64,000 nt of DNA from an uncultured Pelagibacteraceae bacterium (GTDB taxonomy: Bacteria > Pseudomonadota > Alphaproteobacteria > Pelagibacterales > Pelagibacteraceae), in contig CACBHY010000005.1 in the NCBI GenBank assembly GCA_902539165.1, positions 1-64,000 on the forward strand, read 5' to 3'. Below the pieces are notes generated by a model that saw nothing but the letters and a program-made list of their open reading frames with translations, made no database searches and was not told the DNA's origin. Positions 1 through 64,000 of the stretch are shown piece after piece (within the stretch, counting starts at the first letter, position 1; each line of letters opens with the position of its first letter). A program made the translations under genes and the position numbers.

Positions 1-36
1 AGTTGATCCAGCAATTAATACATTTAGCTTAGGCAT
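1..36 (-). CDS. argC: N-acetyl-gamma-glutamyl-phosphate reductase, N-terminal fragment (cut by window edge)
   Basis: The minus strand reads ATG at 36-34 and then eleven more codons, MPKLNVLIAGST, to the window edge. A short hydrophobic strand followed by G-S-T is how ArgC proteins begin their NADP-binding Rossmann fold. The gene would lie directly downstream of rpsI, about 33 bp after its stop, and argC after rpsI is a common alphaproteobacterial order. The family makes N-acetylglutamate semialdehyde in arginine synthesis. Only 12 residues are visible, so the name rests on context plus a generic motif; another Rossmann protein is possible. Confidence 0.5.
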   Translation of the reverse strand, partial: MPKLNVLIAGST

Positions 37-69
37 TTTTCATTATAACAGTTAAAAATTAAAAGAAAA

Positions 70-507
70 TTATCTTTTAGAGAACTGGAAACTTCTTCTT
101 GCTTTTCTTCTACCAGGTTTTTTTCTCTCAACAGCTCTGGAGTCTCTGGTTGTAAGCTTTTCAGTTTTTAATGTGGTCTTAAGTTTTTCGTCAAATAAAA
201 CTAGTGCTTTAGATATACCATGAACCATAGCCCCTGCTTGACCAGTGGGCCCACCGCCTTTTACACTACATCTAACATCATACCCTGTTGCTTGATTAAT
301 TATTTCAAACGGACGAGTTATTTGCATTTTGTGTGTTTCATCAGCAAAATATTCACTAAATAATTTACCATTTACATAAATTTTACCCGAACCCTTTTTT
401 AACCACACTTTAGCTATTGAAGTTTTCCTTCTGCCCGTGGCGTATTTACTATCTTTAAAATCTAGTTTTAATTTAGGTGTTTTAGAAGTTGTCTGAATAT
501 TTTCCAT
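70..507 (-). CDS. rpsI: 30S ribosomal protein S9
   Basis: Small-subunit protein whose C-terminal tail reaches the P-site tRNA. It carries the S9 signature YATGRRKTSIAKVW near the N-terminus, GGGPTGQAGAM in the middle, and the basic tail DSRAVERKKPGRRKARRSFQFSKR-type ending with a final Arg. I start at ATG 507 (145 residues). An upstream TTG at 522 would overlap rplM by 14 nt and adds nothing conserved. The ATG lies one base after the rplM stop, so the two are translated as a coupled pair, as in most bacteria. Confidence 0.96.
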   Translation of the reverse strand: MENIQTTSKTPKLKLDFKDSKYATGRRKTSIAKVWLKKGSGKIYVNGKLFSEYFADETHKMQITRPFEIINQATGYDVRCSVKGGGPTGQAGAMVHGISKALVLFDEKLKTTLKTEKLTTRDSRAVERKKPGRRKARRSFQFSKR

Positions 508-508
508 A

Positions 509-967
509 TTAGTTTCTAACAATATTTTTACTATTAAGTTTATCTAGTTCTATGACCTTTGGATTTTGCGCGCTATGTGGATGATCATTTCCAGAATATA
601 TTTTAAGTTTAGTTAATTGTTTTCTTCCTAATACGCCTCCAGGCAACATCCTTTTTACAGCTAGCTTTAAAGTTTCGCCTGGTTTTTTCTCACTTAGCTT
701 TTCAGGTGTAGTTACTTTTATTCCTCCAGGATAACCAGTATGTCTATAATATTTCTTATCTTGAAATTTTTTACCTGTAAATTTTGCCTTTTCTATGTTT
801 TTAACTACAACGAAATCACCATCATCCATATTAGGTGTATAAGTAGTTTTATTTTTTCCTCTAATTATATTGGAAATAATAGTTGCAAGTCTTCCAACTA
901 CTGCATTCTTTGCGTCAATTTCGTACCAAGATGATGTAACTTGATCTTTTTTAGTGAATTTTGTCAT
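509..967 (-). CDS. rplM: 50S ribosomal protein L13
   Basis: Early-assembling large-subunit protein. Recognisable by WYEIDAKNAVVGRLATIIS near the start, then GDFVVVKN, KKYYRHTGYPGG and the AVKRMLPGGVLGRKQL segment. The frame is open upstream to 1078, but the family begins near MTKFTKKDQ, so I place the start at ATG 967 (153 residues). There is no clear Shine-Dalgarno before it; a candidate promoter at 978-1005 would give a leader of only a few bases. It is followed directly by rpsI. Confidence 0.95.
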   Translation of the reverse strand: MTKFTKKDQVTSSWYEIDAKNAVVGRLATIISNIIRGKNKTTYTPNMDDGDFVVVKNIEKAKFTGKKFQDKKYYRHTGYPGGIKVTTPEKLSEKKPGETLKLAVKRMLPGGVLGRKQLTKLKIYSGNDHPHSAQNPKVIELDKLNSKNIVRN

Positions 968-977
968 GGTGCGTGGA

Positions 978-1005
978 TTAATACTATTATTAATTGCAAA
1001 GTCAA
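978..1005 (-). promoter_or_regulatory. Candidate sigma70-type promoter of rplM-rpsI
   Basis: Read on the minus strand, TTGACT (1005-1000) is followed after 16 bases by TATTAA (983-978). Transcription would begin about 5 bases before the rplM ATG, giving a nearly leaderless message, which fits the absence of a Shine-Dalgarno. The same TTGACTTTG string occurs in the candidate rpsM promoter. This is by inspection only; in DNA this AT-rich such matches arise by chance. Confidence 0.35.
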
Positions 1006-1112
1006 TTTTATATTTACCTTGTAAAATTGTCTTTATCTGATAAAAATATACTTGCCGATTTGATCCTATTGCGGGCATAAAACTGCTAAAATGGAAATCT
1101 TAACATAATCGG

Positions 1113-1167
1113 TAGGCATTTGAACTATATTGTGCACCTTACATTTAGTTAAAGCACTAAAAAGGAA
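1113..1167 (+). promoter_or_regulatory. SAM-V riboswitch controlling metY
   Basis: The leader of metY contains a compact H-type pseudoknot matching the SAM-V class of S-adenosylmethionine riboswitch known from marine bacteria, especially SAR11. The core begins TAGGCATTTGAACTATAT (1113-1130). GTGC (1132-1135) pairs with GCAC (1154-1157) to make the hairpin, and CCTT (1137-1140) pairs with AAGG (1162-1165) to close the pseudoknot. The second helix takes up the AAGGA Shine-Dalgarno, which ends 7 bases before the metY ATG (1174), so SAM binding should block ribosome access. Sequence, pairing and target gene agree. The class is established knowledge; ligand response here is inferred. Confidence 0.88.
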
Positions 1168-1173
1168 AGAAAA

Positions 1174-2499
1174 ATGACAAAAAAAAATCATCCAGAAACC
1201 ATAGCATTACATGGTGGTGACTATAGAAGCGACCCTACAACAAAAGCTGTTGCTGTTCCAATATATAGAACAACCTCATATGAGTTTGATAATACCGAAC
1301 ACGCAGCAAAACTTTTCGCATTAAAAGAATTTGGAAATATTTACACAAGAATAATGAATCCAACTAATGATGCCTTGGAAAAAAGAATTTCTGCTCTTGA
1401 AAGTGGTTTGGCTTGTGTAACTGTTTCGTCTGGTCAAACAGCTTCCTCTTTTGCTGTTTTAAATGTAGCTCAAGCAGGTGATAATATTGTAAGTTCTACT
1501 GATTTATATGGTGGGACTGTATCATTGTTTACTCACACACTTAGTAAACTTGGAATAGAAATTAGGTATGCTGATCCAAGTGATCCTAAAAATTTTGAAA
1601 AACAAATTGATGATAAAACTAGAGCATTTTATGGTGAAACTTTACCTAATCCCTATTTAAGAGTTTTTCCTATTCAAGAGGTTTCTAACATTGGAAGAAA
1701 ATATAATATTCCCTTAATTATGGATAACACAGCCGCACCTGTTATTTGTAAACCGATTGAACACGGAGCTAGTGTAGTAATACATTCTTTAACAAAATAT
1801 ATTGGTGGCCATGGTACAGCGATTGCGGGAAGTATTGTTGATAGTGGAAATTTTGATTGGACAGCAGATCCAAAAAGACAACCTTTATTTAATGAACCAG
1901 ATGCGAGTTATAACGGTGTGATATGGGGAAAGGCTGTGCCAGAAATGACAGGAGCAAATGTACCTTTTGCTGTAAGAGCAAGAGTGTGTTTACTAAGGGA
2001 TTTTGGATCTGCTTGTTCTCCAGATAATGCATTTTCGATAATACAAGGATTAGAAACTGTTGCGCTAAGAATGAAGCAGCATTGCAATAACGCTCAAGAA
2101 GTAGTGAATTTCCTAAAAAAACATAGTGAAGTTAAAAAAGTAATTTATTCTACAGAGCACGAAAAGTTCATTGCAGATAGAGCAAAAAAATATCTTAATG
2201 GTGGAAATGGTCCCATGGTTGGAATTGAATTAAAAGGTGGAATAGATGCTGGAAAGAAATTTATTGAATCGTTAAGAATGTTCTATCATGTAGCAAATAT
2301 TGGTGATGCTAGAAGTTTAGCTATACATCCTGCAAGTACTACTCATAGTCAACTTAATGATAGAGAACTTGAAGCGTCAGGTGTTACACAAAGTTACGTT
2401 AGACTTTGCATAGGCTTAGAACACATAGATGATATTATTGAAGACTTGGATCAAGCATTAAATAAATCATCTAAAGGAACTCTTAAAGCAGTTAGCTAA
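1174..2499 (+). CDS. metY: O-acetylhomoserine sulfhydrylase (homocysteine synthase)
   Basis: PLP enzyme of the Cys/Met metabolism family that joins sulfide to O-acetylhomoserine to give homocysteine, a direct route to methionine. The 441-residue length and opening ETIALHGGD with IYTRIMNPTND are typical of MetY rather than the shorter MetB/MetC enzymes. The PLP lysine is K208 in SLTKYIGGHGTAIAG; CIGLEHIDDIIEDLDQAL ends the protein. It stands alone on the plus strand behind a SAM-V riboswitch, which gives end-product control. Its end overlaps the convergent ctaA by 8 nt. Substrate choice (O-acetyl or O-succinyl homoserine) is inferred from family resemblance. Confidence 0.92.
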   Translation: MTKKNHPETIALHGGDYRSDPTTKAVAVPIYRTTSYEFDNTEHAAKLFALKEFGNIYTRIMNPTNDALEKRISALESGLACVTVSSGQTASSFAVLNVAQAGDNIVSSTDLYGGTVSLFTHTLSKLGIEIRYADPSDPKNFEKQIDDKTRAFYGETLPNPYLRVFPIQEVSNIGRKYNIPLIMDNTAAPVICKPIEHGASVVIHSLTKYIGGHGTAIAGSIVDSGNFDWTADPKRQPLFNEPDASYNGVIWGKAVPEMTGANVPFAVRARVCLLRDFGSACSPDNAFSIIQGLETVALRMKQHCNNAQEVVNFLKKHSEVKKVIYSTEHEKFIADRAKKYLNGGNGPMVGIELKGGIDAGKKFIESLRMFYHVANIGDARSLAIHPASTTHSQLNDRELEASGVTQSYVRLCIGLEHIDDIIEDLDQALNKSSKGTLKAVS

Positions 2500-3508
2500 A
2501 TTTGGTATTAATATAAAAAAAATAAATACACGAGCTTACTAGAAAAATTGAACTTATTTGGTGTGCAGCTGCAATGTAAATTTGTGCACCATATAATATT
2601 GTAAAAATACCTAAAATTATTTGTAATAAAATAAACAAACCCAAAACATTTATAGCTTTGTAAAGCTCATCCATTTTATTTTTATAAATATAATAAAAAA
2701 TTGATAGGTAAAATATACCAATTATATATGCTAAATTCCGATGGATAAATTGTACTAATGAAGGTTCACTTAATGCAGAATATTTAAATAAATTAATTAA
2801 GTTATTATCATCTGGAAAATAATTGTTACCCATTAATGGCCATGAATTATATATTTTACCAGCATCCATCCCTGATACGAATGCACCAATTACTATTTGA
2901 ACGTAAACTAATATTAAAAAGAAAAAAGGAATAAATTTATTTATTTTATTGTCCACACTATTGTAATTTTTTAATTTAAAATAATTCCATAAAATCAATG
3001 ATAAAATTAAAAAAGCAATTAGCAAATGTAAAGATAGTCTAAAATGACTAACGTCTATTCTATCTACTAATCCGCTACTTACCATGTACCAACCTATAAA
3101 GCCCTGAATGCATATAAGGAAAAAAATTACATAAAGATTTAATATTTTTGAGATATTTATTTTAAAAGAAAAGTATACTAAAGGGATTAAAAAACCTAAA
3201 CCAATTAATCTTCCCAAAAATCTATGAAACCATTCCCACCAGAAAATTATTTTAAACTCTTCCATGGTCATATTAAAATTTTGTAACCTGAACTCTGGAA
3301 TTTCTTTATAAAGATTGAAGTACATTATCCAATCATTCTGATTTAAAGGTGGTAAAAAACCAGAAAACAACTCCCACTTTGTTATGGATAATCCTGAGTC
3401 TGTTAGTCTTGTCAATCCACCAACAATTATCATTATTGATATAATCCAAAACATAGTAATTAACCAAAGTGAAATCTGATGATTAATTTTTGGATTAAAT
3501 GTGTACAT
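2492..3508 (-). CDS. ctaA: Heme A synthase (COX15/CtaA family)
   Basis: Integral membrane enzyme that oxidises the methyl group of heme O to make heme A for aa3-type cytochrome oxidase. The 338-residue protein has about eight hydrophobic segments. Family signatures are visible: GGLTRLTDSGLSITKWE near residue 30, EFKIIFWWEWFHRFLGR with a heme-ligand His, SHFRLSLHL, and FIHRNLAYI and AAHQ with the later histidines. Length fits the alphaproteobacterial type. No ctaB or cox genes lie next to it. It is divergent from the chorismate mutase gene, with an imperfect inverted repeat between them. Confidence 0.93.
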   Translation of the reverse strand: MYTFNPKINHQISLWLITMFWIISIMIIVGGLTRLTDSGLSITKWELFSGFLPPLNQNDWIMYFNLYKEIPEFRLQNFNMTMEEFKIIFWWEWFHRFLGRLIGLGFLIPLVYFSFKINISKILNLYVIFFLICIQGFIGWYMVSSGLVDRIDVSHFRLSLHLLIAFLILSLILWNYFKLKNYNSVDNKINKFIPFFFLILVYVQIVIGAFVSGMDAGKIYNSWPLMGNNYFPDDNNLINLFKYSALSEPSLVQFIHRNLAYIIGIFYLSIFYYIYKNKMDELYKAINVLGLFILLQIILGIFTILYGAQIYIAAAHQISSIFLVSSCIYFFYINTKFS

Positions 3509-3512
3509 ATAA

Positions 3513-3541
3513 GGATAAATATAATAATTTTTATATTATCC
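3513..3541. repeat. Imperfect inverted repeat between ctaA and chorismate mutase genes
   Basis: GGATAAATATAA (3513-3524) and TTATATTATCC (3531-3541) are inverted copies apart from one extra A, separated by six bases. They fill most of the 43-bp divergent intergenic region, so they coincide with where both -10 boxes must lie. Either back-to-back AT-rich -10 elements or an operator would look like this. I cannot tell which. Confidence 0.4.
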
Positions 3542-3551
3542 AAATATATAA

Positions 3552-3842
3552 ATGTCGCCTTTAAAAAAGAAAAAACTGAATAAAATTAGAATTCAATTAG
3601 ATAAACTAGATAACTCTCTTATTAAATTAATAAAGATAAGAACTAATCTTGTTAAACGAGTACTGGTATTAAAAGATAAAAAAAATCAAATAGTTGACCA
3701 AAAACGAATAAAATTTATTTTGAAAAATATAAAAATTAAATCGATCAAAAATAAAGTTGACCCTAAAATTACAAATCGTATTTGGAAAAATATGATTTGG
3801 TCTTATATTGATTACGAAAAAAGAAATTTTAAAAAAAAATAA
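3552..3842 (+). CDS. Chorismate mutase (AroQ class)
   Basis: Small 96-residue, all-helical, very basic protein of the AroQ/type II chorismate mutase fold, which converts chorismate to prephenate for Phe and Tyr synthesis. The first helix has the family pattern of an acidic, Leu-rich repeat with the active-site Arg (IRIQLDKLDNSLIKLIKIR), followed by VKRVLVLKDKK containing the second Arg/Lys pair, and a C-terminal IWKNMIWSYIDYE helix. Length equals that of a free-standing AroQ domain; no prephenate dehydratase domain is fused. It overlaps nothing and abuts the convergent rpmG. Function is assigned from helix pattern and size. Confidence 0.8.
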   Translation: MSPLKKKKLNKIRIQLDKLDNSLIKLIKIRTNLVKRVLVLKDKKNQIVDQKRIKFILKNIKIKSIKNKVDPKITNRIWKNMIWSYIDYEKRNFKKK

Positions 3843-4034
3843 CTATTTACTATGAGGTGGTAGTTTCTTCTCTACAAACATTTCATGTTTTCTTGTATCA
3901 GGATTATACTTCTTTGCAGAAAGCTTAACCTTGGCTTTTTCACCCCCAGCCGGTTTTTTTATATAATAAAAAAAGGAACTATCTGGTTTTGCTTCGGGAA
4001 CTAATCTTACTTTAACGTGTGTTTTTTTTGCCAT
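3843..4034 (-). CDS. rpmG: 50S ribosomal protein L33 (cysteine-free form)
   Basis: Short basic protein beginning MAKKTHVKVRLVPEA and ending with KYNPDTRKHEMFVEKKLP, the L33 core. At 63 residues it is slightly longer than the usual 50-55. It has no cysteines, so it is the zinc-independent (C-) form. It follows the MerR-like gene by one base on the same strand, and abuts the chorismate mutase stop on the other strand. Confidence 0.93.
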   Translation of the reverse strand: MAKKTHVKVRLVPEAKPDSSFFYYIKKPAGGEKAKVKLSAKKYNPDTRKHEMFVEKKLPPHSK

Positions 4035-4035
4035 T

Positions 4036-4398
4036 TTATTTTAAGGTTTTTATAATTTTTGAAATTTTAACAATCTTATTTTTTAAATTTTCAGCTTTTA
4101 TAGATTTATCTGCCATTTCGTCAAGCTTTAAAGAATCTTCATTATTTAAGATCTTTTTTACACCATTTATTGTCATGCCCTGATCTTTTAATAGATATTT
4201 TATTTTCTTTAAAAGATTAATAGAATGTTGATCATAATATCTTCTATTAGCATTTAGTATTTTAGGTTTAAGTTGATTAAATTGAGTTTCCCAAAATCTA
4301 ATAGTATGGGTAGGCAATATACCCTTTTTGTTAGGTTTTAATTTTAGAATTTTAACTACTTCACCTATTGTTTTATAAGCAGTTTCTGATTTATCCAT
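4036..4398 (-). CDS. MerR-family DNA-binding regulator downstream of ihfA
   Basis: A 120-residue protein with a MerR-type winged helix at the N-terminus: YKTIGEVVKILK, then TIRFWETQFNQLKPKI and RRYYDQHSINLLKKIKYLL, where the family has its R-Y-Y/F-x-x wing contacts. A short coiled coil (about residues 95-120) would dimerise it. There is no room for an effector-binding domain and no metal-binding cysteine. In alphaproteobacteria a MerR-like gene of this size regularly follows ihfA. It overlaps ihfA by 8 nt. Target genes are unknown. Confidence 0.85.
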   Translation of the reverse strand: MDKSETAYKTIGEVVKILKLKPNKKGILPTHTIRFWETQFNQLKPKILNANRRYYDQHSINLLKKIKYLLKDQGMTINGVKKILNNEDSLKLDEMADKSIKAENLKNKIVKISKIIKTLK

Positions 4399-4690
4399 TA
4401 TCCTTAATATTGATAAATTCCTTAAATTCTTTAGATGGTTTGAATAATACTACGTTTCTTTCTGAAATTACTTTAGTTTCTTTTGTTTTTGGATTTCTCC
4501 CAATTCTAGACTTTTTTTTTCTTATACTAAATGTACCGAATTTTGAAATTTTTAATTTTTTTTCAAGTTTAATATTATCAAAAATTGTGATTAAAAAATC
4601 TTCAATTAGATTTTCTGAAATTTGTTTTGAAAAACCCAATTGCATATAAACTAAATTAACTAAGTCTTTTTTAGTTAAATTTGATCTCAT
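4391..4690 (-). CDS. ihfA: Integration host factor subunit alpha
   Basis: HU/IHF-fold DNA-bending protein of 99 residues. The N-terminal helices (LTKKDLVNLVYMQLGFSKQ) are followed by KISKFGTFSIRKKKSRIGRNPKTKE, which includes the beta-arm with the intercalating Pro after Arg-Asn. Position next to a MerR-like gene and downstream of plsX matches ihfA in alphaproteobacteria. It begins 2 bases after the plsX stop. In relatives fabH sits between plsX and ihfA; here it is absent. Confidence 0.9.
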   Translation of the reverse strand: MRSNLTKKDLVNLVYMQLGFSKQISENLIEDFLITIFDNIKLEKKLKISKFGTFSIRKKKSRIGRNPKTKETKVISERNVVLFKPSKEFKEFINIKDNG

Positions 4691-4692
4691 TT

Positions 4693-5694
4693 TTAAATAT
4701 TTTGCTTAATCTTATCTATCAAACTACCATTTACAATTCTATAACAAACATCTAGTGAATTTGAAAAACCAATATAATCTGTACCACCATGACTTTTTAC
4801 AACTGGTGAGTCTAATCCAATAAATATAGCACCATTATATAATCTTGGATCCAATCTTTGTTTAAATTTTTTAATATTAGAAATATTTAATAAAGAAGAA
4901 ATTTTACCGATAACATTACCACTTAATGTTTTTTTAAGCTCGCTAGTAATAAAATTAGCAGTTCCCTCAGCAGTTTTTAAAGCAACATTTCCTGTAAAAC
5001 CATCAGAAACAATTACATTAACATCGCCATCCATTAAGTGGTTTCCCTCAATATAACCAGAAAAATTATAATTATTTGAGTTTTTCTCATTCAAAATTTT
5101 AAAAGTTTCCTTAATTATTTCATTTCCTTTAAGTTCTTCAGATCCTATATTTAATAAAGCAACATTTGGCTTTTCATTTGGGTACAGAGATGTGTAAAGA
5201 GATGCTCCCATGACTGAAAAATCTAAAAGATTTTTAGAACTACATTCAATATTAGCTCCTAGATCTAAGACGACACTCATTCCTTTTTTATTAGGCCATA
5301 AAGCTGATAGCGCTGGTTTATCAATATTGTCAATCATTTTTAAATTCAATTTTGACACAACAAGAAGTGCACCTGTGTTTCCAGCAGATATGACGATATC
5401 AGCTTCTCTATCTTTAACACTTTGTACTGCCATCCACATACTTGTATACTTACCTCTTTTAGCACCTTCCAATGGACTATCGGTACTTTTTATTTTTTCT
5501 TTTGTGTGAACTAATTCAAAAAAATTTTTATCCATTTTATTATTAATTAAGTTAAAAATAAGATCTCTATCACCAAAAATTTTATAAAAACATTTCTTGT
5601 TAGACTTATGATTTAAGATAATTCCATCTATAATTTTTTTTGGCGAGCCATCACCGCCCATTGCATCAACTGCAATTTTAATAAAATCAGACAT
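4693..5694 (-). CDS. plsX: Phosphate acyltransferase PlsX
   Basis: Converts acyl-ACP to acyl-phosphate, the donor for PlsY in phosphatidic acid synthesis. The 333-residue protein opens IAVDAMGGDGSPKKIIDG, carries SAGNTGALLV and VSDGFTGNVALKTAEG, and ends with FIGLDSPVVKSHGG; all are PlsX hallmarks. It is preceded by rpmF at 16 bp and followed by ihfA. PlsY is encoded at 41.7 kb in this window, so both halves of the PlsX-PlsY route are present. Confidence 0.96.
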   Translation of the reverse strand: MSDFIKIAVDAMGGDGSPKKIIDGIILNHKSNKKCFYKIFGDRDLIFNLINNKMDKNFFELVHTKEKIKSTDSPLEGAKRGKYTSMWMAVQSVKDREADIVISAGNTGALLVVSKLNLKMIDNIDKPALSALWPNKKGMSVVLDLGANIECSSKNLLDFSVMGASLYTSLYPNEKPNVALLNIGSEELKGNEIIKETFKILNEKNSNNYNFSGYIEGNHLMDGDVNVIVSDGFTGNVALKTAEGTANFITSELKKTLSGNVIGKISSLLNISNIKKFKQRLDPRLYNGAIFIGLDSPVVKSHGGTDYIGFSNSLDVCYRIVNGSLIDKIKQNI

Positions 5695-5710
5695 GTTTGT
5701 TTGGTGTATT

Positions 5711-5893
5711 CTATTCCTTAGGATCTAAAACTTTTCTACCCTTATACATTCCAGTTTTTAGATCCAAATGATGAGAGAGTCTATATTCTCCTGAGCTTTT
5801 ATCCTCAACTATATTTTTAGATGAAAATTTCATTGTTTGAGCTCTTCTCATTCCTGTCCTGGATGGAGTTTGTTTACGTTTTGGTACAGCCAT
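5711..5893 (-). CDS. rpmF: 50S ribosomal protein L32 (cysteine-free form)
   Basis: A 60-residue basic protein with the L32 start [19 protein letters not shown] and a [20 protein letters not shown] tail. It lacks the paired zinc cysteines of the C+ form, as usual in alphaproteobacteria. In many bacteria rpmF follows a DUF177 (YceD) gene and precedes plsX. Here it directly follows the cytochrome bc1 chaperone gene with a 2-bp gap, so DUF177 is missing. Confidence 0.95.
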
Positions 5894-5895
5894 AA

Positions 5896-6363
5896 TTAAT
5901 CGTTACTTACACTTTTTATGAAAGAATTCAAAGTTTTTTTTGATAATTGGTGATTAAAAATTTCAAAATAATCAAGTAAATATTCAATATTGTTAAAATC
6001 TTCTAAAAATAAAGACAACTTTTTTAATCTATCATTTTTTGACAACTTTTCCCAAAAATGTAACTCTGAAACCATTGAGTGAAATAAATTAATATAATCT
6101 TTCATTTTTTTGTTAATTGTCTGATCACCGTACCCAATTTCTCTAATATTTAATTCAAGCTGTCTAAAATTAAAATCATATATTTCTTGTAGAGTATTTT
6201 TATTATTTTCATTTTTGTAGTTTTTTAAAATAAATGCAAAATGTAATAATAATATATTTAGTCTATCGGAAAATGTATCTTGCTTGTTAAAATCTTTATA
6301 AAGATCTTTATTAGTGGATAATCTAATAAGATTATTATAAAAGTCTATATAATTTTTTTTCAT
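5896..6363 (-). CDS. Ubiquinol-cytochrome c chaperone (CBP3-like)
   Basis: Likely assembly chaperone for cytochrome bc1, related to mitochondrial Cbp3. The 155-residue all-alpha protein keeps the family's early motif, here [18 protein letters not shown] followed by [14 protein letters not shown], and later [16 protein letters not shown], matching the conserved REmGvGDltVpKrMkk pattern. The position divergent from a BamE/OmlA gene and upstream of rpmF-plsX is the alphaproteobacterial arrangement. The start cannot be moved far inward because the first conserved helix begins near residue 12. Its ATG overlaps that of bamE. Confidence 0.85.
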
Positions 6364-6826
6364 GAATAAAATATTATTATTAATAATTTTTTTACTTATA
6401 TCAAACTGCTCATTAAATAAAGTAATTCAACATCACGGAATACACAATCTTGAGGAAAAACAGACAAAATTGAAAATTAATCAATCAAATAAAAATGATA
6501 TAATACAAACAATTGGTCCTCCTATTGTAAAAAGTACTTTTGATAATGATGTATTGATTTATATAGAACGAAAAACTAGTAGTTCTAAATTAACTAAACT
6601 TGGAAAAAGAAACTTAATTGTGAACAATGTTTTAATTCTTGATGTAGATAAAAAAGGAATCCTAATTAATAAAGAGTTCTATAATAAAGATGACATGCAA
6701 AAAATAAAATTTGATGACAATAATACAGTTGCAGATTATAATAGAAGCTCTTTTGTAAGTGACTTCTTCTTTAGTTTACGTCAAAGAATTGATGATCCCT
6801 TGGGTAAAAAAAGGACTAAAAATTAA
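6362..6826 (+). CDS. bamE: BamE/SmpA-like outer membrane lipoprotein
   Basis: Predicted lipoprotein of the outer membrane beta-barrel assembly machine. Residues 1-16 are a signal peptide ending in the lipobox LISNC, with Cys16 as lipidation site. A SmpA/OmlA fold follows: [24 protein letters not shown] is the helix-turn that begins the domain, and VLIYIERK and [15 protein letters not shown] are its strands. The C-terminus is basic. Its ATG shares a CATG with the divergent chaperone gene, so promoter and ribosome signals must lie inside that gene. It overlaps the convergent hppA by 4 nt. Confidence 0.85.
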
Positions 6827-8928
6827 CCAGCAATAACAGCTAGCAATAATAAAGCGACTATATTTGTAATTTTAATCATCGGGTTTACTGCTGGTCCTGC
6901 TGTGTCTTTATATGGATCACCCACCGTATCACCTGTTACTGCAGCTTTATGTGCTTCTGAGCCTTTTCCACCATGATTACCATCTTCAATATATTTTTTT
7001 GCATTATCCCAAGCTCCACCACCAGCTGTCATTGAAACAGCAACAAAAAGTCCTGTAATGATAACACCTAACAACATCGCCCCTACTGCAGCAAGTGCAG
7101 CTACCTGTCCGCCAATCATTAAAATAATGTAATACAAAACAACTGGTGACAGTACCGGTAATAAAGAAGGAATAATCATTTCTTTAATTGCAGCAACAGT
7201 TAAAAGATCAACAAGTTTTGCATAATCAGGTTTTTGTTTTCTTTTCATTATACCTGGAAACTTCTTAAATTGTCTTCTTACTTCTACAACTACTGCACCT
7301 CCAGCTCTACCTACTGCTTGCATACCCATAGAACCAAATAAATAGGGCAACATTCCTCCAATTAATAATCCAACCACTACATAAGGATTAGATAAATCAA
7401 AAGTCACAACAATACCTTCCAGAGCTGATCCAGCTTCTTTAGAAAAATGTTTAATGTCCTCGGTGTAAGCAGCAAACAAAACCAAAGCACCTAAGCCTGC
7501 TGAACCAATAGCATAACCTTTTGTAACCGCTTTAGTAGTATTTCCAACTGCATCTAGAGCGTCAGTTGTTTTTCTTACTTTTTTATCCAAATTAGACATT
7601 TCTGCAATACCTCCTGCATTATCTGTTACTGGTCCGTATGCATCTAAAGCAACAACCATTCCAGCCAATGCAAGCATCGTAGTTACGGCAATAGCTATAC
7701 CAAAAAGACCAGCAATTGCGTTAGTAGCTAAAATACCAGCAACAATTATCAAAGCTGGTATTGCAGTTGCCTCCATAGAAACAGCTAAACCTTGAATTAC
7801 ATTTGTCCCATGTCCAGTTGTAGAGGATAAAGCTACAGATTTAACAGGTCTATAATTAGTTCCAGTATAATATTCTGTAATCCATATTAACAATCCTGTT
7901 ATGACTAAACCAATTACTCCACAATAATATAAATTCATACCATTAAACGTTTTATCATTAACAGTATATTCATTTGAAAAACCAATTACATAATCTGTAA
8001 CAGGCCATAATATTATTAGAGAAGCTACAGCAGAAACTATAAAACCTTTATATAAAGCATTCATTACGTTTTTATCTCTACCTAGCTTTACAAAAAAAGT
8101 ACCCAATATAGATGTTAAAATACAAGCTCCACCAATTGTTAATGGATAAATCATCATATTTAAGTCACCAACAAAAAATATTGATGATAAAACCATGGTT
8201 GCAACTATTGTAACAGCATATGTTTCAAATAAATCTGCTGCCATTCCTGCGCAATCACCCACATTGTCACCAACATTATCAGCTATTACAGCAGGATTTC
8301 TAGGATCGTCTTCTGGTATACCAGCTTCAACTTTACCAACTAAATCAGCCCCTACATCTGCACCTTTTGTAAATATACCTCCACCTAATCTTGCAAAAAT
8401 AGAAATTAGAGAAGCACCAAAACCCAACGCTACAAGTGCGTTAACAATTTCACGTTCATCAACATTAAATTTTAATAACATAAAATAATAAACAGCAATC
8501 GATAATAACGCTAATCCAGCAACTAACATTCCAGTGACAGCACCTGATTTAAAAGCCACTGAGAGGCCTTGCGCTAAACCTTTTCTAGAAGCTTCAGCTG
8601 TTCTTACATTTGCTTCAACAGACACTAACATGCCAACATATCCAGCTATGCCAGATAAAGCAGCTCCAATAAGATAGCCAAGTCCTACCATTGGGCTAAA
8701 CGCAACACTTACAATAATTAAAACAACTACACCAACCAACGCGATAGTTTTATATTGTCTTGCCAAATATGCTTTTGCACCAATTTGAATGGCTGAAGCT
8801 ATATCTTGCATTTTTGCATTTCCAGCGCTTGAATTAAGAATATTTTTTCCTGTAAAAAATCCGTAAACTATTGATAAAAAACCTGCTCCAATTGTGTATA
8901 ATAAAATCGTCTCTATTGATGTACTCAT
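6823..8928 (-). CDS. hppA: H+-translocating pyrophosphatase, K+-independent type
   Basis: Membrane pump of about 16 helices that couples hydrolysis of pyrophosphate to proton export. The catalytic loop contains [23 protein letters not shown] and [19 protein letters not shown]. Lysine at residue 466 in [10 protein letters not shown], where K+-dependent enzymes have Ala, indicates the K+-independent class (established family rule). I start at ATG 8928 (701 residues), preceded by AAGG; the frame is open 16 codons further. The gene stands alone, with a candidate promoter at 8968-8995. Such pumps are common in energy-limited marine bacteria. Confidence 0.96.
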
Positions 8929-8967
8929 GCTAACCTTAATGTTATTGGTTGTTAATTTTAAGTCCGC

Positions 8968-8995
8968 ACAATACAAAAAAAGGTAAAAAAGACAA
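8968..8995 (-). promoter_or_regulatory. Candidate promoter of hppA
   Basis: On the minus strand TTGTCT (8995-8990), a 16-base pyrimidine-rich spacer and TATTGT (8973-8968) precede hppA by about 40 bases. A start near 8961 would give a leader of some 33 bases including the AAGG Shine-Dalgarno. The gap between thiL and hppA is only 77 bp, and this is the best match in it. Confidence 0.4.
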
Positions 8996-9005
8996 TAATT
9001 AACTT

Positions 9006-9968
9006 TTAAAATTGATGAACATATCCTCTGTTAATAAGCTCAATTTTCTTACCTTTTTCATTAATTATAATGGATTTTTTATTTTTGGAAACTATTTTAC
9101 CTATTTTAGAAATTTTAATACCATAAACTTTAGATAGCTTGTTTATGATTCTAAATTTATTTTCATTAGCAGTGAATAAAATTTGGTAATCATCTCCATT
9201 AGATACTAAACTTATTTTTTTAATTTTTTTCATTTTCATTAATTTTCTAAGTGTTAAAGAAATAGGTATATTTTTTTCGCTAATAACGAATGAAAGATTT
9301 TTTTGATTATTAATTAATTTTTCCATATCAGCTATTAGACCGTCAGATACGTCAATTGAGGAACTTGCTATATTTAGTAATTTTTTAGCTAATTTAATCT
9401 GTAGTTCAGGAAGATAATATTTTTTAATAAAATAATTACTGAGTAATTTACTAACTTTTATTTTTTTTTTTAATATTTGTAAACCAACATAACTATCACC
9501 TAAATTTCCAGTAACATAAATATCATCATTCAATGATGCTTTATTTCTATAAATAATTTTTTTGGAATAACCTATTGATGATATTGTAAATGTAAGATTG
9601 TTTGAAAATGTTGTGTCGCCACCAGACAAAAAGATATTAAACTTTTTTTGTTCGTCTTTTAAAGCTTTGGATATTTTTATTAAATTTTTTTTAGTAAAGG
9701 TTTCTTTATTACCAGATCCAGCAATAAAATATAATTTTGGCTCAACGCCTTTACATATCAAGTCAGAGATAGAGGATCTTAATATTTTTTTTATAACAAG
9801 ATCAGGATTTTTAAAATCAAAAAAATGATTACCTATATTGTAGGTGTCAACAGAAACTACAATTTCTTTTTTTTTGTCAAAAAATACATCATCATTTAAT
9901 TTTAAAGCTGATTTATTTTTTTTTGCAATTTTGGAAAAGTATTTTTTTATTAGTTCAAATTCATGCAT
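9006..9968 (-). CDS. thiL: Thiamine-monophosphate kinase
   Basis: Phosphorylates thiamine monophosphate to the active diphosphate cofactor. The 320-residue protein has the PurM-like ATP-Mg acidic sites: LNDDVFF near residue 24, [12 protein letters not shown] (where thiamine kinases have TDMLVEGVHF), SGGDTTFSN, and [15 protein letters not shown]. It is the last gene of the ribD-ribE-ribBA-ribH-nusB-thiL cluster and overlaps nusB by 8 nt. SAR11 bacteria are thiamine-precursor auxotrophs, so a kinase still makes sense without the full pathway. Confidence 0.9.
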
Positions 9969-10365
9969 TTATAAATCTTAATTTTTTTCCTAAATTGTCC
10001 AATAAAGCGTTTAAATATTTGGTCTGAGAATCTTCAAGAAAAAAATTAGATGAATTCAAATATTCCTTTATTATTATATTAAGTGATACATTCGGTTTAT
10101 ACATAAGTTCATAAGTAGCAGCTTTCAATATAGTTTGGAAAACTTTATCCAGATTTTCAAAAACAAAATCATCGCCCAATTTTGTGTGAAGTTCATCTAA
10201 AATTAAATCATTTCTCTCAATAGTGCCAAGAACTATATCTTTAATGAACTTTTTAAATCTATGTTTCGGAAATTGTAAAACGTCATCATCATTATAAAAC
10301 TTCCCGTATAGTTTTTGAATAATAATTACTCTTGGATTTTTCTTTGGGTTGAAATGAGTTCTCAT
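9961..10365 (-). CDS. nusB: Transcription antitermination factor NusB
   Basis: All-helical RNA-binding protein that with NusE (S10) acts in rRNA antitermination. The 134-residue sequence has the NusB helix pattern, with ILKAATYELMYKPNVSLNIIIKEYLN matching the conserved ILRAALYELxxRxDVPxxVxIxEyV segment near residue 80-110. It overlaps ribH by 4 nt (ATGA) and thiL by 8 nt. The ribH-nusB-thiL order is conserved in Proteobacteria. Confidence 0.9.
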   Translation of the reverse strand: MRTHFNPKKNPRVIIIQKLYGKFYNDDDVLQFPKHRFKKFIKDIVLGTIERNDLILDELHTKLGDDFVFENLDKVFQTILKAATYELMYKPNVSLNIIIKEYLNSSNFFLEDSQTKYLNALLDNLGKKLRFINA

Positions 10366-10751
10366 TTTTGTGACAATATAGAAATAACAGCACTAGCTGC
10401 TTCTGCACCTTTTTTTTTTCTTTCAATTGCTTGTTTCATATTTAAACAAGTGATAATCCCATTACCAATTGGTTTTTTGTTTTTAATGGATAAATCCATA
10501 ATAGCATTAGTTGATGCTTGCGAAATAAAATCAAAATGAGGTGTTTGGCCTTTAATAACACATCCAAGTGCAATAAATGCATCAAATTTTCTAATGTTTT
10601 TTGATATTGTAACCGGTATCTCAAAAACACCTGGAACTTTAATAATTTTGACACTATTTGATTTGGGTATTATTTTCTGAGCACTTTTTAATAAACCGAT
10701 TGAAATTTCTTTGTAATAGTCAGCTATAACTATTAAGTATTTCTTCTTCAT
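10362..10751 (-). CDS. ribH: 6,7-dimethyl-8-ribityllumazine synthase
   Basis: Condenses the RibBA product dihydroxybutanone phosphate with the ribityl-aminouracil from RibD to give lumazine, the penultimate step of riboflavin synthesis. The 129-residue protein is at the short end of the family but has VPGVFEIP, ALGCVIKGQTPHFDFI with the catalytic His, and the NAIMDLSI helix. It abuts the ribBA stop and overlaps nusB by 4 nt. Confidence 0.93.
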   Translation of the reverse strand: MKKKYLIVIADYYKEISIGLLKSAQKIIPKSNSVKIIKVPGVFEIPVTISKNIRKFDAFIALGCVIKGQTPHFDFISQASTNAIMDLSIKNKKPIGNGIITCLNMKQAIERKKKGAEAASAVISILSQK

Positions 10752-11852
10752 TTATATTAATTCCTGTTTGGTAATTTTAATTCCGTATCCATCTAAACCA
10801 ATTACTTTTTTTGGTGACTTTGTAATCAATATCATATTTTTAATTTTTAAATCTTTAATTATTTGAGCACCTATACCATAATTTCTGATTAATTTATCGT
10901 TACCTTTTTTATAAAAATCTTTATTTTTATAATCTTTCAATGTTTGTGTGACTGATTTTAAATTAGAATCTTTTATAAATACTAATACACAATTACTATA
11001 TTTCTTGAAATAGTTCAGGGTTTTATTGAATGAATTTGGTAACTCTTGTTTAATTAAATAATTTTGAACTACATTAGAAGAGATCACACGAACCCTTGGA
11101 GTGGTACCTTTTTTGATTGCACCCTTTACCAATGCAAAATGTTCTGCACCATCTAACAGATTTTCATAAATTCGTATTTTATACTTTTGATTTTTAAATT
11201 CAATTTGACTATGTTTTTTTAATCGAATAAGTTTTTCCTTTTTAAGTCTATATGCAATTAAGTCCTCTATTTTAGCAATTTTTAATTTATGTCTTTTTGC
11301 AAAATTAAAAAGATCATCACCTTTAGCCATTGTTCCATCTTCATTCATAATTTCACAAATAACGGCTGAATTTTTCTTTCTTGCTAACTTTGAAATATCA
11401 ACAGATGCTTCCGTATGTCCTGCCCTTACCAATACACCTCCATCTTTAGCTATAATTGGAAACACGTGTCCTGGAGATACTATTTCATTTTTGTTAACAT
11501 TATTTTTTGATGCTATTTTAATTGTTCTTGATCTATCTCTAGCTGATATGCCAGTTGAAATACCTTTTTTGGCCTCTATTGAAACAGTAAATGCAGTTTT
11601 GTTTCTGGACTGGTTAACAGGCGACATTAAAGTTAAATTTAGTTTTTTAGCTTGATGACTGTCCATTGCAAGACAAATTAATCCTCTTCCATGCTTGGCC
11701 ATAAAATTAATATTTTTAGGACTTGTGTCTGAGGCTGATATTACTAAATCTCCTTCATTTTCTCTCTTTTCATCATCAACTAATATGAACATACCTCCTC
11801 TTTTAGCAACACCTATAATGCTTTCAATTGGAGCAAAATTATTTTTTGTCAT
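10752..11852 (-). CDS. ribBA: 3,4-dihydroxy-2-butanone 4-phosphate synthase with degenerate GTP cyclohydrolase II domain
   Basis: Residues about 1-205 form a complete DHBP synthase: VDDEKRENEGDLV, HGRGLICLAM, GISARDRSRTI and PGHVFPIIAKDGGVLVRAGHTEA. The remaining 160 residues align with GTP cyclohydrolase II through EHFALVKG, VRVISS and NYGIGAQIIKDLKI. However, the zinc-binding segment (normally G-S-x-R-C-D-C) is gone and no Cys triplet remains. The second domain is therefore probably inactive, as in several alphaproteobacterial RibBA proteins. It overlaps ribE by 14 nt. A separate GTP cyclohydrolase II would be needed elsewhere. Confidence 0.9.
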   Translation of the reverse strand: MTKNNFAPIESIIGVAKRGGMFILVDDEKRENEGDLVISASDTSPKNINFMAKHGRGLICLAMDSHQAKKLNLTLMSPVNQSRNKTAFTVSIEAKKGISTGISARDRSRTIKIASKNNVNKNEIVSPGHVFPIIAKDGGVLVRAGHTEASVDISKLARKKNSAVICEIMNEDGTMAKGDDLFNFAKRHKLKIAKIEDLIAYRLKKEKLIRLKKHSQIEFKNQKYKIRIYENLLDGAEHFALVKGAIKKGTTPRVRVISSNVVQNYLIKQELPNSFNKTLNYFKKYSNCVLVFIKDSNLKSVTQTLKDYKNKDFYKKGNDKLIRNYGIGAQIIKDLKIKNMILITKSPKKVIGLDGYGIKITKQELI

Positions 11853-12432
11853 AAAAATAATTTCTAACGTATTTAGAAAGGATATCTATCTCAATATTTA
11901 CAAGATCAAATTTCTTTAAAGTTGATAGATTAGTTTCTTTAAATGTGTGTGGAATTACCCAAATCTCAAAACCTTTTTTTGTAACTTTTGATATAGTTAA
12001 CGATATTCCATTTACACATATAGAAGCTTTTTCAATAAGGTGATTTCTCTCTTTTTTAGTAATTTCAAAACTAAAAACGTATGATTTATCCACTTTTTTT
12101 ATACTAAGGATTTTTCCAACCGTATCGACGTGACCTTGGCAAATATGACCTGAAATTTTTGTTCCATATTTTAAGGGTAATTCTAAGTTTATGAGATCTT
12201 TATTTTTTAAATATTTAAATTTTGATCTCACTATAGTTTCTTTCGAAAGATAAAACTCCATAAGTTTTTTTTGATAAGAAATTAAAGTTAAACAAACACC
12301 GTCGCATGCTACAGATAAACCCATATCTTTTTTGGTAACATTTAAATCACTTTTTATAAAAATATTTAGACCCTTAGGTCTTTTAATAATTTTTTTTATT
12401 ATTCCTTGGTTGTATATAATTCCGTTAAACAT
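11839..12432 (-). CDS. ribE: Riboflavin synthase alpha chain
   Basis: Dismutates two lumazines to riboflavin. The 197-residue protein starts MFNGIIYNQGII (family MFTGIIE.G) and contains two lumazine-binding repeats: VACDGVCLTLI in the first (residues 35-45) and SICVNGISLTIS in the second. SGHICQGHVDTVG joins them. It lies one base after ribD and overlaps ribBA. The family is named ribE or ribC in different genomes. Confidence 0.94.
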   Translation of the reverse strand: MFNGIIYNQGIIKKIIKRPKGLNIFIKSDLNVTKKDMGLSVACDGVCLTLISYQKKLMEFYLSKETIVRSKFKYLKNKDLINLELPLKYGTKISGHICQGHVDTVGKILSIKKVDKSYVFSFEITKKERNHLIEKASICVNGISLTISKVTKKGFEIWVIPHTFKETNLSTLKKFDLVNIEIDILSKYVRNYFYDKK

Positions 12433-12433
12433 A

Positions 12434-13537
12434 TTAAAACTTATAATGCGTTATAGTATCATTCCCAAAATAGGATTTTAATTTTGTTTTTGATTTGGAT
12501 CTCTTATTAAGTAAATTTAAACAATTGAATTTAATATAATCTGAATTAGTAGATATTTTTTTTTTACTTTTAAACAAATAAAATTGATTAAATAATCTTT
12601 CTTTAAAAAAACCTAGAGTTAATTCATTTCCACCTTCAACTAATACATTTCTTAAACCAAGTTTGTAAAGTTTTTTCATAATCAACTTAATATCTAGAGC
12701 TTTTTTTTTATTAACTCTAGATTTAATTAATTTAGTATATTTTGTTAAACTCACAATTTTGCTTTTTGACGCTTTGTTGTAAAATATTAAAGTATTTTTT
12801 TTATCAGCAGTTTTAAAAATATAGTTATTTATTTTAGAATTTAGATTTTTATCAAATACTATTCTAATTGGTGAATACTTTTCTAAACCTTTTAATCTAC
12901 AATTAAGCCTTGGATTATCTGTATTAAGTGTTTTACTTGAAATAATTATTGAATCATTTTTGTATCTAAGAAAATGAGTAAATTTATCTGAATGGATATT
13001 TGTTATTTTATTTTGGTTTTTGCTATAAATTAGATGATTTTTTGAAATTGCAATTTTTCCGGTTACATATGGCATTTCTTTTTTTCTATTAAAAAAATAG
13101 GGCATATAAAATTTTTTTGTTTCTTTTTTTAAAAGACCTGTTTTCACAGCAATTTCTTTTGACTTTAAGATTTTAAAACTTTTATTTTTGACCCTTTTGT
13201 CAACATCTTCTATGGAATATATAACTTCGGATATTTTTGAATTAATTATCTTTTTTGTACACGGTGATGTAAGTCCATAATGATTACAGGGTTCTAACGT
13301 GACATACATTTTAGAACCAACTAAACTCTCATTAGCGTGTTTAATCGCATTTGCTTCTGCATGTGGCCTTCCATTAAATGATGTTTGACCAATTGATATT
13401 ATATGATCATTTTTAACTATCACACATCCTACCGAAGGATTTGTACCAGTTAACCCTTCTCTTGCCTTTGCCAACTTTAGGGCAATACGCATGTAGGATT
13501 TATCTTTTTTAGAAAAACTAACTTTTTTTTGAGACAT
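12434..13537 (-). CDS. ribD: Bifunctional pyrimidine deaminase/reductase RibD
   Basis: Second and third steps of riboflavin synthesis. The deaminase domain (to about residue 145) has GTNPSVGCVIVKN, the zinc ligands in RPHAEANAI and EPCNHYGLTSPC. The reductase domain follows (YVTGKIAIS, TDNPRLNCR, NVLVEGGNELT), though its C-terminal end is very Lys-rich and diverged. I start at ATG 13537 (MSQKKVSF, 367 residues), overlapping nrdR by 20 nt; the frame continues 21 codons further without conserved residues. Confidence 0.93.
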   Translation of the reverse strand: MSQKKVSFSKKDKSYMRIALKLAKAREGLTGTNPSVGCVIVKNDHIISIGQTSFNGRPHAEANAIKHANESLVGSKMYVTLEPCNHYGLTSPCTKKIINSKISEVIYSIEDVDKRVKNKSFKILKSKEIAVKTGLLKKETKKFYMPYFFNRKKEMPYVTGKIAISKNHLIYSKNQNKITNIHSDKFTHFLRYKNDSIIISSKTLNTDNPRLNCRLKGLEKYSPIRIVFDKNLNSKINNYIFKTADKKNTLIFYNKASKSKIVSLTKYTKLIKSRVNKKKALDIKLIMKKLYKLGLRNVLVEGGNELTLGFFKERLFNQFYLFKSKKKISTNSDYIKFNCLNLLNKRSKSKTKLKSYFGNDTITHYKF

Positions 13538-13976
13538 CAAGTTTGTCCACAAATTGCACAAAATCTTGCTCTTCTCTAAAATTTCTGTAAACAGATGCAA
13601 ATCGAACGTAGGCTACTGGATCTAATTCTTTTAAACCTTCCATTACCATCGTCCCAATTGTGTTTGTTGAAATTTCATTTTGGCCAAGTTCTTCAAGCGC
13701 TCTTGAAATTTTACTTATAAATTTTTCCGCAGTCCCAGTGTCTATAGGTCTTTTCTTTAAAGCTATGTATATAGATTTAGATAATTTATCACGATCAAAT
13801 GCTGATTTTCTGCCATTTTTTTTAACGACCATTAATTCTCTAAACTGAATTCTCTCAAATGTGGTGAATCTTTCACCGCATACGCACATTCTCCTACGTC
13901 TAATAGCGGTACCATCTTCTGTTGGGCGTGAGTCTACAACAGATGTTTCACCTTTTTTTTCACAAGGGCAAATCAT
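13518..13976 (-). CDS. nrdR: NrdR transcriptional repressor with variant zinc knuckles
   Basis: Repressor of ribonucleotide reductase genes: an N-terminal zinc ribbon that binds NrdR boxes and an ATP-cone (residues 48-140, VVKKNGRKSAFDRDKLSKSI onward, RFASVYRNF at the end) that senses ATP/dATP. At 152 residues it is full length. The odd point is the ribbon: the two metal knuckles read C3-P-C5 and C31-V-C33, where the family has CPxC and CxxC. DSR at 15-17 and RRRRM before C31 are intact. It sits between glyA and ribD, the usual alphaproteobacterial position. Confidence 0.93.
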   Translation of the reverse strand: MICPCEKKGETSVVDSRPTEDGTAIRRRRMCVCGERFTTFERIQFRELMVVKKNGRKSAFDRDKLSKSIYIALKKRPIDTGTAEKFISKISRALEELGQNEISTNTIGTMVMEGLKELDPVAYVRFASVYRNFREEQDFVQFVDKLDVSKKS

Positions 13977-13979
13977 TAA

Positions 13980-15287
13980 TTAAAGATTCTTATAAATTGG
14001 AAAAGAAGAAGTTAAAGCAATAACCTCATTTTTAACCTCATTTTCTATTTTGCCATTATCTGTGGGGTTTTGGGATAATCCTTTAAGTGTTTTTGTTATT
14101 AGCTCACCAACTGTTTTAAATTCATTTAAGCCAAAACCTCTCGTAGTAGCTGCTTGCGTACCAAGTCTAATGCCTGAAGTAATCATCGGTTTTTCTGTAT
14201 CAAAAGGAATACCATTTTTGTTACAAGTAATATTGGCTCGTGATAAACTTTCAGCCGCCAAATTACCTTTTACATTATAAGGTCTTAAATCTACCAACAT
14301 AAGGTGAGTATCGGTTCCATCTGAATAAATTTTGAATCCATTATTTTTTAAAGTTTCAGCTAAAATTTTTGCATTAGCTAAAACTGATTTTATATAATTT
14401 TGAAAGTCAGGTTGCAAGGCTTCTAAAAAGCCTGCAGCTTTAGCAGCAATTACATGCATTAAGGGTCCACCTTGATATCCTGGAAAGACAGCTGTATTAA
14501 ATTTTTTTGCAAGCTCCTCATAATTGGTTAGTATTATTCCACCCCTAGCACTTCTGAAAACTTTGTGTGTAGTTGATGTAACTACATGAGCATGATCACA
14601 TGGATTTGGATAACCTTTGCCTGCAACTAATCCTGAAAAATGTGCCATATCGACCATTAAATATGCTCCAACCTTATCAGCTATTTCACGAAATCTTTTG
14701 AAATCTATTATTCTTGAGTATGCACTACCACCAGCAATAATCAATTTCGGTTTATGTTCTAGTGCTAATTTTTCAACATTATCATAATCGATCAATTCAG
14801 ATTCTTTATCAACGTCATAACTTATTGCGTTAAACCATTTTCCAGACATTGAAATTTTTAAACCATGTGTAATATGACCACCAGAATTCAAACTCATTCC
14901 CATAAATGTATCGCCTGGATTTAGTAAAGCTAAAAAAACAGCTCCATTTGCTTGTGCACCTGAATGGGGTTGTGCATTGGCAAACTCACAATTAAATAAT
15001 TTCTTGAGTCTATCAATTGCTAAGTTTTCTGCGACATCAACATGTTCACATCCATTATAATATCTTTTACCCGGGTAACCTTCAGCATACTTATTTGTTA
15101 AAACAGAGCCCTGAGCTTCCAAAACTGCTTGAGATACTATATTTTCAGATGCAATTAGTTCTATGTGCTGTTGCTGTCTTATTAGCTCGTCTTGAATTGC
15201 TTTATGTAGCTCAGGGTCTTTAACAGATAAACTATCTTCAAAGAAACTTTTATAACTATCATTTAAATAATTTTTTTCACTAGACAT
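13980..15287 (-). CDS. glyA: Serine hydroxymethyltransferase
   Basis: PLP enzyme interconverting serine and glycine with tetrahydrofolate, the main source of one-carbon units. It has [41 protein letters not shown] and the PLP lysine K242 in [15 protein letters not shown] start at ATG 15287 (435 residues), 4 bases after rpiB; a further 15 codons upstream are not conserved. No glycine riboswitch is apparent ahead of it. With sarcosine oxidase at 27-32 kb it forms the window's one-carbon theme. Confidence 0.97.
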
Positions 15288-15291
15288 ATTT

Positions 15292-15717
15292 TTATATTTT
15301 TTTAATTCTTTTAGAATGTCTTCCACCTTCAAATTTTGTATTTAAAAAAACGTTCACAAGATTTAAAGCTTTTTTTGTAGATAACAATCTAGAACCTAAT
15401 GTAATGATATTTGCATCATTATGCAATCTTGATAATTTAGTGGATTTTAAATTAAAGCATTGAGCAGCACGTATATTTTTGTGCTTATTTGCTACAATAT
15501 TCATTCCTATGCCTGAACCACATATCAAAATACCTCTATTAACTTTGTTCATTTTGACTTTTTTGGCAACTTTATGTGCAAAATCCGGGTAATCAGCTCT
15601 AGCATCATTTACTGGTCCTAAGTCTTGATAATTCATTTTTTTTTTTGATAGATATTTTTTTATTATTTCTTTTAATTTAAACCCAGCGTGATCAGAGGAA
15701 ATAAATATTTTTTTCAA
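15292..15717 (-). CDS. rpiB: Ribose-5-phosphate isomerase B
   Basis: Interconverts ribose 5-phosphate and ribulose 5-phosphate. The 141-residue protein opens [16 protein letters not shown], has [12 protein letters not shown], and [17 protein letters not shown] with the active-site Cys, then NIRAAQC and [13 protein letters not shown]; all are RpiB/LacAB landmarks. It is transcribed just ahead of glyA, as in other Alphaproteobacteria, and starts one base after the oxygenase-like gene ends. Confidence 0.95.
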
Positions 15718-15718
15718 A

Positions 15719-16357
15719 TTAATTAAATTTATAATCTAACACGCATGCAACTAAATGAATTCTATTCTCCTCTCCTCCATTAAATGCATTGTGATACTTA
15801 GTATTATTTGTAACCCAAACAGAACCATCGGCTGGCATGTGCTTAGCCACGTTATCAATTACCATTAAACATCCAGGATTTGTTATAATTGGTATATGAA
15901 GTCTCGGTTCTGGATCTCTGTGCCAACTTAATGTTGAACGAGGCTCTTTAAGTAGAATTCTTACTCGTCCTAATTTAAAATTTTTAGATAAAGTATCATA
16001 AACTTCTTTAAAATAAGTATTTTCATAGTCCTTAATAAATTCACTGTACTGAGACTCATCAATTTTAATATCTCGTGTGACTTCTTTTCCTGATTTATCA
16101 GGTTTGGTCCAATACACACCTCTCGCTTTGTTGCCTTTAACTGAGTCTGGATCTCCTGGAATTTGAGTTAATGAAATTGCTCCAAAATGAGTTACACCAG
16201 CATCTTCAAACTTTTTTATCTGGACTATTTGATTATAAGCTTCTTGAAGTTTGTCTATATCAAATTTAATACCTTGTTTTTGAAAATCTCTAAAATCTAA
16301 AACTCTTTCGTCTTTTTTTATATTTAAGTCCACAATATTTGTGTTATCTACGCTCAT
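15719..16357 (-). CDS. Putative 2-oxoglutarate/Fe(II) oxygenase of the aspartyl/asparaginyl beta-hydroxylase type
   Basis: A 212-residue soluble protein. The C-terminal half has a cupin-like iron site: H146 and D148 in SWHRDPEPRLHIPI, a distal H189 in NTKYHNAFN, and R199 in ENRIHLV as probable 2-oxoglutarate anchor. The strand order matches the Asp/Asn beta-hydroxylase family. The N-terminal 110 residues show no motif I recognise. It is first in the rpiB-glyA-nrdR-rib string and divergent from hemB. The substrate is unknown; it could be a small molecule or a ribosomal or other protein side chain. Confidence 0.7.
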   Translation of the reverse strand: MSVDNTNIVDLNIKKDERVLDFRDFQKQGIKFDIDKLQEAYNQIVQIKKFEDAGVTHFGAISLTQIPGDPDSVKGNKARGVYWTKPDKSGKEVTRDIKIDESQYSEFIKDYENTYFKEVYDTLSKNFKLGRVRILLKEPRSTLSWHRDPEPRLHIPIITNPGCLMVIDNVAKHMPADGSVWVTNNTKYHNAFNGGEENRIHLVACVLDYKFN

Positions 16358-16366
16358 TAATTTGTT

Positions 16367-16397
16367 TTGTACTTATTTTAATATATATTTGTATAAT
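16367..16397 (+). promoter_or_regulatory. Candidate promoter of hemB
   Basis: A perfect TATAAT (16392-16397) lies 31 bases before the hemB ATG, with TTGTAC (16367-16372) upstream. The 19-base spacer is longer than optimal. It falls in the 71-bp gap between the divergent oxygenase gene and hemB. No strong Shine-Dalgarno precedes hemB. Confidence 0.4.
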
Positions 16398-16428
16398 ACA
16401 TTTGTCGCATTTATAAAGATAATAGAGC

Positions 16429-17418
16429 ATGATTACAGGAAAATATCCAAGTCTTAGATTGAGGCGAAGTAGAAAAACTTCTTGGTCTAGAAGACTAATT
16501 CAAGAAAATACATTAACTCCTAATGATTTTATTTTACCTATTTTCCTTGTTGACGGAAATAACAAGAGAGAAAATATACCCTCTATGCCAGGCGTTTATA
16601 GGTATACAATCAATAGGATATCTCAAATTGTTGACAAAGCACTTAAGTTAGGAATACCAATGGTAGCTCTTTTTCCTAAAAATAAAAATTCTTTAAAAGA
16701 TGAAATAGGATCAGAATCGCTGAATGAAAATAACTTAGTATGTCAGGCTATTCTAGAAATAAAAAAAAAATATAAAAATCAAATAGGTATTATGTGTGAT
16801 GTTGCACTAGATCCATACACATCTCACGGACATGACGGATTGATTAAATCTAGTCAAATTATTAATGATCAAACTATCGAAGTATTAATTAACCAATCAT
16901 TGCTTCAAGCTGAGATGGGTTGTGATGTATTGGCTCCATCTGATATGATGGACGGACGAATAGGAAAAATAAGAAAATCATTGGATAAATCTAAATTTCA
17001 TAATGTTCAAATATTGTCATATGCTGCAAAATATGCCTCTAACTTTTATGGTCCATTCAGAAATGCAGTAGGTTCGAATAAATCTCTTAAAGGTGATAAA
17101 AAAACATATCAAATGGATTTTAGAAATAGTGACGAAGCTTTAAGAGAAATAGCTCTAGATATTAAAGAAGGAGCAGATATGGTAATGGTTAAACCGGCAA
17201 TGCCATATTTGGATATAATTAAATCTATAAAAGATAAGTTTAAAATACCAGTTTTTGCATATCAAGTATCAGGGGAGTACAGTTTGATAGAGACTGCAAT
17301 TAAGAAAAAGCTAATAAATAGTGATGCTATATATGAAAGCTTAATTTCATTTAAAAGAGCTGGAGCAAATGCAATTGTTTCATATTATGCGGACAGGATT
17401 AATAATATCCTAAAATGA
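16429..17418 (+). CDS. hemB: Delta-aminolevulinic acid dehydratase (porphobilinogen synthase)
   Basis: Condenses two 5-aminolevulinate molecules to porphobilinogen in heme synthesis. Length is normal (329). The two Schiff-base lysines are K201 (SYAAKYASNFYGPF) and K255 (VMVKPAMPYLDI). The metal segment reads DVALDPYTSHGHDG, with Asp in place of the zinc cysteines, which marks the Mg/K-dependent class common in Alphaproteobacteria. It runs alone on the plus strand and abuts the convergent recO. Confidence 0.97.
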   Translation: MITGKYPSLRLRRSRKTSWSRRLIQENTLTPNDFILPIFLVDGNNKRENIPSMPGVYRYTINRISQIVDKALKLGIPMVALFPKNKNSLKDEIGSESLNENNLVCQAILEIKKKYKNQIGIMCDVALDPYTSHGHDGLIKSSQIINDQTIEVLINQSLLQAEMGCDVLAPSDMMDGRIGKIRKSLDKSKFHNVQILSYAAKYASNFYGPFRNAVGSNKSLKGDKKTYQMDFRNSDEALREIALDIKEGADMVMVKPAMPYLDIIKSIKDKFKIPVFAYQVSGEYSLIETAIKKKLINSDAIYESLISFKRAGANAIVSYYADRINNILK

Positions 17419-18099
17419 CTATTTTAAAGAGTTTAAAAATACCAGTCTGCTATTTGGATAATTTAAGTTATTGGGTTTCAAAATAGACTTTTCAAGATAA
17501 TCCCCTACTAATTTCAAGCCAATTAATAATGTTTTAATATCATTAACCTCTATATCTTTATCAATCAAAAAGTTAGGTACGTATTTTTTTTCATATAATG
17601 AATCTGCATAATAAACAATTTCATTATTCTCTACTTGTTTTTTGACTAGGCTTTCCAGTTCAAGATCATATCCAACTAATTTAAGTAATTCTAATTCCCA
17701 AAAAATATATTTTTTTAACCAGTTATTTTCCATTAAAATTTCAAAAAAATTTTTTATAATAAGATAAATATTTCTATTTTCTTGAGACTCAGCTGTCAAA
17801 ATCTTAACCAGATTCATAGCAGATGTAATACTGGATAATTTTTGCTTATGATCAAAATAAAGTGGACTATATGCATTAATTATTTCAATCTTAAAATATC
17901 CAATTCTATTTTCATTTTTGGAGCTATAATTAACATGTAAGTGGTTACCGATTTGAAGGTAACCTTTAATTTTTTTAGATATACCACCAAAAATAATGCC
18001 TGGCACTTTTCCATGATTTTGGGTGTAAATTTCTGCTATTATAGAATTTTCATTATATCTATTCTTACTTAATAAAAAACCTTGATCCGTCCAATTCAT
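17419..18099 (-). CDS. recO: DNA repair protein RecO
   Basis: RecO helps RecR load RecA at gaps. The 226-residue protein has the N-terminal OB-fold pattern MNWTDQGFLLSKNRYNENSIIAEIYTQ-like opening, GKVPGIIFGGISKK, and the helical C-terminal domain with FWELELLKLVGYDLEL. The zinc cysteines of some RecO proteins are absent. It overlaps rnc by 4 nt (ATGA). In most Proteobacteria era lies between rnc and recO; here it does not. Confidence 0.88.
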   Translation of the reverse strand: MNWTDQGFLLSKNRYNENSIIAEIYTQNHGKVPGIIFGGISKKIKGYLQIGNHLHVNYSSKNENRIGYFKIEIINAYSPLYFDHKQKLSSITSAMNLVKILTAESQENRNIYLIIKNFFEILMENNWLKKYIFWELELLKLVGYDLELESLVKKQVENNEIVYYADSLYEKKYVPNFLIDKDIEVNDIKTLLIGLKLVGDYLEKSILKPNNLNYPNSRLVFLNSLK

Positions 18100-18764
18100 A
18101 TTTTTTTAAAATCTTTCAAACACTCAATAGCTGCGTTTTGCTCTGCATCTTTTTTGGAATTGCCCATAGAATAAAAATATTTTGAATTTGGGAGCTTTAC
18201 AGCTACTTTAAAAATAGGTTTATGTCTTGGTCCGGTATTAGAAATAAGCTTATAGGTTGGAAGTTTTTTAAATTTTTTTAAAGATAATTCTTGTAATGTA
18301 GTTTTGGCATCAATTTGGGTAATGACGCTTTTTTTAATCTCATCCTGCCATAAATCTAAAATAACATTTTCGACATTATCAAGTCCCTTTTCGAGATATA
18401 TAGCTCCAACTAAAGCCTCACAACTGTCAGAAATTATTTTATCTTCAATCTTAATGTTTTTATTAGAGGGATTAAAAGTTTTTATAAATTTATCTAGATT
18501 TATTTTTTTCGCTACCGAAAGACAAGTTTTTTTATTAACTAAAGATGCAAATTTCTTATCTAAAACACCTTCTTTTTCATTTGGATATATTTCTAAAAGC
18601 TTTTTTGCAATTACGAGACCAAGAACTCTATCACCTAAAAATTCGATTTTTTCGTTGTTTTGTTCCTTATCGAAACTTTTGTGGGTAAGTGATTTAATTA
18701 GTAAATTTTTATTTTTAAAATTAACTTTAATTTTTTTTTCTAAGTTATGATAACTAATTTTCAT
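18096..18764 (-). CDS. rnc: Ribonuclease III
   Basis: Double-strand-specific RNase for rRNA and mRNA processing. The catalytic domain holds the signature NEKIEFLGDRVLGLVIA (acidic metal ligands) and a second acidic cluster SDSCEALVGAIYLEKG. A dsRNA-binding domain occupies about residues 150-222 (TTLQELSLKKFKKLPTYK, then KDAEQNAAIECLKDF). Length 222 is typical. It overlaps lepB by one base and recO by 4. Confidence 0.96.
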   Translation of the reverse strand: MKISYHNLEKKIKVNFKNKNLLIKSLTHKSFDKEQNNEKIEFLGDRVLGLVIAKKLLEIYPNEKEGVLDKKFASLVNKKTCLSVAKKINLDKFIKTFNPSNKNIKIEDKIISDSCEALVGAIYLEKGLDNVENVILDLWQDEIKKSVITQIDAKTTLQELSLKKFKKLPTYKLISNTGPRHKPIFKVAVKLPNSKYFYSMGNSKKDAEQNAAIECLKDFKKI

Positions 18765-19501
18765 TAATTAATTTTATTAAGAGTTCTTTTAAATCTCACC
18801 GATTTATGCCATTTCCAAAATTCAAAAAAACTTCCTATTTTTCTATCTGATGAAAAAAAAATAAAACGAGCTTTACCAATTAAATTATCTTTATGGACAT
18901 ACCCAACACTAGTTAAATATCTGCTATCCTTAGAACAATCTCTGTTATCACCTAAAAAAAAATAATGGTTTTTTGGAACAGTAAAAACATCTGAATTTTG
19001 ATAGGTAAATTCTTTTAAGTATACTGAATGAAATTTTTTACCATTAGGTAATTTCTCCTCAAACTTAAAAACATCGATTGAATTATTTCCACAAAATATT
19101 TTAGTTTTTATTTTTACTTTTGATTTTAAAATTTCATTGTTATTTAAGTACAAATTTGCATCAATAAATTGAATTTTATCACCTGGTAATCCAATTAATC
19201 TCTTAATATAGTCAGTTCTATTATCAGCGGGTGTTTTGAATACCACAACATCCCCTCTTTTTGGTTCTTTAAACATAATTCTTTTACTCAAAATTGGTGG
19301 ACTAAATGGAAACGAATGCTTGCTATAACCGTAAGAATATTTTGTAACAAACAATCTATCACCAACTAACAATGTAGGTTCCATTGAAGATGATGGTATA
19401 TAAAAAGGTTGAATAAATAATGATCTAATTACAATAGCAATTATCAGCGCATAAAAAAGGGTCTTAATATTTTCACTAAAAAAGTTTTTATCTAATTTCA
19501 T
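18764..19501 (-). CDS. lepB: Signal peptidase I
   Basis: Inner membrane serine protease that releases exported proteins. One N-terminal membrane helix (about residues 12-30) is followed by the catalytic Ser39 in IPSSSMEPTL and Lys100 in DYIKRLIGLPGD. The C-terminal box FFLGDNRDCSKDSR is present. At 245 residues it is normal for Alphaproteobacteria. It sits in acpS-lepB-rnc with 4-nt and 1-nt overlaps. Confidence 0.96.
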   Translation of the reverse strand: MKLDKNFFSENIKTLFYALIIAIVIRSLFIQPFYIPSSSMEPTLLVGDRLFVTKYSYGYSKHSFPFSPPILSKRIMFKEPKRGDVVVFKTPADNRTDYIKRLIGLPGDKIQFIDANLYLNNNEILKSKVKIKTKIFCGNNSIDVFKFEEKLPNGKKFHSVYLKEFTYQNSDVFTVPKNHYFFLGDNRDCSKDSRYLTSVGYVHKDNLIGKARFIFFSSDRKIGSFFEFWKWHKSVRFKRTLNKIN

Positions 19502-19884
19502 GAGGATTGAATTATTGTAAATGCGGTTGAGTAATCTTTTTCATCAGAAATAGACAGAAATGAATTAAAGTTTTTAATTTTAAATTTATTTTTAACAATT
19601 TTTATAATTTTTTTATTTTTGACATACAGAGGTTTTCCTACCTTATCATTAACAATTTCAATATCTTTAAATTCTAAACCTGACCTTAATCCAGTTCCTA
19701 ATGCTTTTGAAAAAGCTTCTTTTGCAGCAAATCTTTTAGCAAAATAAGCAACTTTATTTTTGTTTTGTTTAGATAATTTAAGCTCTCTATCGCTGTAAAT
19801 TCGACCTAAAAATTTTTTGTTTTTAAGTAAATTTTTGATTCTATTATTTTGAATAATATCTACTCCTATACCAATAATTTTCAT
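19498..19884 (-). CDS. acpS: Holo-[acyl-carrier-protein] synthase
   Basis: Transfers phosphopantetheine from CoA to acyl carrier protein. The 128-residue protein has IIGIGVDIIQNNRI with the Mg-binding Asp, YFAKRFAAKEAFSKALGTG with the catalytic Glu, and LSISDEKDYSTAFTII. It lies one base after pdxJ and overlaps lepB by 4 nt, in the alphaproteobacterial pdxJ-acpS-lepB-rnc order. Confidence 0.95.
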   Translation of the reverse strand: MKIIGIGVDIIQNNRIKNLLKNKKFLGRIYSDRELKLSKQNKNKVAYFAKRFAAKEAFSKALGTGLRSGLEFKDIEIVNDKVGKPLYVKNKKIIKIVKNKFKIKNFNSFLSISDEKDYSTAFTIIQSS

Positions 19885-19885
19885 C

Positions 19886-20602
19886 TTATTTTAATAATCT
19901 TTTAAAATTTTTGATTACCTTCGGTAGACCATGAAATATTGACTCACCTATTATATAGTGGCCAATATTATATTCTTCAATTTCACTAATTTTTGACAGT
20001 AATTGTGTAGTTTTATAATCCAAACCGTGTCCAGCATGAACTTCTATTCCTAAAGTATTTGCTAATTTTGAACTTTTTTTAATTCTATTAAGTTCTTTAA
20101 TATAATTATTCTTTAACTTAACATTATTAGACAATTTTCCTGTATGTATTTCAACACAGTCAACATCAAGTAATTTTGAAATCTTAATATCATTTATAGA
20201 TGGATTAATAAATAAACTAGTTCTTATTTTAGCTTTTTTAAATTTTGGAATAATTTTTTTTAATTTATTAAAGTTTTTTTTTAAATTTAAACCACCTTCT
20301 GTTGTAATTTCCTTTCTATTTTCTGGCACTATGCATATATAGGAAGGCTTAATTTTAAGAGCATTTAAAATAATATTTTGGTTCATAGATACTTCAAGAT
20401 TAACTAATACTTTTTTTAAACTACAGATTTTTTTAGCATCATGATCATTAATATGTCGCCTATCTTCACGAAGATGTATTGTTACAGAATTGGCTCCACA
20501 CTTAATTACATATAGTGCAGCATTAATTGGATCGGGGTGTTTTTCCCCTCTTGCATTTCTTAATGTGGCGACATGGTCAATATTTACACCTAATCTTTTC
20601 AC
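19886..20602 (-). CDS. pdxJ: Pyridoxine 5'-phosphate synthase
   Basis: Closes the pyridine ring of vitamin B6 in the DXP-dependent pathway. The TIM-barrel protein (238 residues) begins MKRLGVNIDHVATLRNARG and carries HLREDRRHINDHD, VCIVPE-type strand (ICIVPENRKEITTEGGL), VEIHTG and GIEVHAGHGLDYKT. The catalytic Glu, His and Lys-rich loops are intact. It overlaps pyrE by 4 nt. Confidence 0.96.
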   Translation of the reverse strand: MKRLGVNIDHVATLRNARGEKHPDPINAALYVIKCGANSVTIHLREDRRHINDHDAKKICSLKKVLVNLEVSMNQNIILNALKIKPSYICIVPENRKEITTEGGLNLKKNFNKLKKIIPKFKKAKIRTSLFINPSINDIKISKLLDVDCVEIHTGKLSNNVKLKNNYIKELNRIKKSSKLANTLGIEVHAGHGLDYKTTQLLSKISEIEEYNIGHYIIGESIFHGLPKVIKNFKRLLK

Positions 20603-21186
20603 TTAATAAATCTGCTTCCTGGTGTACTTACTGGTATAGACTTAAGTTCTTCAGGTAATTGTTTAGTATTATATACCGGCACTGTTATTTTTAGATGTGA
20701 AATAATTTTTTTTTTTATTTTTAATGATTGTTTGGAAGATCTATCTATGATTGATGCAAAACCTAATAATTTAGCATTTGCTTTCTTTATTAGTTTAACA
20801 CACTCTAAACTAGATTTTCCTGTTGTAATAACATCTTCTATAATTAATACATTAGCTCCTTTATTTATACTAAAGCCTCTACGAAGCGCAAATTTTCCTC
20901 TAATTCTTTCACAGAAAATTGTTTCTTTTTTTAATAATCTACCTATTTCATAACCTATAATTATTCCACCCATAGCTGGAGCAAGGATTAAATCTATTTT
21001 TTTATATTTTTTTTTTATTTGACCAGCTAATGATTTACAAATTTTTTGGGCTAAATTTGGGAAGCTTAAAAGTTTAGCGCATTGTATATATTTTGAAGAA
21101 TGTAACCCTGACGATAAAATAAAATGTCCTTCCAATAAGGCATTAGTTTTTTTTAAAATATCTAAGGATTTTTTGTGTGAAAGCAT
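20599..21186 (-). CDS. pyrE: Orotate phosphoribosyltransferase
   Basis: Makes orotidine monophosphate from orotate and PRPP. Family marks are ALLEGHFILSSGLHSSKYIQ near the start and the PRPP loop VLIIEDVITTGKSS around residue 115. Length is 195. The N-terminus overlaps the end of relA/spoT by 44 nt; the conserved LEGHF motif starts at residue 18, so a much later start is unlikely. pyrB and a PyrC-like gene lie at 39-42 kb. Confidence 0.95.
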   Translation of the reverse strand: MLSHKKSLDILKKTNALLEGHFILSSGLHSSKYIQCAKLLSFPNLAQKICKSLAGQIKKKYKKIDLILAPAMGGIIIGYEIGRLLKKETIFCERIRGKFALRRGFSINKGANVLIIEDVITTGKSSLECVKLIKKANAKLLGFASIIDRSSKQSLKIKKKIISHLKITVPVYNTKQLPEELKSIPVSTPGSRFIK

Positions 21187-22888
21187 TTCTTTTTTCTTCG
21201 TGTCTGATTATCTTAAATTTTATACCTTTTTGCTTTAACTCTGCAATAAAATTTGTAAAATTTTTAAGATTTCTAATAATTAGTTTAAACTTAAAATTAA
21301 TGTACTTTGGGTTTTTACCAACCATTTCTAAATTTGAGATATTCAACTTGTGACTTCCTATCAATGAACTTATTTCACCAAGCTGCCCGGGTTTATCGGG
21401 CAATGACATCCATAATGTTGTGTTATATTTTTTTGTTTTTTCCTCTTTTTGTTCACCTTTGTCATGCCAGTAACGTCTAATAGCCGCTCTAGCTTTCCCG
21501 GTCTTTGTTGTAGGTATCCAATGAAGTGATGGTGAATGATTTTTAGATGTAATAATATTAATTCGATCTCCGTTATGAAGAATAGTTTGTAGTTCACTTT
21601 TATTTCCATTTATTTCACAACCAATCGCTGAATTTCCAATTTTTGTATGCACGGCATATGCAAAATCAATTGCTGTGGCTTCTTTTGGCAATTTTATTAC
21701 AGAACCTTTTGGGGTAAAACAAAACACGTTTTCCTGGAACATTTGAAGTTTGGTATACTCATATGAGTGCTCTGGATTTTCATTTTTTTCTATAATTTCT
21801 ACTAGATCTTTTAACCAATCATATTCTTTCCAACTTAATGAATTGAATTTTTCTGAAGATTTATATTTCCAATGTGATGCTATGCCTCTTTCAGCAAATT
21901 CATGCATTTCATTTGTTCTTATTTGTATTTCAATAGGTTTCTTATTTGAACCAATTACTGAGGTATGAATAGATTCGTAGCCATTAATTTTAGGAGAAGA
22001 AACATAATCTTTAAACTTTCCAGGTATACAATTCCATTTTTTATGAAAAATTCCTAATGTTTTGTAACAGTCATCAATATTTTTCAAAATTACTCTAAAT
22101 CCAATAATGTCAGTAACTTGTTCTAATGAAACTCTTTTTTTTTGAACCTTCCTCCAAATAGAAAAAGGGGTTTTTTCTCTTCCATAAATGTCTGCATTAA
22201 TATGATTTTCGTTCAGAATTGAACTTAATTCAAAAGAAAGCTCCTCAAATAAATTTTTCTTATCGAGTTTGATTTCATCTAATCTTTTTTTAATTAATTT
22301 TCTTGCGTCATTATTTAAAATTTCAAATGACAAGTCCTCTAGCTCGTCTCTAATTCTGTGCATTCCCATTCTGTCTGCTAATGGCGCATATATTTCCATT
22401 GTTTCTTGAGCAATCCTTTTTCTTTTATCTTCTTTAGTTATTGCTTTAATAGTTCTCATATTATGAAGTCGATCAGCAATTTTAACTAATAAAACTCTAA
22501 TATCTTTAGAAGTAGCTAAAATTAATTTTCTAAAGTTTTCTGCTTTCGAGTTGAAACTTGCGGTGTTTTCAAAAACAGAAATTTTGGTAACACCGTCTAC
22601 TAGATCAGCAACTTCAGGTCCAAATTCATTCTTGATTGTTTCATATGTGGCAACAGTGTCTTCTATAGTGTCATGCAATAATCCTGTTGTAATGGTTGCA
22701 CTATCTAATTTTAATTCAGTAAGAATATTTGCAACTTCAATCGGGTGCACAGAATAAGGATCACCAGATGCTCTTTTCTGATTTTGATGCGCTTTAACAG
22801 CAAAGTTATATGCTTTATCTAATCTCTCGTGATTTAGAAATTTGTTATAAACTTTAACTTTATTTATAAGTTCATTAGAATTTAACAT
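21143..22888 (-). CDS. RelA/SpoT-family (p)ppGpp synthetase/hydrolase, short form
   Basis: Stringent-response enzyme. The HD hydrolase domain is intact (SVHPIEVANIL, LLHDTIEDT), followed by the synthetase (GREKTPFSIWRKVQ, DIIGFRVI, NGYESIHTSV) and a TGS domain (FCFTPKGSVIKLPKEATAID). An ACT-like domain (LPDKPGQLGEISSLIG) follows the TGS domain closely. At 581 residues it is 100-200 shorter than usual, mostly between TGS and ACT. I use ATG 22888; ATG 22903 is possible. rpoZ, often just upstream in relatives, is not there. Being the bifunctional type, it could be called spoT or rsh. Confidence 0.92.
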   Translation of the reverse strand: MLNSNELINKVKVYNKFLNHERLDKAYNFAVKAHQNQKRASGDPYSVHPIEVANILTELKLDSATITTGLLHDTIEDTVATYETIKNEFGPEVADLVDGVTKISVFENTASFNSKAENFRKLILATSKDIRVLLVKIADRLHNMRTIKAITKEDKRKRIAQETMEIYAPLADRMGMHRIRDELEDLSFEILNNDARKLIKKRLDEIKLDKKNLFEELSFELSSILNENHINADIYGREKTPFSIWRKVQKKRVSLEQVTDIIGFRVILKNIDDCYKTLGIFHKKWNCIPGKFKDYVSSPKINGYESIHTSVIGSNKKPIEIQIRTNEMHEFAERGIASHWKYKSSEKFNSLSWKEYDWLKDLVEIIEKNENPEHSYEYTKLQMFQENVFCFTPKGSVIKLPKEATAIDFAYAVHTKIGNSAIGCEINGNKSELQTILHNGDRINIITSKNHSPSLHWIPTTKTGKARAAIRRYWHDKGEQKEEKTKKYNTTLWMSLPDKPGQLGEISSLIGSHKLNISNLEMVGKNPKYINFKFKLIIRNLKNFTNFIAELKQKGIKFKIIRHEEKRNAFTQKILRYFKKN

Positions 22889-22907
22889 TCTGTAATATAT
22901 CATTAAA

Positions 22908-23426
22908 TTAAATTTGTTTAATAGATGTAATATCGTCCATAGGTAGTAATGAAATTAAGGTCCTAATATCTAATTTTTTCGATGGGTGCTTCCAATTTTT
23001 TTCAATCTCAAACAATGGGATTAAAACGAAATTCCTTTTATGCATTCTTTCGTGCGGTAATTTAAGCTTAGTTTTGATATTTAGATTCATTCCATGATAA
23101 TCAATGATATCAATATCGCATATTCGTGGAGAGTTTTTTTTTGTTTTTTTTCTACCTAAATCAATCTCAATTTTTTTACATATACTAAGTAAAGTTAATG
23201 GATCATGAAGGCATACAATCTTCAATATTATATTTAAATATTTTGGATATTGTGGATTAGGCCAGGATACGGTTTCATAGTATTTAGATACTGATATAAA
23301 TTTTATATTATTTTCTTTTAATTGAAATTTAGCTTTTTCAATATTTTCTTTTCTAATACCAAGATTTGAGCCAATACCTAAATAAACTATTTTAGCTAGA
23401 TCTTCTGATATATCTTGATTTTTCAC
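22908..23426 (-). CDS. folK: 2-amino-4-hydroxy-6-hydroxymethyldihydropteridine pyrophosphokinase
   Basis: Adds pyrophosphate to the pterin precursor of folate. Motifs are [16 protein letters not shown], the substrate loop [16 protein letters not shown], the Mg site [11 protein letters not shown] and [19 protein letters not shown]. No ATG exists between the smpB stop and the first conserved residues. The best start is GTG at 23426 (172 residues), overlapping smpB by 35 nt; a TTG at 23486 would overlap by 95 nt. The gene sits between smpB and relA/spoT. Confidence 0.87.
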
Positions 23427-23862
23427 GGTTCCAATCTCTATTTTTTTTAGTGGCTCTTTTATCGTATTGTTTTTTACCTTTAGCAACTGCTAGTTCAAGT
23501 TTAGCTTTACCTTTTTTAAAATACATTTTTGTTGGTACAATAGTAAAACCATCTCTTTGCATTTTTCCAATAAGTTTGTTTATCTCTCTTTTGTTTAACA
23601 AAAGTTTTCTTTCATCTGTTGGATTGTGATTTGAATAACTTGCTTGTTTATATGGCGAAATGTGTGAGTTGATTAGAACTAATTCTCCTTTTTTTTCAAC
23701 GGCGTATGCATCTGCAATATTAACTTTGCCATCTCTTACAGATTTAATTTCTGATCCTTTTAAAACAATTCCAGCCTCTAAAAGATCTTCAAAAAAATAA
23801 TTAAAGCTTGCTTTTCTATTTAAACAAATAATCTTTAAACCAGGATTGGTTTTTTTGTTCAT
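23392..23862 (-). CDS. smpB: SsrA-binding protein SmpB
   Basis: Binds tmRNA and brings it to stalled ribosomes. The 156-residue protein has the SmpB core: [22 protein letters not shown]-type opening, [44 protein letters not shown] and the basic tail [15 protein letters not shown]. It overlaps dapA by one base and folK by 35. No ssrA gene was recognised in the window. Confidence 0.96.
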
Positions 23863-24743
23863 TAAATAAGTTTTGCAGACTCTAAGGCTTTTTTAACTGA
23901 TATTTTTGTATCTTCAGTAATTTTCACTAAAGGTAATCTTACCTCATCGTCACATAAATTCATTAACTTGGCAGCATACTTAACTGGACTAGGATTGCTC
24001 TCTATAAACATTGCAGAATGTACTGGTTGTAGAATATCGTCTAACTCTTTTGCTTTTAAAACATCATCTTTATCATCAGAAATAGAATTTTTTTGGAATT
24101 CTGAACAAAGTTTTGGTGCTATATTTGCAGTTACACTAATAGTCCCAACACCTCCTCTTTTATTAAACTCAAACGCATTATCATCGTTCCCTGTTAACTG
24201 AATAAATTCTTTGCCCATTTTACTTAACTGTTGATTGACTCTATCTAAATTTCCTGTTGCGTCTTTTACACCTACAATATTTTTTAATTCATATAATCTT
24301 GCCATTGTATCCACTGACATATCGATTACTGATCTACTTGGTATGTTATAAATTATAATAGGTATTCCACAGTGATCATTAATAGCTTTATAATGTTGAT
24401 ATAATCCTTCTTGTGTAGGCTTATTATAGTATGGTGTTACAACTAATGCTCCATTTGCGCCAGCCTTTTCAGCGTGGGAGGTAAGGGAAATAGCTTCCTC
24501 TGTAGAATTAGATCCTGTTCCAGCAATAACTGGTATTTTTCCATTACTCTCCTTAATGCACAAATCAATAACACGTTCATGCTCAGAGTGACTAAGTGTG
24601 GGAGACTCACCTGTAGTACCAGCTGGGACCAATCCAGAAGTACCATTTTCAATATGGAAATGAATTAGCTTGATATATGCTTCTTCATCTAAACCGTTAT
24701 TTTTAAATGGGGTGATTAAGGCAACATTTGATCCTTTAAACAT
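23862..24743 (-). CDS. dapA: 4-hydroxy-tetrahydrodipicolinate synthase
   Basis: First committed step of lysine and diaminopimelate synthesis: pyruvate plus aspartate semialdehyde. The TIM barrel (293 residues) has [17 protein letters not shown], Tyr132 in IYNIPSRS and the Schiff-base lysine K160 in GVKDATGN. A clear Shine-Dalgarno (AAGGA) lies before ATG 24743. dapA leads the dapA-smpB-folK-relA/spoT-pyrE string and is divergent from the lytic transglycosylase across 43 bp. Confidence 0.97.
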
Positions 24744-24786
24744 AAATCCTTATAACATAGTTTACGGATTCATATACTAAAAGATT

Positions 24787-27003
24787 ATGTACAGAAAAAT
24801 ATTATTTATTATTGTAATGGTTGGATTAGTATCTCTTAAAACAATAAAACTTAATGCTAATGACTTGCAAATAGTACCTCCGCAAAAACCCTCTTTATCA
24901 TCCGAGGAAATAATAAAAAAAATATCTAAAAATATTATTTCACCTCCAAAAAAACCTTCTAAATTTAAACAAAAAGAAAAAAAAATTACAATTGAAGAAA
25001 TTAAAGAGAAAAAGTTAAGTTTTAAAATTCCTAAAAAGAAACCTACTATATCTGGAGTAACTAACTCCAAAAATATCAAAATATCAAAATATTATAGTAA
25101 AAAAGATTTTAGTTTGGCGAAAAAGGCGATTTCTGAAATGCAAAAAAGTAAATGGTCTACAGCATTAAATACTGCAAAGAAGGCTAAGGATAAATCTATA
25201 TATAATTTTATTCAATGGAGACATCTGCTAACAACAGGAAATCAAGCCTCTTTTTATGATTATAAAGTATTTATAGATCATAATCCAGAATATCCAAGAA
25301 TTGATAGACTAAGATATTTGGCAGAACAAAAATTGTCTACCGCTAAAGTCTCTCCTAAAAAAATTATTAATTGGTTTGGTGGCAATGAGCCTCATAGTGG
25401 ATTTGGAAAAATGATCTTGGGAGAAAGTTACCTATTAACTGGTGATAAATCTAAGGGTATTAATTTAATTAAAGAAGGCTGGATTACAGCAAAACTATCT
25501 AAAAATGATCTAAAATTTTTTAGAAAAAAATTTAAAAAGTATTTAAACTCTAAAGATTATATAAAAAGAGCAGACTACTTGGCATGGAATGGAAAACATT
25601 GGGATCTGAAAAGACTCACAAGATATTTACCTAAAGATTATGAGCTTTTATATACAGCCAGACAAATATTAATAAGTAAAGGTTACGGTGTTGATCAGGC
25701 AATTAAAAATGTACCCCAAAAATTCAAAAATGATGCAGGTCTTAATTATGACCGTTTAAAATGGAGAAGAAAAAAAGGTCGTGTAGATTCTTCAGTTGAA
25801 ATTTTACTAAAGATTAGAAATGATAAAGATTATTTAGTAATGCCAGAAAAATGGTGGAAAGAACGTGAAATAATATCACGAGCTCTAATTTACAAAAAAA
25901 AATATGAAATTGCATATAAAATTTCAAGTAATCATGGAATGAGACAAGGGCCTGAATTTGCTGCAGCAGAATGGATGAGTGGATGGATAGCTTTGAGCTT
26001 TTTGAATGATCCTTTGACTGCAAAAGATCATTTTGAAAACTTTTATAATAATGTAACCTATCCAATCAGTACTTCTAGAGGTGCTTATTGGCTAGGAAGA
26101 GCTTATGAAAAGTTAGGGAATAAAGACCAATCAAAAAGTTGGTATCAAGAAGCTTCAAAGTATTTAACAACTTATTATGGGCAGCTAGCTTTTTTAAAAA
26201 TAAATCCAAATAATAAATTTGAACTTAGCAAAGACATGGAAGTTGACAATAAATATCGTTATGTATTTTTTAATAAAGAACTAGTGAAAATAACATATCT
26301 TCTTGATGAACTTAAAAAGGATAAGTATACAAAGTTTATATTAAGACATCTTGCTAATGATAATATTGCAATGGGTAGTGAAGTTTTGGCTGCTGAATTA
26401 GCAACAAGTATAAATAGGTATGATTTTGCAATTCAGGTATCTAAAATTGCATCATACCAAAAAAGGTTTCATAATAAATATAATTACCCATTAATAAGCA
26501 CTCCTAAAACTATCAATGGAAGAAAAATTCCTGATGGAGCACTTATATTATCTATTATAAGACAAGAAAGTGAATTTGATTTAGAAGCAAATAGTCATGC
26601 TGGTGCAAAAGGTTTGATGCAGTTGATGCCTTATACTGCGCAGTTAGTCTCAAAACAGGCTAAACTTCCTTATTCAAAATCAAAACTAACTAAAGATCCT
26701 GAATACAATATTAATTTAGGTTCACATTATATTGCTGGTCTTATTTTGCAGTATGATGGAGCATACCCTTTTGCTATAGCCGCATATAATGCAGGACCTA
26801 ATAGAGTTAAATATTGGAAGAAAATTAATAAAAATCCTCAAAAAAACCAAATTAATTATGTTGATTGGGTTGAGTTAATCAAGTTTAGAGAAACTAGAAA
26901 CTATGTTCAAAGAGTCTTGGAAAACTACAATGTTTATAGATATATTTTGGAACAAAAACCTATTTCGATGAAAGACTTTTTTAAAGACGATCCTCTATAT
27001 TAG
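24787..27003 (+). CDS. Soluble lytic murein transglycosylase (Slt family)
   Basis: Cleaves peptidoglycan glycan strands. Residues 1-23 look like a signal peptide; a Lys/Pro-rich linker (PPQKPSLS, PPKKPSK) and a long alpha-superhelical domain follow (about 100-560). The SLT domain is C-terminal, with catalytic Glu594 in RQESEFDLEANS, then GAKGLMQLMPYTA and YAIAAYNAGPNRV-type FAIAAYNAGPNRVKYW. At 738 residues it is somewhat longer than E. coli Slt70. Its stop codon abuts the 3' end of the convergent tRNA-Ser gene. Confidence 0.93.
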   Translation: MYRKILFIIVMVGLVSLKTIKLNANDLQIVPPQKPSLSSEEIIKKISKNIISPPKKPSKFKQKEKKITIEEIKEKKLSFKIPKKKPTISGVTNSKNIKISKYYSKKDFSLAKKAISEMQKSKWSTALNTAKKAKDKSIYNFIQWRHLLTTGNQASFYDYKVFIDHNPEYPRIDRLRYLAEQKLSTAKVSPKKIINWFGGNEPHSGFGKMILGESYLLTGDKSKGINLIKEGWITAKLSKNDLKFFRKKFKKYLNSKDYIKRADYLAWNGKHWDLKRLTRYLPKDYELLYTARQILISKGYGVDQAIKNVPQKFKNDAGLNYDRLKWRRKKGRVDSSVEILLKIRNDKDYLVMPEKWWKEREIISRALIYKKKYEIAYKISSNHGMRQGPEFAAAEWMSGWIALSFLNDPLTAKDHFENFYNNVTYPISTSRGAYWLGRAYEKLGNKDQSKSWYQEASKYLTTYYGQLAFLKINPNNKFELSKDMEVDNKYRYVFFNKELVKITYLLDELKKDKYTKFILRHLANDNIAMGSEVLAAELATSINRYDFAIQVSKIASYQKRFHNKYNYPLISTPKTINGRKIPDGALILSIIRQESEFDLEANSHAGAKGLMQLMPYTAQLVSKQAKLPYSKSKLTKDPEYNINLGSHYIAGLILQYDGAYPFAIAAYNAGPNRVKYWKKINKNPQKNQINYVDWVELIKFRETRNYVQRVLENYNVYRYILEQKPISMKDFFKDDPLY

Positions 27004-27095
27004 TGGCGGAAGAGGAGGGATTCGAACCCTCGGTACAAGTTTCCTCGCACGGTCATTTAGCAAACGACTGGTTTCAGCCTCTCACCCACTCTTCC
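27004..27095 (-). tRNA. tRNA-Ser(GCU)
   Basis: Read on the minus strand the sequence folds as a class II tRNA. The acceptor GGAAGAG (from 27095) pairs with CTCTTCC, followed by G and an encoded CCA (ending at 27004). The anticodon arm is GTCGT-TTGCTAA-ATGAC, giving anticodon GCT, which reads AGC/AGU serine codons. A long variable arm and the T arm GAGGGTTCGAATCCCTC complete it. Length is 92. The CCA end touches the lytic transglycosylase stop codon with no spacer. Confidence 0.97.
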
Positions 27096-27107
27096 GTATG
27101 ACATTGT

Positions 27108-27135
27108 GTATTAAGTGATTGTATTGAAAATTCAA
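27108..27135 (-). promoter_or_regulatory. Candidate promoter of tRNA-Ser
   Basis: On the minus strand TTGAAT (27135-27130) is followed after 16 bases by TAATAC (27113-27108), about 12 bases before the tRNA 5' end. The -35 box lies inside the palindrome at 27122-27137. Inspection only. Confidence 0.35.
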
Positions 27136-27137
27136 TA
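27122..27137. repeat. Palindrome TATTGAA-AA-TTCAATA between tRNA-Ser and soxB
   Basis: A perfect 7-bp inverted repeat with a two-base centre, 26 bases before the soxB ATG and 26 bases before the tRNA 5' end. This symmetric spacing places it in the promoter region of both. It could be an operator for the sox operon, or simply two overlapping TTGAAA-like -35 boxes in opposite directions; TTGAAA (27124-27129), 17 bases, TAATTA (27147-27152) is a possible soxB promoter. Confidence 0.4.
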
Positions 27138-27162
27138 TTTATAAAGTAATTATTCAATTATT

Positions 27163-28416
27163 ATGAGAAATAAGTACTCAATATTTTCATTGATTAAAAA
27201 TGCTTTATCATATCATGAAAATTGGCAGCGAGCTTGGAAAGATCCAACACCCAAAAAAGAATATGATGCTGTAATCATCGGTGGTGGTGGTCATGGTTTA
27301 GCGACTGCGTACTATTTAGCAAAAAAACATAATATGCAAAATATTGCTGTAGTAGAAAAAGGTTGGATTGGTGGCGGAAACACTGGTCGTAATACAACAA
27401 TTATTAGATCAAATTATTTATGGGATGCTAGCGCTGGATTATATGATCATGCACTAAAAATCTGGGAAGGTTTATCTCAAGAACTAAACTACAATGTTAT
27501 GTTTAGTCAAAGAGGTGTAATGAATCTTGCTCATAATTTACAAGATGTGAGAGATTTAAAAAGAAGAACTCACGCTAATAGATTAAATGGTATAGATGCA
27601 GTTTATTTAAATACTCAAGAGGTAAAGAAGTTTTGTCCAATTATCAATACCTCGCAAGATATAAGATATCCAGTTTTAGGAGGTACCTTACAAAAAAGAG
27701 CAGGTACAGCAAGACATGATGCTGTTGCATGGGGTTATGCAAGAGGTGCGGACGAAATGGGAGTAGATATTATTCAAAATTGTGAAGTTAAAGGAATTAA
27801 AAGAAATGGTGATGTAGTTGAAGGTATAGAGACAACAAAAGGATTTATTAAAACAAAAAAAATTGGTGTAGTAGCAGCAGGACACTCAAGTGTAATTGCT
27901 AATATGGCAGGAGTAAGATTGCCTCTTGAGAGCAAGCCATTACAAGCGCTAGTTTCTGAACCTGTAAAGCCAATTATCGATACTGTTGTTATGTCAAATG
28001 CTGTTCATGCTTATGTTAGTCAATCAGATAAAGGTGAGCTTGTTATTGGTGCTGGAACAGATGATTATATCTCATATTCTCAAAAAGGTAGCCATCAAAT
28101 TGTAGAGGGAACGTTAAATGCAATTTTAGAATTATATCCAATTTTTAGTCGTATGAGAATGCTTAGACAATGGGGTGGTATCGTTGATATATGTCCAGAT
28201 GCAAGTCCTATTCTTAGCAAAACGTCTATTAAAGGATTATACTTTAATTGTGGTTGGGGCACAGGGGGATTTAAAGCAACACCTGGTTCTGGAGATTTAT
28301 TTGCTCATACTATTGCTAACGACGAACCTCATAAACTAAATGCTGCATTTAATTTAAATAGATTTGTAAGTGGTGACCTTGTAGATGAACATGGTGCTGC
28401 TGCAGTTGCTCATTAA
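27163..28416 (+). CDS. soxB: Sarcosine oxidase subunit beta
   Basis: Catalytic subunit of heterotetrameric sarcosine oxidase, which demethylates sarcosine to glycine and passes the methyl group to tetrahydrofolate. The FAD fold begins near residue 36 ([20 protein letters not shown]). His185 in [17 protein letters not shown] matches the covalent FMN site known for this subunit. [15 protein letters not shown]-type end ([15 protein letters not shown]) closes the FAD site. At 417 residues it is normal. First of four tightly overlapping genes, soxBDAG. Confidence 0.96.
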
Positions 28417-28691
28417 TGTTTTTAATTAATTGTCCATACTGTGGAGAAAGAGATCAGCAAGAATTTAAAGCTGGTGGAGAAGCACACATCGAAAGACCAA
28501 AACAACCAACAGAACTAAGTGATGATCAATGGGCAGAATACTTATTTATGAGAAAAAATATTAAAGGTGTACAGTTTGAAAGGTGGAACCATGCCCATGG
28601 TTGTCGAAAATGGTTTAATATGGCAAGAGATACATCTAATGATGAAATAAAAGCAATTTATAAAATGGGTGAAAAACCACCTCCACAATAA
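28416..28691 (+). CDS. soxD: Sarcosine oxidase subunit delta
   Basis: Small zinc subunit of sarcosine oxidase. The 91 residues include C6 and C9 (NCPYCGERDQQEF) and H59, H61 and C63 (WNHAHGCRKWF), which supply the zinc site of the family. Its ATG overlaps the soxB stop by one base, and soxA starts 4 bases after it ends. Confidence 0.95.
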   Translation: MFLINCPYCGERDQQEFKAGGEAHIERPKQPTELSDDQWAEYLFMRKNIKGVQFERWNHAHGCRKWFNMARDTSNDEIKAIYKMGEKPPPQ

Positions 28692-28695
28692 TAAT

Positions 28696-31600
28696 ATGAC
28701 CAAAAATCTACGGGTAAAATCAAGTGAGTTTATAGATGAGACTAGTAGAATTTCATTTAAGTTTGATGGAAAAACATACTATGGTTTTAAAGGTGATACC
28801 TTAGCCTCTGCTTTACTTGCAAATAATGTTCATTTAATTGGTAGAAGTTTTAAATATCATCGACCACGAGGAATTATGACATCAGGTTCAGAGGAACCGA
28901 ATGCAATTGTTCAAATAAATCCTAATTCAAATATTACTGAACCAAACGCAAGAGCAACAGAAATAGAAATTTACGAGGGTTTGGAAGCATCTAGCCAAAA
29001 TTGTTGGCCAAGTGTTAATTTTGATATTGGTGGAATAAATAACTTTCTAGCTCCCTTCTTGCCTGCTGGCTTTTATTATAAAACATTTATGTGGCCTAAA
29101 AGTTTTTGGGAGAAATATGAATTCTTCATTAGACATTCTGCTGGATTAGGTAAATCACCAACTACAAAAGATCCCGATATATATGACCATAGAAATATTC
29201 ATTGTGATGTATTGGTAGTAGGAGCTGGCATATCTGGAATATTAGCAGCAAAGAATGCAGCTAAAAATAATTATAAAACGTTACTTTTAGATGAAAAAAA
29301 TGAACTTGGTGGATCAATAATTTTTGAAACAAATGAAAATAAAAAAATTAACAATACATTTTCATCTGAGTGGCTGAAGAAAGAAATTAGTGAACTAAAA
29401 AATATTAAAAATCTTGAAATTAAAACTAGAACTAGTGTTGCTGCATATCACCAATATAATTATCTTCTTGCAAGAGAAAATTTAACTGATCATTTAGAAA
29501 AAAAAGATAAAAAAAATAAAATTAGACAAAGACTTCTTAAAATTAGAGCTAAAAAAGTTATCTTAGCAACTGGTGCACTAGAAAGACCATTGGTATTTAA
29601 CAATAATGATAGACCTGGAATTATGCTTTCCTCAGCTGTGAAGAAATATAGTGATTTTTATGGTGTTGCTTGTGGAGTAAAAAATATTTTTTTCACAAAC
29701 AATGATACCGCTTATGAAAGTGCTCTATCTTTGCACAACAAAGGAATTAAAGTTGATGCTATTATTGATATCAGGGAAAATTCAGATGCAAAAATAATTA
29801 AAAAAATTAATGATGCAGGTATAAAAATATACTGGTCCCATACAATAGTTGATACTAGTGGGTACAAAAGATTGAGTGATGTATCAATAATGAAACTTTC
29901 AAATGATGGTATGTCAGTTACTGGTAGTAAAACTTCTATTTCCTGTGATTGCTTAGGTATTGCGGGTGGTTGGACGCCTGCAGTGCATCTATACACACAA
30001 TCTGGTAACAAACTAACTTTTGATGAAGATCGAAATGTTTTTGTCCCTAAAGCTGATAACTCAGCACAAATATGTGTTGGGTCTTGCGGTGGTGATTTTG
30101 AGCTAGATGAAATAATTAAAAATTTAAGTAATAAATTAAAAAATTTTCTAAATATAAGTCAAACTGATTTTGAAGATATTAGTTTAGAAAATGATAAAGA
30201 GACTTCAAAACGAAATATATGGCTTTTACCGTCTGATAAGCCTAATGGAAAAACTAAACCTTTTGTTGATTATCAAAACGATGCAACGGCAAAAGACATA
30301 AAATTAGCATTAAGAGAGGGTTTTAGATCAATCGAGCACGTTAAAAGATATACAACAACTGGAATGGGTACTGACCAAGGTAAACTTGGCAACATGCATG
30401 CTTTAGGAATAATTGCCGATACAGCTGGTGTAAAAATGGGTGAACTAGGTACAACAACTTTTAGACCCCCCTACACTCCTTTGACATTCGGAACTATTGT
30501 GGGAAGAAATGTGGGAGAATTTTTTGATACATTTAGAAGAACCCCTATGAATGATTGGCATATAAAAAATAAAGCAGAATTTGAAAATGTAGGTCAATGG
30601 AAAAGGGCTTGGTATTATCCAATCAATGATGAAACTATGCATCAGGCTGTGCAAAGAGAGAGTAAAGCTGCAAGGAAAAGTGCTGGAATATTAGATGCCT
30701 CTACCTTAGGTAAAATTGATATCCAAGGAAGTGATGCATCTGAATTCTTAAATAGAGTTTATACAAACGCATGGTCAAAACTTGCTATTGGTAAATGTAG
30801 ATATGGATTGATGCTTAATGAGGATGGTATGGTTTTCGATGATGGTGTTACCACAAGATTAGGTGAAAATCATTATATTATGACAACTACAACAGGTGGG
30901 GCTGCAAATGTTTTGAGTAAACTTGAAGATTATCTTCAAACCGAATGGCCAGAGTTAGATGTATATTTAACATCTGTTACAGATCATTTTGCAACAGCTA
31001 GTTTATGTGGACCAAATAGTAAAAAAATATTAAATAAAATTATTCCTGAGTTAGATTTATCAGATGAAAATTTTCCACACATGTCGTTTAAAGAAGTTAC
31101 TATAGATAAAATTAAATGTAGAATAATGAGAATAAGTTTTACAGGTGAACAAAGCTACGAAATTAATGTTCCAGCAAGTTTTGGTGAAGCTATATGGGAA
31201 AAATGTATAGAGGCTGGAAAAGAATTTGATATCACTCCCTATGGAACAGAAACAATGCATTTATTAAGAGCGGAAAAAGGTTTTATCATTGTGGGTCAAG
31301 ATACTGATGGAACCATGACCCCTATTGATCTTCAAATGGATTGGATTGTAAGTAAGAAAAAATATGACTTTATTGGAAAAAGATCACTTTATAGATCCGA
31401 CACAATGAAAGAAGATAGAAAACAATTAGTAGGTTTATTGACTGAAGATCCAAATATTGTTTTGGAAGAAGGTGCTCAAATTGTTTCTGAATTAAATCAA
31501 AAACCAGTTGAAATGCTTGGTCATGTAACATCAAGTTATTTCAGCCCAAATCTTAATAAATCAATAGCATTAGCAGTTGTTAAAGATGGAAAAAATATGA

Positions 31601-31707
31601 TGGGTAGAAAACTTTTCGTTCCAATGGAAAATAAAAATATTAGTGTCACCGTGGCTAATACAGTGTTTTATGATGAGAAAAATGAGAGGCTAAATGCTTC
31701 ATTATAA
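28696..31707 (+). CDS. soxA: Sarcosine oxidase subunit alpha
   Basis: Large subunit (1003 residues from ATG 28696; an in-frame ATG at 28669 would overlap soxD). An N-terminal ferredoxin-like fold (FKFDGKTYYGFKGDTLASALLAN, RSFKYHRPRGI) is followed by an NAD-binding domain (VLVVGAGISGILAAKNAAK at about 172) and a C-terminal folate-binding, GcvT-like half (about 610-1003; GILDASTLGKIDIQG, SFTGEQSYEINVP, GTETMHLLRAEKGF). The last domain receives the methyl group to form methylene-THF. Its end overlaps soxG by 14 nt. Confidence 0.96.
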   Translation: MTKNLRVKSSEFIDETSRISFKFDGKTYYGFKGDTLASALLANNVHLIGRSFKYHRPRGIMTSGSEEPNAIVQINPNSNITEPNARATEIEIYEGLEASSQNCWPSVNFDIGGINNFLAPFLPAGFYYKTFMWPKSFWEKYEFFIRHSAGLGKSPTTKDPDIYDHRNIHCDVLVVGAGISGILAAKNAAKNNYKTLLLDEKNELGGSIIFETNENKKINNTFSSEWLKKEISELKNIKNLEIKTRTSVAAYHQYNYLLARENLTDHLEKKDKKNKIRQRLLKIRAKKVILATGALERPLVFNNNDRPGIMLSSAVKKYSDFYGVACGVKNIFFTNNDTAYESALSLHNKGIKVDAIIDIRENSDAKIIKKINDAGIKIYWSHTIVDTSGYKRLSDVSIMKLSNDGMSVTGSKTSISCDCLGIAGGWTPAVHLYTQSGNKLTFDEDRNVFVPKADNSAQICVGSCGGDFELDEIIKNLSNKLKNFLNISQTDFEDISLENDKETSKRNIWLLPSDKPNGKTKPFVDYQNDATAKDIKLALREGFRSIEHVKRYTTTGMGTDQGKLGNMHALGIIADTAGVKMGELGTTTFRPPYTPLTFGTIVGRNVGEFFDTFRRTPMNDWHIKNKAEFENVGQWKRAWYYPINDETMHQAVQRESKAARKSAGILDASTLGKIDIQGSDASEFLNRVYTNAWSKLAIGKCRYGLMLNEDGMVFDDGVTTRLGENHYIMTTTTGGAANVLSKLEDYLQTEWPELDVYLTSVTDHFATASLCGPNSKKILNKIIPELDLSDENFPHMSFKEVTIDKIKCRIMRISFTGEQSYEINVPASFGEAIWEKCIEAGKEFDITPYGTETMHLLRAEKGFIIVGQDTDGTMTPIDLQMDWIVSKKKYDFIGKRSLYRSDTMKEDRKQLVGLLTEDPNIVLEEGAQIVSELNQKPVEMLGHVTSSYFSPNLNKSIALAVVKDGKNMMGRKLFVPMENKNISVTVANTVFYDEKNERLNASL

Positions 31708-32257
31708 AACATCAATAAATGAAGAAATTAACTACAATGGTGTCGTTGTTAAAGAAATTTCACCTACAATGAAATTAAATTTAAGAGGTAAAAAAAGAGA
31801 ATTTTTTACTAATATAGGTAAAAATCTAAATATGCTTCTTCCAACAGAGGCTAATACCTCAACAATCAGTGATAAACTAACAGCTATTTGGCTTAGCCCT
31901 GATGAATGGATGATAGTTACTAACGATGAGGTGAAAAAAGATACAAATGAATATCAGCTAAATGAAATACTTTTTAATGATATATCCAAATTAAGTTTAG
32001 GTGCTATAATTGATGTTACAGATCAATTTGTTCAATTAGAAATCAAAGGGAAAAATATCTACGAAATATTTTCTGCAGGAAGTCCATTCAATTTTAGTGA
32101 ATTTAAAGATAAAAAAGGTTCATCTGTGCAAACAATTTTAAATCATATAGATGTTATAGTTCACAATAAGGGAAATCAAATTGTTAATTTATTTGTAAGA
32201 AGGTCTTTTGCTCAACATCTTTGGTCCTGGATTAATGACAGTGCTTCAAGATTATAA
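31694..32257 (+). CDS. soxG: Sarcosine oxidase subunit gamma
   Basis: Smallest folate-fold subunit of the tetramer (187 residues). Its GcvT-like strands are visible in LTAIWLSPDEWMIVTND, AIIDVTDQFVQLEIKG and LFVRRSFAQHLWSWI. It overlaps soxA by 14 nt, completing soxBDAG, and ends 2 bases before the convergent nuclease gene. No folate genes such as purU or folD follow, unlike some sox clusters. Confidence 0.9.
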   Translation: MLHYKTSINEEINYNGVVVKEISPTMKLNLRGKKREFFTNIGKNLNMLLPTEANTSTISDKLTAIWLSPDEWMIVTNDEVKKDTNEYQLNEILFNDISKLSLGAIIDVTDQFVQLEIKGKNIYEIFSAGSPFNFSEFKDKKGSSVQTILNHIDVIVHNKGNQIVNLFVRRSFAQHLWSWINDSASRL

Positions 32258-32259
32258 AT

Positions 32260-32787
32260 TTAATTTTTTCTTCTAAAATCCCATGGCATTTCAAATTTGC
32301 CCTGCCAAATACCAAGTTTATTATTTTTTGCATTCATTTCATCTGAAATATATTTTTTAGAATACTTTCTATAAGCAACTGCATGACCATTGGCAACCAG
32401 CCAAGAGTTTAGATTTTGATTTCTTTTATAACATTCTCCAATAAGCCTACTATATCTATCAACATCCTTTATCTTGCATTTTATAATCTGATTATTTATT
32501 TTTTTAGTTAGTTTATTAGTAGAAACTTGTCCACATAAGTAGCTCTTGGTGAACGAAAAAAAACTAATTGTTAGGTAAGGCTTTTGACATGTTTGTTTTT
32601 TTTCTGGGGCATCTATCCCATGTAACCTTATTTTTTTAGAGTTTATTTTAATTGTATCTCCATCAATAATTTTTGCAAAACCAGTAATTTCCTTAATTTC
32701 TTCTGACTTAACATCATTGTAAGTAAATATAAAAACAACTAAACAAATTATAATCATTATAAAAACTTTTTTTTTAGTAAAAAACAT
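32260..32787 (-). CDS. Exported thermonuclease (staphylococcal nuclease-like)
   Basis: A 175-residue protein with a membrane helix or signal peptide (about residues 8-28) and an SNase OB-fold. The acidic calcium and catalytic residues are in IIDGDTIKI (Asp) and RLHGIDAPE (Arg and Asp/Glu), and DRYSRLIGECY holds the second Arg. SWLVANGHAVAYRKYSKKY is the C-terminal helix of the family. It should degrade nucleic acid outside the cytoplasm, perhaps for phosphate or nucleoside scavenging. It lies 17 bp after the MATE gene. Confidence 0.85.
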   Translation of the reverse strand: MFFTKKKVFIMIIICLVVFIFTYNDVKSEEIKEITGFAKIIDGDTIKINSKKIRLHGIDAPEKKQTCQKPYLTISFFSFTKSYLCGQVSTNKLTKKINNQIIKCKIKDVDRYSRLIGECYKRNQNLNSWLVANGHAVAYRKYSKKYISDEMNAKNNKLGIWQGKFEMPWDFRRKN

Positions 32788-32804
32788 CTTAAAATTTAAA
32801 TAAA

Positions 32805-34142
32805 CTATGTACTCGCTAATTTATTTTTTATATAATATTTAACATAAAAAAATAAAATAATTGATATAGACCATTGAAAAATAGCCCAGATATAAAAAAA
32901 AGTTTTAAAATCTGCATTAATATATCTAGCAATATAAAATGATAAAATAGGCACTATTACGTTTCTTATAATGTTATTTAACATTGCTTTTTCAGATTTT
33001 TTTAAAGCCATAAATAAACCATTTGACAAAAAGAAAATTGGATATGCTGGTAAAATAAAAGCAGATATTTTTAAATACATCGAGCCATATGCAATCACGT
33101 CAGAATTAGATGAAAAGAATCTAGGTATAATATCGGCAGTTAAATATACAATCGCTCCTGAAAATAACATTAAGTACAAACCATATCTAACAGATGTAAA
33201 ATAAGATTGTTCAACACGTTTATATTGTTTTGCGCCAATATTTTGAGCAATTATAGAAATAATTGCTGTATTTATTCCTAGAATGGGGAGTAGTACAACT
33301 TGTTCAATTCTTGTAGCTGATCCATAACCTGCTACTGCATATTCACTCGAAAAACCAACGTAAGTAAAAACAATAGCTGCTGCAACAGAGTACCCTAAAA
33401 TAGCAACTGTTATTGGCATAGATTGAAAAAAAATATTTTTCAAGAAAAAATATTTTACTTTAAAATATTCAAAAGTTATCTTCTTTATTCTATCGTTAAT
33501 TAATATTTTTCTAAGTACAATCAGAAAAGAAACAAATTGAGCAATTAGAGTTGCTACTCCAATTCCTGTTATCCCTAATGCAGGAATAAATAAAAATCCA
33601 AAAATAAATACAGGATTTAAAATAATGTTTAAGAAAAAAGAAAAAATAAGTGCGTTTCGATAAGTGACAGTATCTCCTTCAGCGTGTAAAAATGAATTTA
33701 ACGCTACAACTAATATAAATAAAATTGTACCTAAAAAAATTACATTAATATATTTAAGACCAAGACCGGTGACCTCATTTGAGGAATTCATTAATAAAAA
33801 TACTTTTTCTCCAAAAGTAAAACCGAGCAATGAGACAATAAACGAAATTATAACAGCATAAATAATTACGTTTCCAAAATAACTTAAAACATTTTTTTCA
33901 TTTTTTTCTCCTATACTGCTTCCAATTAAAGATGTACCAGCTACAGTTACTCCTATTGAAGTTGCAATTATAATAAAATAAATTGGAAAAGATTTACTTA
34001 AAGCTGACAATGCTTCTGGGGATATTTTGCCAGCATAAAATGTATCAACAATTGTATATAAAGTTTGAAAAAGTGTTCCTATACTAGCTGGTATAGCAAG
34101 TTTTCTTACTAAAACTGAAACTTCGTCTTTTAATAAATTCAT
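32805..34142 (-). CDS. MATE-family multidrug exporter
   Basis: A 445-residue integral membrane protein with about 12 helices in two homologous halves, typical of MATE cation antiporters. The first helix bundle has LAIPASIGTLFQTLYTIVDTFYAGK, and the second half repeats the pattern at FFQSMPITVAILGYSVAAAIVF. SAR11 genomes carry few exporters, so this one may have a specific substrate, which the sequence does not reveal. It follows trhO by 20 bp. Confidence 0.9.
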   Translation of the reverse strand: MNLLKDEVSVLVRKLAIPASIGTLFQTLYTIVDTFYAGKISPEALSALSKSFPIYFIIIATSIGVTVAGTSLIGSSIGEKNEKNVLSYFGNVIIYAVIISFIVSLLGFTFGEKVFLLMNSSNEVTGLGLKYINVIFLGTILFILVVALNSFLHAEGDTVTYRNALIFSFFLNIILNPVFIFGFLFIPALGITGIGVATLIAQFVSFLIVLRKILINDRIKKITFEYFKVKYFFLKNIFFQSMPITVAILGYSVAAAIVFTYVGFSSEYAVAGYGSATRIEQVVLLPILGINTAIISIIAQNIGAKQYKRVEQSYFTSVRYGLYLMLFSGAIVYLTADIIPRFFSSNSDVIAYGSMYLKISAFILPAYPIFFLSNGLFMALKKSEKAMLNNIIRNVIVPILSFYIARYINADFKTFFYIWAIFQWSISIILFFYVKYYIKNKLAST

Positions 34143-34161
34143 TTATTTAATAAAGGCTTTA

Positions 34162-35067
34162 TTAATATTCTTTTTGGAAGATATGTCTTTTTCCAACTTT
34201 TTTAGCAAGGTTAATTTGCTTTTGTCTCATTCTAAATCTTGTTTTTTGTTGATCTGTTAATTTATCGTGACAATTTGGACATGAAACGCCTTCCTCATAT
34301 TTTTTTGAATTTTTAATCTGTGGAGAAATTGGTTTTCTGCAACCACTACAAATTGAATAAGAACCAGATTTTAGACCATGTTTTAAACTAACTCTGTTAT
34401 CAAAAACAAAACATTCACCTTCCCATAAACTTTTTTTTTGATCAGTTTTTTTTAAATAATTTAAAATCCCACCTTTTAATTGATATACGTTACTAAAGCC
34501 TTTTTTTTCTAAATAGACGGCAGCTTTCTCACATCGAATACCACCAGTACAAAACATTGCTATAGGCTTATTTTTTTTAAGTTTTTTTAAATATTTTGGA
34601 AAATCTCTAAAATTGTCAATATTTGGATTCGTGGAACCTTTAAAAGTACCAACATCGTATTCAAATGCTTTTCTAGCATCAATTACAAGTGTTTTTTTAT
34701 CCCTTATTAATTTATTCCATTTGTTTGGGTCAACATGACTGTCTTTTTTTTTGATCATTTGACTGAGTTTTAAGTTCATAGGAACAACCTCAGTCTTAAT
34801 TTTTACTTTGGGTTTATGAAACGGTTGAAACAAACTTTTTGATTTATTGAAACTATTAAAATCTTTAAATTTTAAAATTTTTTTTAACTTATTAATAGTA
34901 ATTTTAATATCTGGTCCTTTACCAGATATAGTACCATTTACACCTTCTTTTGAAATTATTACTGTTCCTCGAATATTATTTTTTATTAAAACTTCATTTA
35001 TTAATCTCTTATTTTTTTTTAAATACTTAATATTTAAAAACCTATAGAAACCAAATACTTCGTACAT
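34162..35067 (-). CDS. trhO: tRNA uridine(34) hydroxylase (rhodanese-like, TrhO/YceA)
   Basis: Makes 5-hydroxyuridine at the tRNA wobble position using oxygen. The 301-residue protein has an N-terminal acylphosphatase-like fold (GTVIISKEGVNGTISG), a rhodanese domain with TLVIDARKAFEYDVGTF and the active loop CTGGIRCEKAA (Cys173, Cys179), and a C-terminal zinc-like segment CSGCRKPI and CPNCHDKL. All fit UPF0176/TrhO. It overlaps the O-methyltransferase gene by one base. Confidence 0.92.
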   Translation of the reverse strand: MYEVFGFYRFLNIKYLKKNKRLINEVLIKNNIRGTVIISKEGVNGTISGKGPDIKITINKLKKILKFKDFNSFNKSKSLFQPFHKPKVKIKTEVVPMNLKLSQMIKKKDSHVDPNKWNKLIRDKKTLVIDARKAFEYDVGTFKGSTNPNIDNFRDFPKYLKKLKKNKPIAMFCTGGIRCEKAAVYLEKKGFSNVYQLKGGILNYLKKTDQKKSLWEGECFVFDNRVSLKHGLKSGSYSICSGCRKPISPQIKNSKKYEEGVSCPNCHDKLTDQQKTRFRMRQKQINLAKKVGKRHIFQKEY

Positions 35068-35714
35068 TACAATTTCCTACATATAGTCATTCCATCCCCT
35101 AGAGGAATTATGGTTTTCTCTACTCTTTTATCGTTAGAGACAAATTCGTTAAAGTTTTTAATGGTTTTAGTAATTTTGTCATGTTCGTTTTTCTTTGCCA
35201 CTTCTCCATACCAAAGGACATTATCAATTATAATTAAGCCACTTGTCTCAAGCAAACTCAATGATCTTTCATAATATTCTTTATAGTTTCCTTTGTCGGC
35301 ATCTATGAATATGAGTTCAAATTTTTCTTTAATTTCGTCTAAACTCTCTAAAGCTGGTTTAATTAATGTTGTAATTTTATGATCTTGTTTTGCTTTTTTA
35401 AAAAAATTAATAGCAACTTTATTTGTTTGCTCATTTTTATCTAATGCAATTATTTTACCATCATCAGGTAGTGCTAGTGACATAGATAAAGTACTTAAAC
35501 CTGTAAATGTGCCAATTTCTAATACTTTTTTTATATTAGAAACTTTAATAATTAAATGAAGTAACTGAGTTTGTGAGATTGATATCTGCATTCTTTTTAT
35601 GTCACCAAGTGATGTATTGTACTCAATTATTTCTTTTTGGACTGGGTGAAGATTGTGTCCATGTTCTAAAATATAATCTTGCAGCTCTTGTGTAATATTA
35701 AGGTCTGAACCCAT
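35067..35714 (-). CDS. Class I SAM-dependent O-methyltransferase (caffeoyl-CoA OMT-like)
   Basis: A 215-residue methyltransferase of the metal-dependent CCoAOMT family. Motif I is KVLEIGTFTGLSTLSMSLAL (around residue 60), the acidic ribose contact is IIALDKN, and the metal/substrate loop is FELIFIDADKGNYKEYYE, then GLIIIDNVLWYGEV. The physiological substrate is unknown; bacterial members methylate assorted catechols. In some alphaproteobacteria it is near trhO or gat genes. It ends where trhO begins and lies 5 bp after gatB. Confidence 0.87.
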   Translation of the reverse strand: MGSDLNITQELQDYILEHGHNLHPVQKEIIEYNTSLGDIKRMQISISQTQLLHLIIKVSNIKKVLEIGTFTGLSTLSMSLALPDDGKIIALDKNEQTNKVAINFFKKAKQDHKITTLIKPALESLDEIKEKFELIFIDADKGNYKEYYERSLSLLETSGLIIIDNVLWYGEVAKKNEHDKITKTIKNFNEFVSNDKRVEKTIIPLGDGMTICRKL

Positions 35715-35719
35715 AAACT

Positions 35720-37183
35720 TTAAAGTTTCTTCTTTAAAATCTCATTTACTAATTGAGGGTTGGCTTTACCACCTGATACTTTCATTACTTGTCCAACAAA
35801 AAAACCAAATAATTTTACTTTACCTTTTTTGTATTCAGTGGCTTTTTCTCGGTTATCATCAATAACTTTATCAATTAGTGCTTCTAGAGCTTTAGGGTCA
35901 CTTTCTTGCTTTAATCCTTTTTCTTCGACTATTTTTTTTGGATCTTTGTCCCCCTCCATCATGTTTTCAAAAACAATTTTCGCTATTTTCCCAGAAATAG
36001 TTCCATCTTTAATTAGATTTATTAATTTTGATAAATTTCCTGCACTTATGGGGCTTTCAGTGATTTCTAAATTCTTTTCATTTAAAGCAGCAAACAGCTC
36101 ACCAATTATCCAGTTAGTAGCAAGTTTCACATCTGATTTTTTAATTACATTTTCAAAATAATTAGAGGTTTCATTGTCTGAAACTAAAATGGTTGCCTCA
36201 TAAGGAGATAGTTTGAATTTTTCAATAAATCTTTTTTTCTTTTCATCAGGTAACTCTGGAATTTCTAATTTTAACTTTTCTATAAAATCTTCTGAAACCT
36301 CTAGAGGTAAAAGATCTGGATCAGGAAAATATCTATAGTCATGTGCATCTTCTTTTGATCGCATTGATCTTGTCTCATTTTTTTTAGTATCAAAAAGTCT
36401 CGTCTCTTGATCAATAGATCGACCATCTTCAATAAGATCTACTTGTCTATTAGCTTCGTATTCAATAGCCATTTGCATAAATTTTATGGAGTTGACATTT
36501 TTAATTTCACATCTAGTTCCAAATTCTTTTGTGCCTTTTTTTCTAACAGAAACATTGACATCAGCTCTTAATGAACCCTCTTGCATATTCCCGTCACACG
36601 TTCCAAGGTATCTCATTATTGATCTTAATTTTTTTACATAAGCATTTACTTCATCTGGTGATCTTAAATCTGGTTTACTAACAATTTCCATTAAGGCAAC
36701 GCCTGATCTATTCAGATCAACAAATGTATTTTTTGGGTCTAAATCATGTATGCTTTTACCAGCGTCTTGTTCTAAGTGTAATCTTTCAATACCAACCTCT
36801 TTTTGACCATCTGGCATATCTAAAATAACCTTCCCCTCACCTACAATTGGATCTTTAAATTGAGATATTTGATATCCTTGAGGTAGATCTGCATAAAAGT
36901 AATTTTTTCTATCAAAAACAGATCGTTTATTTATTTTGGCTTTTAATCCTATGCCGGTTTTTATTGCCTGTTTTACACAATACTCATTTATAACTGGCAG
37001 CATACCTGGCAAAGCAGCATCTACTAAACTTACCTGAGTATTGGGTTCAGCACCAAATTTAGTTGATGATGTTGAAAATAACTTTGATTCTGAAGTGACT
37101 TGAGCATGAACCTCTAAGCCTATAACAACTTCATATTGATTATCTTTTCTATTGATTAGATACTCTGATTTATCTTTACTCAT
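35720..37183 (-). CDS. gatB: Asp-tRNA(Asn)/Glu-tRNA(Gln) amidotransferase subunit B
   Basis: tRNA-binding and kinase subunit of GatCAB, which converts misacylated Glu-tRNA(Gln) and Asp-tRNA(Asn) to the right products. It has [34 protein letters not shown], and the C-terminal YqeY-like helical tail ([21 protein letters not shown]). I start at ATG 37183, which forms an ATGA overlap with the gatA stop (487 residues); ATG 37195 is also in frame. gatCAB are consecutive. Confidence 0.96.
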
Positions 37184-38637
37184 TTTATCCACCAATCAGT
37201 AATTTTATTTTTAAAATTAATCTTTTCTTCCATTGCATATGCGATGTTTAATAAATTTTGTTCATCAAATGCTTTTCCAATTATTTGTAGTCCTAAAGGA
37301 TAACCTTTTGCATCATGACCAGCTGGTATCGAAATTCCAGGCAAACCTGCCAAATTTACTGGAACTGTAAAAATATCGTTTAAATACATTGAAACAGGAT
37401 CATTTGTCTTTTCACCTATTTTAAACGCTGAACTTGGAGTTGATGGAGTTAATATAGCATCAACTTTTTTATAAGCTTCGTCAAAATCATTTTTAATAAG
37501 CTTTCTTACTTTTTGAGCCTTAAGATAATATGCATCATAATATCCTGAGGATAAAACATAAGTCCCAATCATTATTCTTCTTTGAACTTCTGCACCAAAG
37601 CCTTCAGATCTAGTTTTCTCATACATATCTATCAAATTTTCTCCATCAGCTCTAAATCCATATTTAACACCATCGTATCGCGCAAGATTAGATGAAGCTT
37701 CTGCGGGAGCTACAATATAATAAGTAGGTAAAGCATAATTAGTGTGGGGTAGTGAAATATCTATAATTTCTGCACCACAATCTTTTACATAATCAATACC
37801 TTTCTTCCAAAGATCTTCTATTTCCTTGGGCATCCCATCAACTCTATACTCTTTAGGAATTCCTATTTTTTTTCCTTTAATATTATTAGTTAATTCCTTA
37901 AAATAATTGTTTCGCTTAAAATCTATTGAGGTAGAATCTTTTTCGTCATAAGAACTAATAACCTCGTGTAATAAAGCACAATCTCTTACATTTTGAGCCA
38001 TTGGTCCTGCTTGATCTAAAGAAGATGCAAATGCTACAATTCCGTATCTTGAACAACTTCCATAAGTTGGTTTTAAACCAACAATACCTGTGAAGGATGC
38101 AGGTTGTCTAATTGAACCACCGGTATCTGTTCCTATTGTAATTGGTGTTAATTGCGCTGCAACAGCTGAAGATGAGCCACCTGAGGATCCACCAGGAACT
38201 AAATCTTTGTCAATTGGGTTCTGCACACAACCAAAAAAACTTGTTTCATTTGATGATCCCATAGCAAACTCGTCACAATTTAATTTTCCAAGAAGAATAG
38301 CCCCCTCATTCCAAATATTTTGAGTAACTGTGGACTCATAAGTTGGAGTGAAATTATTTAAAATTTTACTCCCAGCAGTAGTTTTAACATTTTTTGTACA
38401 AAATAGATCTTTAACAGCCATTGGTATACCAGGTAATTTTAAATTTAGATTGGGGTTTTCATCAAACTTTTTAGCTTTATCAATTGCAGCTGAAAAGTCT
38501 TCAGTTACATACGCATTTAACTCTTTAGATTTTTCAGATCTTTCTACAAATGCTTTTGTAACTTCAGTGGATGAAAGTTTTTTATCTTTAATATTTTTAA
38601 TTAATTCTGAAAGTGATTGTTTTGTAATATCAGACAT
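37180..38637 (-). CDS. gatA: Asp-tRNA(Asn)/Glu-tRNA(Gln) amidotransferase subunit A
   Basis: Amidase subunit that releases ammonia from glutamine. The Ser-cisSer-Lys triad is visible: Lys in [17 protein letters not shown], and the serines in [15 protein letters not shown] and [16 protein letters not shown]. Length 485 is standard. It overlaps gatC by one base and gatB by four. The presence of gatCAB suggests the cell lacks GlnRS or AsnRS or both. Confidence 0.97.
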
Positions 38638-38924
38638 TATTCAATCACCTTTGGCACAACAAAATAATCCTCATTTTCCTGAGGAGAGTTTTTAATTATT
38701 TGCTCTCTTAAATTTTTACTTTTTACCTCATCATCTCTTAACTTTAATGTTGTTTCTGCAACTGAAGTTAAAGGTTGAACATTATCTGTCTTTAATTCAT
38801 TAAGTTTTTCAATAAATTCAAAAATTGAATTTAAATCTCCTACCAGTTTCTCTGCTTTTTTTTCATCAACAGAAATTCTTGATAATTTTGATATGTGCTT
38901 TATTGTTTTAAGATCGATACTCAT
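38637..38924 (-). CDS. gatC: Asp-tRNA(Asn)/Glu-tRNA(Gln) amidotransferase subunit C
   Basis: Small subunit that stabilises the GatA-GatB interface. From ATG 38924 it is 95 residues, beginning with the GatC helix [21 protein letters not shown] and continuing with the extended segment [19 protein letters not shown] that wraps around GatA. The frame is open for 10 more codons upstream but without conservation. It is divergent from ruvX with a 50-bp gap. Confidence 0.94.
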
Positions 38925-38974
38925 ATGATAATTAAATATGTCGCAAACTATCACTTAAGTCTTAATTATACAAT

Positions 38975-39430
38975 ATGATCACTATAGAAGAGTTTAAAAA
39001 AAAACAGTCAGAAACATGTAGATTAATTGGCCTAGATCTTGGCTCTAAAAGAATTGGAGTTTCAATCTGTGATGAAAAACAATCTATAGCTACACCATTA
39101 AAAACATTAAATAAAACTAGTGCAGATAATTTAATCAATGAATTAAAAATTATTATTGAGGAAAATAGTATTAAGGGAATTATAATAGGATATCCTATTA
39201 ATATGGATGGAACTTTAGGCAGATCTGCCCAGTCTGTTCATGATGTCTCTAACAATATTGATAAGAAATTAGATATTGATGTTTGTTTATGGGATGAAAG
39301 ACTCTCAACAGTAGGTGCGTTCAATTTATCTAGTCAATTGGATATAAATGTAACTAAAAGAGAAAAAAATATAGATCAGAATGCTGCTGCATTTATACTT
39401 CAAGGAGCAATAGATTTTTTGAATAATTAA
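38975..39430 (+). CDS. ruvX: Putative pre-16S rRNA nuclease (YqgF/RuvX)
   Basis: RNase H-like nuclease thought to trim pre-16S rRNA. The 151-residue protein has LIGLDLGSKRIGVSICDE with the first catalytic Asp, GIIIGYPINMDGTLGRSAQSV, and DVCLWDERLSTVGA with the second acidic site; NIDQNAAAFILQGAID closes it. It opens the plus-strand run ruvX-pyrB-pyrC-like-plsY-topA, next to gatC on the other strand, an alphaproteobacterial arrangement. Confidence 0.94.
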   Translation: MITIEEFKKKQSETCRLIGLDLGSKRIGVSICDEKQSIATPLKTLNKTSADNLINELKIIIEENSIKGIIIGYPINMDGTLGRSAQSVHDVSNNIDKKLDIDVCLWDERLSTVGAFNLSSQLDINVTKREKNIDQNAAAFILQGAIDFLNN

Positions 39431-39472
39431 TGCTTGCCAACTAACTGTATTATAGTTATAGAGTTAATTTTA

Positions 39473-40414
39473 ATGGCATCTAAAACCAATAAAGCTATTA
39501 AAATCTCTCAAAAACATTTGTTAGGTATTCAAGATTTGTCAGTTAGTGACATAAATATTATTCTTGATGAAGCTCAGACCTTTATAAAAGTAAATCGAAG
39601 TAAGAATAAAAAAATTGACGTTTTAAGAGGCAAAACTCAAATAAACCTCTTTTTTGAGCCGTCAACCAGAACTCAAAGCTCATTTGAATTAGCAGGAAAA
39701 AGATTAGGAGCTGATGTGATGTCAATGAATATGGGTAATTCAGCAATTAAAAAAGGTGAAACACTAATTGATACTGCTATGACTTTAAATGCAATGCATC
39801 CAGATATCATAGTGATTAGACATCAAGACTCAGGCGCTTGCAATCTTCTTTCACAAAAAGTTAATTGTGTAGTATTAAATGCTGGAGATGGTCGCAGAGA
39901 ACATCCTACCCAAGCGTTACTAGATGCGTTAACAATAATTAATCGAAAAGATAAGATCCAAGGATTAAAAATTGCAATATGTGGAGATATTTTGCATTCA
40001 CGTGTAGCTAGATCAAATATTTACTTGTTAACCATGCTTGGAGCTGAAGTAAATATAGTTGCTCCTACAAATTTGATGCCAAAAGAAATAGAAAAATTTG
40101 GTGTTAATACTTTTACTGATATGAAAAAAGGACTGAAAGATTGTGATATTGTAATGATGTTGAGATTGCAAAATGAGAGAATGACCAGCTCTTTCTTATC
40201 ATCTAATAGAGAATATTATGAATACTATGGTTTAACACCAGACAAATTAGATCATGCAAAATCTGACGCCCTTATTATGCATCCTGGTCCAATGAACAGG
40301 GGTATCGAAATTGATACCAGGTTAGCTGACGATATTAACAAGAGTGTTATTAAGGAACAGGTAGAACTTGGTGTTGCTGTAAGAATGGCGTGTTTAAAAA
40401 TATTTTGTGAATAA
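39473..40414 (+). CDS. pyrB: Aspartate carbamoyltransferase catalytic subunit
   Basis: Condenses aspartate and carbamoyl phosphate in pyrimidine synthesis. From ATG 39473 the protein has 313 residues, with the carbamoyl phosphate site [20 protein letters not shown], the VIRHQDSGA segment, [20 protein letters not shown] and the domain-closing [15 protein letters not shown] 39 bases upstream is in frame but adds nothing conserved. No regulatory subunit gene is nearby; the next gene is a PyrC-like partner that abuts the stop. Confidence 0.96.
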
Positions 40415-41701
40415 ATGAAAAAACAATACTTTATAAATGCAAATATTATAGATCCTCATAATTCATTAAACGAAAATGGTGGATTAATTATTGATGAAGA
40501 TGGAAAGATCGAAGCAATAGGTAAAAAAGTAAACAACAATAATCTTCCATCACGAGAAAAACCAATTGATTTAAAAGGAAAATATATCTTCCCTGGTCTT
40601 GTGGATATGAGAGTGTTTGTAGGTGAACCAGGTTACGAATATAAAGAAAATTTTAGAACTTTAAGTAATGCTGCTTTATCTGGTGGTGTAACTTCTGTTG
40701 TTACTATGCCAAATACAGATCCAATTATAGATAATGTTTCTATTGTTGATTTTTTAAAAAGAAGAGGAAGAGATAAATCTAAGATAAATATTTTTCCTTG
40801 CGCATCTCTAACTCATAATATCGAAGGAACTAACATGACCGAATTTGGCCTTTTGGCCAAAAAAGGAATAATTGCATTTACTGATGGAGTCAAAACTATT
40901 CAAAATACAAGACTAATGTCAAGAATAATGAATTCAGCAAAAGACCTGGGTTGTTTAATTATGCAGCACGCTGAAGATTTGCATTTATCAGAAAACGGTA
41001 TGATTAATTCTGGAATAATTGCCTCAAAGCTAGGGCTGTCTGGAATACCAGATATTGCTGAAAGAATTATAATTGAAAGAGATTTGACATTGCTTGAAAA
41101 GGTTAAATGTAGATATCATATCTCACAACTTTCTTCTTCGAAGTCTGTTGATATTATAAAACAAAGAAAAGAAGATATAAAATTTACATCAGGAGTTTCA
41201 ATAAATAATTTATCTCTGAATGAAAATGACATTGGAGATTTTAGAACTTTTTTAAAATTATCCCCTCCTCTCAGAAAAGAAGAGGATAGAGAAGCATTGG
41301 TCCAAGGATTAAAAGATGAGGTGATTGATGTAATAGTTTCAGACCATAAACCTGAAGATGAAGAGTCTAAAAGATTAACATTTTCCCAAGCTGCAACCGG
41401 AGCATCAGGTATTGAAACGCTATTATCATTAAGCTTAGAATTATTTCATAATGGATCTATTAAACTGGATACTATAATTCAAGCATTGACATCAAATCCT
41501 GCAAAAATATTAAATATAAATAAAGGAAACTTATCTATTGGAAATGAAGCTGATTTTTGTATTGTAGATATAGACAAACCTTGGGTTGTTAAAAAAGAAA
41601 ATTTAATCTCTAAATCAAAAAATACATCTATAGAGGATAAAAAATTGCAAGGAAAAGTAACCAATACGTTTGTAAAAGGTAAAGAATTATTTAAAATATA
41701 A
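40415..41701 (+). CDS. pyrC: Dihydroorotase-like protein (PyrC homologue lacking the metal-binding HxH)
   Basis: A 428-residue amidohydrolase-fold protein of the kind that follows pyrB in Alphaproteobacteria. Active dihydroorotases have D-x-H-x-H-x-R-E-P-G; here residues 64-73 read DMRVFVGEPG, with Arg66 and Phe68 in place of the histidines and Gly70 for the substrate-binding Arg. SDHKPED is retained late. By analogy with the inactive pDHO partners of PyrB, it probably structures the carbamoyltransferase. A second, true dihydroorotase should exist elsewhere. It begins directly after the pyrB stop. Confidence 0.88.
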   Translation: MKKQYFINANIIDPHNSLNENGGLIIDEDGKIEAIGKKVNNNNLPSREKPIDLKGKYIFPGLVDMRVFVGEPGYEYKENFRTLSNAALSGGVTSVVTMPNTDPIIDNVSIVDFLKRRGRDKSKINIFPCASLTHNIEGTNMTEFGLLAKKGIIAFTDGVKTIQNTRLMSRIMNSAKDLGCLIMQHAEDLHLSENGMINSGIIASKLGLSGIPDIAERIIIERDLTLLEKVKCRYHISQLSSSKSVDIIKQRKEDIKFTSGVSINNLSLNENDIGDFRTFLKLSPPLRKEEDREALVQGLKDEVIDVIVSDHKPEDEESKRLTFSQAATGASGIETLLSLSLELFHNGSIKLDTIIQALTSNPAKILNINKGNLSIGNEADFCIVDIDKPWVVKKENLISKSKNTSIEDKKLQGKVTNTFVKGKELFKI

Positions 41702-41703
41702 AA

Positions 41704-42282
41704 ATGGAATACTTATCGATAGGTGTAATTTCATACCTAATGGGTTCAATACCTTTTGGTTTTTTATTAACAAAAATTTTTTTAAAAAAAGATATCCGTG
41801 GGATTGGTTCTGGCAATATTGGTGCAACAAATGTCTTAAGAACTGGTAACAAATTTATTGGATATTTAACTTTAATACTCGACATAATAAAAGCAGTTAT
41901 TCCTGTAATTTACGTTAAAATAAATTATCCTGAACTAATTTTTTTAGCATCATTAAGTGCTTTTTTGGGACATGTTTTCCCTATTTGGCTCAAATTTAGA
42001 GGAGGCAAAGGAGTTGCTACTTATGTTGGAATTCTATGTTCTATAAATTTAATATTCGGTATTATTTTTGCTATTTCATGGGGGTTAATTTTTTTATTAT
42101 CAAAATACTCTTCTCTTTCATCTTTAATAGCTTCATTATCAATTGCAATTTATGTTTTAATTGTAGGACAAATAAATAGTGCTATTTTTTTTGGTATCAT
42201 GTTCATTTTAATCTTTTTTACACATAGGGAAAATATTAAACGACTGAAAAATAAAGAAGAAAGTAAGACAAAAATTTATTAA
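41704..42282 (+). CDS. plsY: Glycerol-3-phosphate acyltransferase PlsY
   Basis: Membrane enzyme that moves the acyl group from acyl-phosphate (PlsX product) to glycerol 3-phosphate. The 192-residue protein has about five helices and the three family motifs: SYLMGSIPFGFLLTKI, GSGNIGATNVLRTG, and HVFPIWLKFRGGKGVAT. It follows the PyrC-like gene by 2 bp. In many relatives dprA lies between plsY and topA; here only 37 bp do. Confidence 0.96.
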   Translation: MEYLSIGVISYLMGSIPFGFLLTKIFLKKDIRGIGSGNIGATNVLRTGNKFIGYLTLILDIIKAVIPVIYVKINYPELIFLASLSAFLGHVFPIWLKFRGGKGVATYVGILCSINLIFGIIFAISWGLIFLLSKYSSLSSLIASLSIAIYVLIVGQINSAIFFGIMFILIFFTHRENIKRLKNKEESKTKIY

Positions 42283-42291
42283 TTTGACTAT

Positions 42292-42312
42292 CAAACTCTT
42301 TTGAGTAGTTTG
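42292..42312 (+). other. Short hairpin between plsY and topA
   Basis: CAAACT (42292-42297) and AGTTTG (42307-42312) are inverted repeats around a nine-base loop that itself contains an ACTC/GAGT alternative pairing. There is no T tract directly after it, so it is not a canonical terminator; it ends 7 bases before the topA ATG and may affect its translation. Confidence 0.3.
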
Positions 42313-42319
42313 TTATTTA

Positions 42320-44905
42320 ATGAATCTAGTCATAGTTGAAAGCCCTGCTAAAGCAAAGACAATTAATAAATATTTAGGAGATAATTATACTGTTTTAGCT
42401 AGCTACGGCCATATAAGAGATCTTCCATCTAAAAATGGATCTGTTGATCCAGATCAAAATTTTAAAATGGAATGGGAAGTTGATAGTTTTTCTAAAAAAT
42501 ATCTTAAAGAGATTACTGATGCTGCAAAAGAGTCCTCTAAAATTATTTTAGCGACTGATCCTGATCGTGAAGGAGAGGCTATAGCTTGGCATGTAAAAGA
42601 ATATTTAGACGAAAAAAAACTGTTAAAAAATAAGGAAATTGAACGTGTTGTATTTAATGAGATAACCAAAAAAGCAGTCACACATGGGATTGAAAATCCA
42701 AGACAAATAGAGCCTCTATTAGTTGATGCCTATATGGCTAGAAGAGCACTGGATTATTTAGTTGGATTTAATATTTCACCTATATTATGGACAAAATTAC
42801 CTGGTTCAAAATCAGCAGGTAGAGTTCAGTCTGTTGCTCTTAAATTAATTACTGAAAGAGAACATGAAATTGAGTTATTCAAGCCTCAGGAATTTTGGAC
42901 TTTAAGTGTTAATTTTCAGGATAAAAACAAAAATAATATTATAGCAAATATTGCGCAGATAGATGGCGAAAAAATTGAAAAATTCTCTTTTAAAAATAAG
43001 CAAGAAATTGAAAAAGCAATTACTAATATAAAAATTAAAAAATTTAATATTACTGATATTTCATCAAAAATTATTAGTAGAAATCCTTCAGGACCGTTTA
43101 CAACATCAACACTTCAGCAAGTTGCATCTAGTAGATTAGGTTTTGGTGCATCACGAACGATGCAGATAGCACAAAAACTTTATCAAGGAATTGAAATTGA
43201 AGGAGATACAGTTGGGCTAATAACTTATATAAGAACAGATGGAACTAATTTATCAAATGAAGCAATCACTAAATTTAGAGATTTTATAAAAAATGAATAT
43301 GGAAATGAATATTTACCAGAAAATCCAAATAATTATTCGGGTAAAAAGGCAAAAAATGCACAGGAAGCGCACGAAGCGATAAGACCTACTGATATTAAAA
43401 GAAATCCAAATTCTTTAAAAAAATATTTAAGCTCTGATCAGCAAAAATTATATAATTTAATTTGGTCTAGGGCTTTATCTTCACAAATGGAAACAGCTAA
43501 ATTTGATAGAAATACAGTTACTATAGAATCAGAAGATTATAAAACAATATGTAAATCAAGTGGATCAGTTTTGAAATTTGATGGGTTTTTAAAAATATAT
43601 TCAAATCAAATCAAAGATGACGATGAAAAAATATTACCCGAAATGTCAAAAGGTCCAATAAATATTGAGGCTTTTATTGACGAACAACATTTTACACAAC
43701 CTCCCCCACGTTACTCAGAAGCAAGTTTAGTTAAAAAATTAGAAGAGTTAGGAATAGGAAGACCATCAACTTATGCGAGTATAATTTCAACAATAGCAAA
43801 TAGAGGCTACGCTGAAACACTTAATAAAAGGTTTTTTCCAACGGATAGAGGTAAATTAATCTCTGCATTTTTAGAAAAACTATTTTCAAAATATGTAGAT
43901 TATAATTTTACAGCCGGATTAGAAGATCAGTTAGATGAAATAACTTCAGGTAAAGAAAGTTGGTTAAAGGTACTTGAGATGTTTTGGAAAGATTTTAATA
44001 ATAATATTTCAGAGGTCAAAGAAAAAAGGACTAGAGAAGTTTTAGATCTCTTAAACGAAAGTTTAGGTGCATTGATATTTGATGCTGATAAAGATGGTAA
44101 TATAATTCGAAAATGTCAATTATGTGAAACAGGTTCACTAAGTTTAAAGAATAGTTTCAGAGGTGGCGCTTTTATTGGATGTTCTAACTATCCAGAATGT
44201 AAGTTTACGAGACCATTATCAAAAACTAAAGCTGCAGCACAAGCTCAACTGAGTGAACCAAAATTTATTGGTAAGCATGATAATGGAAATGATATTTTTT
44301 TAAAAAATGGTAGATTTGGTCCATACCTTCAATATGAAAAAATTCTTGAGGAAATCGTTAACAAGGAAAAGCCTAAAAAGAGGAAAAAAACAAAAAAAAT
44401 AAAACCTGATGTTAATGAATTGTTAAAAAATGTTTCGATACCAAAAGGCATTGAATTAGAGTCCATTGATTTACAAAAAGCTAAATTCTTATGCTCTTTA
44501 CCAAAGATACTTGGAATAAATCCTGAAAATCAAAAAGAAATTATATTAAATACAGGCAGATTTGGACCGTATTTAAAATGTGAGAGTAAATCAGCGCGTA
44601 TAGAAAATATTGATGAAATATTTTCAATTGGCTTAAATAGAGCAATAACATTAATTGCTGAGGCAAAACCAGGCAGAATTTCATCATCTATTATTAAGGA
44701 TTTAGGTAACCATCCTGAAGATAAAAAACCAGTTAGAATTATGAAAGGTCAATATGGTCCATATATTAAATACAAATCGTTAAATGCAACAATCCCAGAA
44801 GAAAAAGATCCAACAGAAATCAATATGGATGAAGCTTTAATATTAATTGAGAAAAGAATAGAATACGATAAGAATAAGAAATCAAAAAAGAAAAAAAGAA
44901 AATGA
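42320..44905 (+). CDS. topA: DNA topoisomerase I
   Basis: Relaxes negative supercoils. The Toprim domain starts VIVESPAKAKTINKYLG and has the acidic motif ATDPDREGEAIAWH. The nucleophile is Tyr303 in LITYIRTDGTNLS. A zinc-finger-like CQLCETGSL and GCSNYPECKF follows at about 595-635, then several basic C-terminal repeats containing GRFGPYL. Length 861 is typical of alphaproteobacterial TopA. It overlaps the small exported-protein gene by 4 nt. Confidence 0.97.
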   Translation: MNLVIVESPAKAKTINKYLGDNYTVLASYGHIRDLPSKNGSVDPDQNFKMEWEVDSFSKKYLKEITDAAKESSKIILATDPDREGEAIAWHVKEYLDEKKLLKNKEIERVVFNEITKKAVTHGIENPRQIEPLLVDAYMARRALDYLVGFNISPILWTKLPGSKSAGRVQSVALKLITEREHEIELFKPQEFWTLSVNFQDKNKNNIIANIAQIDGEKIEKFSFKNKQEIEKAITNIKIKKFNITDISSKIISRNPSGPFTTSTLQQVASSRLGFGASRTMQIAQKLYQGIEIEGDTVGLITYIRTDGTNLSNEAITKFRDFIKNEYGNEYLPENPNNYSGKKAKNAQEAHEAIRPTDIKRNPNSLKKYLSSDQQKLYNLIWSRALSSQMETAKFDRNTVTIESEDYKTICKSSGSVLKFDGFLKIYSNQIKDDDEKILPEMSKGPINIEAFIDEQHFTQPPPRYSEASLVKKLEELGIGRPSTYASIISTIANRGYAETLNKRFFPTDRGKLISAFLEKLFSKYVDYNFTAGLEDQLDEITSGKESWLKVLEMFWKDFNNNISEVKEKRTREVLDLLNESLGALIFDADKDGNIIRKCQLCETGSLSLKNSFRGGAFIGCSNYPECKFTRPLSKTKAAAQAQLSEPKFIGKHDNGNDIFLKNGRFGPYLQYEKILEEIVNKEKPKKRKKTKKIKPDVNELLKNVSIPKGIELESIDLQKAKFLCSLPKILGINPENQKEIILNTGRFGPYLKCESKSARIENIDEIFSIGLNRAITLIAEAKPGRISSSIIKDLGNHPEDKKPVRIMKGQYGPYIKYKSLNATIPEEKDPTEINMDEALILIEKRIEYDKNKKSKKKKRK

Positions 44906-45114
44906 ACAAAATATTATTAATAGTAATTTTATCAATGTTTGTTGTTAACTTTAGCTCAGCTAAAGAAGACTGTTCCTCATATAAAAAACTATCAAAAGAA
45001 CACCTAAAATGTTTAGGGTCAAAGATTAAAAAGAAATCTTCTAGCATTGGTTTAGATACAAATAATATAAAAGAAAAAAAGTATTTAACTGACTGGTTTA
45101 AGAAGAAAAATTAA
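44902..45114 (+). CDS. Small predicted exported protein, function unknown
   Basis: A 70-residue product with a signal peptide (residues 1-20, ending SSA-K), leaving about 50 residues that are highly basic and contain two cysteines (EDCSSYKKLSKEHLKCLGSK), possibly disulfide-bonded. It overlaps topA by ATGA and RidA by one base, so it is surely translated as part of this operon. I recognise no family. Small secreted cationic proteins of this sort occur between core genes in SAR11. Confidence 0.75.
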   Translation: MNKILLIVILSMFVVNFSSAKEDCSSYKKLSKEHLKCLGSKIKKKSSSIGLDTNNIKEKKYLTDWFKKKN

Positions 45115-45575
45115 TGAGTTTTGAAGAAAATATCTTAAAAAATAACATTATATTACCAGAAGCAAAAGCACCGGTAGGATCATATGCTGCAACTAAGATT
45201 GTTGGGAAACTATTATTTGTATCAGGGCAAATATCTATTGATGAGAATGGAGAATTAATAAAAGGCAAAATTGGTAAAGAATTAACAACTGAAGATGGTT
45301 ATAACGCTGCAAAGAGATGTGGTTTGAATATCGTATCACAAGTTAAAAATGCCTGTTATAATGATTTATCCAAAATTAGATCATGTGTAAAATTAACAGG
45401 CTATGTAAATTCAACTAACAATTTTATGGAACAACCTAAGGTAATAAATGGTGCTTCAGATATTATAGCATCTATATTTGGTGACGCAGGTATTCATACT
45501 AGAGCAGCTGTGAGTACTAATAGTTTACCATTAGGAGTATCTGTTGAGGTTGATGCAATATTTGAATTAATTTGA
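45114..45575 (+). CDS. RidA/YjgF-family protein
   Basis: A 153-residue member of the larger RidA-like group (YjgF/Rutgers family) that includes enamine/imine deaminases. It has LLFVSGQISIDENGELIKGKIG, a helix with AAKRCGLNIVSQVKNA, and SVEVDAIFEL at the end. The canonical catalytic Arg of RidA (in a RAAV context near the C-terminus) is present in HTRAAVSTNSLP. It is the last gene of the ruvX-topA run and ends one base from the convergent ugd. Confidence 0.9.
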   Translation: MSFEENILKNNIILPEAKAPVGSYAATKIVGKLLFVSGQISIDENGELIKGKIGKELTTEDGYNAAKRCGLNIVSQVKNACYNDLSKIRSCVKLTGYVNSTNNFMEQPKVINGASDIIASIFGDAGIHTRAAVSTNSLPLGVSVEVDAIFELI

Positions 45576-45576
45576 T

Positions 45577-46875
45577 TTATCTTCCAACACCAAAATAGTC
45601 AATTTTTAATTTTTTCATTTTCAAAGGAGAAAACATATTTCGCATATCGTATATTTTAATTTTCTGTTTCTTTGTTAATTTTTTAAAGTTCAATAATTTA
45701 AAATCATTCCACTCAGTATGTAATATGATCAAATCTGACCTCAAACAAGCAGACGAGATTGTGCTACAATAATTAACATTTTTTAAATCTTTAAAATCGT
45801 CTTTTTCACCTGAAGGATCGTAATATTTGATTTTGCTATTTTTTTTATTTAAATATTTGATCATTGGTATACTTGATGCCTCACGCATGTCGTCTGTGTT
45901 CGGTTTAAATGTTACACCCAAAAAGGTTATAATTTTATTTTTTAAATTACCGCTAAGAATTTTTTCAACTCTCTTAATTAGTAAATTTTTTCGGTTTTCA
46001 TTGGAATTAACTACACTTTTAACGATTGACAAATTGGTTTTAAATTTATTTCCAGTATCAATCAATGCACGAGTATCCTTTGGAAAGCAAGATCCACCAT
46101 ATGCTGGTCCTGCTCTTAAAAATCTATCCCCTATTCTTTCGTCTGAACCCATGCCTTGAGATACATCTTTGACATCAACTTCTGCTTTTTCGCACAAATT
46201 AGCTATTTCATTTATGAATGAAATCTTAGTTGCTAAAAAGGCATTTGAAGCGTATTTAATAAGTTCTGCACCTTTTCTTGAAGTATTAAAGTATCTACTT
46301 GTTTTTTTTATAATTGGTAAATAGAGTGATCTCAATATTTTGTTAGCTTTCGTGCTATTAGTTCCAATAATGACTCTATCAGGATAAATAAAATCTCTTA
46401 TTGCTTCACCCTCTCTTAAAAATTCAGGATTTGATACAACGTCAACTAATTTTTTTTTCTTTAAGTTAATTAGAATCTTCTCAATTTTGTCTCCTGTTGA
46501 TACAGGTACCGTAGATTTAGTAATTATTATTTTATATTTTTTTATTATTTTTTTTAAATCTTTAGCAACACTAAAAACATGTTTTAAATCAGCTGAGTTA
46601 GTATTTTTTTTGGTAGGTGTCCCAACACAGATAAAGATTATATCTGAATTTATTACAGCTTGTTTTAAATCTGATGTAAAAATTAACCTTTTTTGTTTAA
46701 AGTTTTTTTTTAAAATCTCTTCGAGACCTGGTTCAAAAATAGGTACAATACCTTTATTTAATAAATCAATTTTTTTCTGATCTTTATCTACACAATAAAC
46801 TGTATTTCCAACATCAGAAAAGCATACCCCGCTTACAAGACCAACGTAACCTGTACCTATCATGCAAAGTTTCAT
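45577..46875 (-). CDS. ugd: UDP-glucose 6-dehydrogenase
   Basis: Oxidises UDP-glucose to UDP-glucuronate in two NAD-dependent steps. The N-terminal Rossmann fold is MIGTGYVGLVSGVCFSDVG. The catalytic Cys263 lies in GPAYGGSCFPKDTRAL, with ITKSTVPVSTG and EFLREGEAIRDF upstream. Length is 432. It overlaps galU by 4 nt; together they feed UDP-glucuronate into surface polysaccharide or glycolipid synthesis. SAR11 can make glucuronosyl lipids under phosphate limitation, which is a possible role. Confidence 0.95.
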   Translation of the reverse strand: MKLCMIGTGYVGLVSGVCFSDVGNTVYCVDKDQKKIDLLNKGIVPIFEPGLEEILKKNFKQKRLIFTSDLKQAVINSDIIFICVGTPTKKNTNSADLKHVFSVAKDLKKIIKKYKIIITKSTVPVSTGDKIEKILINLKKKKLVDVVSNPEFLREGEAIRDFIYPDRVIIGTNSTKANKILRSLYLPIIKKTSRYFNTSRKGAELIKYASNAFLATKISFINEIANLCEKAEVDVKDVSQGMGSDERIGDRFLRAGPAYGGSCFPKDTRALIDTGNKFKTNLSIVKSVVNSNENRKNLLIKRVEKILSGNLKNKIITFLGVTFKPNTDDMREASSIPMIKYLNKKNSKIKYYDPSGEKDDFKDLKNVNYCSTISSACLRSDLIILHTEWNDFKLLNFKKLTKKQKIKIYDMRNMFSPLKMKKLKIDYFGVGR

Positions 46876-47687
46876 AATCTACCTATTTCGATGTTGGAGT
46901 TAATGAAACCGTTCATTGTTCCGCAGTCTAAATATTTACCTGTAAAATTATGAGCAATAAATCTTTCATTTTTATTAATTAAGGATTGAATTGCGTCTGT
47001 TATATGAATTTCACCACCTTTACCAGGTTTTTGTTTGGATAATTTATTAAAAATTGTCTTTGGTAAAATATATCTACCAATCACTGCTTTATTTGAAGGA
47101 GCATTTTTTATAGATGGTTTTTCAATTACCTCTTTGATAATAAAATTATTTTTAGATAATTCTTTGCCTAAACTATAAATACCCCACCTAGATACTGTTT
47201 TTCTTTCTACTTTCATACTCGCCATTATAGATGATTTGTGTTTCTTGTGAGCAGAAATCATCGACTTTGAACAATTATGCTTCATTATCAAATCATCAGG
47301 TAGTAACATTAAAAAATATTTATCTTTTATAAATTTTTTAGTTTTAAGGACAGCGTCACCTGTCCCTTTAGGTTTGTTTTGATAAACAAATTTTATCATT
47401 TTTTTGTATTTAAGAATTTTTTTGTACTCCTCAATAATTTTTGGATCTTTTTTCTTTTTGATAATATTTTTATAAAATGTATCACTGTAAAAATATTTTT
47501 TTATCATCATTTTCTTCTTAGAAATAATAAAAATTATTTCTTTAATACCAGCGTCTATACATTCATCTAATATATATTCAATTCCAGGTTTGCCATTTAT
47601 AGGTAATAACTCTTTTGCAAAAACACTCGTCAAAGGCAATAATCTGGTTCCAAGACCTGCTAATGGAATAATAGCTTGTTTAATCAT
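46872..47687 (-). CDS. galU: UTP-glucose-1-phosphate uridylyltransferase
   Basis: Makes UDP-glucose. The nucleotide-binding motif is IIPLAGLGTRLLPLT at the start, followed by the acceptor motif KELLPINGKPGIEYI, GTGDAVLKTK, the metal site LLPDDL and ISKWG-like SRWGIY. At 271 residues it is slightly short. It sits directly ahead of ugd as a two-gene unit and is divergent from panC. Confidence 0.95.
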   Translation of the reverse strand: MIKQAIIPLAGLGTRLLPLTSVFAKELLPINGKPGIEYILDECIDAGIKEIIFIISKKKMMIKKYFYSDTFYKNIIKKKKDPKIIEEYKKILKYKKMIKFVYQNKPKGTGDAVLKTKKFIKDKYFLMLLPDDLIMKHNCSKSMISAHKKHKSSIMASMKVERKTVSRWGIYSLGKELSKNNFIIKEVIEKPSIKNAPSNKAVIGRYILPKTIFNKLSKQKPGKGGEIHITDAIQSLINKNERFIAHNFTGKYLDCGTMNGFINSNIEIGRL

Positions 47688-47721
47688 TTAAATGTTTTAC
47701 TTATTTAAGACATTTACACAA

Positions 47722-48537
47722 ATGAAAATTTTATTAAATAGGACATCATTAACCAAATCATTGGCACCTTTTAATGACATTGGGTTTGTTCCAACTATGG
47801 GCGCCATACATAAAGGACATTTATCACTTATAAATAGATCGAATCAAGTTTGTATGAAAACAGTTGTTAGTATTTTTGTAAATCCAAAACAATTCAATAA
47901 CAAAAAAGATTTTAAAACTTATCCAAAAAATATTAAGAAAGATTTAAGATTGTTAAATAAAACAAAACAAGTTGACTTTATCTATATTCCAAAATTTAGA
48001 GATATCTTTATTAATAATAAGAAACCAAAAGTTAAAATTAAAAAAAAAGATAAGATTCTTTGTGCTAAATTTAGAAAGGACCATTTTGAAGGTGTTTTGG
48101 ATGTAATGGATAGTTTAACAAATATAGTAAAACCAAATAAAATTTTTATGGGTGAAAAGGATTTTCAGCAATTATTTTTAGTTAAAAAATTTTTAAAAAA
48201 TAAATATAATACAGAAGTTATAGGATGCAAAACTATTCGTGAAAAAAATAAAGTTGCTTTATCCTCAAGAAATTATTTACTATCTGAGGAAAATCTTGCT
48301 TTAGCAAGTGTAATAATAAGAAAGTTAATTAATTTGAAAAAAATTATCAAATTTAAAAAAAATAAAAATAGATACTTAAAAACGGTGAGAAGTGATCTTG
48401 AGAAAAAATTTAATATCAATATTGAGTACTTAGAGTTAAGGAACATATATAACCTAAAATTATCAAGCGTTATGAATAAATCTAGATTATTTGTAGCATA
48501 TTATTTAAATGGTGTAAGATTAATAGATAATTTATAA
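47722..48537 (+). CDS. panC: Pantothenate synthetase
   Basis: Joins pantoate and beta-alanine. The family's nucleotide motif FVPTMGAIHKGHLSLI lies near residue 25, followed by VVSIFVNPKQFN, the MGEKDFQQL loop, and KVALSSRNYLLS. I prefer ATG 47722 (271 residues); an in-frame ATG at 47692 would leave only 4 bp to galU. Its 3' end overlaps the convergent mgtE by 6 nt. No panB is adjacent. Confidence 0.93.
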   Translation: MKILLNRTSLTKSLAPFNDIGFVPTMGAIHKGHLSLINRSNQVCMKTVVSIFVNPKQFNNKKDFKTYPKNIKKDLRLLNKTKQVDFIYIPKFRDIFINNKKPKVKIKKKDKILCAKFRKDHFEGVLDVMDSLTNIVKPNKIFMGEKDFQQLFLVKKFLKNKYNTEVIGCKTIREKNKVALSSRNYLLSEENLALASVIIRKLINLKKIIKFKKNKNRYLKTVRSDLEKKFNINIEYLELRNIYNLKLSSVMNKSRLFVAYYLNGVRLIDNL

Positions 48538-49905
48538 AAAATAAGCCCCTACTCCTAAAAAAGATACAAAACCAATTACGTCTGTTATTGTGGTAACAAA
48601 TACACTTGATGCTATTGCTGGATCAATATTCAATTTTTTTAATGTGAAAGGAACTAATATTCCAAACAAACCTGCAATAATCATTGTCAATACCATCGAA
48701 ATAGCAATTATTAGTGAGAGAAGATTATCTTGAAACCATATTTGTACAATAAAAGCACTTATTACTGCAAAAATTATACCATTTAAAATTCCAATAGAGA
48801 ATTCTTTCATAACATTAGATGAAATGTTGTTTTTGGTTAAATCATTAGTAGCTATTGTTCTTACTGTTACTGCTAGAGTTTGCATTCCTGCATTACCACC
48901 CATAGAAGCAACAATAGGCATTAGAAATGCTAGCACTACCATTTGTTCTATTGTGGCACCAAAAAGACTTATACACCAAGTTGCTAAGAAGGCAGTAAAT
49001 AAATTTAATAGTAGCCAATTAAATCTTCTTTTAGTTTTAGTTATAACTCCATCAGTGATTTCCTCATCTCCTACTCCAGCCAATCTTAAAGCATCCTCTT
49101 CTGCTTCTTCTTTTAAAACTGTTAATACGTCATCATTGGTTATCATCCCAACTAATTTATTATTTTTATCTGTTACAGCTGCTGAATTAAGATTGTAGTT
49201 TTCAAATAAATTTGCGACCTCTTCTTTATCCATATCTACAGGTACTAATAATTGAGACTCTGACATTACGGTTGCCATTTTGGTATCTCTTGGTGATGTT
49301 AATACCTTAGAAGACGGAACAGTACCAACGGGATTAAAGTCTTCATTAACTATAAATATTTCTAAAAATTCCTCAGGGAGATCCTTATTTTCTCTCAAAT
49401 AATCAATAGTTTGTCCTACAGACCAGTTACTAGGTATAGCAGTAAAATCTCTTTGCATTAATCTAGCAGCCGTGTCTTCTGGATAACTCAAACTCTCCAA
49501 TAAAGCAAAACGATCTTTGGGTGGTAAAGAACTTAGAATATTATTTTTATCTTCTTCAGGAACATTCTCTAAAATAGAAATTGCATCATCAGAATCTAAA
49601 TTTTTAATAATACTTACAATTGAGTCAGAAGATAAATTAGTAATAATTTCTGTTTGTATTGACTCGTTTAACTCAACAAATACCTCTGGATCTATATTAA
49701 AATTATTTAGTTTAATTAAATTTTCTCTATCATTTTGACTTAAGTGTTCAATTATATCTGCCGCATCAGCTGGGTGCATTTCGCTGAAAGAATTAGTAAT
49801 AAATTGAGCGTCATTGTTAGCTATTTTTGAGGTAACAACTCTGATGTACTCTTTATTAAATTCAAAATTTACTTTTTTATCTTTAGTTTTTTTTGTTAAA
49901 GACAT
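48532..49905 (-). CDS. mgtE: Magnesium transporter MgtE
   Basis: Mg2+ channel of the inner membrane. The 457-residue protein has the N domain (MHPADAADIIEHL, LESLSYPEDTAARLMQ), a CBS pair (about 150-270; VGTVPSSKVL, NLNSAAVTDKNNKLVGMIT) and five membrane helices at the C-terminus with AFLMPIVASMGGNAGMQTLAVTVR, where the pore helix and Mg-selectivity Asn-Ala-Gly occur. AGGA precedes ATG 49905. It is divergent from lipB. Confidence 0.94.
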   Translation of the reverse strand: MSLTKKTKDKKVNFEFNKEYIRVVTSKIANNDAQFITNSFSEMHPADAADIIEHLSQNDRENLIKLNNFNIDPEVFVELNESIQTEIITNLSSDSIVSIIKNLDSDDAISILENVPEEDKNNILSSLPPKDRFALLESLSYPEDTAARLMQRDFTAIPSNWSVGQTIDYLRENKDLPEEFLEIFIVNEDFNPVGTVPSSKVLTSPRDTKMATVMSESQLLVPVDMDKEEVANLFENYNLNSAAVTDKNNKLVGMITNDDVLTVLKEEAEEDALRLAGVGDEEITDGVITKTKRRFNWLLLNLFTAFLATWCISLFGATIEQMVVLAFLMPIVASMGGNAGMQTLAVTVRTIATNDLTKNNISSNVMKEFSIGILNGIIFAVISAFIVQIWFQDNLLSLIIAISMVLTMIIAGLFGILVPFTLKKLNIDPAIASSVFVTTITDVIGFVSFLGVGAYFL

Positions 49906-49926
49906 AGATCTTCCTATAATTTAGAT

Positions 49927-49955
49927 TTGCACTATTAATACATAATAAAGATAAT
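49927..49955 (+). promoter_or_regulatory. Candidate promoter of lipB
   Basis: TTGCAC (49927-49932), a 17-base spacer and GATAAT (49950-49955) lie in the 61-bp divergent gap between mgtE and lipB. The expected start would leave only about five bases before the lipB ATG, so the message would be nearly leaderless, in keeping with the lack of a Shine-Dalgarno. Confidence 0.45.
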
Positions 49956-49966
49956 ACAATTTATAA

Positions 49967-50584
49967 ATGAATATAGAGATCAAAAAGTCAGTAAAACCGG
50001 TAAATTATATTGATGCTATAAATATTATGGAAGAAAGATTAGAGCAAATATTTAACAATAAAGAGAAAGAATTGATTTGGACCTTAGAACATGAGGAGAT
50101 TTACACTGCTGGAACAAGTTATAACGAAATAGACATTATTGACAAATCTATAAAAATAATTGAAACAAATAGAGGTGGAAAAATCACTTGTCATGGTCCT
50201 GGGCAACTAATTTTTTACTTTGTTTTAGATTTAAGAAACAAAAAAGATATTAGAAAATTTATAAATTCTATTGAGAAGACAATTATTGAAACTTTAAAAA
50301 CTTTTGATATAGAAACTTTTTCCGATAAAGATAACATTGGAATCTGGTATAATGATAACGGTAAAGTAAAAAAAGTTGCTGCAATTGGAGTACGTGTGAA
50401 AAAATGGATTGCATATCATGGTTTTGCTATAAACATAAACAATAATTTAGATCAATATAAAAAAATTATACCTTGTGGTATTAAAGATAAAGGAATTACA
50501 AATTTAGTTAAAATTAAAAAAAAAGATTATTCAAAATTAGAAGATTTATTAATAGAAAAATTTATTTTAAACCTGAGAAACTAA
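49967..50584 (+). CDS. lipB: Octanoyltransferase LipB
   Basis: Transfers octanoate from ACP to lipoyl domains, first step of lipoate synthesis. The 205-residue protein has [22 protein letters not shown]-like core ([13 protein letters not shown] near 66), Lys136 in [13 protein letters not shown], and the nucleophile Cys170 in [13 protein letters not shown]. All catalytic residues are present. Its end overlaps the convergent pseudouridine synthase gene by 23 nt. lipA is not in the window. Confidence 0.95.
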
Positions 50585-51479
50585 GTCTTTTTGTTTTCAA
50601 TAAATTTCTAAAATAATCGGGTAATAAAGCAGTATAAGTGTGTTTTACATTATTAATAATAAATTTTATTTGATATGAGTGGAGCATTAAATTTTTGTTA
50701 AGGCCTCTAGTAGAATTTGATAATTTATATTTAATATCTCCAAAAATAGGCTGACCCAAAGCATACAACTGTTTTCTTAATTGATGCTTACGACCAGTTA
50801 TTGGCTTTAGTTTGACTAAACTTGCCTCTGAATTTTTATCGAGTACTTTGTATAGTGTTTTAGCCTTTTCTATAATTTTTTTTTCTCCATCATATCTTAT
50901 TAAATCATCATTCCATTCACCTGAATCTTTAACTAGTTCTCCATGGCAGATTGCTAAATAAGTTTTGTGAACTTTCCTTAGTCTAAATAAAGAAGTTAAT
51001 AACTGTGCGCTTTCTCTATTTTTTGCCATAATAAATACTCCAGATGTATCCTTATCTAAACGGTGAACTGAAAATGGTTTTGTACCTTGAAAGATTTCAC
51101 TTTTAGAAAAAATATCTACAAGGTTTTTTTTTGACTTAGTTCCACCTTGAACTGATATTCCAGAACTTTTATTTAATACTATAAAATTTTCATTATTATC
51201 TATTATTTGATCTTCATTTGATTTTATAACTTCCTTGGATGGTTCAAATTTAATTTTTTTTTGTACAATCGACTCTTTGAATTCAATATTAAATAAATCA
51301 ATATTATCTTTTGTGCTAATTTTTTGTGAACTTTTAATTTTTTTTTTATTTAATTTGATTTTACCTGAGCGTAAATATTTTTCTATTAGTCCTTGGGGTA
51401 TATTTCCAAATTTAAACCTGATCCATCGATCAATGCGCATATCATTACACGTTGAATCAACGATGTAAGACTTTTTCAT
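50562..51479 (-). CDS. 23S rRNA pseudouridine synthase, RluC/RluD type
   Basis: Isomerises uridines in 23S rRNA. An N-terminal S4 domain ([33 protein letters not shown]) precedes the catalytic domain with the active-site Asp in [16 protein letters not shown], and [14 protein letters not shown] and [10 protein letters not shown] near the end. Length 305. The alphaproteobacterial context suggests rluC, but RluC and RluD cannot be separated by eye. It starts 10 bp after rplQ and is probably the last gene of the ribosomal run. Confidence 0.87.
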
Positions 51480-51489
51480 GACTTTAAAT

Positions 51490-51930
51490 TTATGCTGATG
51501 CTTGTTTTTCTACAGCTTTTGGTGTTTCTTTAGTTGTATCTTTTTTTGGTTTGTCTATTTTTTTAGCTTCTGCATCTCTATCAACAAATTCTATTATAGC
51601 CATTGGTGCATTGTCACCATACCGAAATCCTGCTTTAATAATTCTTGTATATCCACCTTTTCTGTTTTCATATCTTTTAGAAAGTGTTTTTTTTACTTTA
51701 TTAGCTGACTTAATATCTTGAAGCTTCGAAACTAACATTTTGGTTGTTTGCAAAGTTTCTCTTTTTCCTAAAGTAATAATTTTATCTGCTTGAGGTTTTA
51801 AAAACTTAGCTTTTGGTAAAGTAGTTTTTATTTGCTCATATTTTATTAAAGAATTTAGCATGTTCTTTAATAGAGCTTTTCTATGTTCAGAAGTCCTATT
51901 TAACTTCTTATTAGTCATTGCATGTCTCAT
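51490..51930 (-). CDS. rplQ: 50S ribosomal protein L17
   Basis: Last gene of the alpha operon. The L17 core is complete ([64 protein letters not shown]). The C-terminal 25 residues are a Lys/Thr-rich extension beyond the core, making 146 residues. It overlaps rpoA by one base. Confidence 0.96.
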
Positions 51931-52958
51931 TAGATAGCTTCCTCTAATTTTTTAGACATTTCTGCAATATTGTCTGGCGGCCAGTTGGGTATTTCCATTC
52001 CTAAGTATAAAGACATTCCAGTTAAAACTTCTTTAATTTCATTTAATGATTTTCTTCCGAAGTTAGGAGTTCTTAGCATTTCACCTTCAGATTTTTGGAC
52101 TAAATCTCCTATATAGATAATGTTGTCATTTTTTAAACAATTCATAGATCTCACTGATAATTCGAGTTCATCCACTTTTCTTAATAAGTTTTTATTAAAT
52201 TCAGGCTCTGTAGAAACCTCTTTGATAGGAGCCTCAACAGGTTCATCAAAGTTAATAAACATTTTTAGTTGGTCTTGAAAAATTCTTGCAGAGTAAGCAA
52301 CAGCATCTTCTGCAGATATGGAACCATTAGTCTCTACTTCCATAGTTAATTTATCATAATCTAGTGCTTTTCCTTCCCTTGCTGTACTCACTGAAAACGA
52401 AACTTTTTTTACAGGACTGTAGAGTGAGTCTATAGCAATTAAACCTAATGGTGGTTCCTCTGGTTTATTAAGATCAGCAGGAACATAACCCTTACCTGTA
52501 TTAACGTTCATTTCCATATGAAAAGATGTTTTTTCATCAAGATTACAAATTACTAATTCAGGGTTTAAAATTTCAACGTCAGCAACTTGCGTAATATCAG
52601 ATGCTTTAATTTCACCTGGTCCTTTAGCGTCTAAAACTAATTTTTTTGTACTCTCTGAACTGGATTTTAGCGCTAATGATTTCACGTTTAAAACAATATC
52701 TGTAACATCTTCTCTAACACCTTTAATCGATGTAAATTCGTGAAGGACACCATCTATTTGAATTGATGTAACTGCAGTACCTCTTATTGAAGAAAGTAAA
52801 ATTCTTCTAAGCGAGTTACCTAAAGTTAATCCAAAACCTTTTTCCAAAGGTTCAGCAACTATTTTTGCATGAGTCAAGTCGTCACTTATTTGCACATCTA
52901 GTTTTGATGGCTTAATTAATGACTTCCAATTTTTTATATTTACATTTTCGACTTCCAT
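51930..52958 (-). CDS. rpoA: DNA-directed RNA polymerase subunit alpha
   Basis: Alpha subunit, 342 residues. The N-terminal assembly domain has [21 protein letters not shown] and [15 protein letters not shown]; the C-terminal domain (about 255-325) has [19 protein letters not shown] and [17 protein letters not shown], which binds upstream elements and activators. Position between rpsK and rplQ, with one-base overlaps on both sides, is the conserved alpha operon order. Confidence 0.98.
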
Positions 52959-53407
52959 TAAACTCTCCTTTTTTTTGGTGGTCTAGTTCCATTATGAGGC
53001 ATGGGTGTAGTGTCTTTAATAGACAAAATTTTAAATCCTCTTGCTTGTAAAGCTCTCAAAGCAGTTTCTCTTCCTGATCCTGGTCCTTTTACCTCAACAG
53101 ATAAGGTCTTCATCCCATACTCTAATGCTTTTGAAGCAGCGGAATCAGCAGCAATCTGTGCAGCATAAGGTGTGGATTTTCTCGATCCCTTAAACCCTTT
53201 TTGACCAGCTGAAGCCCAAGATATTACATTACCATTTGTATCAGCTATTGAAATTATTGTGTTATTAAAAGTTGATTGCACGTATGCAATTCCATTTAAA
53301 ATATTTTTTTTAACTTTCTTCTTTTTTGAATAAGAGCTTTTTGCACTCTTTTTAGAAGATTTTTCTAACTTCTGATCATTATTTTCAATTTTATCAGATT
53401 TTGCCAT
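52958..53407 (-). CDS. rpsK: 30S ribosomal protein S11, N-terminally extended
   Basis: S11 core with [43 protein letters not shown] and [18 protein letters not shown]. The protein has 149 residues against the usual 125-130; the excess is a Lys/Ser-rich N-terminal arm (residues 1-35). No internal ATG gives a shorter start near the core, so the arm is probably real. It ends where rpoA begins. Confidence 0.96.
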
Positions 53408-53409
53408 AA

Positions 53410-53793
53410 CTATTTTTTAGTTGGTGTTAATTTCTTTCCTGCAATTGCTATTGCTTTTCCTTTTCTTGTTCTTGCGTTACACCTAGTTCTTTGACCTCTA
53501 ACTGGTAATTTTTTTCTGTGTCTTGTTCCTCTATAACACGCTAAATCGATTAATCTTTTTATGCTGAGTGAATAATCTCTTCTAAGATCTCCTTCAACTT
53601 TAAAATTTTGATCTATATACTCACGTATTTTTAATATTTCATCGTCAGTAAGTTCGTTAACTCTTTTTGCTTTTGGAATTTCAAGCGATGAACAAATCTT
53701 GTTGGAAAATTTATCTCCTATACCGTAAATATAGGTTAGTCCAATGTGGACAAGTTTGTTCTGTGGAATATTTATACCTGCTATACGAGCCAT
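53410..53793 (-). CDS. rpsM: 30S ribosomal protein S13
   Basis: Head protein contacting P-site tRNA and the inter-subunit bridge. [26 protein letters not shown] opens it and [18 protein letters not shown] follows, then a basic C-terminus. It begins after a 55-bp gap downstream of adk that contains a good candidate promoter, so the alpha operon (rpsM-rpsK-rpoA-rplQ) can be expressed separately. rpmJ is not between secY/adk and rpsM. Confidence 0.97.
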
Positions 53794-53816
53794 GTGTTTT
53801 GTGATAAATTGTGCCT

Positions 53817-53844
53817 TTTATATAAGAAGATTAATCAAAGTCAA
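53817..53844 (-). promoter_or_regulatory. Candidate internal promoter for rpsM-rpsK-rpoA-rplQ
   Basis: On the minus strand TTGACT (53844-53839), 16 bases, TATAAA (53822-53817). It is the best sigma70-like match I saw in the window and falls in the only sizeable gap (55 bp) of the superoperon. Transcription would begin near 53810, about 17 bases before the rpsM ATG. It shares TTGACTTTG with the candidate rplM promoter. Confidence 0.5.
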
Positions 53845-53848
53845 CGTC

Positions 53849-54412
53849 TTAAACATTGATAAAAGTGTCAATTTTATTGGTTATTTGCTCAATTTCATCA
53901 CTACCATCAATTTCATGGAAATTAGAATTTTTAGAATAGAAATCCAGAACCGGTTTGGTTGTTTCCATATAAGTGTCATACCTTTTTAAAATTGTATCCA
54001 ATTCATCGTCTGATCTTTTTTCTAAGATTTTTCTTTTCTGTATTCGTTTGATTATTGTCTCTTTATTAACATTAAGAAAAAAAACAAAATCTATTTTCTG
54101 ATTTGAGCTATCAAGTAATAGGACTAAATTTTTTGCCTGATTTATTGTGCGTGGGTAGCCATCAAATATTAATTTATTTTTTTTTTGAGGATCAAAAACT
54201 TGTTTCTCTAAAAGTTGATTAACAATATTATCACTAACAAACCTTCCATCATTCATAACATCAATAATTTTTTTACCAATATCTGAATTATTTTTTATTT
54301 CCTCTCTTAAAATATCTCCAGTTGAAATTTGAAAATTATTGAGTTTTTTAACTAAATATTTGGCCTGTGTTCCTTTACCAGCACCCGGAGGTCCAAATAA
54401 AATTATATTCAC
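53849..54412 (-). CDS. adk: Adenylate kinase, short-lid form
   Basis: Interconverts AMP, ADP and ATP. P-loop GPPGAGKGTQ (residues 7-16), AMP-binding STGDILREEI and DGYPRTINQA are intact. The LID between KRIQKRKI and RSDDELDTILKR is only a few residues, with no zinc cysteines, so this is the short 187-residue type rather than the ~215-residue long form. It abuts secY and is followed by a 55-bp gap. Confidence 0.95.
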   Translation of the reverse strand: MNIILFGPPGAGKGTQAKYLVKKLNNFQISTGDILREEIKNNSDIGKKIIDVMNDGRFVSDNIVNQLLEKQVFDPQKKNKLIFDGYPRTINQAKNLVLLLDSSNQKIDFVFFLNVNKETIIKRIQKRKILEKRSDDELDTILKRYDTYMETTKPVLDFYSKNSNFHEIDGSDEIEQITNKIDTFINV

Positions 54413-55693
54413 TTATCTACCAAATTTAGTTTTTTTAATTAATTGTTCATACTGTGAACTCATCAATCTAGTTTGGATTTGAGTTACAGTGTCAATGGCA
54501 ACTACTACAACAATTAAAATTGAAGCACCACCTAAATAAAAAGGAATAGGATAATTTGCAATTAAAAATTCAGGCATTAAACACACCAAAGTTAAATATA
54601 AAGCACCAATAGTAGTAAGTTTGGTAGATATATTTTCTATATACATTGCTGTACTTTCACCGGGTCTAATACCTGGAACAAACCCACCATATTTTCTTAA
54701 ATTTTCTGCTGTCTCTGTTGGGTTAAATGTTATAGAGGTATAAAAAAAGGTGAAAAATATTATCCCCGATGCATAAAGCAACATGTATAAAGGTTGTCCC
54801 TGAGTAAAAAACGAGCTTAAATTTAAAAAAGTCTCGTTATCCGAAAACGAAAAATTTGAAAAAGTCACTGGTAATAATAAAAGTGCAGAAGCAAATATGG
54901 CAGGTATTACTCCTGCTTGATTTATTTTTAAAGGTAAATGAGATGATTCTCCACCATACATTTTATTACCCATTTGTCTCTTTGGGTAATTGATAAGAAT
55001 TTTTCTAAGTGCTCTTTCCATAAATACAACAAATAATATTGTCAAAATCAGTAGAACAAAAATAGCTAATATCATAAATGTTGATACAGCACCCGTTCTT
55101 CCAAGTTCAAATGTAGTTACAAGAGCCCTAGGTATTTCTGCAACAATCCCTGCAAAAATTATTAATGATATACCATTACCAATTCCTCTTTGAGTAATTT
55201 GTTCACCTAGCCACATTAAAAATATAGTACCGGCTACAATAGTTGTTACAGTTGTAATTTTAAAGAAAGCACCAGGGTTAATGACTAAATCTGCCGAAGA
55301 TTCTAAACCAACTGATAATCCATATCCTTGTACAGTCGCTAACAAAACAGTTCCATATCTTGTAATTTGTGTGATTTTTGCTCTACCAGTTTCACCTTGT
55401 GCTTTTAGATTTTTAAAATAATCAGACACCCCAGTTAAAAGCTGAACAATAATTGCAGATGATATATAAGGCATAATACCAAGAGCGAAAATAGCCATTC
55501 GGCTGACAGCTCCACCTGCAAATACGTTAAACATTCCAAGCAATCCCTTTTGATTACCATCCATCATTATTTTTAATTGTTCTGGATCTATACCCGGTAG
55601 AGGAACAAATGTTCCAAATCTATATACGGCAAGAATAAAAATAGTAAATATTATCCTATTTCGTAGATCAGTTGTTGATGATGAATCACTCAT
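54413..55693 (-). CDS. secY: Preprotein translocase subunit SecY
   Basis: Central channel of the Sec translocon, 426 residues with ten membrane helices. Signatures include FVPLPGIDPEQL, LGIMPYISSAIIVQLL, NPTETAENLRKYGGFVPGIRPG and the last cytoplasmic loop with QTRLMSSQYEQLIKK. It lies 9 bp after rplO and abuts adk, the standard spc operon end. Confidence 0.98.
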   Translation of the reverse strand: MSDSSSTTDLRNRIIFTIFILAVYRFGTFVPLPGIDPEQLKIMMDGNQKGLLGMFNVFAGGAVSRMAIFALGIMPYISSAIIVQLLTGVSDYFKNLKAQGETGRAKITQITRYGTVLLATVQGYGLSVGLESSADLVINPGAFFKITTVTTIVAGTIFLMWLGEQITQRGIGNGISLIIFAGIVAEIPRALVTTFELGRTGAVSTFMILAIFVLLILTILFVVFMERALRKILINYPKRQMGNKMYGGESSHLPLKINQAGVIPAIFASALLLLPVTFSNFSFSDNETFLNLSSFFTQGQPLYMLLYASGIIFFTFFYTSITFNPTETAENLRKYGGFVPGIRPGESTAMYIENISTKLTTIGALYLTLVCLMPEFLIANYPIPFYLGGASILIVVVVAIDTVTQIQTRLMSSQYEQLIKKTKFGR

Positions 55694-55702
55694 ATCAATT
55701 AA

Positions 55703-56155
55703 CTATTTTTTTAGTTGAATAGATCCACCAATTTTTTCAAGTTTTTCTATTGCGGACTTTGAGGCTAAATCTGCCTCAATATTAATTTTATCCTTAACTT
55801 CACCTGTACCTAAGATCTTAAGTTTTTTTGCATTCTTGTTTATTAATTTTAACTTCTTTAATAATTCAGAATTAAGCACTACGTTAGTGTTTATATTTTT
55901 CTTATCAATATATGATTGAATTTTTTCTAAATTTAAAATTGCTATTTGATCCTTTGAAATGGGATTAAATCCTCTTTTTGGTAATCTTCGATACAATGGC
56001 ATTTGACCACCTTCAAAACTTTTAATAGCAACACCAGATCTTGATTTTTGACCTTTAACTCCTCTACCTGATGTTTTTCCCTTACCAGAGCCAATACCTC
56101 TACCAACTCTAATTTTAGATTTATTTATCTTTTCTCTATTATTTAAACTTATCAT
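55703..56155 (-). CDS. rplO: 50S ribosomal protein L15
   Basis: Late-assembly protein with the glycine-rich N-terminus [36 protein letters not shown] and a C-terminal [11 protein letters not shown]. Its ATG overlaps the rpsE stop by one base, which leaves no room for rpmD (L30), the gene normally found between them. Confidence 0.96.
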
Positions 56156-56670
56156 TATCCTCTTTTTTCAACTATCTCGGAAATTTTCTTATTTCTTATT
56201 GCAGAAATTTGTTTGGGTGAACTTTGCTTCAACAAAGCTTTCATTGTAGCTCTAATAACATTATGTGCATTAGAGGTACCCATTGATTTAGCCACAATAT
56301 CTTTTACACCTAAAACTTCACAAACTGCTCTAACAGGTCCTCCTGCGATAATTCCTGTTCCTTTAGACGCTGCCCTTAAAACAATTCTACCAGAGCCATC
56401 TTTTGCTTTAACATCATGATGTATAGTTCTCCCTTCTCTAAGAGGAATATGAGTAAGTTTTCTTCTAGCCATTTCATTAGCCTTTTTAATAGCATCTGGA
56501 ACTTGTTTCGCCTTTGCATGAGCTATTCCGATTTTACCAGCTTGATTGCCGACTACAACTAATGCTGAAAAACCAAATCTTCTTCCACCCTTCACAACTT
56601 TGGTAATTCTGTTTATGTGAACTAATTTTTCAAGTATATCGTCGTTTTTTTTATTTTTAAAATTTTCCAT
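56155..56670 (-). CDS. rpsE: 30S ribosomal protein S5
   Basis: Decoding-accuracy protein of the small subunit. It has [33 protein letters not shown]-type [36 protein letters not shown] and [14 protein letters not shown] start at ATG 56670 (MENFKNKK, 171 residues), one base after rplR; six more codons are open upstream inside rplR. It is followed without a gap by rplO. Confidence 0.96.
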
Positions 56671-56671
56671 A

Positions 56672-57028
56672 TTAAAATTCCATTCCATTTTCTCTTAAGG
56701 TTTCAGCAAAAGCTTTAACTCTGCCATGATATTTATACGAACCTCTATCAAAATAGATTTTGGTTATATTTTTTTCTTGAGCCTTTTTTGCTAATTTTTG
56801 TGCCACTAGTTTAGATAGTTCAGTTTTATTTACTTTTTCACCAGACTTAAGATCCTTTTCAACTGAAGATGCAGACAACAATGTTACCTTTTTAATATCA
56901 TCAATTATTTGAGCTGAAATATTTTTTGCTGATCTTGAGATGCTCAATCTAAATCTATCGCTTGCCGCAACCCTTTTAACTTTGTTGCTTACACGAAACT
57001 TTTTTCTAATACTTGTGTTTAGATTCAT
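56672..57028 (-). CDS. rplR: 50S ribosomal protein L18
   Basis: Binds 5S rRNA. The 118-residue protein has [48 protein letters not shown], the conserved C-terminal L18 block. It overlaps rplF by one base. Confidence 0.96.
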
Positions 57029-57567
57029 TATTTTTTCTTTCCTTCTTTTTTAAGAACATATTGTCCTTTTTCTCTTATTCCCTTACCTTTGTAAGGTTCT
57101 ATTTTTCTCAAGGTTTTAATTTTAGATGCAACAGCACCAACAAGTTGCTTGTCTGATCCTGTGATTTTTAAAGTTGTTTGTTTTTCAACTGCAATTTTAA
57201 TACCTTCAGGGATATCAAAATCAATATCGTGACTATATCCTAATTGTAAATTTAATTGATTGCTCTTTAGAGCAGCTCTATATCCTACACCAACTAATTC
57301 TAAGATTTTTTCATAACCAGCACTAGAGCCTATAACAGCATTATTAATTAAGCTTCTATTCATGCCCCAAAGTCTTTTTGAATTTTGATCAACTTTTTTA
57401 GGTTTTATAGATATTTCTTTTCCCTCTTTTATATCTAAATTAAACATATCAAGATCAATATTGATTGATTTTTTACCTAATGGACCCTCAATGTTGATAA
57501 TATTACCAGCTAAAGCAACTTTAACTTTTTCAGGGATTGATATATTTACTTTACCTATTTTAGACAT
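57028..57567 (-). CDS. rplF: 50S ribosomal protein L6
   Basis: Two-domain protein near the sarcin-ricin loop. [17 protein letters not shown] at the start, [25 protein letters not shown] in the second domain and the C-terminal [23 protein letters not shown] motif. Length 179; one-base overlaps with rpsH and rplR. Confidence 0.97.
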
Positions 57568-57962
57568 TAAAATACCTTACAGATTATTTCTCCACCGACT
57601 TTTTGTTTTCTAGCATCGATATCAGTCATAACACCTTTTGGTGTAGAGATTATAGCAATACCAAGTCCATTGTTAATTCTCGGTAGACCACTTGCACTTG
57701 AAAAAATTCTTCTTCCAGGCTTTGAAACTCTCTCAAAAGCACTGATAACTGGATTCCCTGAATGATATTTTAGTTCTAAGGATAAAGTAGGTTTTTTATC
57801 TTCAACATTAATTTTAAAATCTTTTATAAATCCTTCATTTTTTAATATGTCAGCAATTTTTGTTTTAAAATTAGAAGAAGGCAATTCTACTTTTTTATGA
57901 TTTCTAGCTTGAGCATTTTTTACTCTTGCAATCATATCTCCTATTGGGTCACTTAAACTCAT
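57567..57962 (-). CDS. rpsH: 30S ribosomal protein S8
   Basis: Central-domain organiser and translational repressor of the spc operon in other bacteria. It begins SLSDPIGDMIARVKNAQ and contains SKPGRRIFSS and NNGLGIAIISTPKGVMTD with the RNA-binding C-terminal half. Length 131. It starts 11 bp after rpsN. Confidence 0.97.
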   Translation of the reverse strand: MSLSDPIGDMIARVKNAQARNHKKVELPSSNFKTKIADILKNEGFIKDFKINVEDKKPTLSLELKYHSGNPVISAFERVSKPGRRIFSSASGLPRINNGLGIAIISTPKGVMTDIDARKQKVGGEIICKVF

Positions 57963-57973
57963 AATTATCCTTT

Positions 57974-58279
57974 CTACCAGCTAGATTTAACTAGACCTGG
58001 TATCTTTCCTTGTAATCCTAATTGTCTTAATGCAATTCTTGAAATTTTTAATTTTCTATAAACTCCATGCGGTCTTCCTGTTATTTCACATCTATTCATA
58101 ACTCTGGTTTTTGCTGAGTTTCTTGGTAATTTTGATAATTTTTGTTGTGCCTTAAATCTTTCTTCAAGTGAAATTTTTTTGTCCATCACTATTTTTTTCA
58201 AAGCTGCTCTTTTCTTATAAAGCCTATCTGATAATTTAATTCTACTTTTATTTTTATTTACTGCACTCAATTTAGCCAT
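57974..58279 (-). CDS. rpsN: 30S ribosomal protein S14 (zinc-free form)
   Basis: 101-residue long form with ERFKAQQKLSKLPRNSAKTR, NRCEITGRPHGVYRKLKISR and GLQGKIPGLVKSSW. The single Cys shows that it is the C- form without a zinc ribbon, as usual in Proteobacteria. It follows rplE by 2 bp. Confidence 0.97.
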   Translation of the reverse strand: MAKLSAVNKNKSRIKLSDRLYKKRAALKKIVMDKKISLEERFKAQQKLSKLPRNSAKTRVMNRCEITGRPHGVYRKLKISRIALRQLGLQGKIPGLVKSSW

Positions 58280-58281
58280 GT

Positions 58282-58836
58282 TTAATTATCTCCTTTTTTT
58301 ATAAATGGAAAATTCATTTTTTCTAATAATGCGAAACTATGTTCTTTATTAATAGCTTTGATTACAATTATTATATCGATCCCTCTCACTTTATCAGCTC
58401 TATCAAAACTAACTTCAGGGAAAATTATGTGTTCTTTGATACCAAATGTGTAATTGCCAAATTTATCAAATCCTTTTGGTGACAGCCCTCTAAAATCTTT
58501 AATTCTAGGTAGAGCAATATTAACTAATCTATCTAAAAATTCATACATTTTGTTCTTTCTGAGTGTAACTTTTAAACCAGCATTAGATCCTTTTCTTGTT
58601 TTAAAATTAGCAACTGACTTTTTAAATTTTGTTGTAACTGGTTTTTGTCCGGTAATCTTAGCCATATCTTCTTCACATGATTTTAGAATTTTTCCATCTG
58701 AAGCATCTAATCCAAGACCCATATTCAAAACAATTTTTTCAATTTTTGGTGTCATATAAATATTTTTAAATCCAAATTGATCTTTCAACGCTGGCTGAAT
58801 TTCTTTATTGAATATTTCTTTTAATCTAGGAGTCAT
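58282..58836 (-). CDS. rplE: 50S ribosomal protein L5
   Basis: Binds 5S rRNA and P-site tRNA. The 184-residue protein has YMTPKIEKIVLNMGLG, ITGQKPVTTKFKKSVANFKTRKG, FLDRLVNIALPRIKDFRGL and YTFGIKEHIIFPE. It overlaps rplX by one base. Confidence 0.97.
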   Translation of the reverse strand: MTPRLKEIFNKEIQPALKDQFGFKNIYMTPKIEKIVLNMGLGLDASDGKILKSCEEDMAKITGQKPVTTKFKKSVANFKTRKGSNAGLKVTLRKNKMYEFLDRLVNIALPRIKDFRGLSPKGFDKFGNYTFGIKEHIIFPEVSFDRADKVRGIDIIIVIKAINKEHSFALLEKMNFPFIKKGDN

Positions 58837-59081
58837 TATTTTTTAGCCTCTTTTTTTTTATCAGCTTTTTCATCAATTAATTTTAAGTTAGACAAATGAA
58901 TAAAGCCCTCTTTAGGAAAAATTCCACCTTTTTTCTCTTTTGTCGTCTTAACATGTTTTTTAACCATATTAATTTCCTTTACTTTTGCTCTATTATTTGC
59001 TCTATCAATTTCTATGACTTCACCCTCTTTTTTTCTATCTTTGCCAGTCAAAACTCTCACTTTTAAACCCTTTTTAATCAT
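58836..59081 (-). CDS. rplX: 50S ribosomal protein L24, C-terminally shortened
   Basis: KOW-domain assembly initiator: [42 protein letters not shown] and [10 protein letters not shown]. At 81 residues it lacks the final ~20-25 residues of ordinary L24 (the RVGYKV and R-x-x-K-K block) and instead ends in a short Lys-rich tail. It lies between rplN and rplE with minimal spacing. Confidence 0.94.
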
Positions 59082-59082
59082 C

Positions 59083-59451
59083 TTATAAAACCTCCGGGGC
59101 TAATGAAATTATCTTCATTTGACCTCTGCTTCTTAATTCTCTTGTGACAGGACCAAAAATTCTAGTACCAACTGGTTCGCCTTTTTCATCTACTAAAACT
59201 GCTGCATTATTATCAAATTTTACTTTTGAACCATCATTCCTATGAATTCCTTTTTTAACTCTAACAACAACTGCCTTATGAACTGTTCCCTTTTTGACTT
59301 TACCTTTAGGTATAGCTTCTTTAACAGCAATAACTATTGTGTCTCCAATACTTGCATATCGTCTTTTAGATCCTCCAAGAACTTTTATACACTCTATTCT
59401 TTTTGCACCTGTATTATCGGCAACTTGTAATTCTGTTTGTACACCAATCAT
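59083..59451 (-). CDS. rplN: 50S ribosomal protein L14
   Basis: Bridges to 16S rRNA at the subunit interface. 122 residues: [52 protein letters not shown], and [26 protein letters not shown]. Its ATG overlaps the rpsQ stop by one base. Confidence 0.98.
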
Positions 59452-59687
59452 TATTTTGTATTCTCCATAACTTGAAATTTTTTATTTTTTGAAAAGGGCT
59501 TACTTTCAATTATTGATACTTTATCACCTGTTTTGAATTTATTATTTTCATCATGGGCATTATAATTTTTTCTAACCTTAATTACCTTTTTAAGCAAAGG
59601 ATGTGAATACTTTCGTTCAACCATTACGGTCACAGTCTTGTTTGGCTTATCGCTTATAACTACACCCGTTAATATTTTTTTAGGCAT
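59451..59687 (-). CDS. rpsQ: 30S ribosomal protein S17
   Basis: OB-fold primary binder of 16S rRNA. 78 residues with [30 protein letters not shown] and [19 protein letters not shown]. It overlaps rpmC by 8 nt. Confidence 0.97.
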
Positions 59688-59871
59688 TTATTTTTCCTTT
59701 AAATATAGTTTTTAATCTCGCTATTGTTTTTCTTGTTTCTCTAATTTTTGCTGGATTTGTTATTTGTGAATTCATTTTCTGAAATCTAAAATTAAAGAGA
59801 TCTTTTTTATGTTTCTCAATATTTTTCAAAACTTCATCCTTTGATAATTTTTTAATTTCTTGCTTTTTCAT
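59680..59871 (-). CDS. rpmC: 50S ribosomal protein L29
   Basis: Two-helix protein near the exit tunnel, 63 residues. [41 protein letters not shown] carries the L29 pattern LF.LRFQ....Q..N....R. It overlaps rplP by one base and rpsQ by eight. Confidence 0.96.
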
Positions 59872-60281
59872 TATACAAATCTCTTAATTGTTTTTGTTTT
59901 GATTGGTAATTTTGCTGAAGCTTTATATAGAGCCTCTTTGGCTATTTGTTCTGAAACACCGTCAACCTCAAATAAAATTCTGCCCGGTTTAACTCTACAA
60001 GCAAAAAACTCAGGTGAACCTTTACCTTTACCCATTCTAACCTCAATCGGTTTTTTGGAAACTGGTATATTTGGAAAAATCCTGGTCCAAACTCGACCTT
60101 GTCTTTTCATATGTCTGGTTAGAGCAACTCTGGCAGCTTCAATTTGTTTACCAGTCACTCTTTCTGGCTGTAAAGCTTTTAATGCATAAGATCCATAATT
60201 TATAGTACTTGCTCTTGTAGCGGTACCATGAATTCTACCTTTGTGTGCTTTTCTCCACCTAGTTCTAACTGGTTGTAACAT
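59871..60281 (-). CDS. rplP: 50S ribosomal protein L16
   Basis: Organises the A-site region of the large subunit. 136 residues, with [63 protein letters not shown] and [21 protein letters not shown]. One-base overlaps with rpsC and rpmC. Confidence 0.98.
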
Positions 60282-60961
60282 TACTGTTTACCCTCTTGTG
60301 GTATTGCTTTATTCGTTTCTTGGCTAAATTCTCTTGCAAAAACTTCACCTTTGTAAATCCAAACCTTAATACCAATTATTCCATAAGTAGTTAAAGCTTC
60401 TGCCTCAGCATAATCAATGTCTGCTCTTAATGTGTGTGACGGAATGCTTCCATCTCTTAACCACTCTGTTCTAGCAATTTCATTTCCACCTAGTCTACCG
60501 CTAACTGAAACTTTGATTCCTTTTGCACCTAATCTAATACACGATTGCATGGCTCTTTTCATTGCTCTCCTATACGAAATTCTTTTCACTAGCTGTTGTG
60601 CTATATTCTCTGCAACTAAATAAGCATTGGTCTCTGGTTTTTTTACTTCTTTGATATTTAAATTTACTTCGTTCTTAGTGAATTTCGACAGATTGTTTTT
60701 TATTTTATCAATGTCACTTCCTTTTTTACCAATCACAAATCCAGGTCTAGAAGTATAGATAGTCACGTAACACTTGTTAGATGTTCGTTCAATCATAACT
60801 TTGGACACACCTGAGTTAATAACATTTTTTTTTATATATTCGCGGATTTTAAAATCTTCAATTAAGTAGTTACCAAAATCTTTTTTTTTAGCATACCAAA
60901 CAGAGTCCCAACCTCTGTTTACACCTAATCTAAAACCTATAGGATTAACTTTTTGACCCAT
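60281..60961 (-). CDS. rpsC: 30S ribosomal protein S3
   Basis: Two KH-like domains at the mRNA entry. 226 residues, with [40 protein letters not shown] (KH GxxG loop), [20 protein letters not shown], and [19 protein letters not shown]. It overlaps rplV by 17 nt. Confidence 0.98.
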
Positions 60962-61343
60962 GCTTCTCCATTTGTTTTGATTCTGATAAAATTATTGTAA
61001 CTGAAGACCAAGGTTTCAAAATTGGGGCTGCTCTCCCTTTTGCACGAGGTCTAAATCTTTTCATAACTATTTTTTTTCCACAATATGCTTCCTTAACAAC
61101 TAGACTGTCAATGTCATACTGAAAGTTATTTTCTGCATTTGCAACTGCTGAACTGATTGTTTTTCTAATATCTCTTGTAATTCTTTTTTCAGAAAACTGT
61201 AAATCTCTAATTGCTACATCAACTTTTTTTCCAACTATACTTTTTAGTATTGGATTAAGTTTTCTGACGCTTGATCTAACGCCATTATTGATAGACTTTA
61301 CAGTCTTATCTTTATTCTTATCAATTTTCTTTTTTTTACCCAT
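60945..61343 (-). CDS. rplV: 50S ribosomal protein L22
   Basis: Lines the peptide exit tunnel. 132 residues with ISSAVANAENNFQYDIDSL and the tunnel hairpin KRFRPRAKGRAAPILKPWS. The N-terminal 20 residues are Lys-rich and somewhat longer than in E. coli L22. It lies 2 bp after rpsS and overlaps rpsC by 17 nt. Confidence 0.96.
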   Translation of the reverse strand: MGKKKKIDKNKDKTVKSINNGVRSSVRKLNPILKSIVGKKVDVAIRDLQFSEKRITRDIRKTISSAVANAENNFQYDIDSLVVKEAYCGKKIVMKRFRPRAKGRAAPILKPWSSVTIILSESKQMEKHGSKS

Positions 61344-61345
61344 GT

Positions 61346-61642
61346 TTATTTCTTATCCGCTGTTGCAGGTTTAGCTTTTTTATCTGCTGGTGTATGACCA
61401 AAAAATGTTCTTGTTGGTGCAAACTCACCTAGCTTATGTCCAACCATATCTTCTGATATTGTAATTGGTATAAATTTTTTTCCATTATAAATTTGGAAAC
61501 TTACTCCAACAAAATCAGGTAAAATAGTTGATTTTCTTGACCATGTTTTGATAGGAATTTTTTTTGGGTCATCTTTATATTTATCAACTTTCTTAATTAA
61601 ACTTTCTTCTACAAAAGGTCCCTTCCAAACTGCTCTAGCCAT
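61346..61642 (-). CDS. rpsS: 30S ribosomal protein S19
   Basis: Head protein next to S13. 98 residues with [39 protein letters not shown] and [19 protein letters not shown]. The last 10 residues are an Ala/Lys tail. It overlaps rplB by one base. Confidence 0.97.
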
Positions 61643-62481
61643 TATTTATTATCCTTCCTTTTGTTTCTTCTCTTAACTATAAATTTATCTGTTCTCTTAT
61701 TATCTCTAGTTTTTAATCCTTTAGCTGATTGACCCGTAGGTGAAACAGGATGTCTTCCACCAGCAGATTTACCTTCACCTCCTCCATGAGGGTGATCCAC
61801 AGGGTTTTTAACAACACCTCTTGTGTGTGGTCTTCTTCCTAGCCATCTTGATCTACCTGCTTTACCAATTTTAATATTTTTTTGATCTGGATTACTTAAA
61901 ATTCCTATTGTTGCTAAGGCTCTTGAATCAATTTTTCTTACTTCACCTGAAGCGAGTTTAATCAAACTGTAATTTCCATCCAATCCACTTATAGTTACAG
62001 AAGAACCTGCAGATCTAGCAATTTTTCCGCCACCACCAGGCTGAATTTCAACATTATGAATATTGATACCAACTGGAATATCTTGCAATGGCATACAGTT
62101 GCCAATTTTAATCTCTTTTTTTGATCCACTTTCAATCTTGTCACCAACATTTATTTTTTGAGGTGCAAGAAAATACGAATGAGTTCCATCCTCAAATTTG
62201 ACCAACATAATATAGCATGATCTATTTGGATCATATTCTACTCTTTCAACTGTAGCTTCCATGTCAAATTTCTTTCTATAAAAATCGACATGTCTGTACA
62301 TTTTCTTATGACCACCTGCTCTATTTATTGAAGTAATGTGACCGTTATTATTTCTACCCTTCATAGCATTTTTGGGAGACACAAGAGATTTAAATGGTTT
62401 ACCTTTCCACAATCCAGTTCTATCAACTAAAATGGTGCCTCTAGTAGATTTTGTGTAAGGTTTGAAAGTTTTTAATGCCAT
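61642..62481 (-). CDS. rplB: 50S ribosomal protein L2
   Basis: Peptidyl-transferase-region protein. 279 residues with [58 protein letters not shown], and the catalytic-site loop [20 protein letters not shown]. It lies 3 bp after rplW. Confidence 0.98.
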
Positions 62482-62484
62482 TTA

Positions 62485-62778
62485 TTAAATTCCTGTTGTT
62501 AGATCAATACTTTGACCTTTTTTAAGGGTAATTATTGCTTTTTTATATCCTGATACTTTTACTTTTTTCCCTCTAGTAATTTTAGTTCTATTCTGTTTGT
62601 TGATAATATTAATTTTAGTAACATTTACTTTGAAAATCTTTTCAATATTTTTTTTTAGATTTTTCTTATTTGCACCATCTGGTACTTTAAATGTAATTTT
62701 ATTCAATTCAGATAAATTTGTTGATTTCTCAGTCACAACTGGTGAAAGAATTTTATCGTATAAATGTATTTTATCCAT
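62485..62778 (-). CDS. rplW: 50S ribosomal protein L23
   Basis: Docking site for trigger factor and SRP at the tunnel exit. 97 residues with YDKILSPVVTEKSTNLSELNKITFKV and KKNIEKIFKVNVTKINIINK. It lies one base after rplD. Confidence 0.96.
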   Translation of the reverse strand: MDKIHLYDKILSPVVTEKSTNLSELNKITFKVPDGANKKNLKKNIEKIFKVNVTKINIINKQNRTKITRGKKVKVSGYKKAIITLKKGQSIDLTTGI

Positions 62779-62779
62779 T

Positions 62780-63403
62780 TTAAGAATATCTCTTTTCTAG
62801 TTCTTTTACTGAACTCTCTGTAAATACAACTTTTTTAAATTTAATAATATCGTAGGCGCTAAAATGATTAACATCTGTAACCTTAACATTTGGAATATTT
62901 CTTGTTGATTTTTCAATTTTTTCTTTAGAATTTTTATCTAATATCAATAATGAGTTTGAAATTTCCAGTTTATTAATTATTGAATTCATTTCTTTAGTTT
63001 TTTTAATCTCAGAACTAAAATCATTTAAAATTAATAAGTTTTTGTTGTTATTTTTTTCGGTGATAAGTGAAGCAACACTTAATTTTTTTTCATTTTTATT
63101 TAATTTTCTTTTTTTGTATGCTAATTCACCTTTAGGTCCGTGTGCTATACCACCTCCTACAAAAATTGGAGCTTTTCTACTTGCGTGCCTAGCTCCACCA
63201 GTTCCTTTTTGAGCATAAATTTTAGAAGTTGGACCTCTAACTTCGTTTTGTTGTTTTGTCTTAGCATGTCTGCCTTTATAATTTGCGTTTGTTTTATAAA
63301 GTACGCTGCTAACAAGTTTGTTATTCACTTTTGCAGAAAAAATTTTATCTAAGACCTCAATACTGTCTTTTTTTCCATCTATACTAATTTTATCTAATTT
63401 CAT
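62780..63403 (-). CDS. rplD: 50S ribosomal protein L4
   Basis: Tunnel protein and, in some bacteria, autoregulator of the S10 operon. 207 residues. The tunnel loop contains KQQNEVRGPTSKIYAQKGTG, ARHASRKAPIFVGGGIAHGP; the globular part ends AYDIIKFKKVVFTESSVKEL. It overlaps rplC by one base. Confidence 0.97.
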   Translation of the reverse strand: MKLDKISIDGKKDSIEVLDKIFSAKVNNKLVSSVLYKTNANYKGRHAKTKQQNEVRGPTSKIYAQKGTGGARHASRKAPIFVGGGIAHGPKGELAYKKRKLNKNEKKLSVASLITEKNNNKNLLILNDFSSEIKKTKEMNSIINKLEISNSLLILDKNSKEKIEKSTRNIPNVKVTDVNHFSAYDIIKFKKVVFTESSVKELEKRYS

Positions 63404-64000
63404 TATTTTTTCTTCTTATCAGGTGTTTTTTTTGCTTGTTCAGACACAGCTAATTTTTCTGCAATTGTCATTTTACTAATATTTTTAACTGAACCTTTAA
63501 CCAATACCTCAGAATTTTTTGAGCCAGGAATTGATCCTTTTAGGTAAAGCAATTGATTATCTAAATCTGTTTTAATAATCTCAATATTTTGCATGGTTCT
63601 TAATTTATCGCCCATATGACCTGCCATTTTCTTACCTTTGAAAACTTTTCCTGGATCTTGGCTATGACCTGTTGAGCCATGAGCTCTATGAGAGACAGAT
63701 ACTCCGTGACTAGCTCTTAAACCACCAAAGTTGTGTCTTTTCATAGCACCTGCAAAACCTTTACCAATAGTTTTTGATCTTGTGTCCACAAATTTAGTGT
63801 CTTTAAAAATTTCTAAGCCAAACTCGTTACCTTCTTTGTATGCAGAGGTGTCATTTACTCTAAATTCTTTTAATTTTTTCTTTGCTTCTGTATTTTTTTT
63901 GGCAAAAAAGCCTTTCATAGCTTTTGATAACTTCGAATTTTTAATCTTACCATAACCAAGTTGCACTGCTTTATAGCCACGGTTTTCCTCTTCAATAACT
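63403..64000 (-). CDS. rplC: 50S ribosomal protein L3 (N-terminus beyond window end)
   Basis: C-terminal ~199 codons of L3. The frame remains open to the last base of the window; codons 5' of 63966 read VIEEENRGYKAVQLGYG-like L3 sequence, so the GTG at 63966 is an internal Val, not a start. Marks are FGGLRASHGVSVSHRAHGSTG, QDPGKVFKGKKMAGHMGD and GSIPGSKNSEV. rpsJ and tuf would be expected next beyond the edge. Confidence 0.97.
   Translation of the reverse strand, partial: VIEEENRGYKAVQLGYGKIKNSKLSKAMKGFFAKKNTEAKKKLKEFRVNDTSAYKEGNEFGLEIFKDTKFVDTRSKTIGKGFAGAMKRHNFGGLRASHGVSVSHRAHGSTGHSQDPGKVFKGKKMAGHMGDKLRTMQNIEIIKTDLDNQLLYLKGSIPGSKNSEVLVKGSVKNISKMTIAEKLAVSEQAKKTPDKKKK

Follow-up and report, generated by a model that had tools for sequence, protein, structure and literature searches.

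The metY leader of this uncultured Pelagibacteraceae bacterium probably contains two consecutive pseudoknots that sense SAM: a SAM-V riboswitch that overlaps the metY Shine-Dalgarno sequence and, directly upstream of it where the mRNA is predicted to start, a compact SAM-II-type pseudoknot, hereafter element 1. SAR11 bacteria occur in large numbers in the ocean, and their set of regulators is small. The relevant features are listed below with their positions in the window, that is, the whole 64-kb stretch of DNA that was analysed.

509-967, minus strand: rplM, divergent neighbour, outside the switch (TIGR01066, 177.2 bits)
1019-1046, plus strand: predicted metY promoter (TTGTAA at 1019-1024, 16 nt, extended -10 TGaTAAAAA at 1038-1046)
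1054-1096, plus strand: element 1, compact SAM-II-type pseudoknot
1054-1056 with 1074-1076, plus strand: element 1 P1, GCC:GGC
1058-1062, plus strand: element 1 third strand, AUUU
1064-1066 with 1093-1095, plus strand: element 1 P2a, UCC:GGA
1069-1073 with 1083, 1085-1086 and 1088-1089, plus strand: element 1 P2, UUGCG:C-n-GC-U-AA, U1087 bulged
1105-1170, plus strand: SAM-V riboswitch (RF01826 match, fold after PMC6061858)
1107-1113, plus strand: anti-P1 segment AATCGGT of the linker, complement of element 1 bases 1054-1060
1114-1116 with 1137-1139, plus strand: SAM-V P1, C1117 and A1136 unpaired
1125-1126, plus strand: 5' strand of P2a, the helix closing the Shine-Dalgarno sequence (C1125:G1164, U1126:A1163)
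1130-1135 with 1154-1157 and 1159-1160, plus strand: SAM-V P2, U1158 bulged
1141-1142 with 1148-1149, plus strand: SAM-V P3
1162-1166, plus strand: Shine-Dalgarno sequence AAGGA of metY, read from the sequence, 7 nt before the ATG at 1174
1174-2499, plus strand: metY, O-acetylhomoserine sulfhydrylase, the regulated gene (TIGR01326, 567.8 bits)

The SAM-V riboswitch in front of metY is a true and already known element. RF01826 (Rfam 15), searched against the window, matches 1105-1170 with 76.5 bits (cut-off 41, E 8.6e-11), which is also the single SAM-V match found in the organism's own genome (92.9% complete). We aligned 78 distinct sequences, obtained by pattern from loci before metY, mmuM and other genes. 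Across P1, P2 and P3, 95.3% of 1014 cells are paired and six pairs show changes on both sides, compared to 53.3% or 18.9% of cells paired when the partners are slid by one column. P2 pairs in 99.8% of its cells, one pair occurring as GC in 61, AU in 15 and GU in 2 sequences; P1 pairs in 96.8%, with both-side changes in two of its four pairs. The nucleotides that contact SAM in the published crystal structure of a metY SAM-V (PMC6061858), namely U8, U9, A18, U20, U47, A48 and A50, correspond by our own mapping to U1119, U1120, A1129, U1131, U1158, A1159 and A1161. With a score above the cut-off, a covarying P1/P2 H-type pseudoknot and all SAM-contact nucleotides in place, the element belongs to RF01826, relatives of which bind SAM and leave SAH unbound (PMC6061858).

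In that structure a short helix, P2a, touches the Shine-Dalgarno sequence, and we placed it in the window by transferring nt 14-15 and 52-53 of PMC6061858 with our own mapping. We call the SAM-V known because of this crystal structure and because a table for HTCC1062 lists SAM-V between rplM on the minus and metY on the plus strand (Meyer et al. 2009, PMC2704228). The SAM-V of the window and the Candidatus Pelagibacter ubique metY SAM-V (RF01826; PMC2704228, PMC6061858) share the fold, the core letters, the gene, the rplM neighbour and the overlap with the Shine-Dalgarno sequence, but differ at the inner end of P1, where the window has C1117.A1136. Only one other of the 78 sequences likewise has no standard pair at this position, and the mismatch may weaken P1. 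Ahead of the third strand, the copy in the window is also two bases shorter than the HTCC1062-like copy L111.

The initial annotation had seen no tandem SAM-II element upstream. This is contradicted by the SAM-II-like pseudoknot at 1054-1096, and as far as sequence can tell the picture of a lone SAM-V appears to be wrong. The block GCCGATTTGATCCTATTGCGGGC...GCTAAAAnGGA, which in the window is 1054-1096, stands 5' of SAM-V in 61 distinct stretches recovered by a pattern search of the fetched loci. A first alignment of element 1 holds 52 distinct sequences; its outer P2 pair is G-C in 44, A-U in 7 and unpaired in 1. Both partners differ in seven cells, where shuffles that take no account of kinship give 1.1 on average, while two of five measures in these controls, pairs with both-side change and pair types, show no excess over shuffles. 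A broader alignment holds 99 sequences: 97 of 156 distinct ones (the first 93, as far as L204, plus four from further on) and the distant, model-found copies L226 and L227. Here 98.6% of 1089 cells are paired, and in 24 both partners have changed, whereas shuffles average 2.4 in a comparison that ignores kinship. These changes fall in all three helices: in P1, G-C to A-U in two and C-G to U-A in two; in P2, to A-U in nine and U-A in six; in P2a, to A-U in five. Further pair types show no excess in this alignment (302 of 500 shuffles are as high), and unpaired cells occur in P2a (10 of 297) and at the outer P2 pair (5 of 99).

Element 1 shares with SAM-II (RF00521, RF01726) the P1/P2 pseudoknot, the third strand AUUU, UAUUGC and GCUAAA, but its P1 has three pairs and its P1-P2 loop is very short. 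At permissive Rfam settings it scores 17.7 bits with RF01726 (cut-off 44) and 13.8 bits with RF00521 (cut-off 36). A joint scan of 20 loci put every metY and mmuM copy below the SAM-II cut-offs, the highest being L186 with 22.4 bits; a single metX element, L215, passed with 36.8 bits. Because of these scores below both cut-offs we use the label "SAM-II-type" and do not file element 1 as a SAM-II member, even though its P1/P2 pseudoknot covaries. Separately, SAM_alpha matches G000:C10:13701-13775 (L002 1501-1575, minus strand) with 24.9 bits (cut-off 36), 19 nt upstream of a metX-like ORF; this weak match is probably a genuine SAM-II of metX that scores under the threshold. A tRNA-Ser (gct) at 27004-27095 on the minus strand is the sole tRNA found in the window.

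By our own mapping onto the SAM-V structure (PMC6061858), element 1 keeps the same letters at the positions of the SAM contacts: U1059, U1060, U1061, A1068, U1069, U1070, U1087, A1088, A1089 and A1090. Judging from these conserved contact letters, element 1 most likely binds SAM. They also argue against a real aptamer of this fold that senses another ligand of the methionine cycle, a reading for which reported variants of SAM aptamers that recognize spermidine (PMC10853860) provide a precedent and which we regard as improbable.

A covariance model built from element 1 sequences (R1) was used to survey the distribution of this SAM-II-type element. R1 scores 74.8 bits at 1052-1100 in the organism's own genome, where the next best match reaches 13.2 bits. 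In the order it matches 126 of 397 genomes at E<=0.01, some of which supplied sequences for the model, and SAM-V matches 190 of the 397 at E<=0.001. Across the class, R1 matches 8 of 385 genomes, three of them in the organism's own genus (G000 included). Three matches from another family of the class (L358, L360, L361) are compact SAM-II-type elements with P1 GCC:GGC, followed by a terminator and a metX-like gene. For the remaining two (L357, L359) no methionine gene could be recognised, and these may be chance matches. R1 also finds elements before metX in relatives, among them L215. The exact element pattern occurs in at least 120 stretches in named genomes; the 80 titles among the matches listed read Pelagibacteraceae, Pelagibacterales or Pelagibacter, and a search with one exact pattern returned no viral copies. 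Genome G126, which we infer to be HTCC1062 since its SAM-V positions fall within the intergenic regions given for that strain in PMC2704228, has element 1 at both metY and mmuM.

Among 183 distinct element stretches, SAM-V comes next in 177 (146 before metY, 28 before mmuM, 3 unassigned); five stand before mmuM without an intact SAM-V, which in one of them (L198) has decayed, and one ends at a contig edge. These counts are not rates, since the loci were mostly fetched for SAM-V, metY or the element itself. The presence of CGATTT and GCTAAA in all 183 is forced by the search pattern. In most of the leaders inspected in relatives with about 76% identical MetY, either no copy of the two elements was seen or SAM-V was weak, at 42 to 54 bits (G025, G032 and G035); G020 of this group retains a good SAM-V at 69.9 bits. 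At L107, L109, L110 and L198, the SAM-V before metY or mmuM is weak or decayed and its core letters have changed, which suggests that the switch was lost in some lineages. At L226 and L227, an element-1-like block with P1 GUC:GAC precedes a metY-like gene, and no SAM-V was seen within the 220 nt inspected.

The linker between the two elements carries a complement of element 1 (AATCGGT, 1107-1113), and the 7-bp helix of 1054-1060 with 1107-1113 is part of the minimum-energy fold of 1054-1180 computed with a program that excludes pseudoknots. Its TCGG, complementary to CCGA at the start of element 1, occurs in 129 of 135 distinct metY linkers, against a mean of 1.5 in shuffles that keep base content only and ignore kinship. 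In 124 of the 129 it lies at a constant distance from SAM-V, and four of the six linkers without it have TTGG instead. TCGG is absent from most mmuM linkers; one of TCAA, TCGG and TTGG, a motif set picked after inspection, is found in 24 of 27, compared to a mean of 6.1 in shuffles of the same kind. A duplex energy test on single linkers gave a weak result (p<=0.05 in 24 of 135 metY and 5 of 27 mmuM linkers), less telling than these motif counts. The anti-P1 pair table covers 143 leaders selected by a motif that dictates pairs 2, 3 and 5 and, for the most part, also pairs 1 and 4. Seven metY-like SAM-V leaders without an element match (L029, L116, L117, L118, L120, L122, L130) have no TCGG, whereas L094 has TCGG before SAM-V despite having no element. 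Shared descent could explain the linker motif. The conserved anti-P1 complement suggests a fold that is mutually exclusive with element 1.

Both the linker complement and the contact letters are conserved, and element 1 is kept in some mmuM leaders whose SAM-V is lost or decayed. These observations speak against an element that folds without switching, either as a leftover or as a stabilising cap at the mRNA 5' end. Such an element would fit with the finding that element 1 has neither its own terminator nor its own ribosome binding site, and with the SAM-II part of the Candidatus P. ubique tandem, which did not respond to SAM in the full-length RNA (PMC11508383); we nevertheless find a non-switching role unlikely.

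Across 173 distinct stretches, the sequence upstream of element 1 shows a sigma-70-like profile, with T, T and G at -34 to -32 (.98,.83 and.73) and TG at -15/-14. TAnA starts at -12, -13 and -14 in 129, 23 and 6 stretches (158 of 173 together), as counted at fixed offsets, since our first choice of the -10 had leaned towards a distance of 6. A simple consensus promoter scan did not list the site at 1019-1046. This profile predicts a metY transcript that starts near 1054 and opens with element 1.

This adjacency to a predicted promoter, and the many columns of element 1 that never vary, are what would be expected if SAM-V acted alone and the upstream block were a DNA-level site, be it an operator or a part of the metY or the rplM promoter. 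On the other hand, the block precedes mmuM as well as metY, which leads us to disfavour an rplM-related or operator site. Furthermore, its orientation with respect to the gene is constant, three helices carry both-side changes, and a variable loop between fixed ends is the pattern of a SAM-II pseudoknot. We therefore hold a DNA-level site to be decidedly unlikely.

How SAM-V closes the ribosome binding site had been read differently at the outset. The initial annotation placed its four strings correctly (GTGC 1132-1135, GCAC 1154-1157, CCTT 1137-1140, AAGG 1162-1165), and its assignment to the SAM-V class is borne out by the covariance-model score, the covariation and the published metY structure; Rfam, covariation and the same structure likewise support metY as the target and closure of its Shine-Dalgarno sequence. 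GTGC:GCAC is part of the real P2. The proposed closing helix CCTT:AAGG did not survive: its letters are complementary in the window, but the published closing helix is another one, and the 78 sequences contain no compensatory change. With the columns held fixed, pairing reaches 71.8% of the 312 cells and both-side changes are absent, as in shuffles. Slid by one column, 77.9% pair and 10 cells show both-side changes, a gain that arises because many leaders have one extra A. When each sequence is given its own register, pairs form in 261 of the 312 cells; apart from lost G's, only the 5' side varies, so that nothing is compensated. The CC of CCTT forms the 3' strand of SAM-V P1 with GG 1115-1116; the crystal structure puts these two C residues in P1 (PMC6061858), and P1 covaries. 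CCTT:AAGG was accordingly rejected as the switch helix, and we consider it extremely improbable that it closes the ribosome binding site.

The arrangement in the window resembles the SAM-II/SAM-V tandem before bhmT (PMC9481103, PMC11508383, PMC5069961) in that a SAM-II-type aptamer lies directly upstream of SAM-V. It differs in the genes, metY and mmuM, in the compactness of the aptamer and in the terminator: according to a review, the original 120 tandems always have an intrinsic terminator after SAM-II (PMC9481103), whereas none was found between the elements in the window and one was found among 173 distinct leaders (L189). At L189 (G436:C10), and also at L206, element 1 is followed by an intrinsic terminator, SAM-V and then metY, a layout that may bridge the terminator-type tandem and the arrangement in the window.

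In the parts of the literature available to us, which include PMC2704228, PMC5069961, PMC9481103, PMC4239095, PMC6429828, PMC2864571 and PMC11508383, no report of an aptamer upstream of a metY or mmuM SAM-V was found, and it is likely but not certain that element 1 is absent from print. For Candidatus P. ubique, these papers place SAM-II before bhmT and metX, and a tandem before bhmT. One SAM-II is mentioned for the SAR11 strain HIMB5 (PMC6429828), and details of new SAM-II forms are given in the supplement of PMC2864571. metY and mmuM are each credited with one translational SAM switch (PMC2704228).

We tentatively propose, as a conjecture we would back at somewhat less than even confidence, that metY and mmuM mRNAs of SAR11 bacteria begin with a terminator-free minimal SAM-II-type aptamer whose competition with the linker couples it to SAM-V or sets the mRNA level. 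The reading of two successive SAM sensors, which we hold to be probable, works as follows: SAM binding would lock the P2 triplex of SAM-V together with the short helix that closes the metY Shine-Dalgarno sequence, a closure that has been shown for relatives (PMC6061858). Without SAM, the linker would pair with the 5' strand of element 1 P1 and open element 1; in the presence of SAM, the element 1 pseudoknot would hold and leave the linker free. The output of element 1 that we favour would be the amount of metY mRNA, through elongation or decay, while SAM-V would set translation; alternatively, element 1 might act on the folding of the adjacent SAM-V.

Published expression data for HTCC1062 bear on this proposal. 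In sulfur-limited exponential cultures, metY and mmuM mRNA rise 7.14- and 6.08-fold, and in the control stationary phase 9.78- and 5.22-fold (PMC5069961). Because the control stationary phase rises too, the increase is only compatible with our model, and it could also follow from translation alone.

An additional aptamer at the start of the mRNA would provide a testable explanation for the six- to sevenfold rise of these mRNAs under sulfur limitation. Furthermore, since the current family models place this compact SAM-II form below their cut-offs, tandem SAM sensing is perhaps undercounted. If the proposal is true, a large part of the genus would use a new, terminator-free double SAM switch that the Rfam models have missed.
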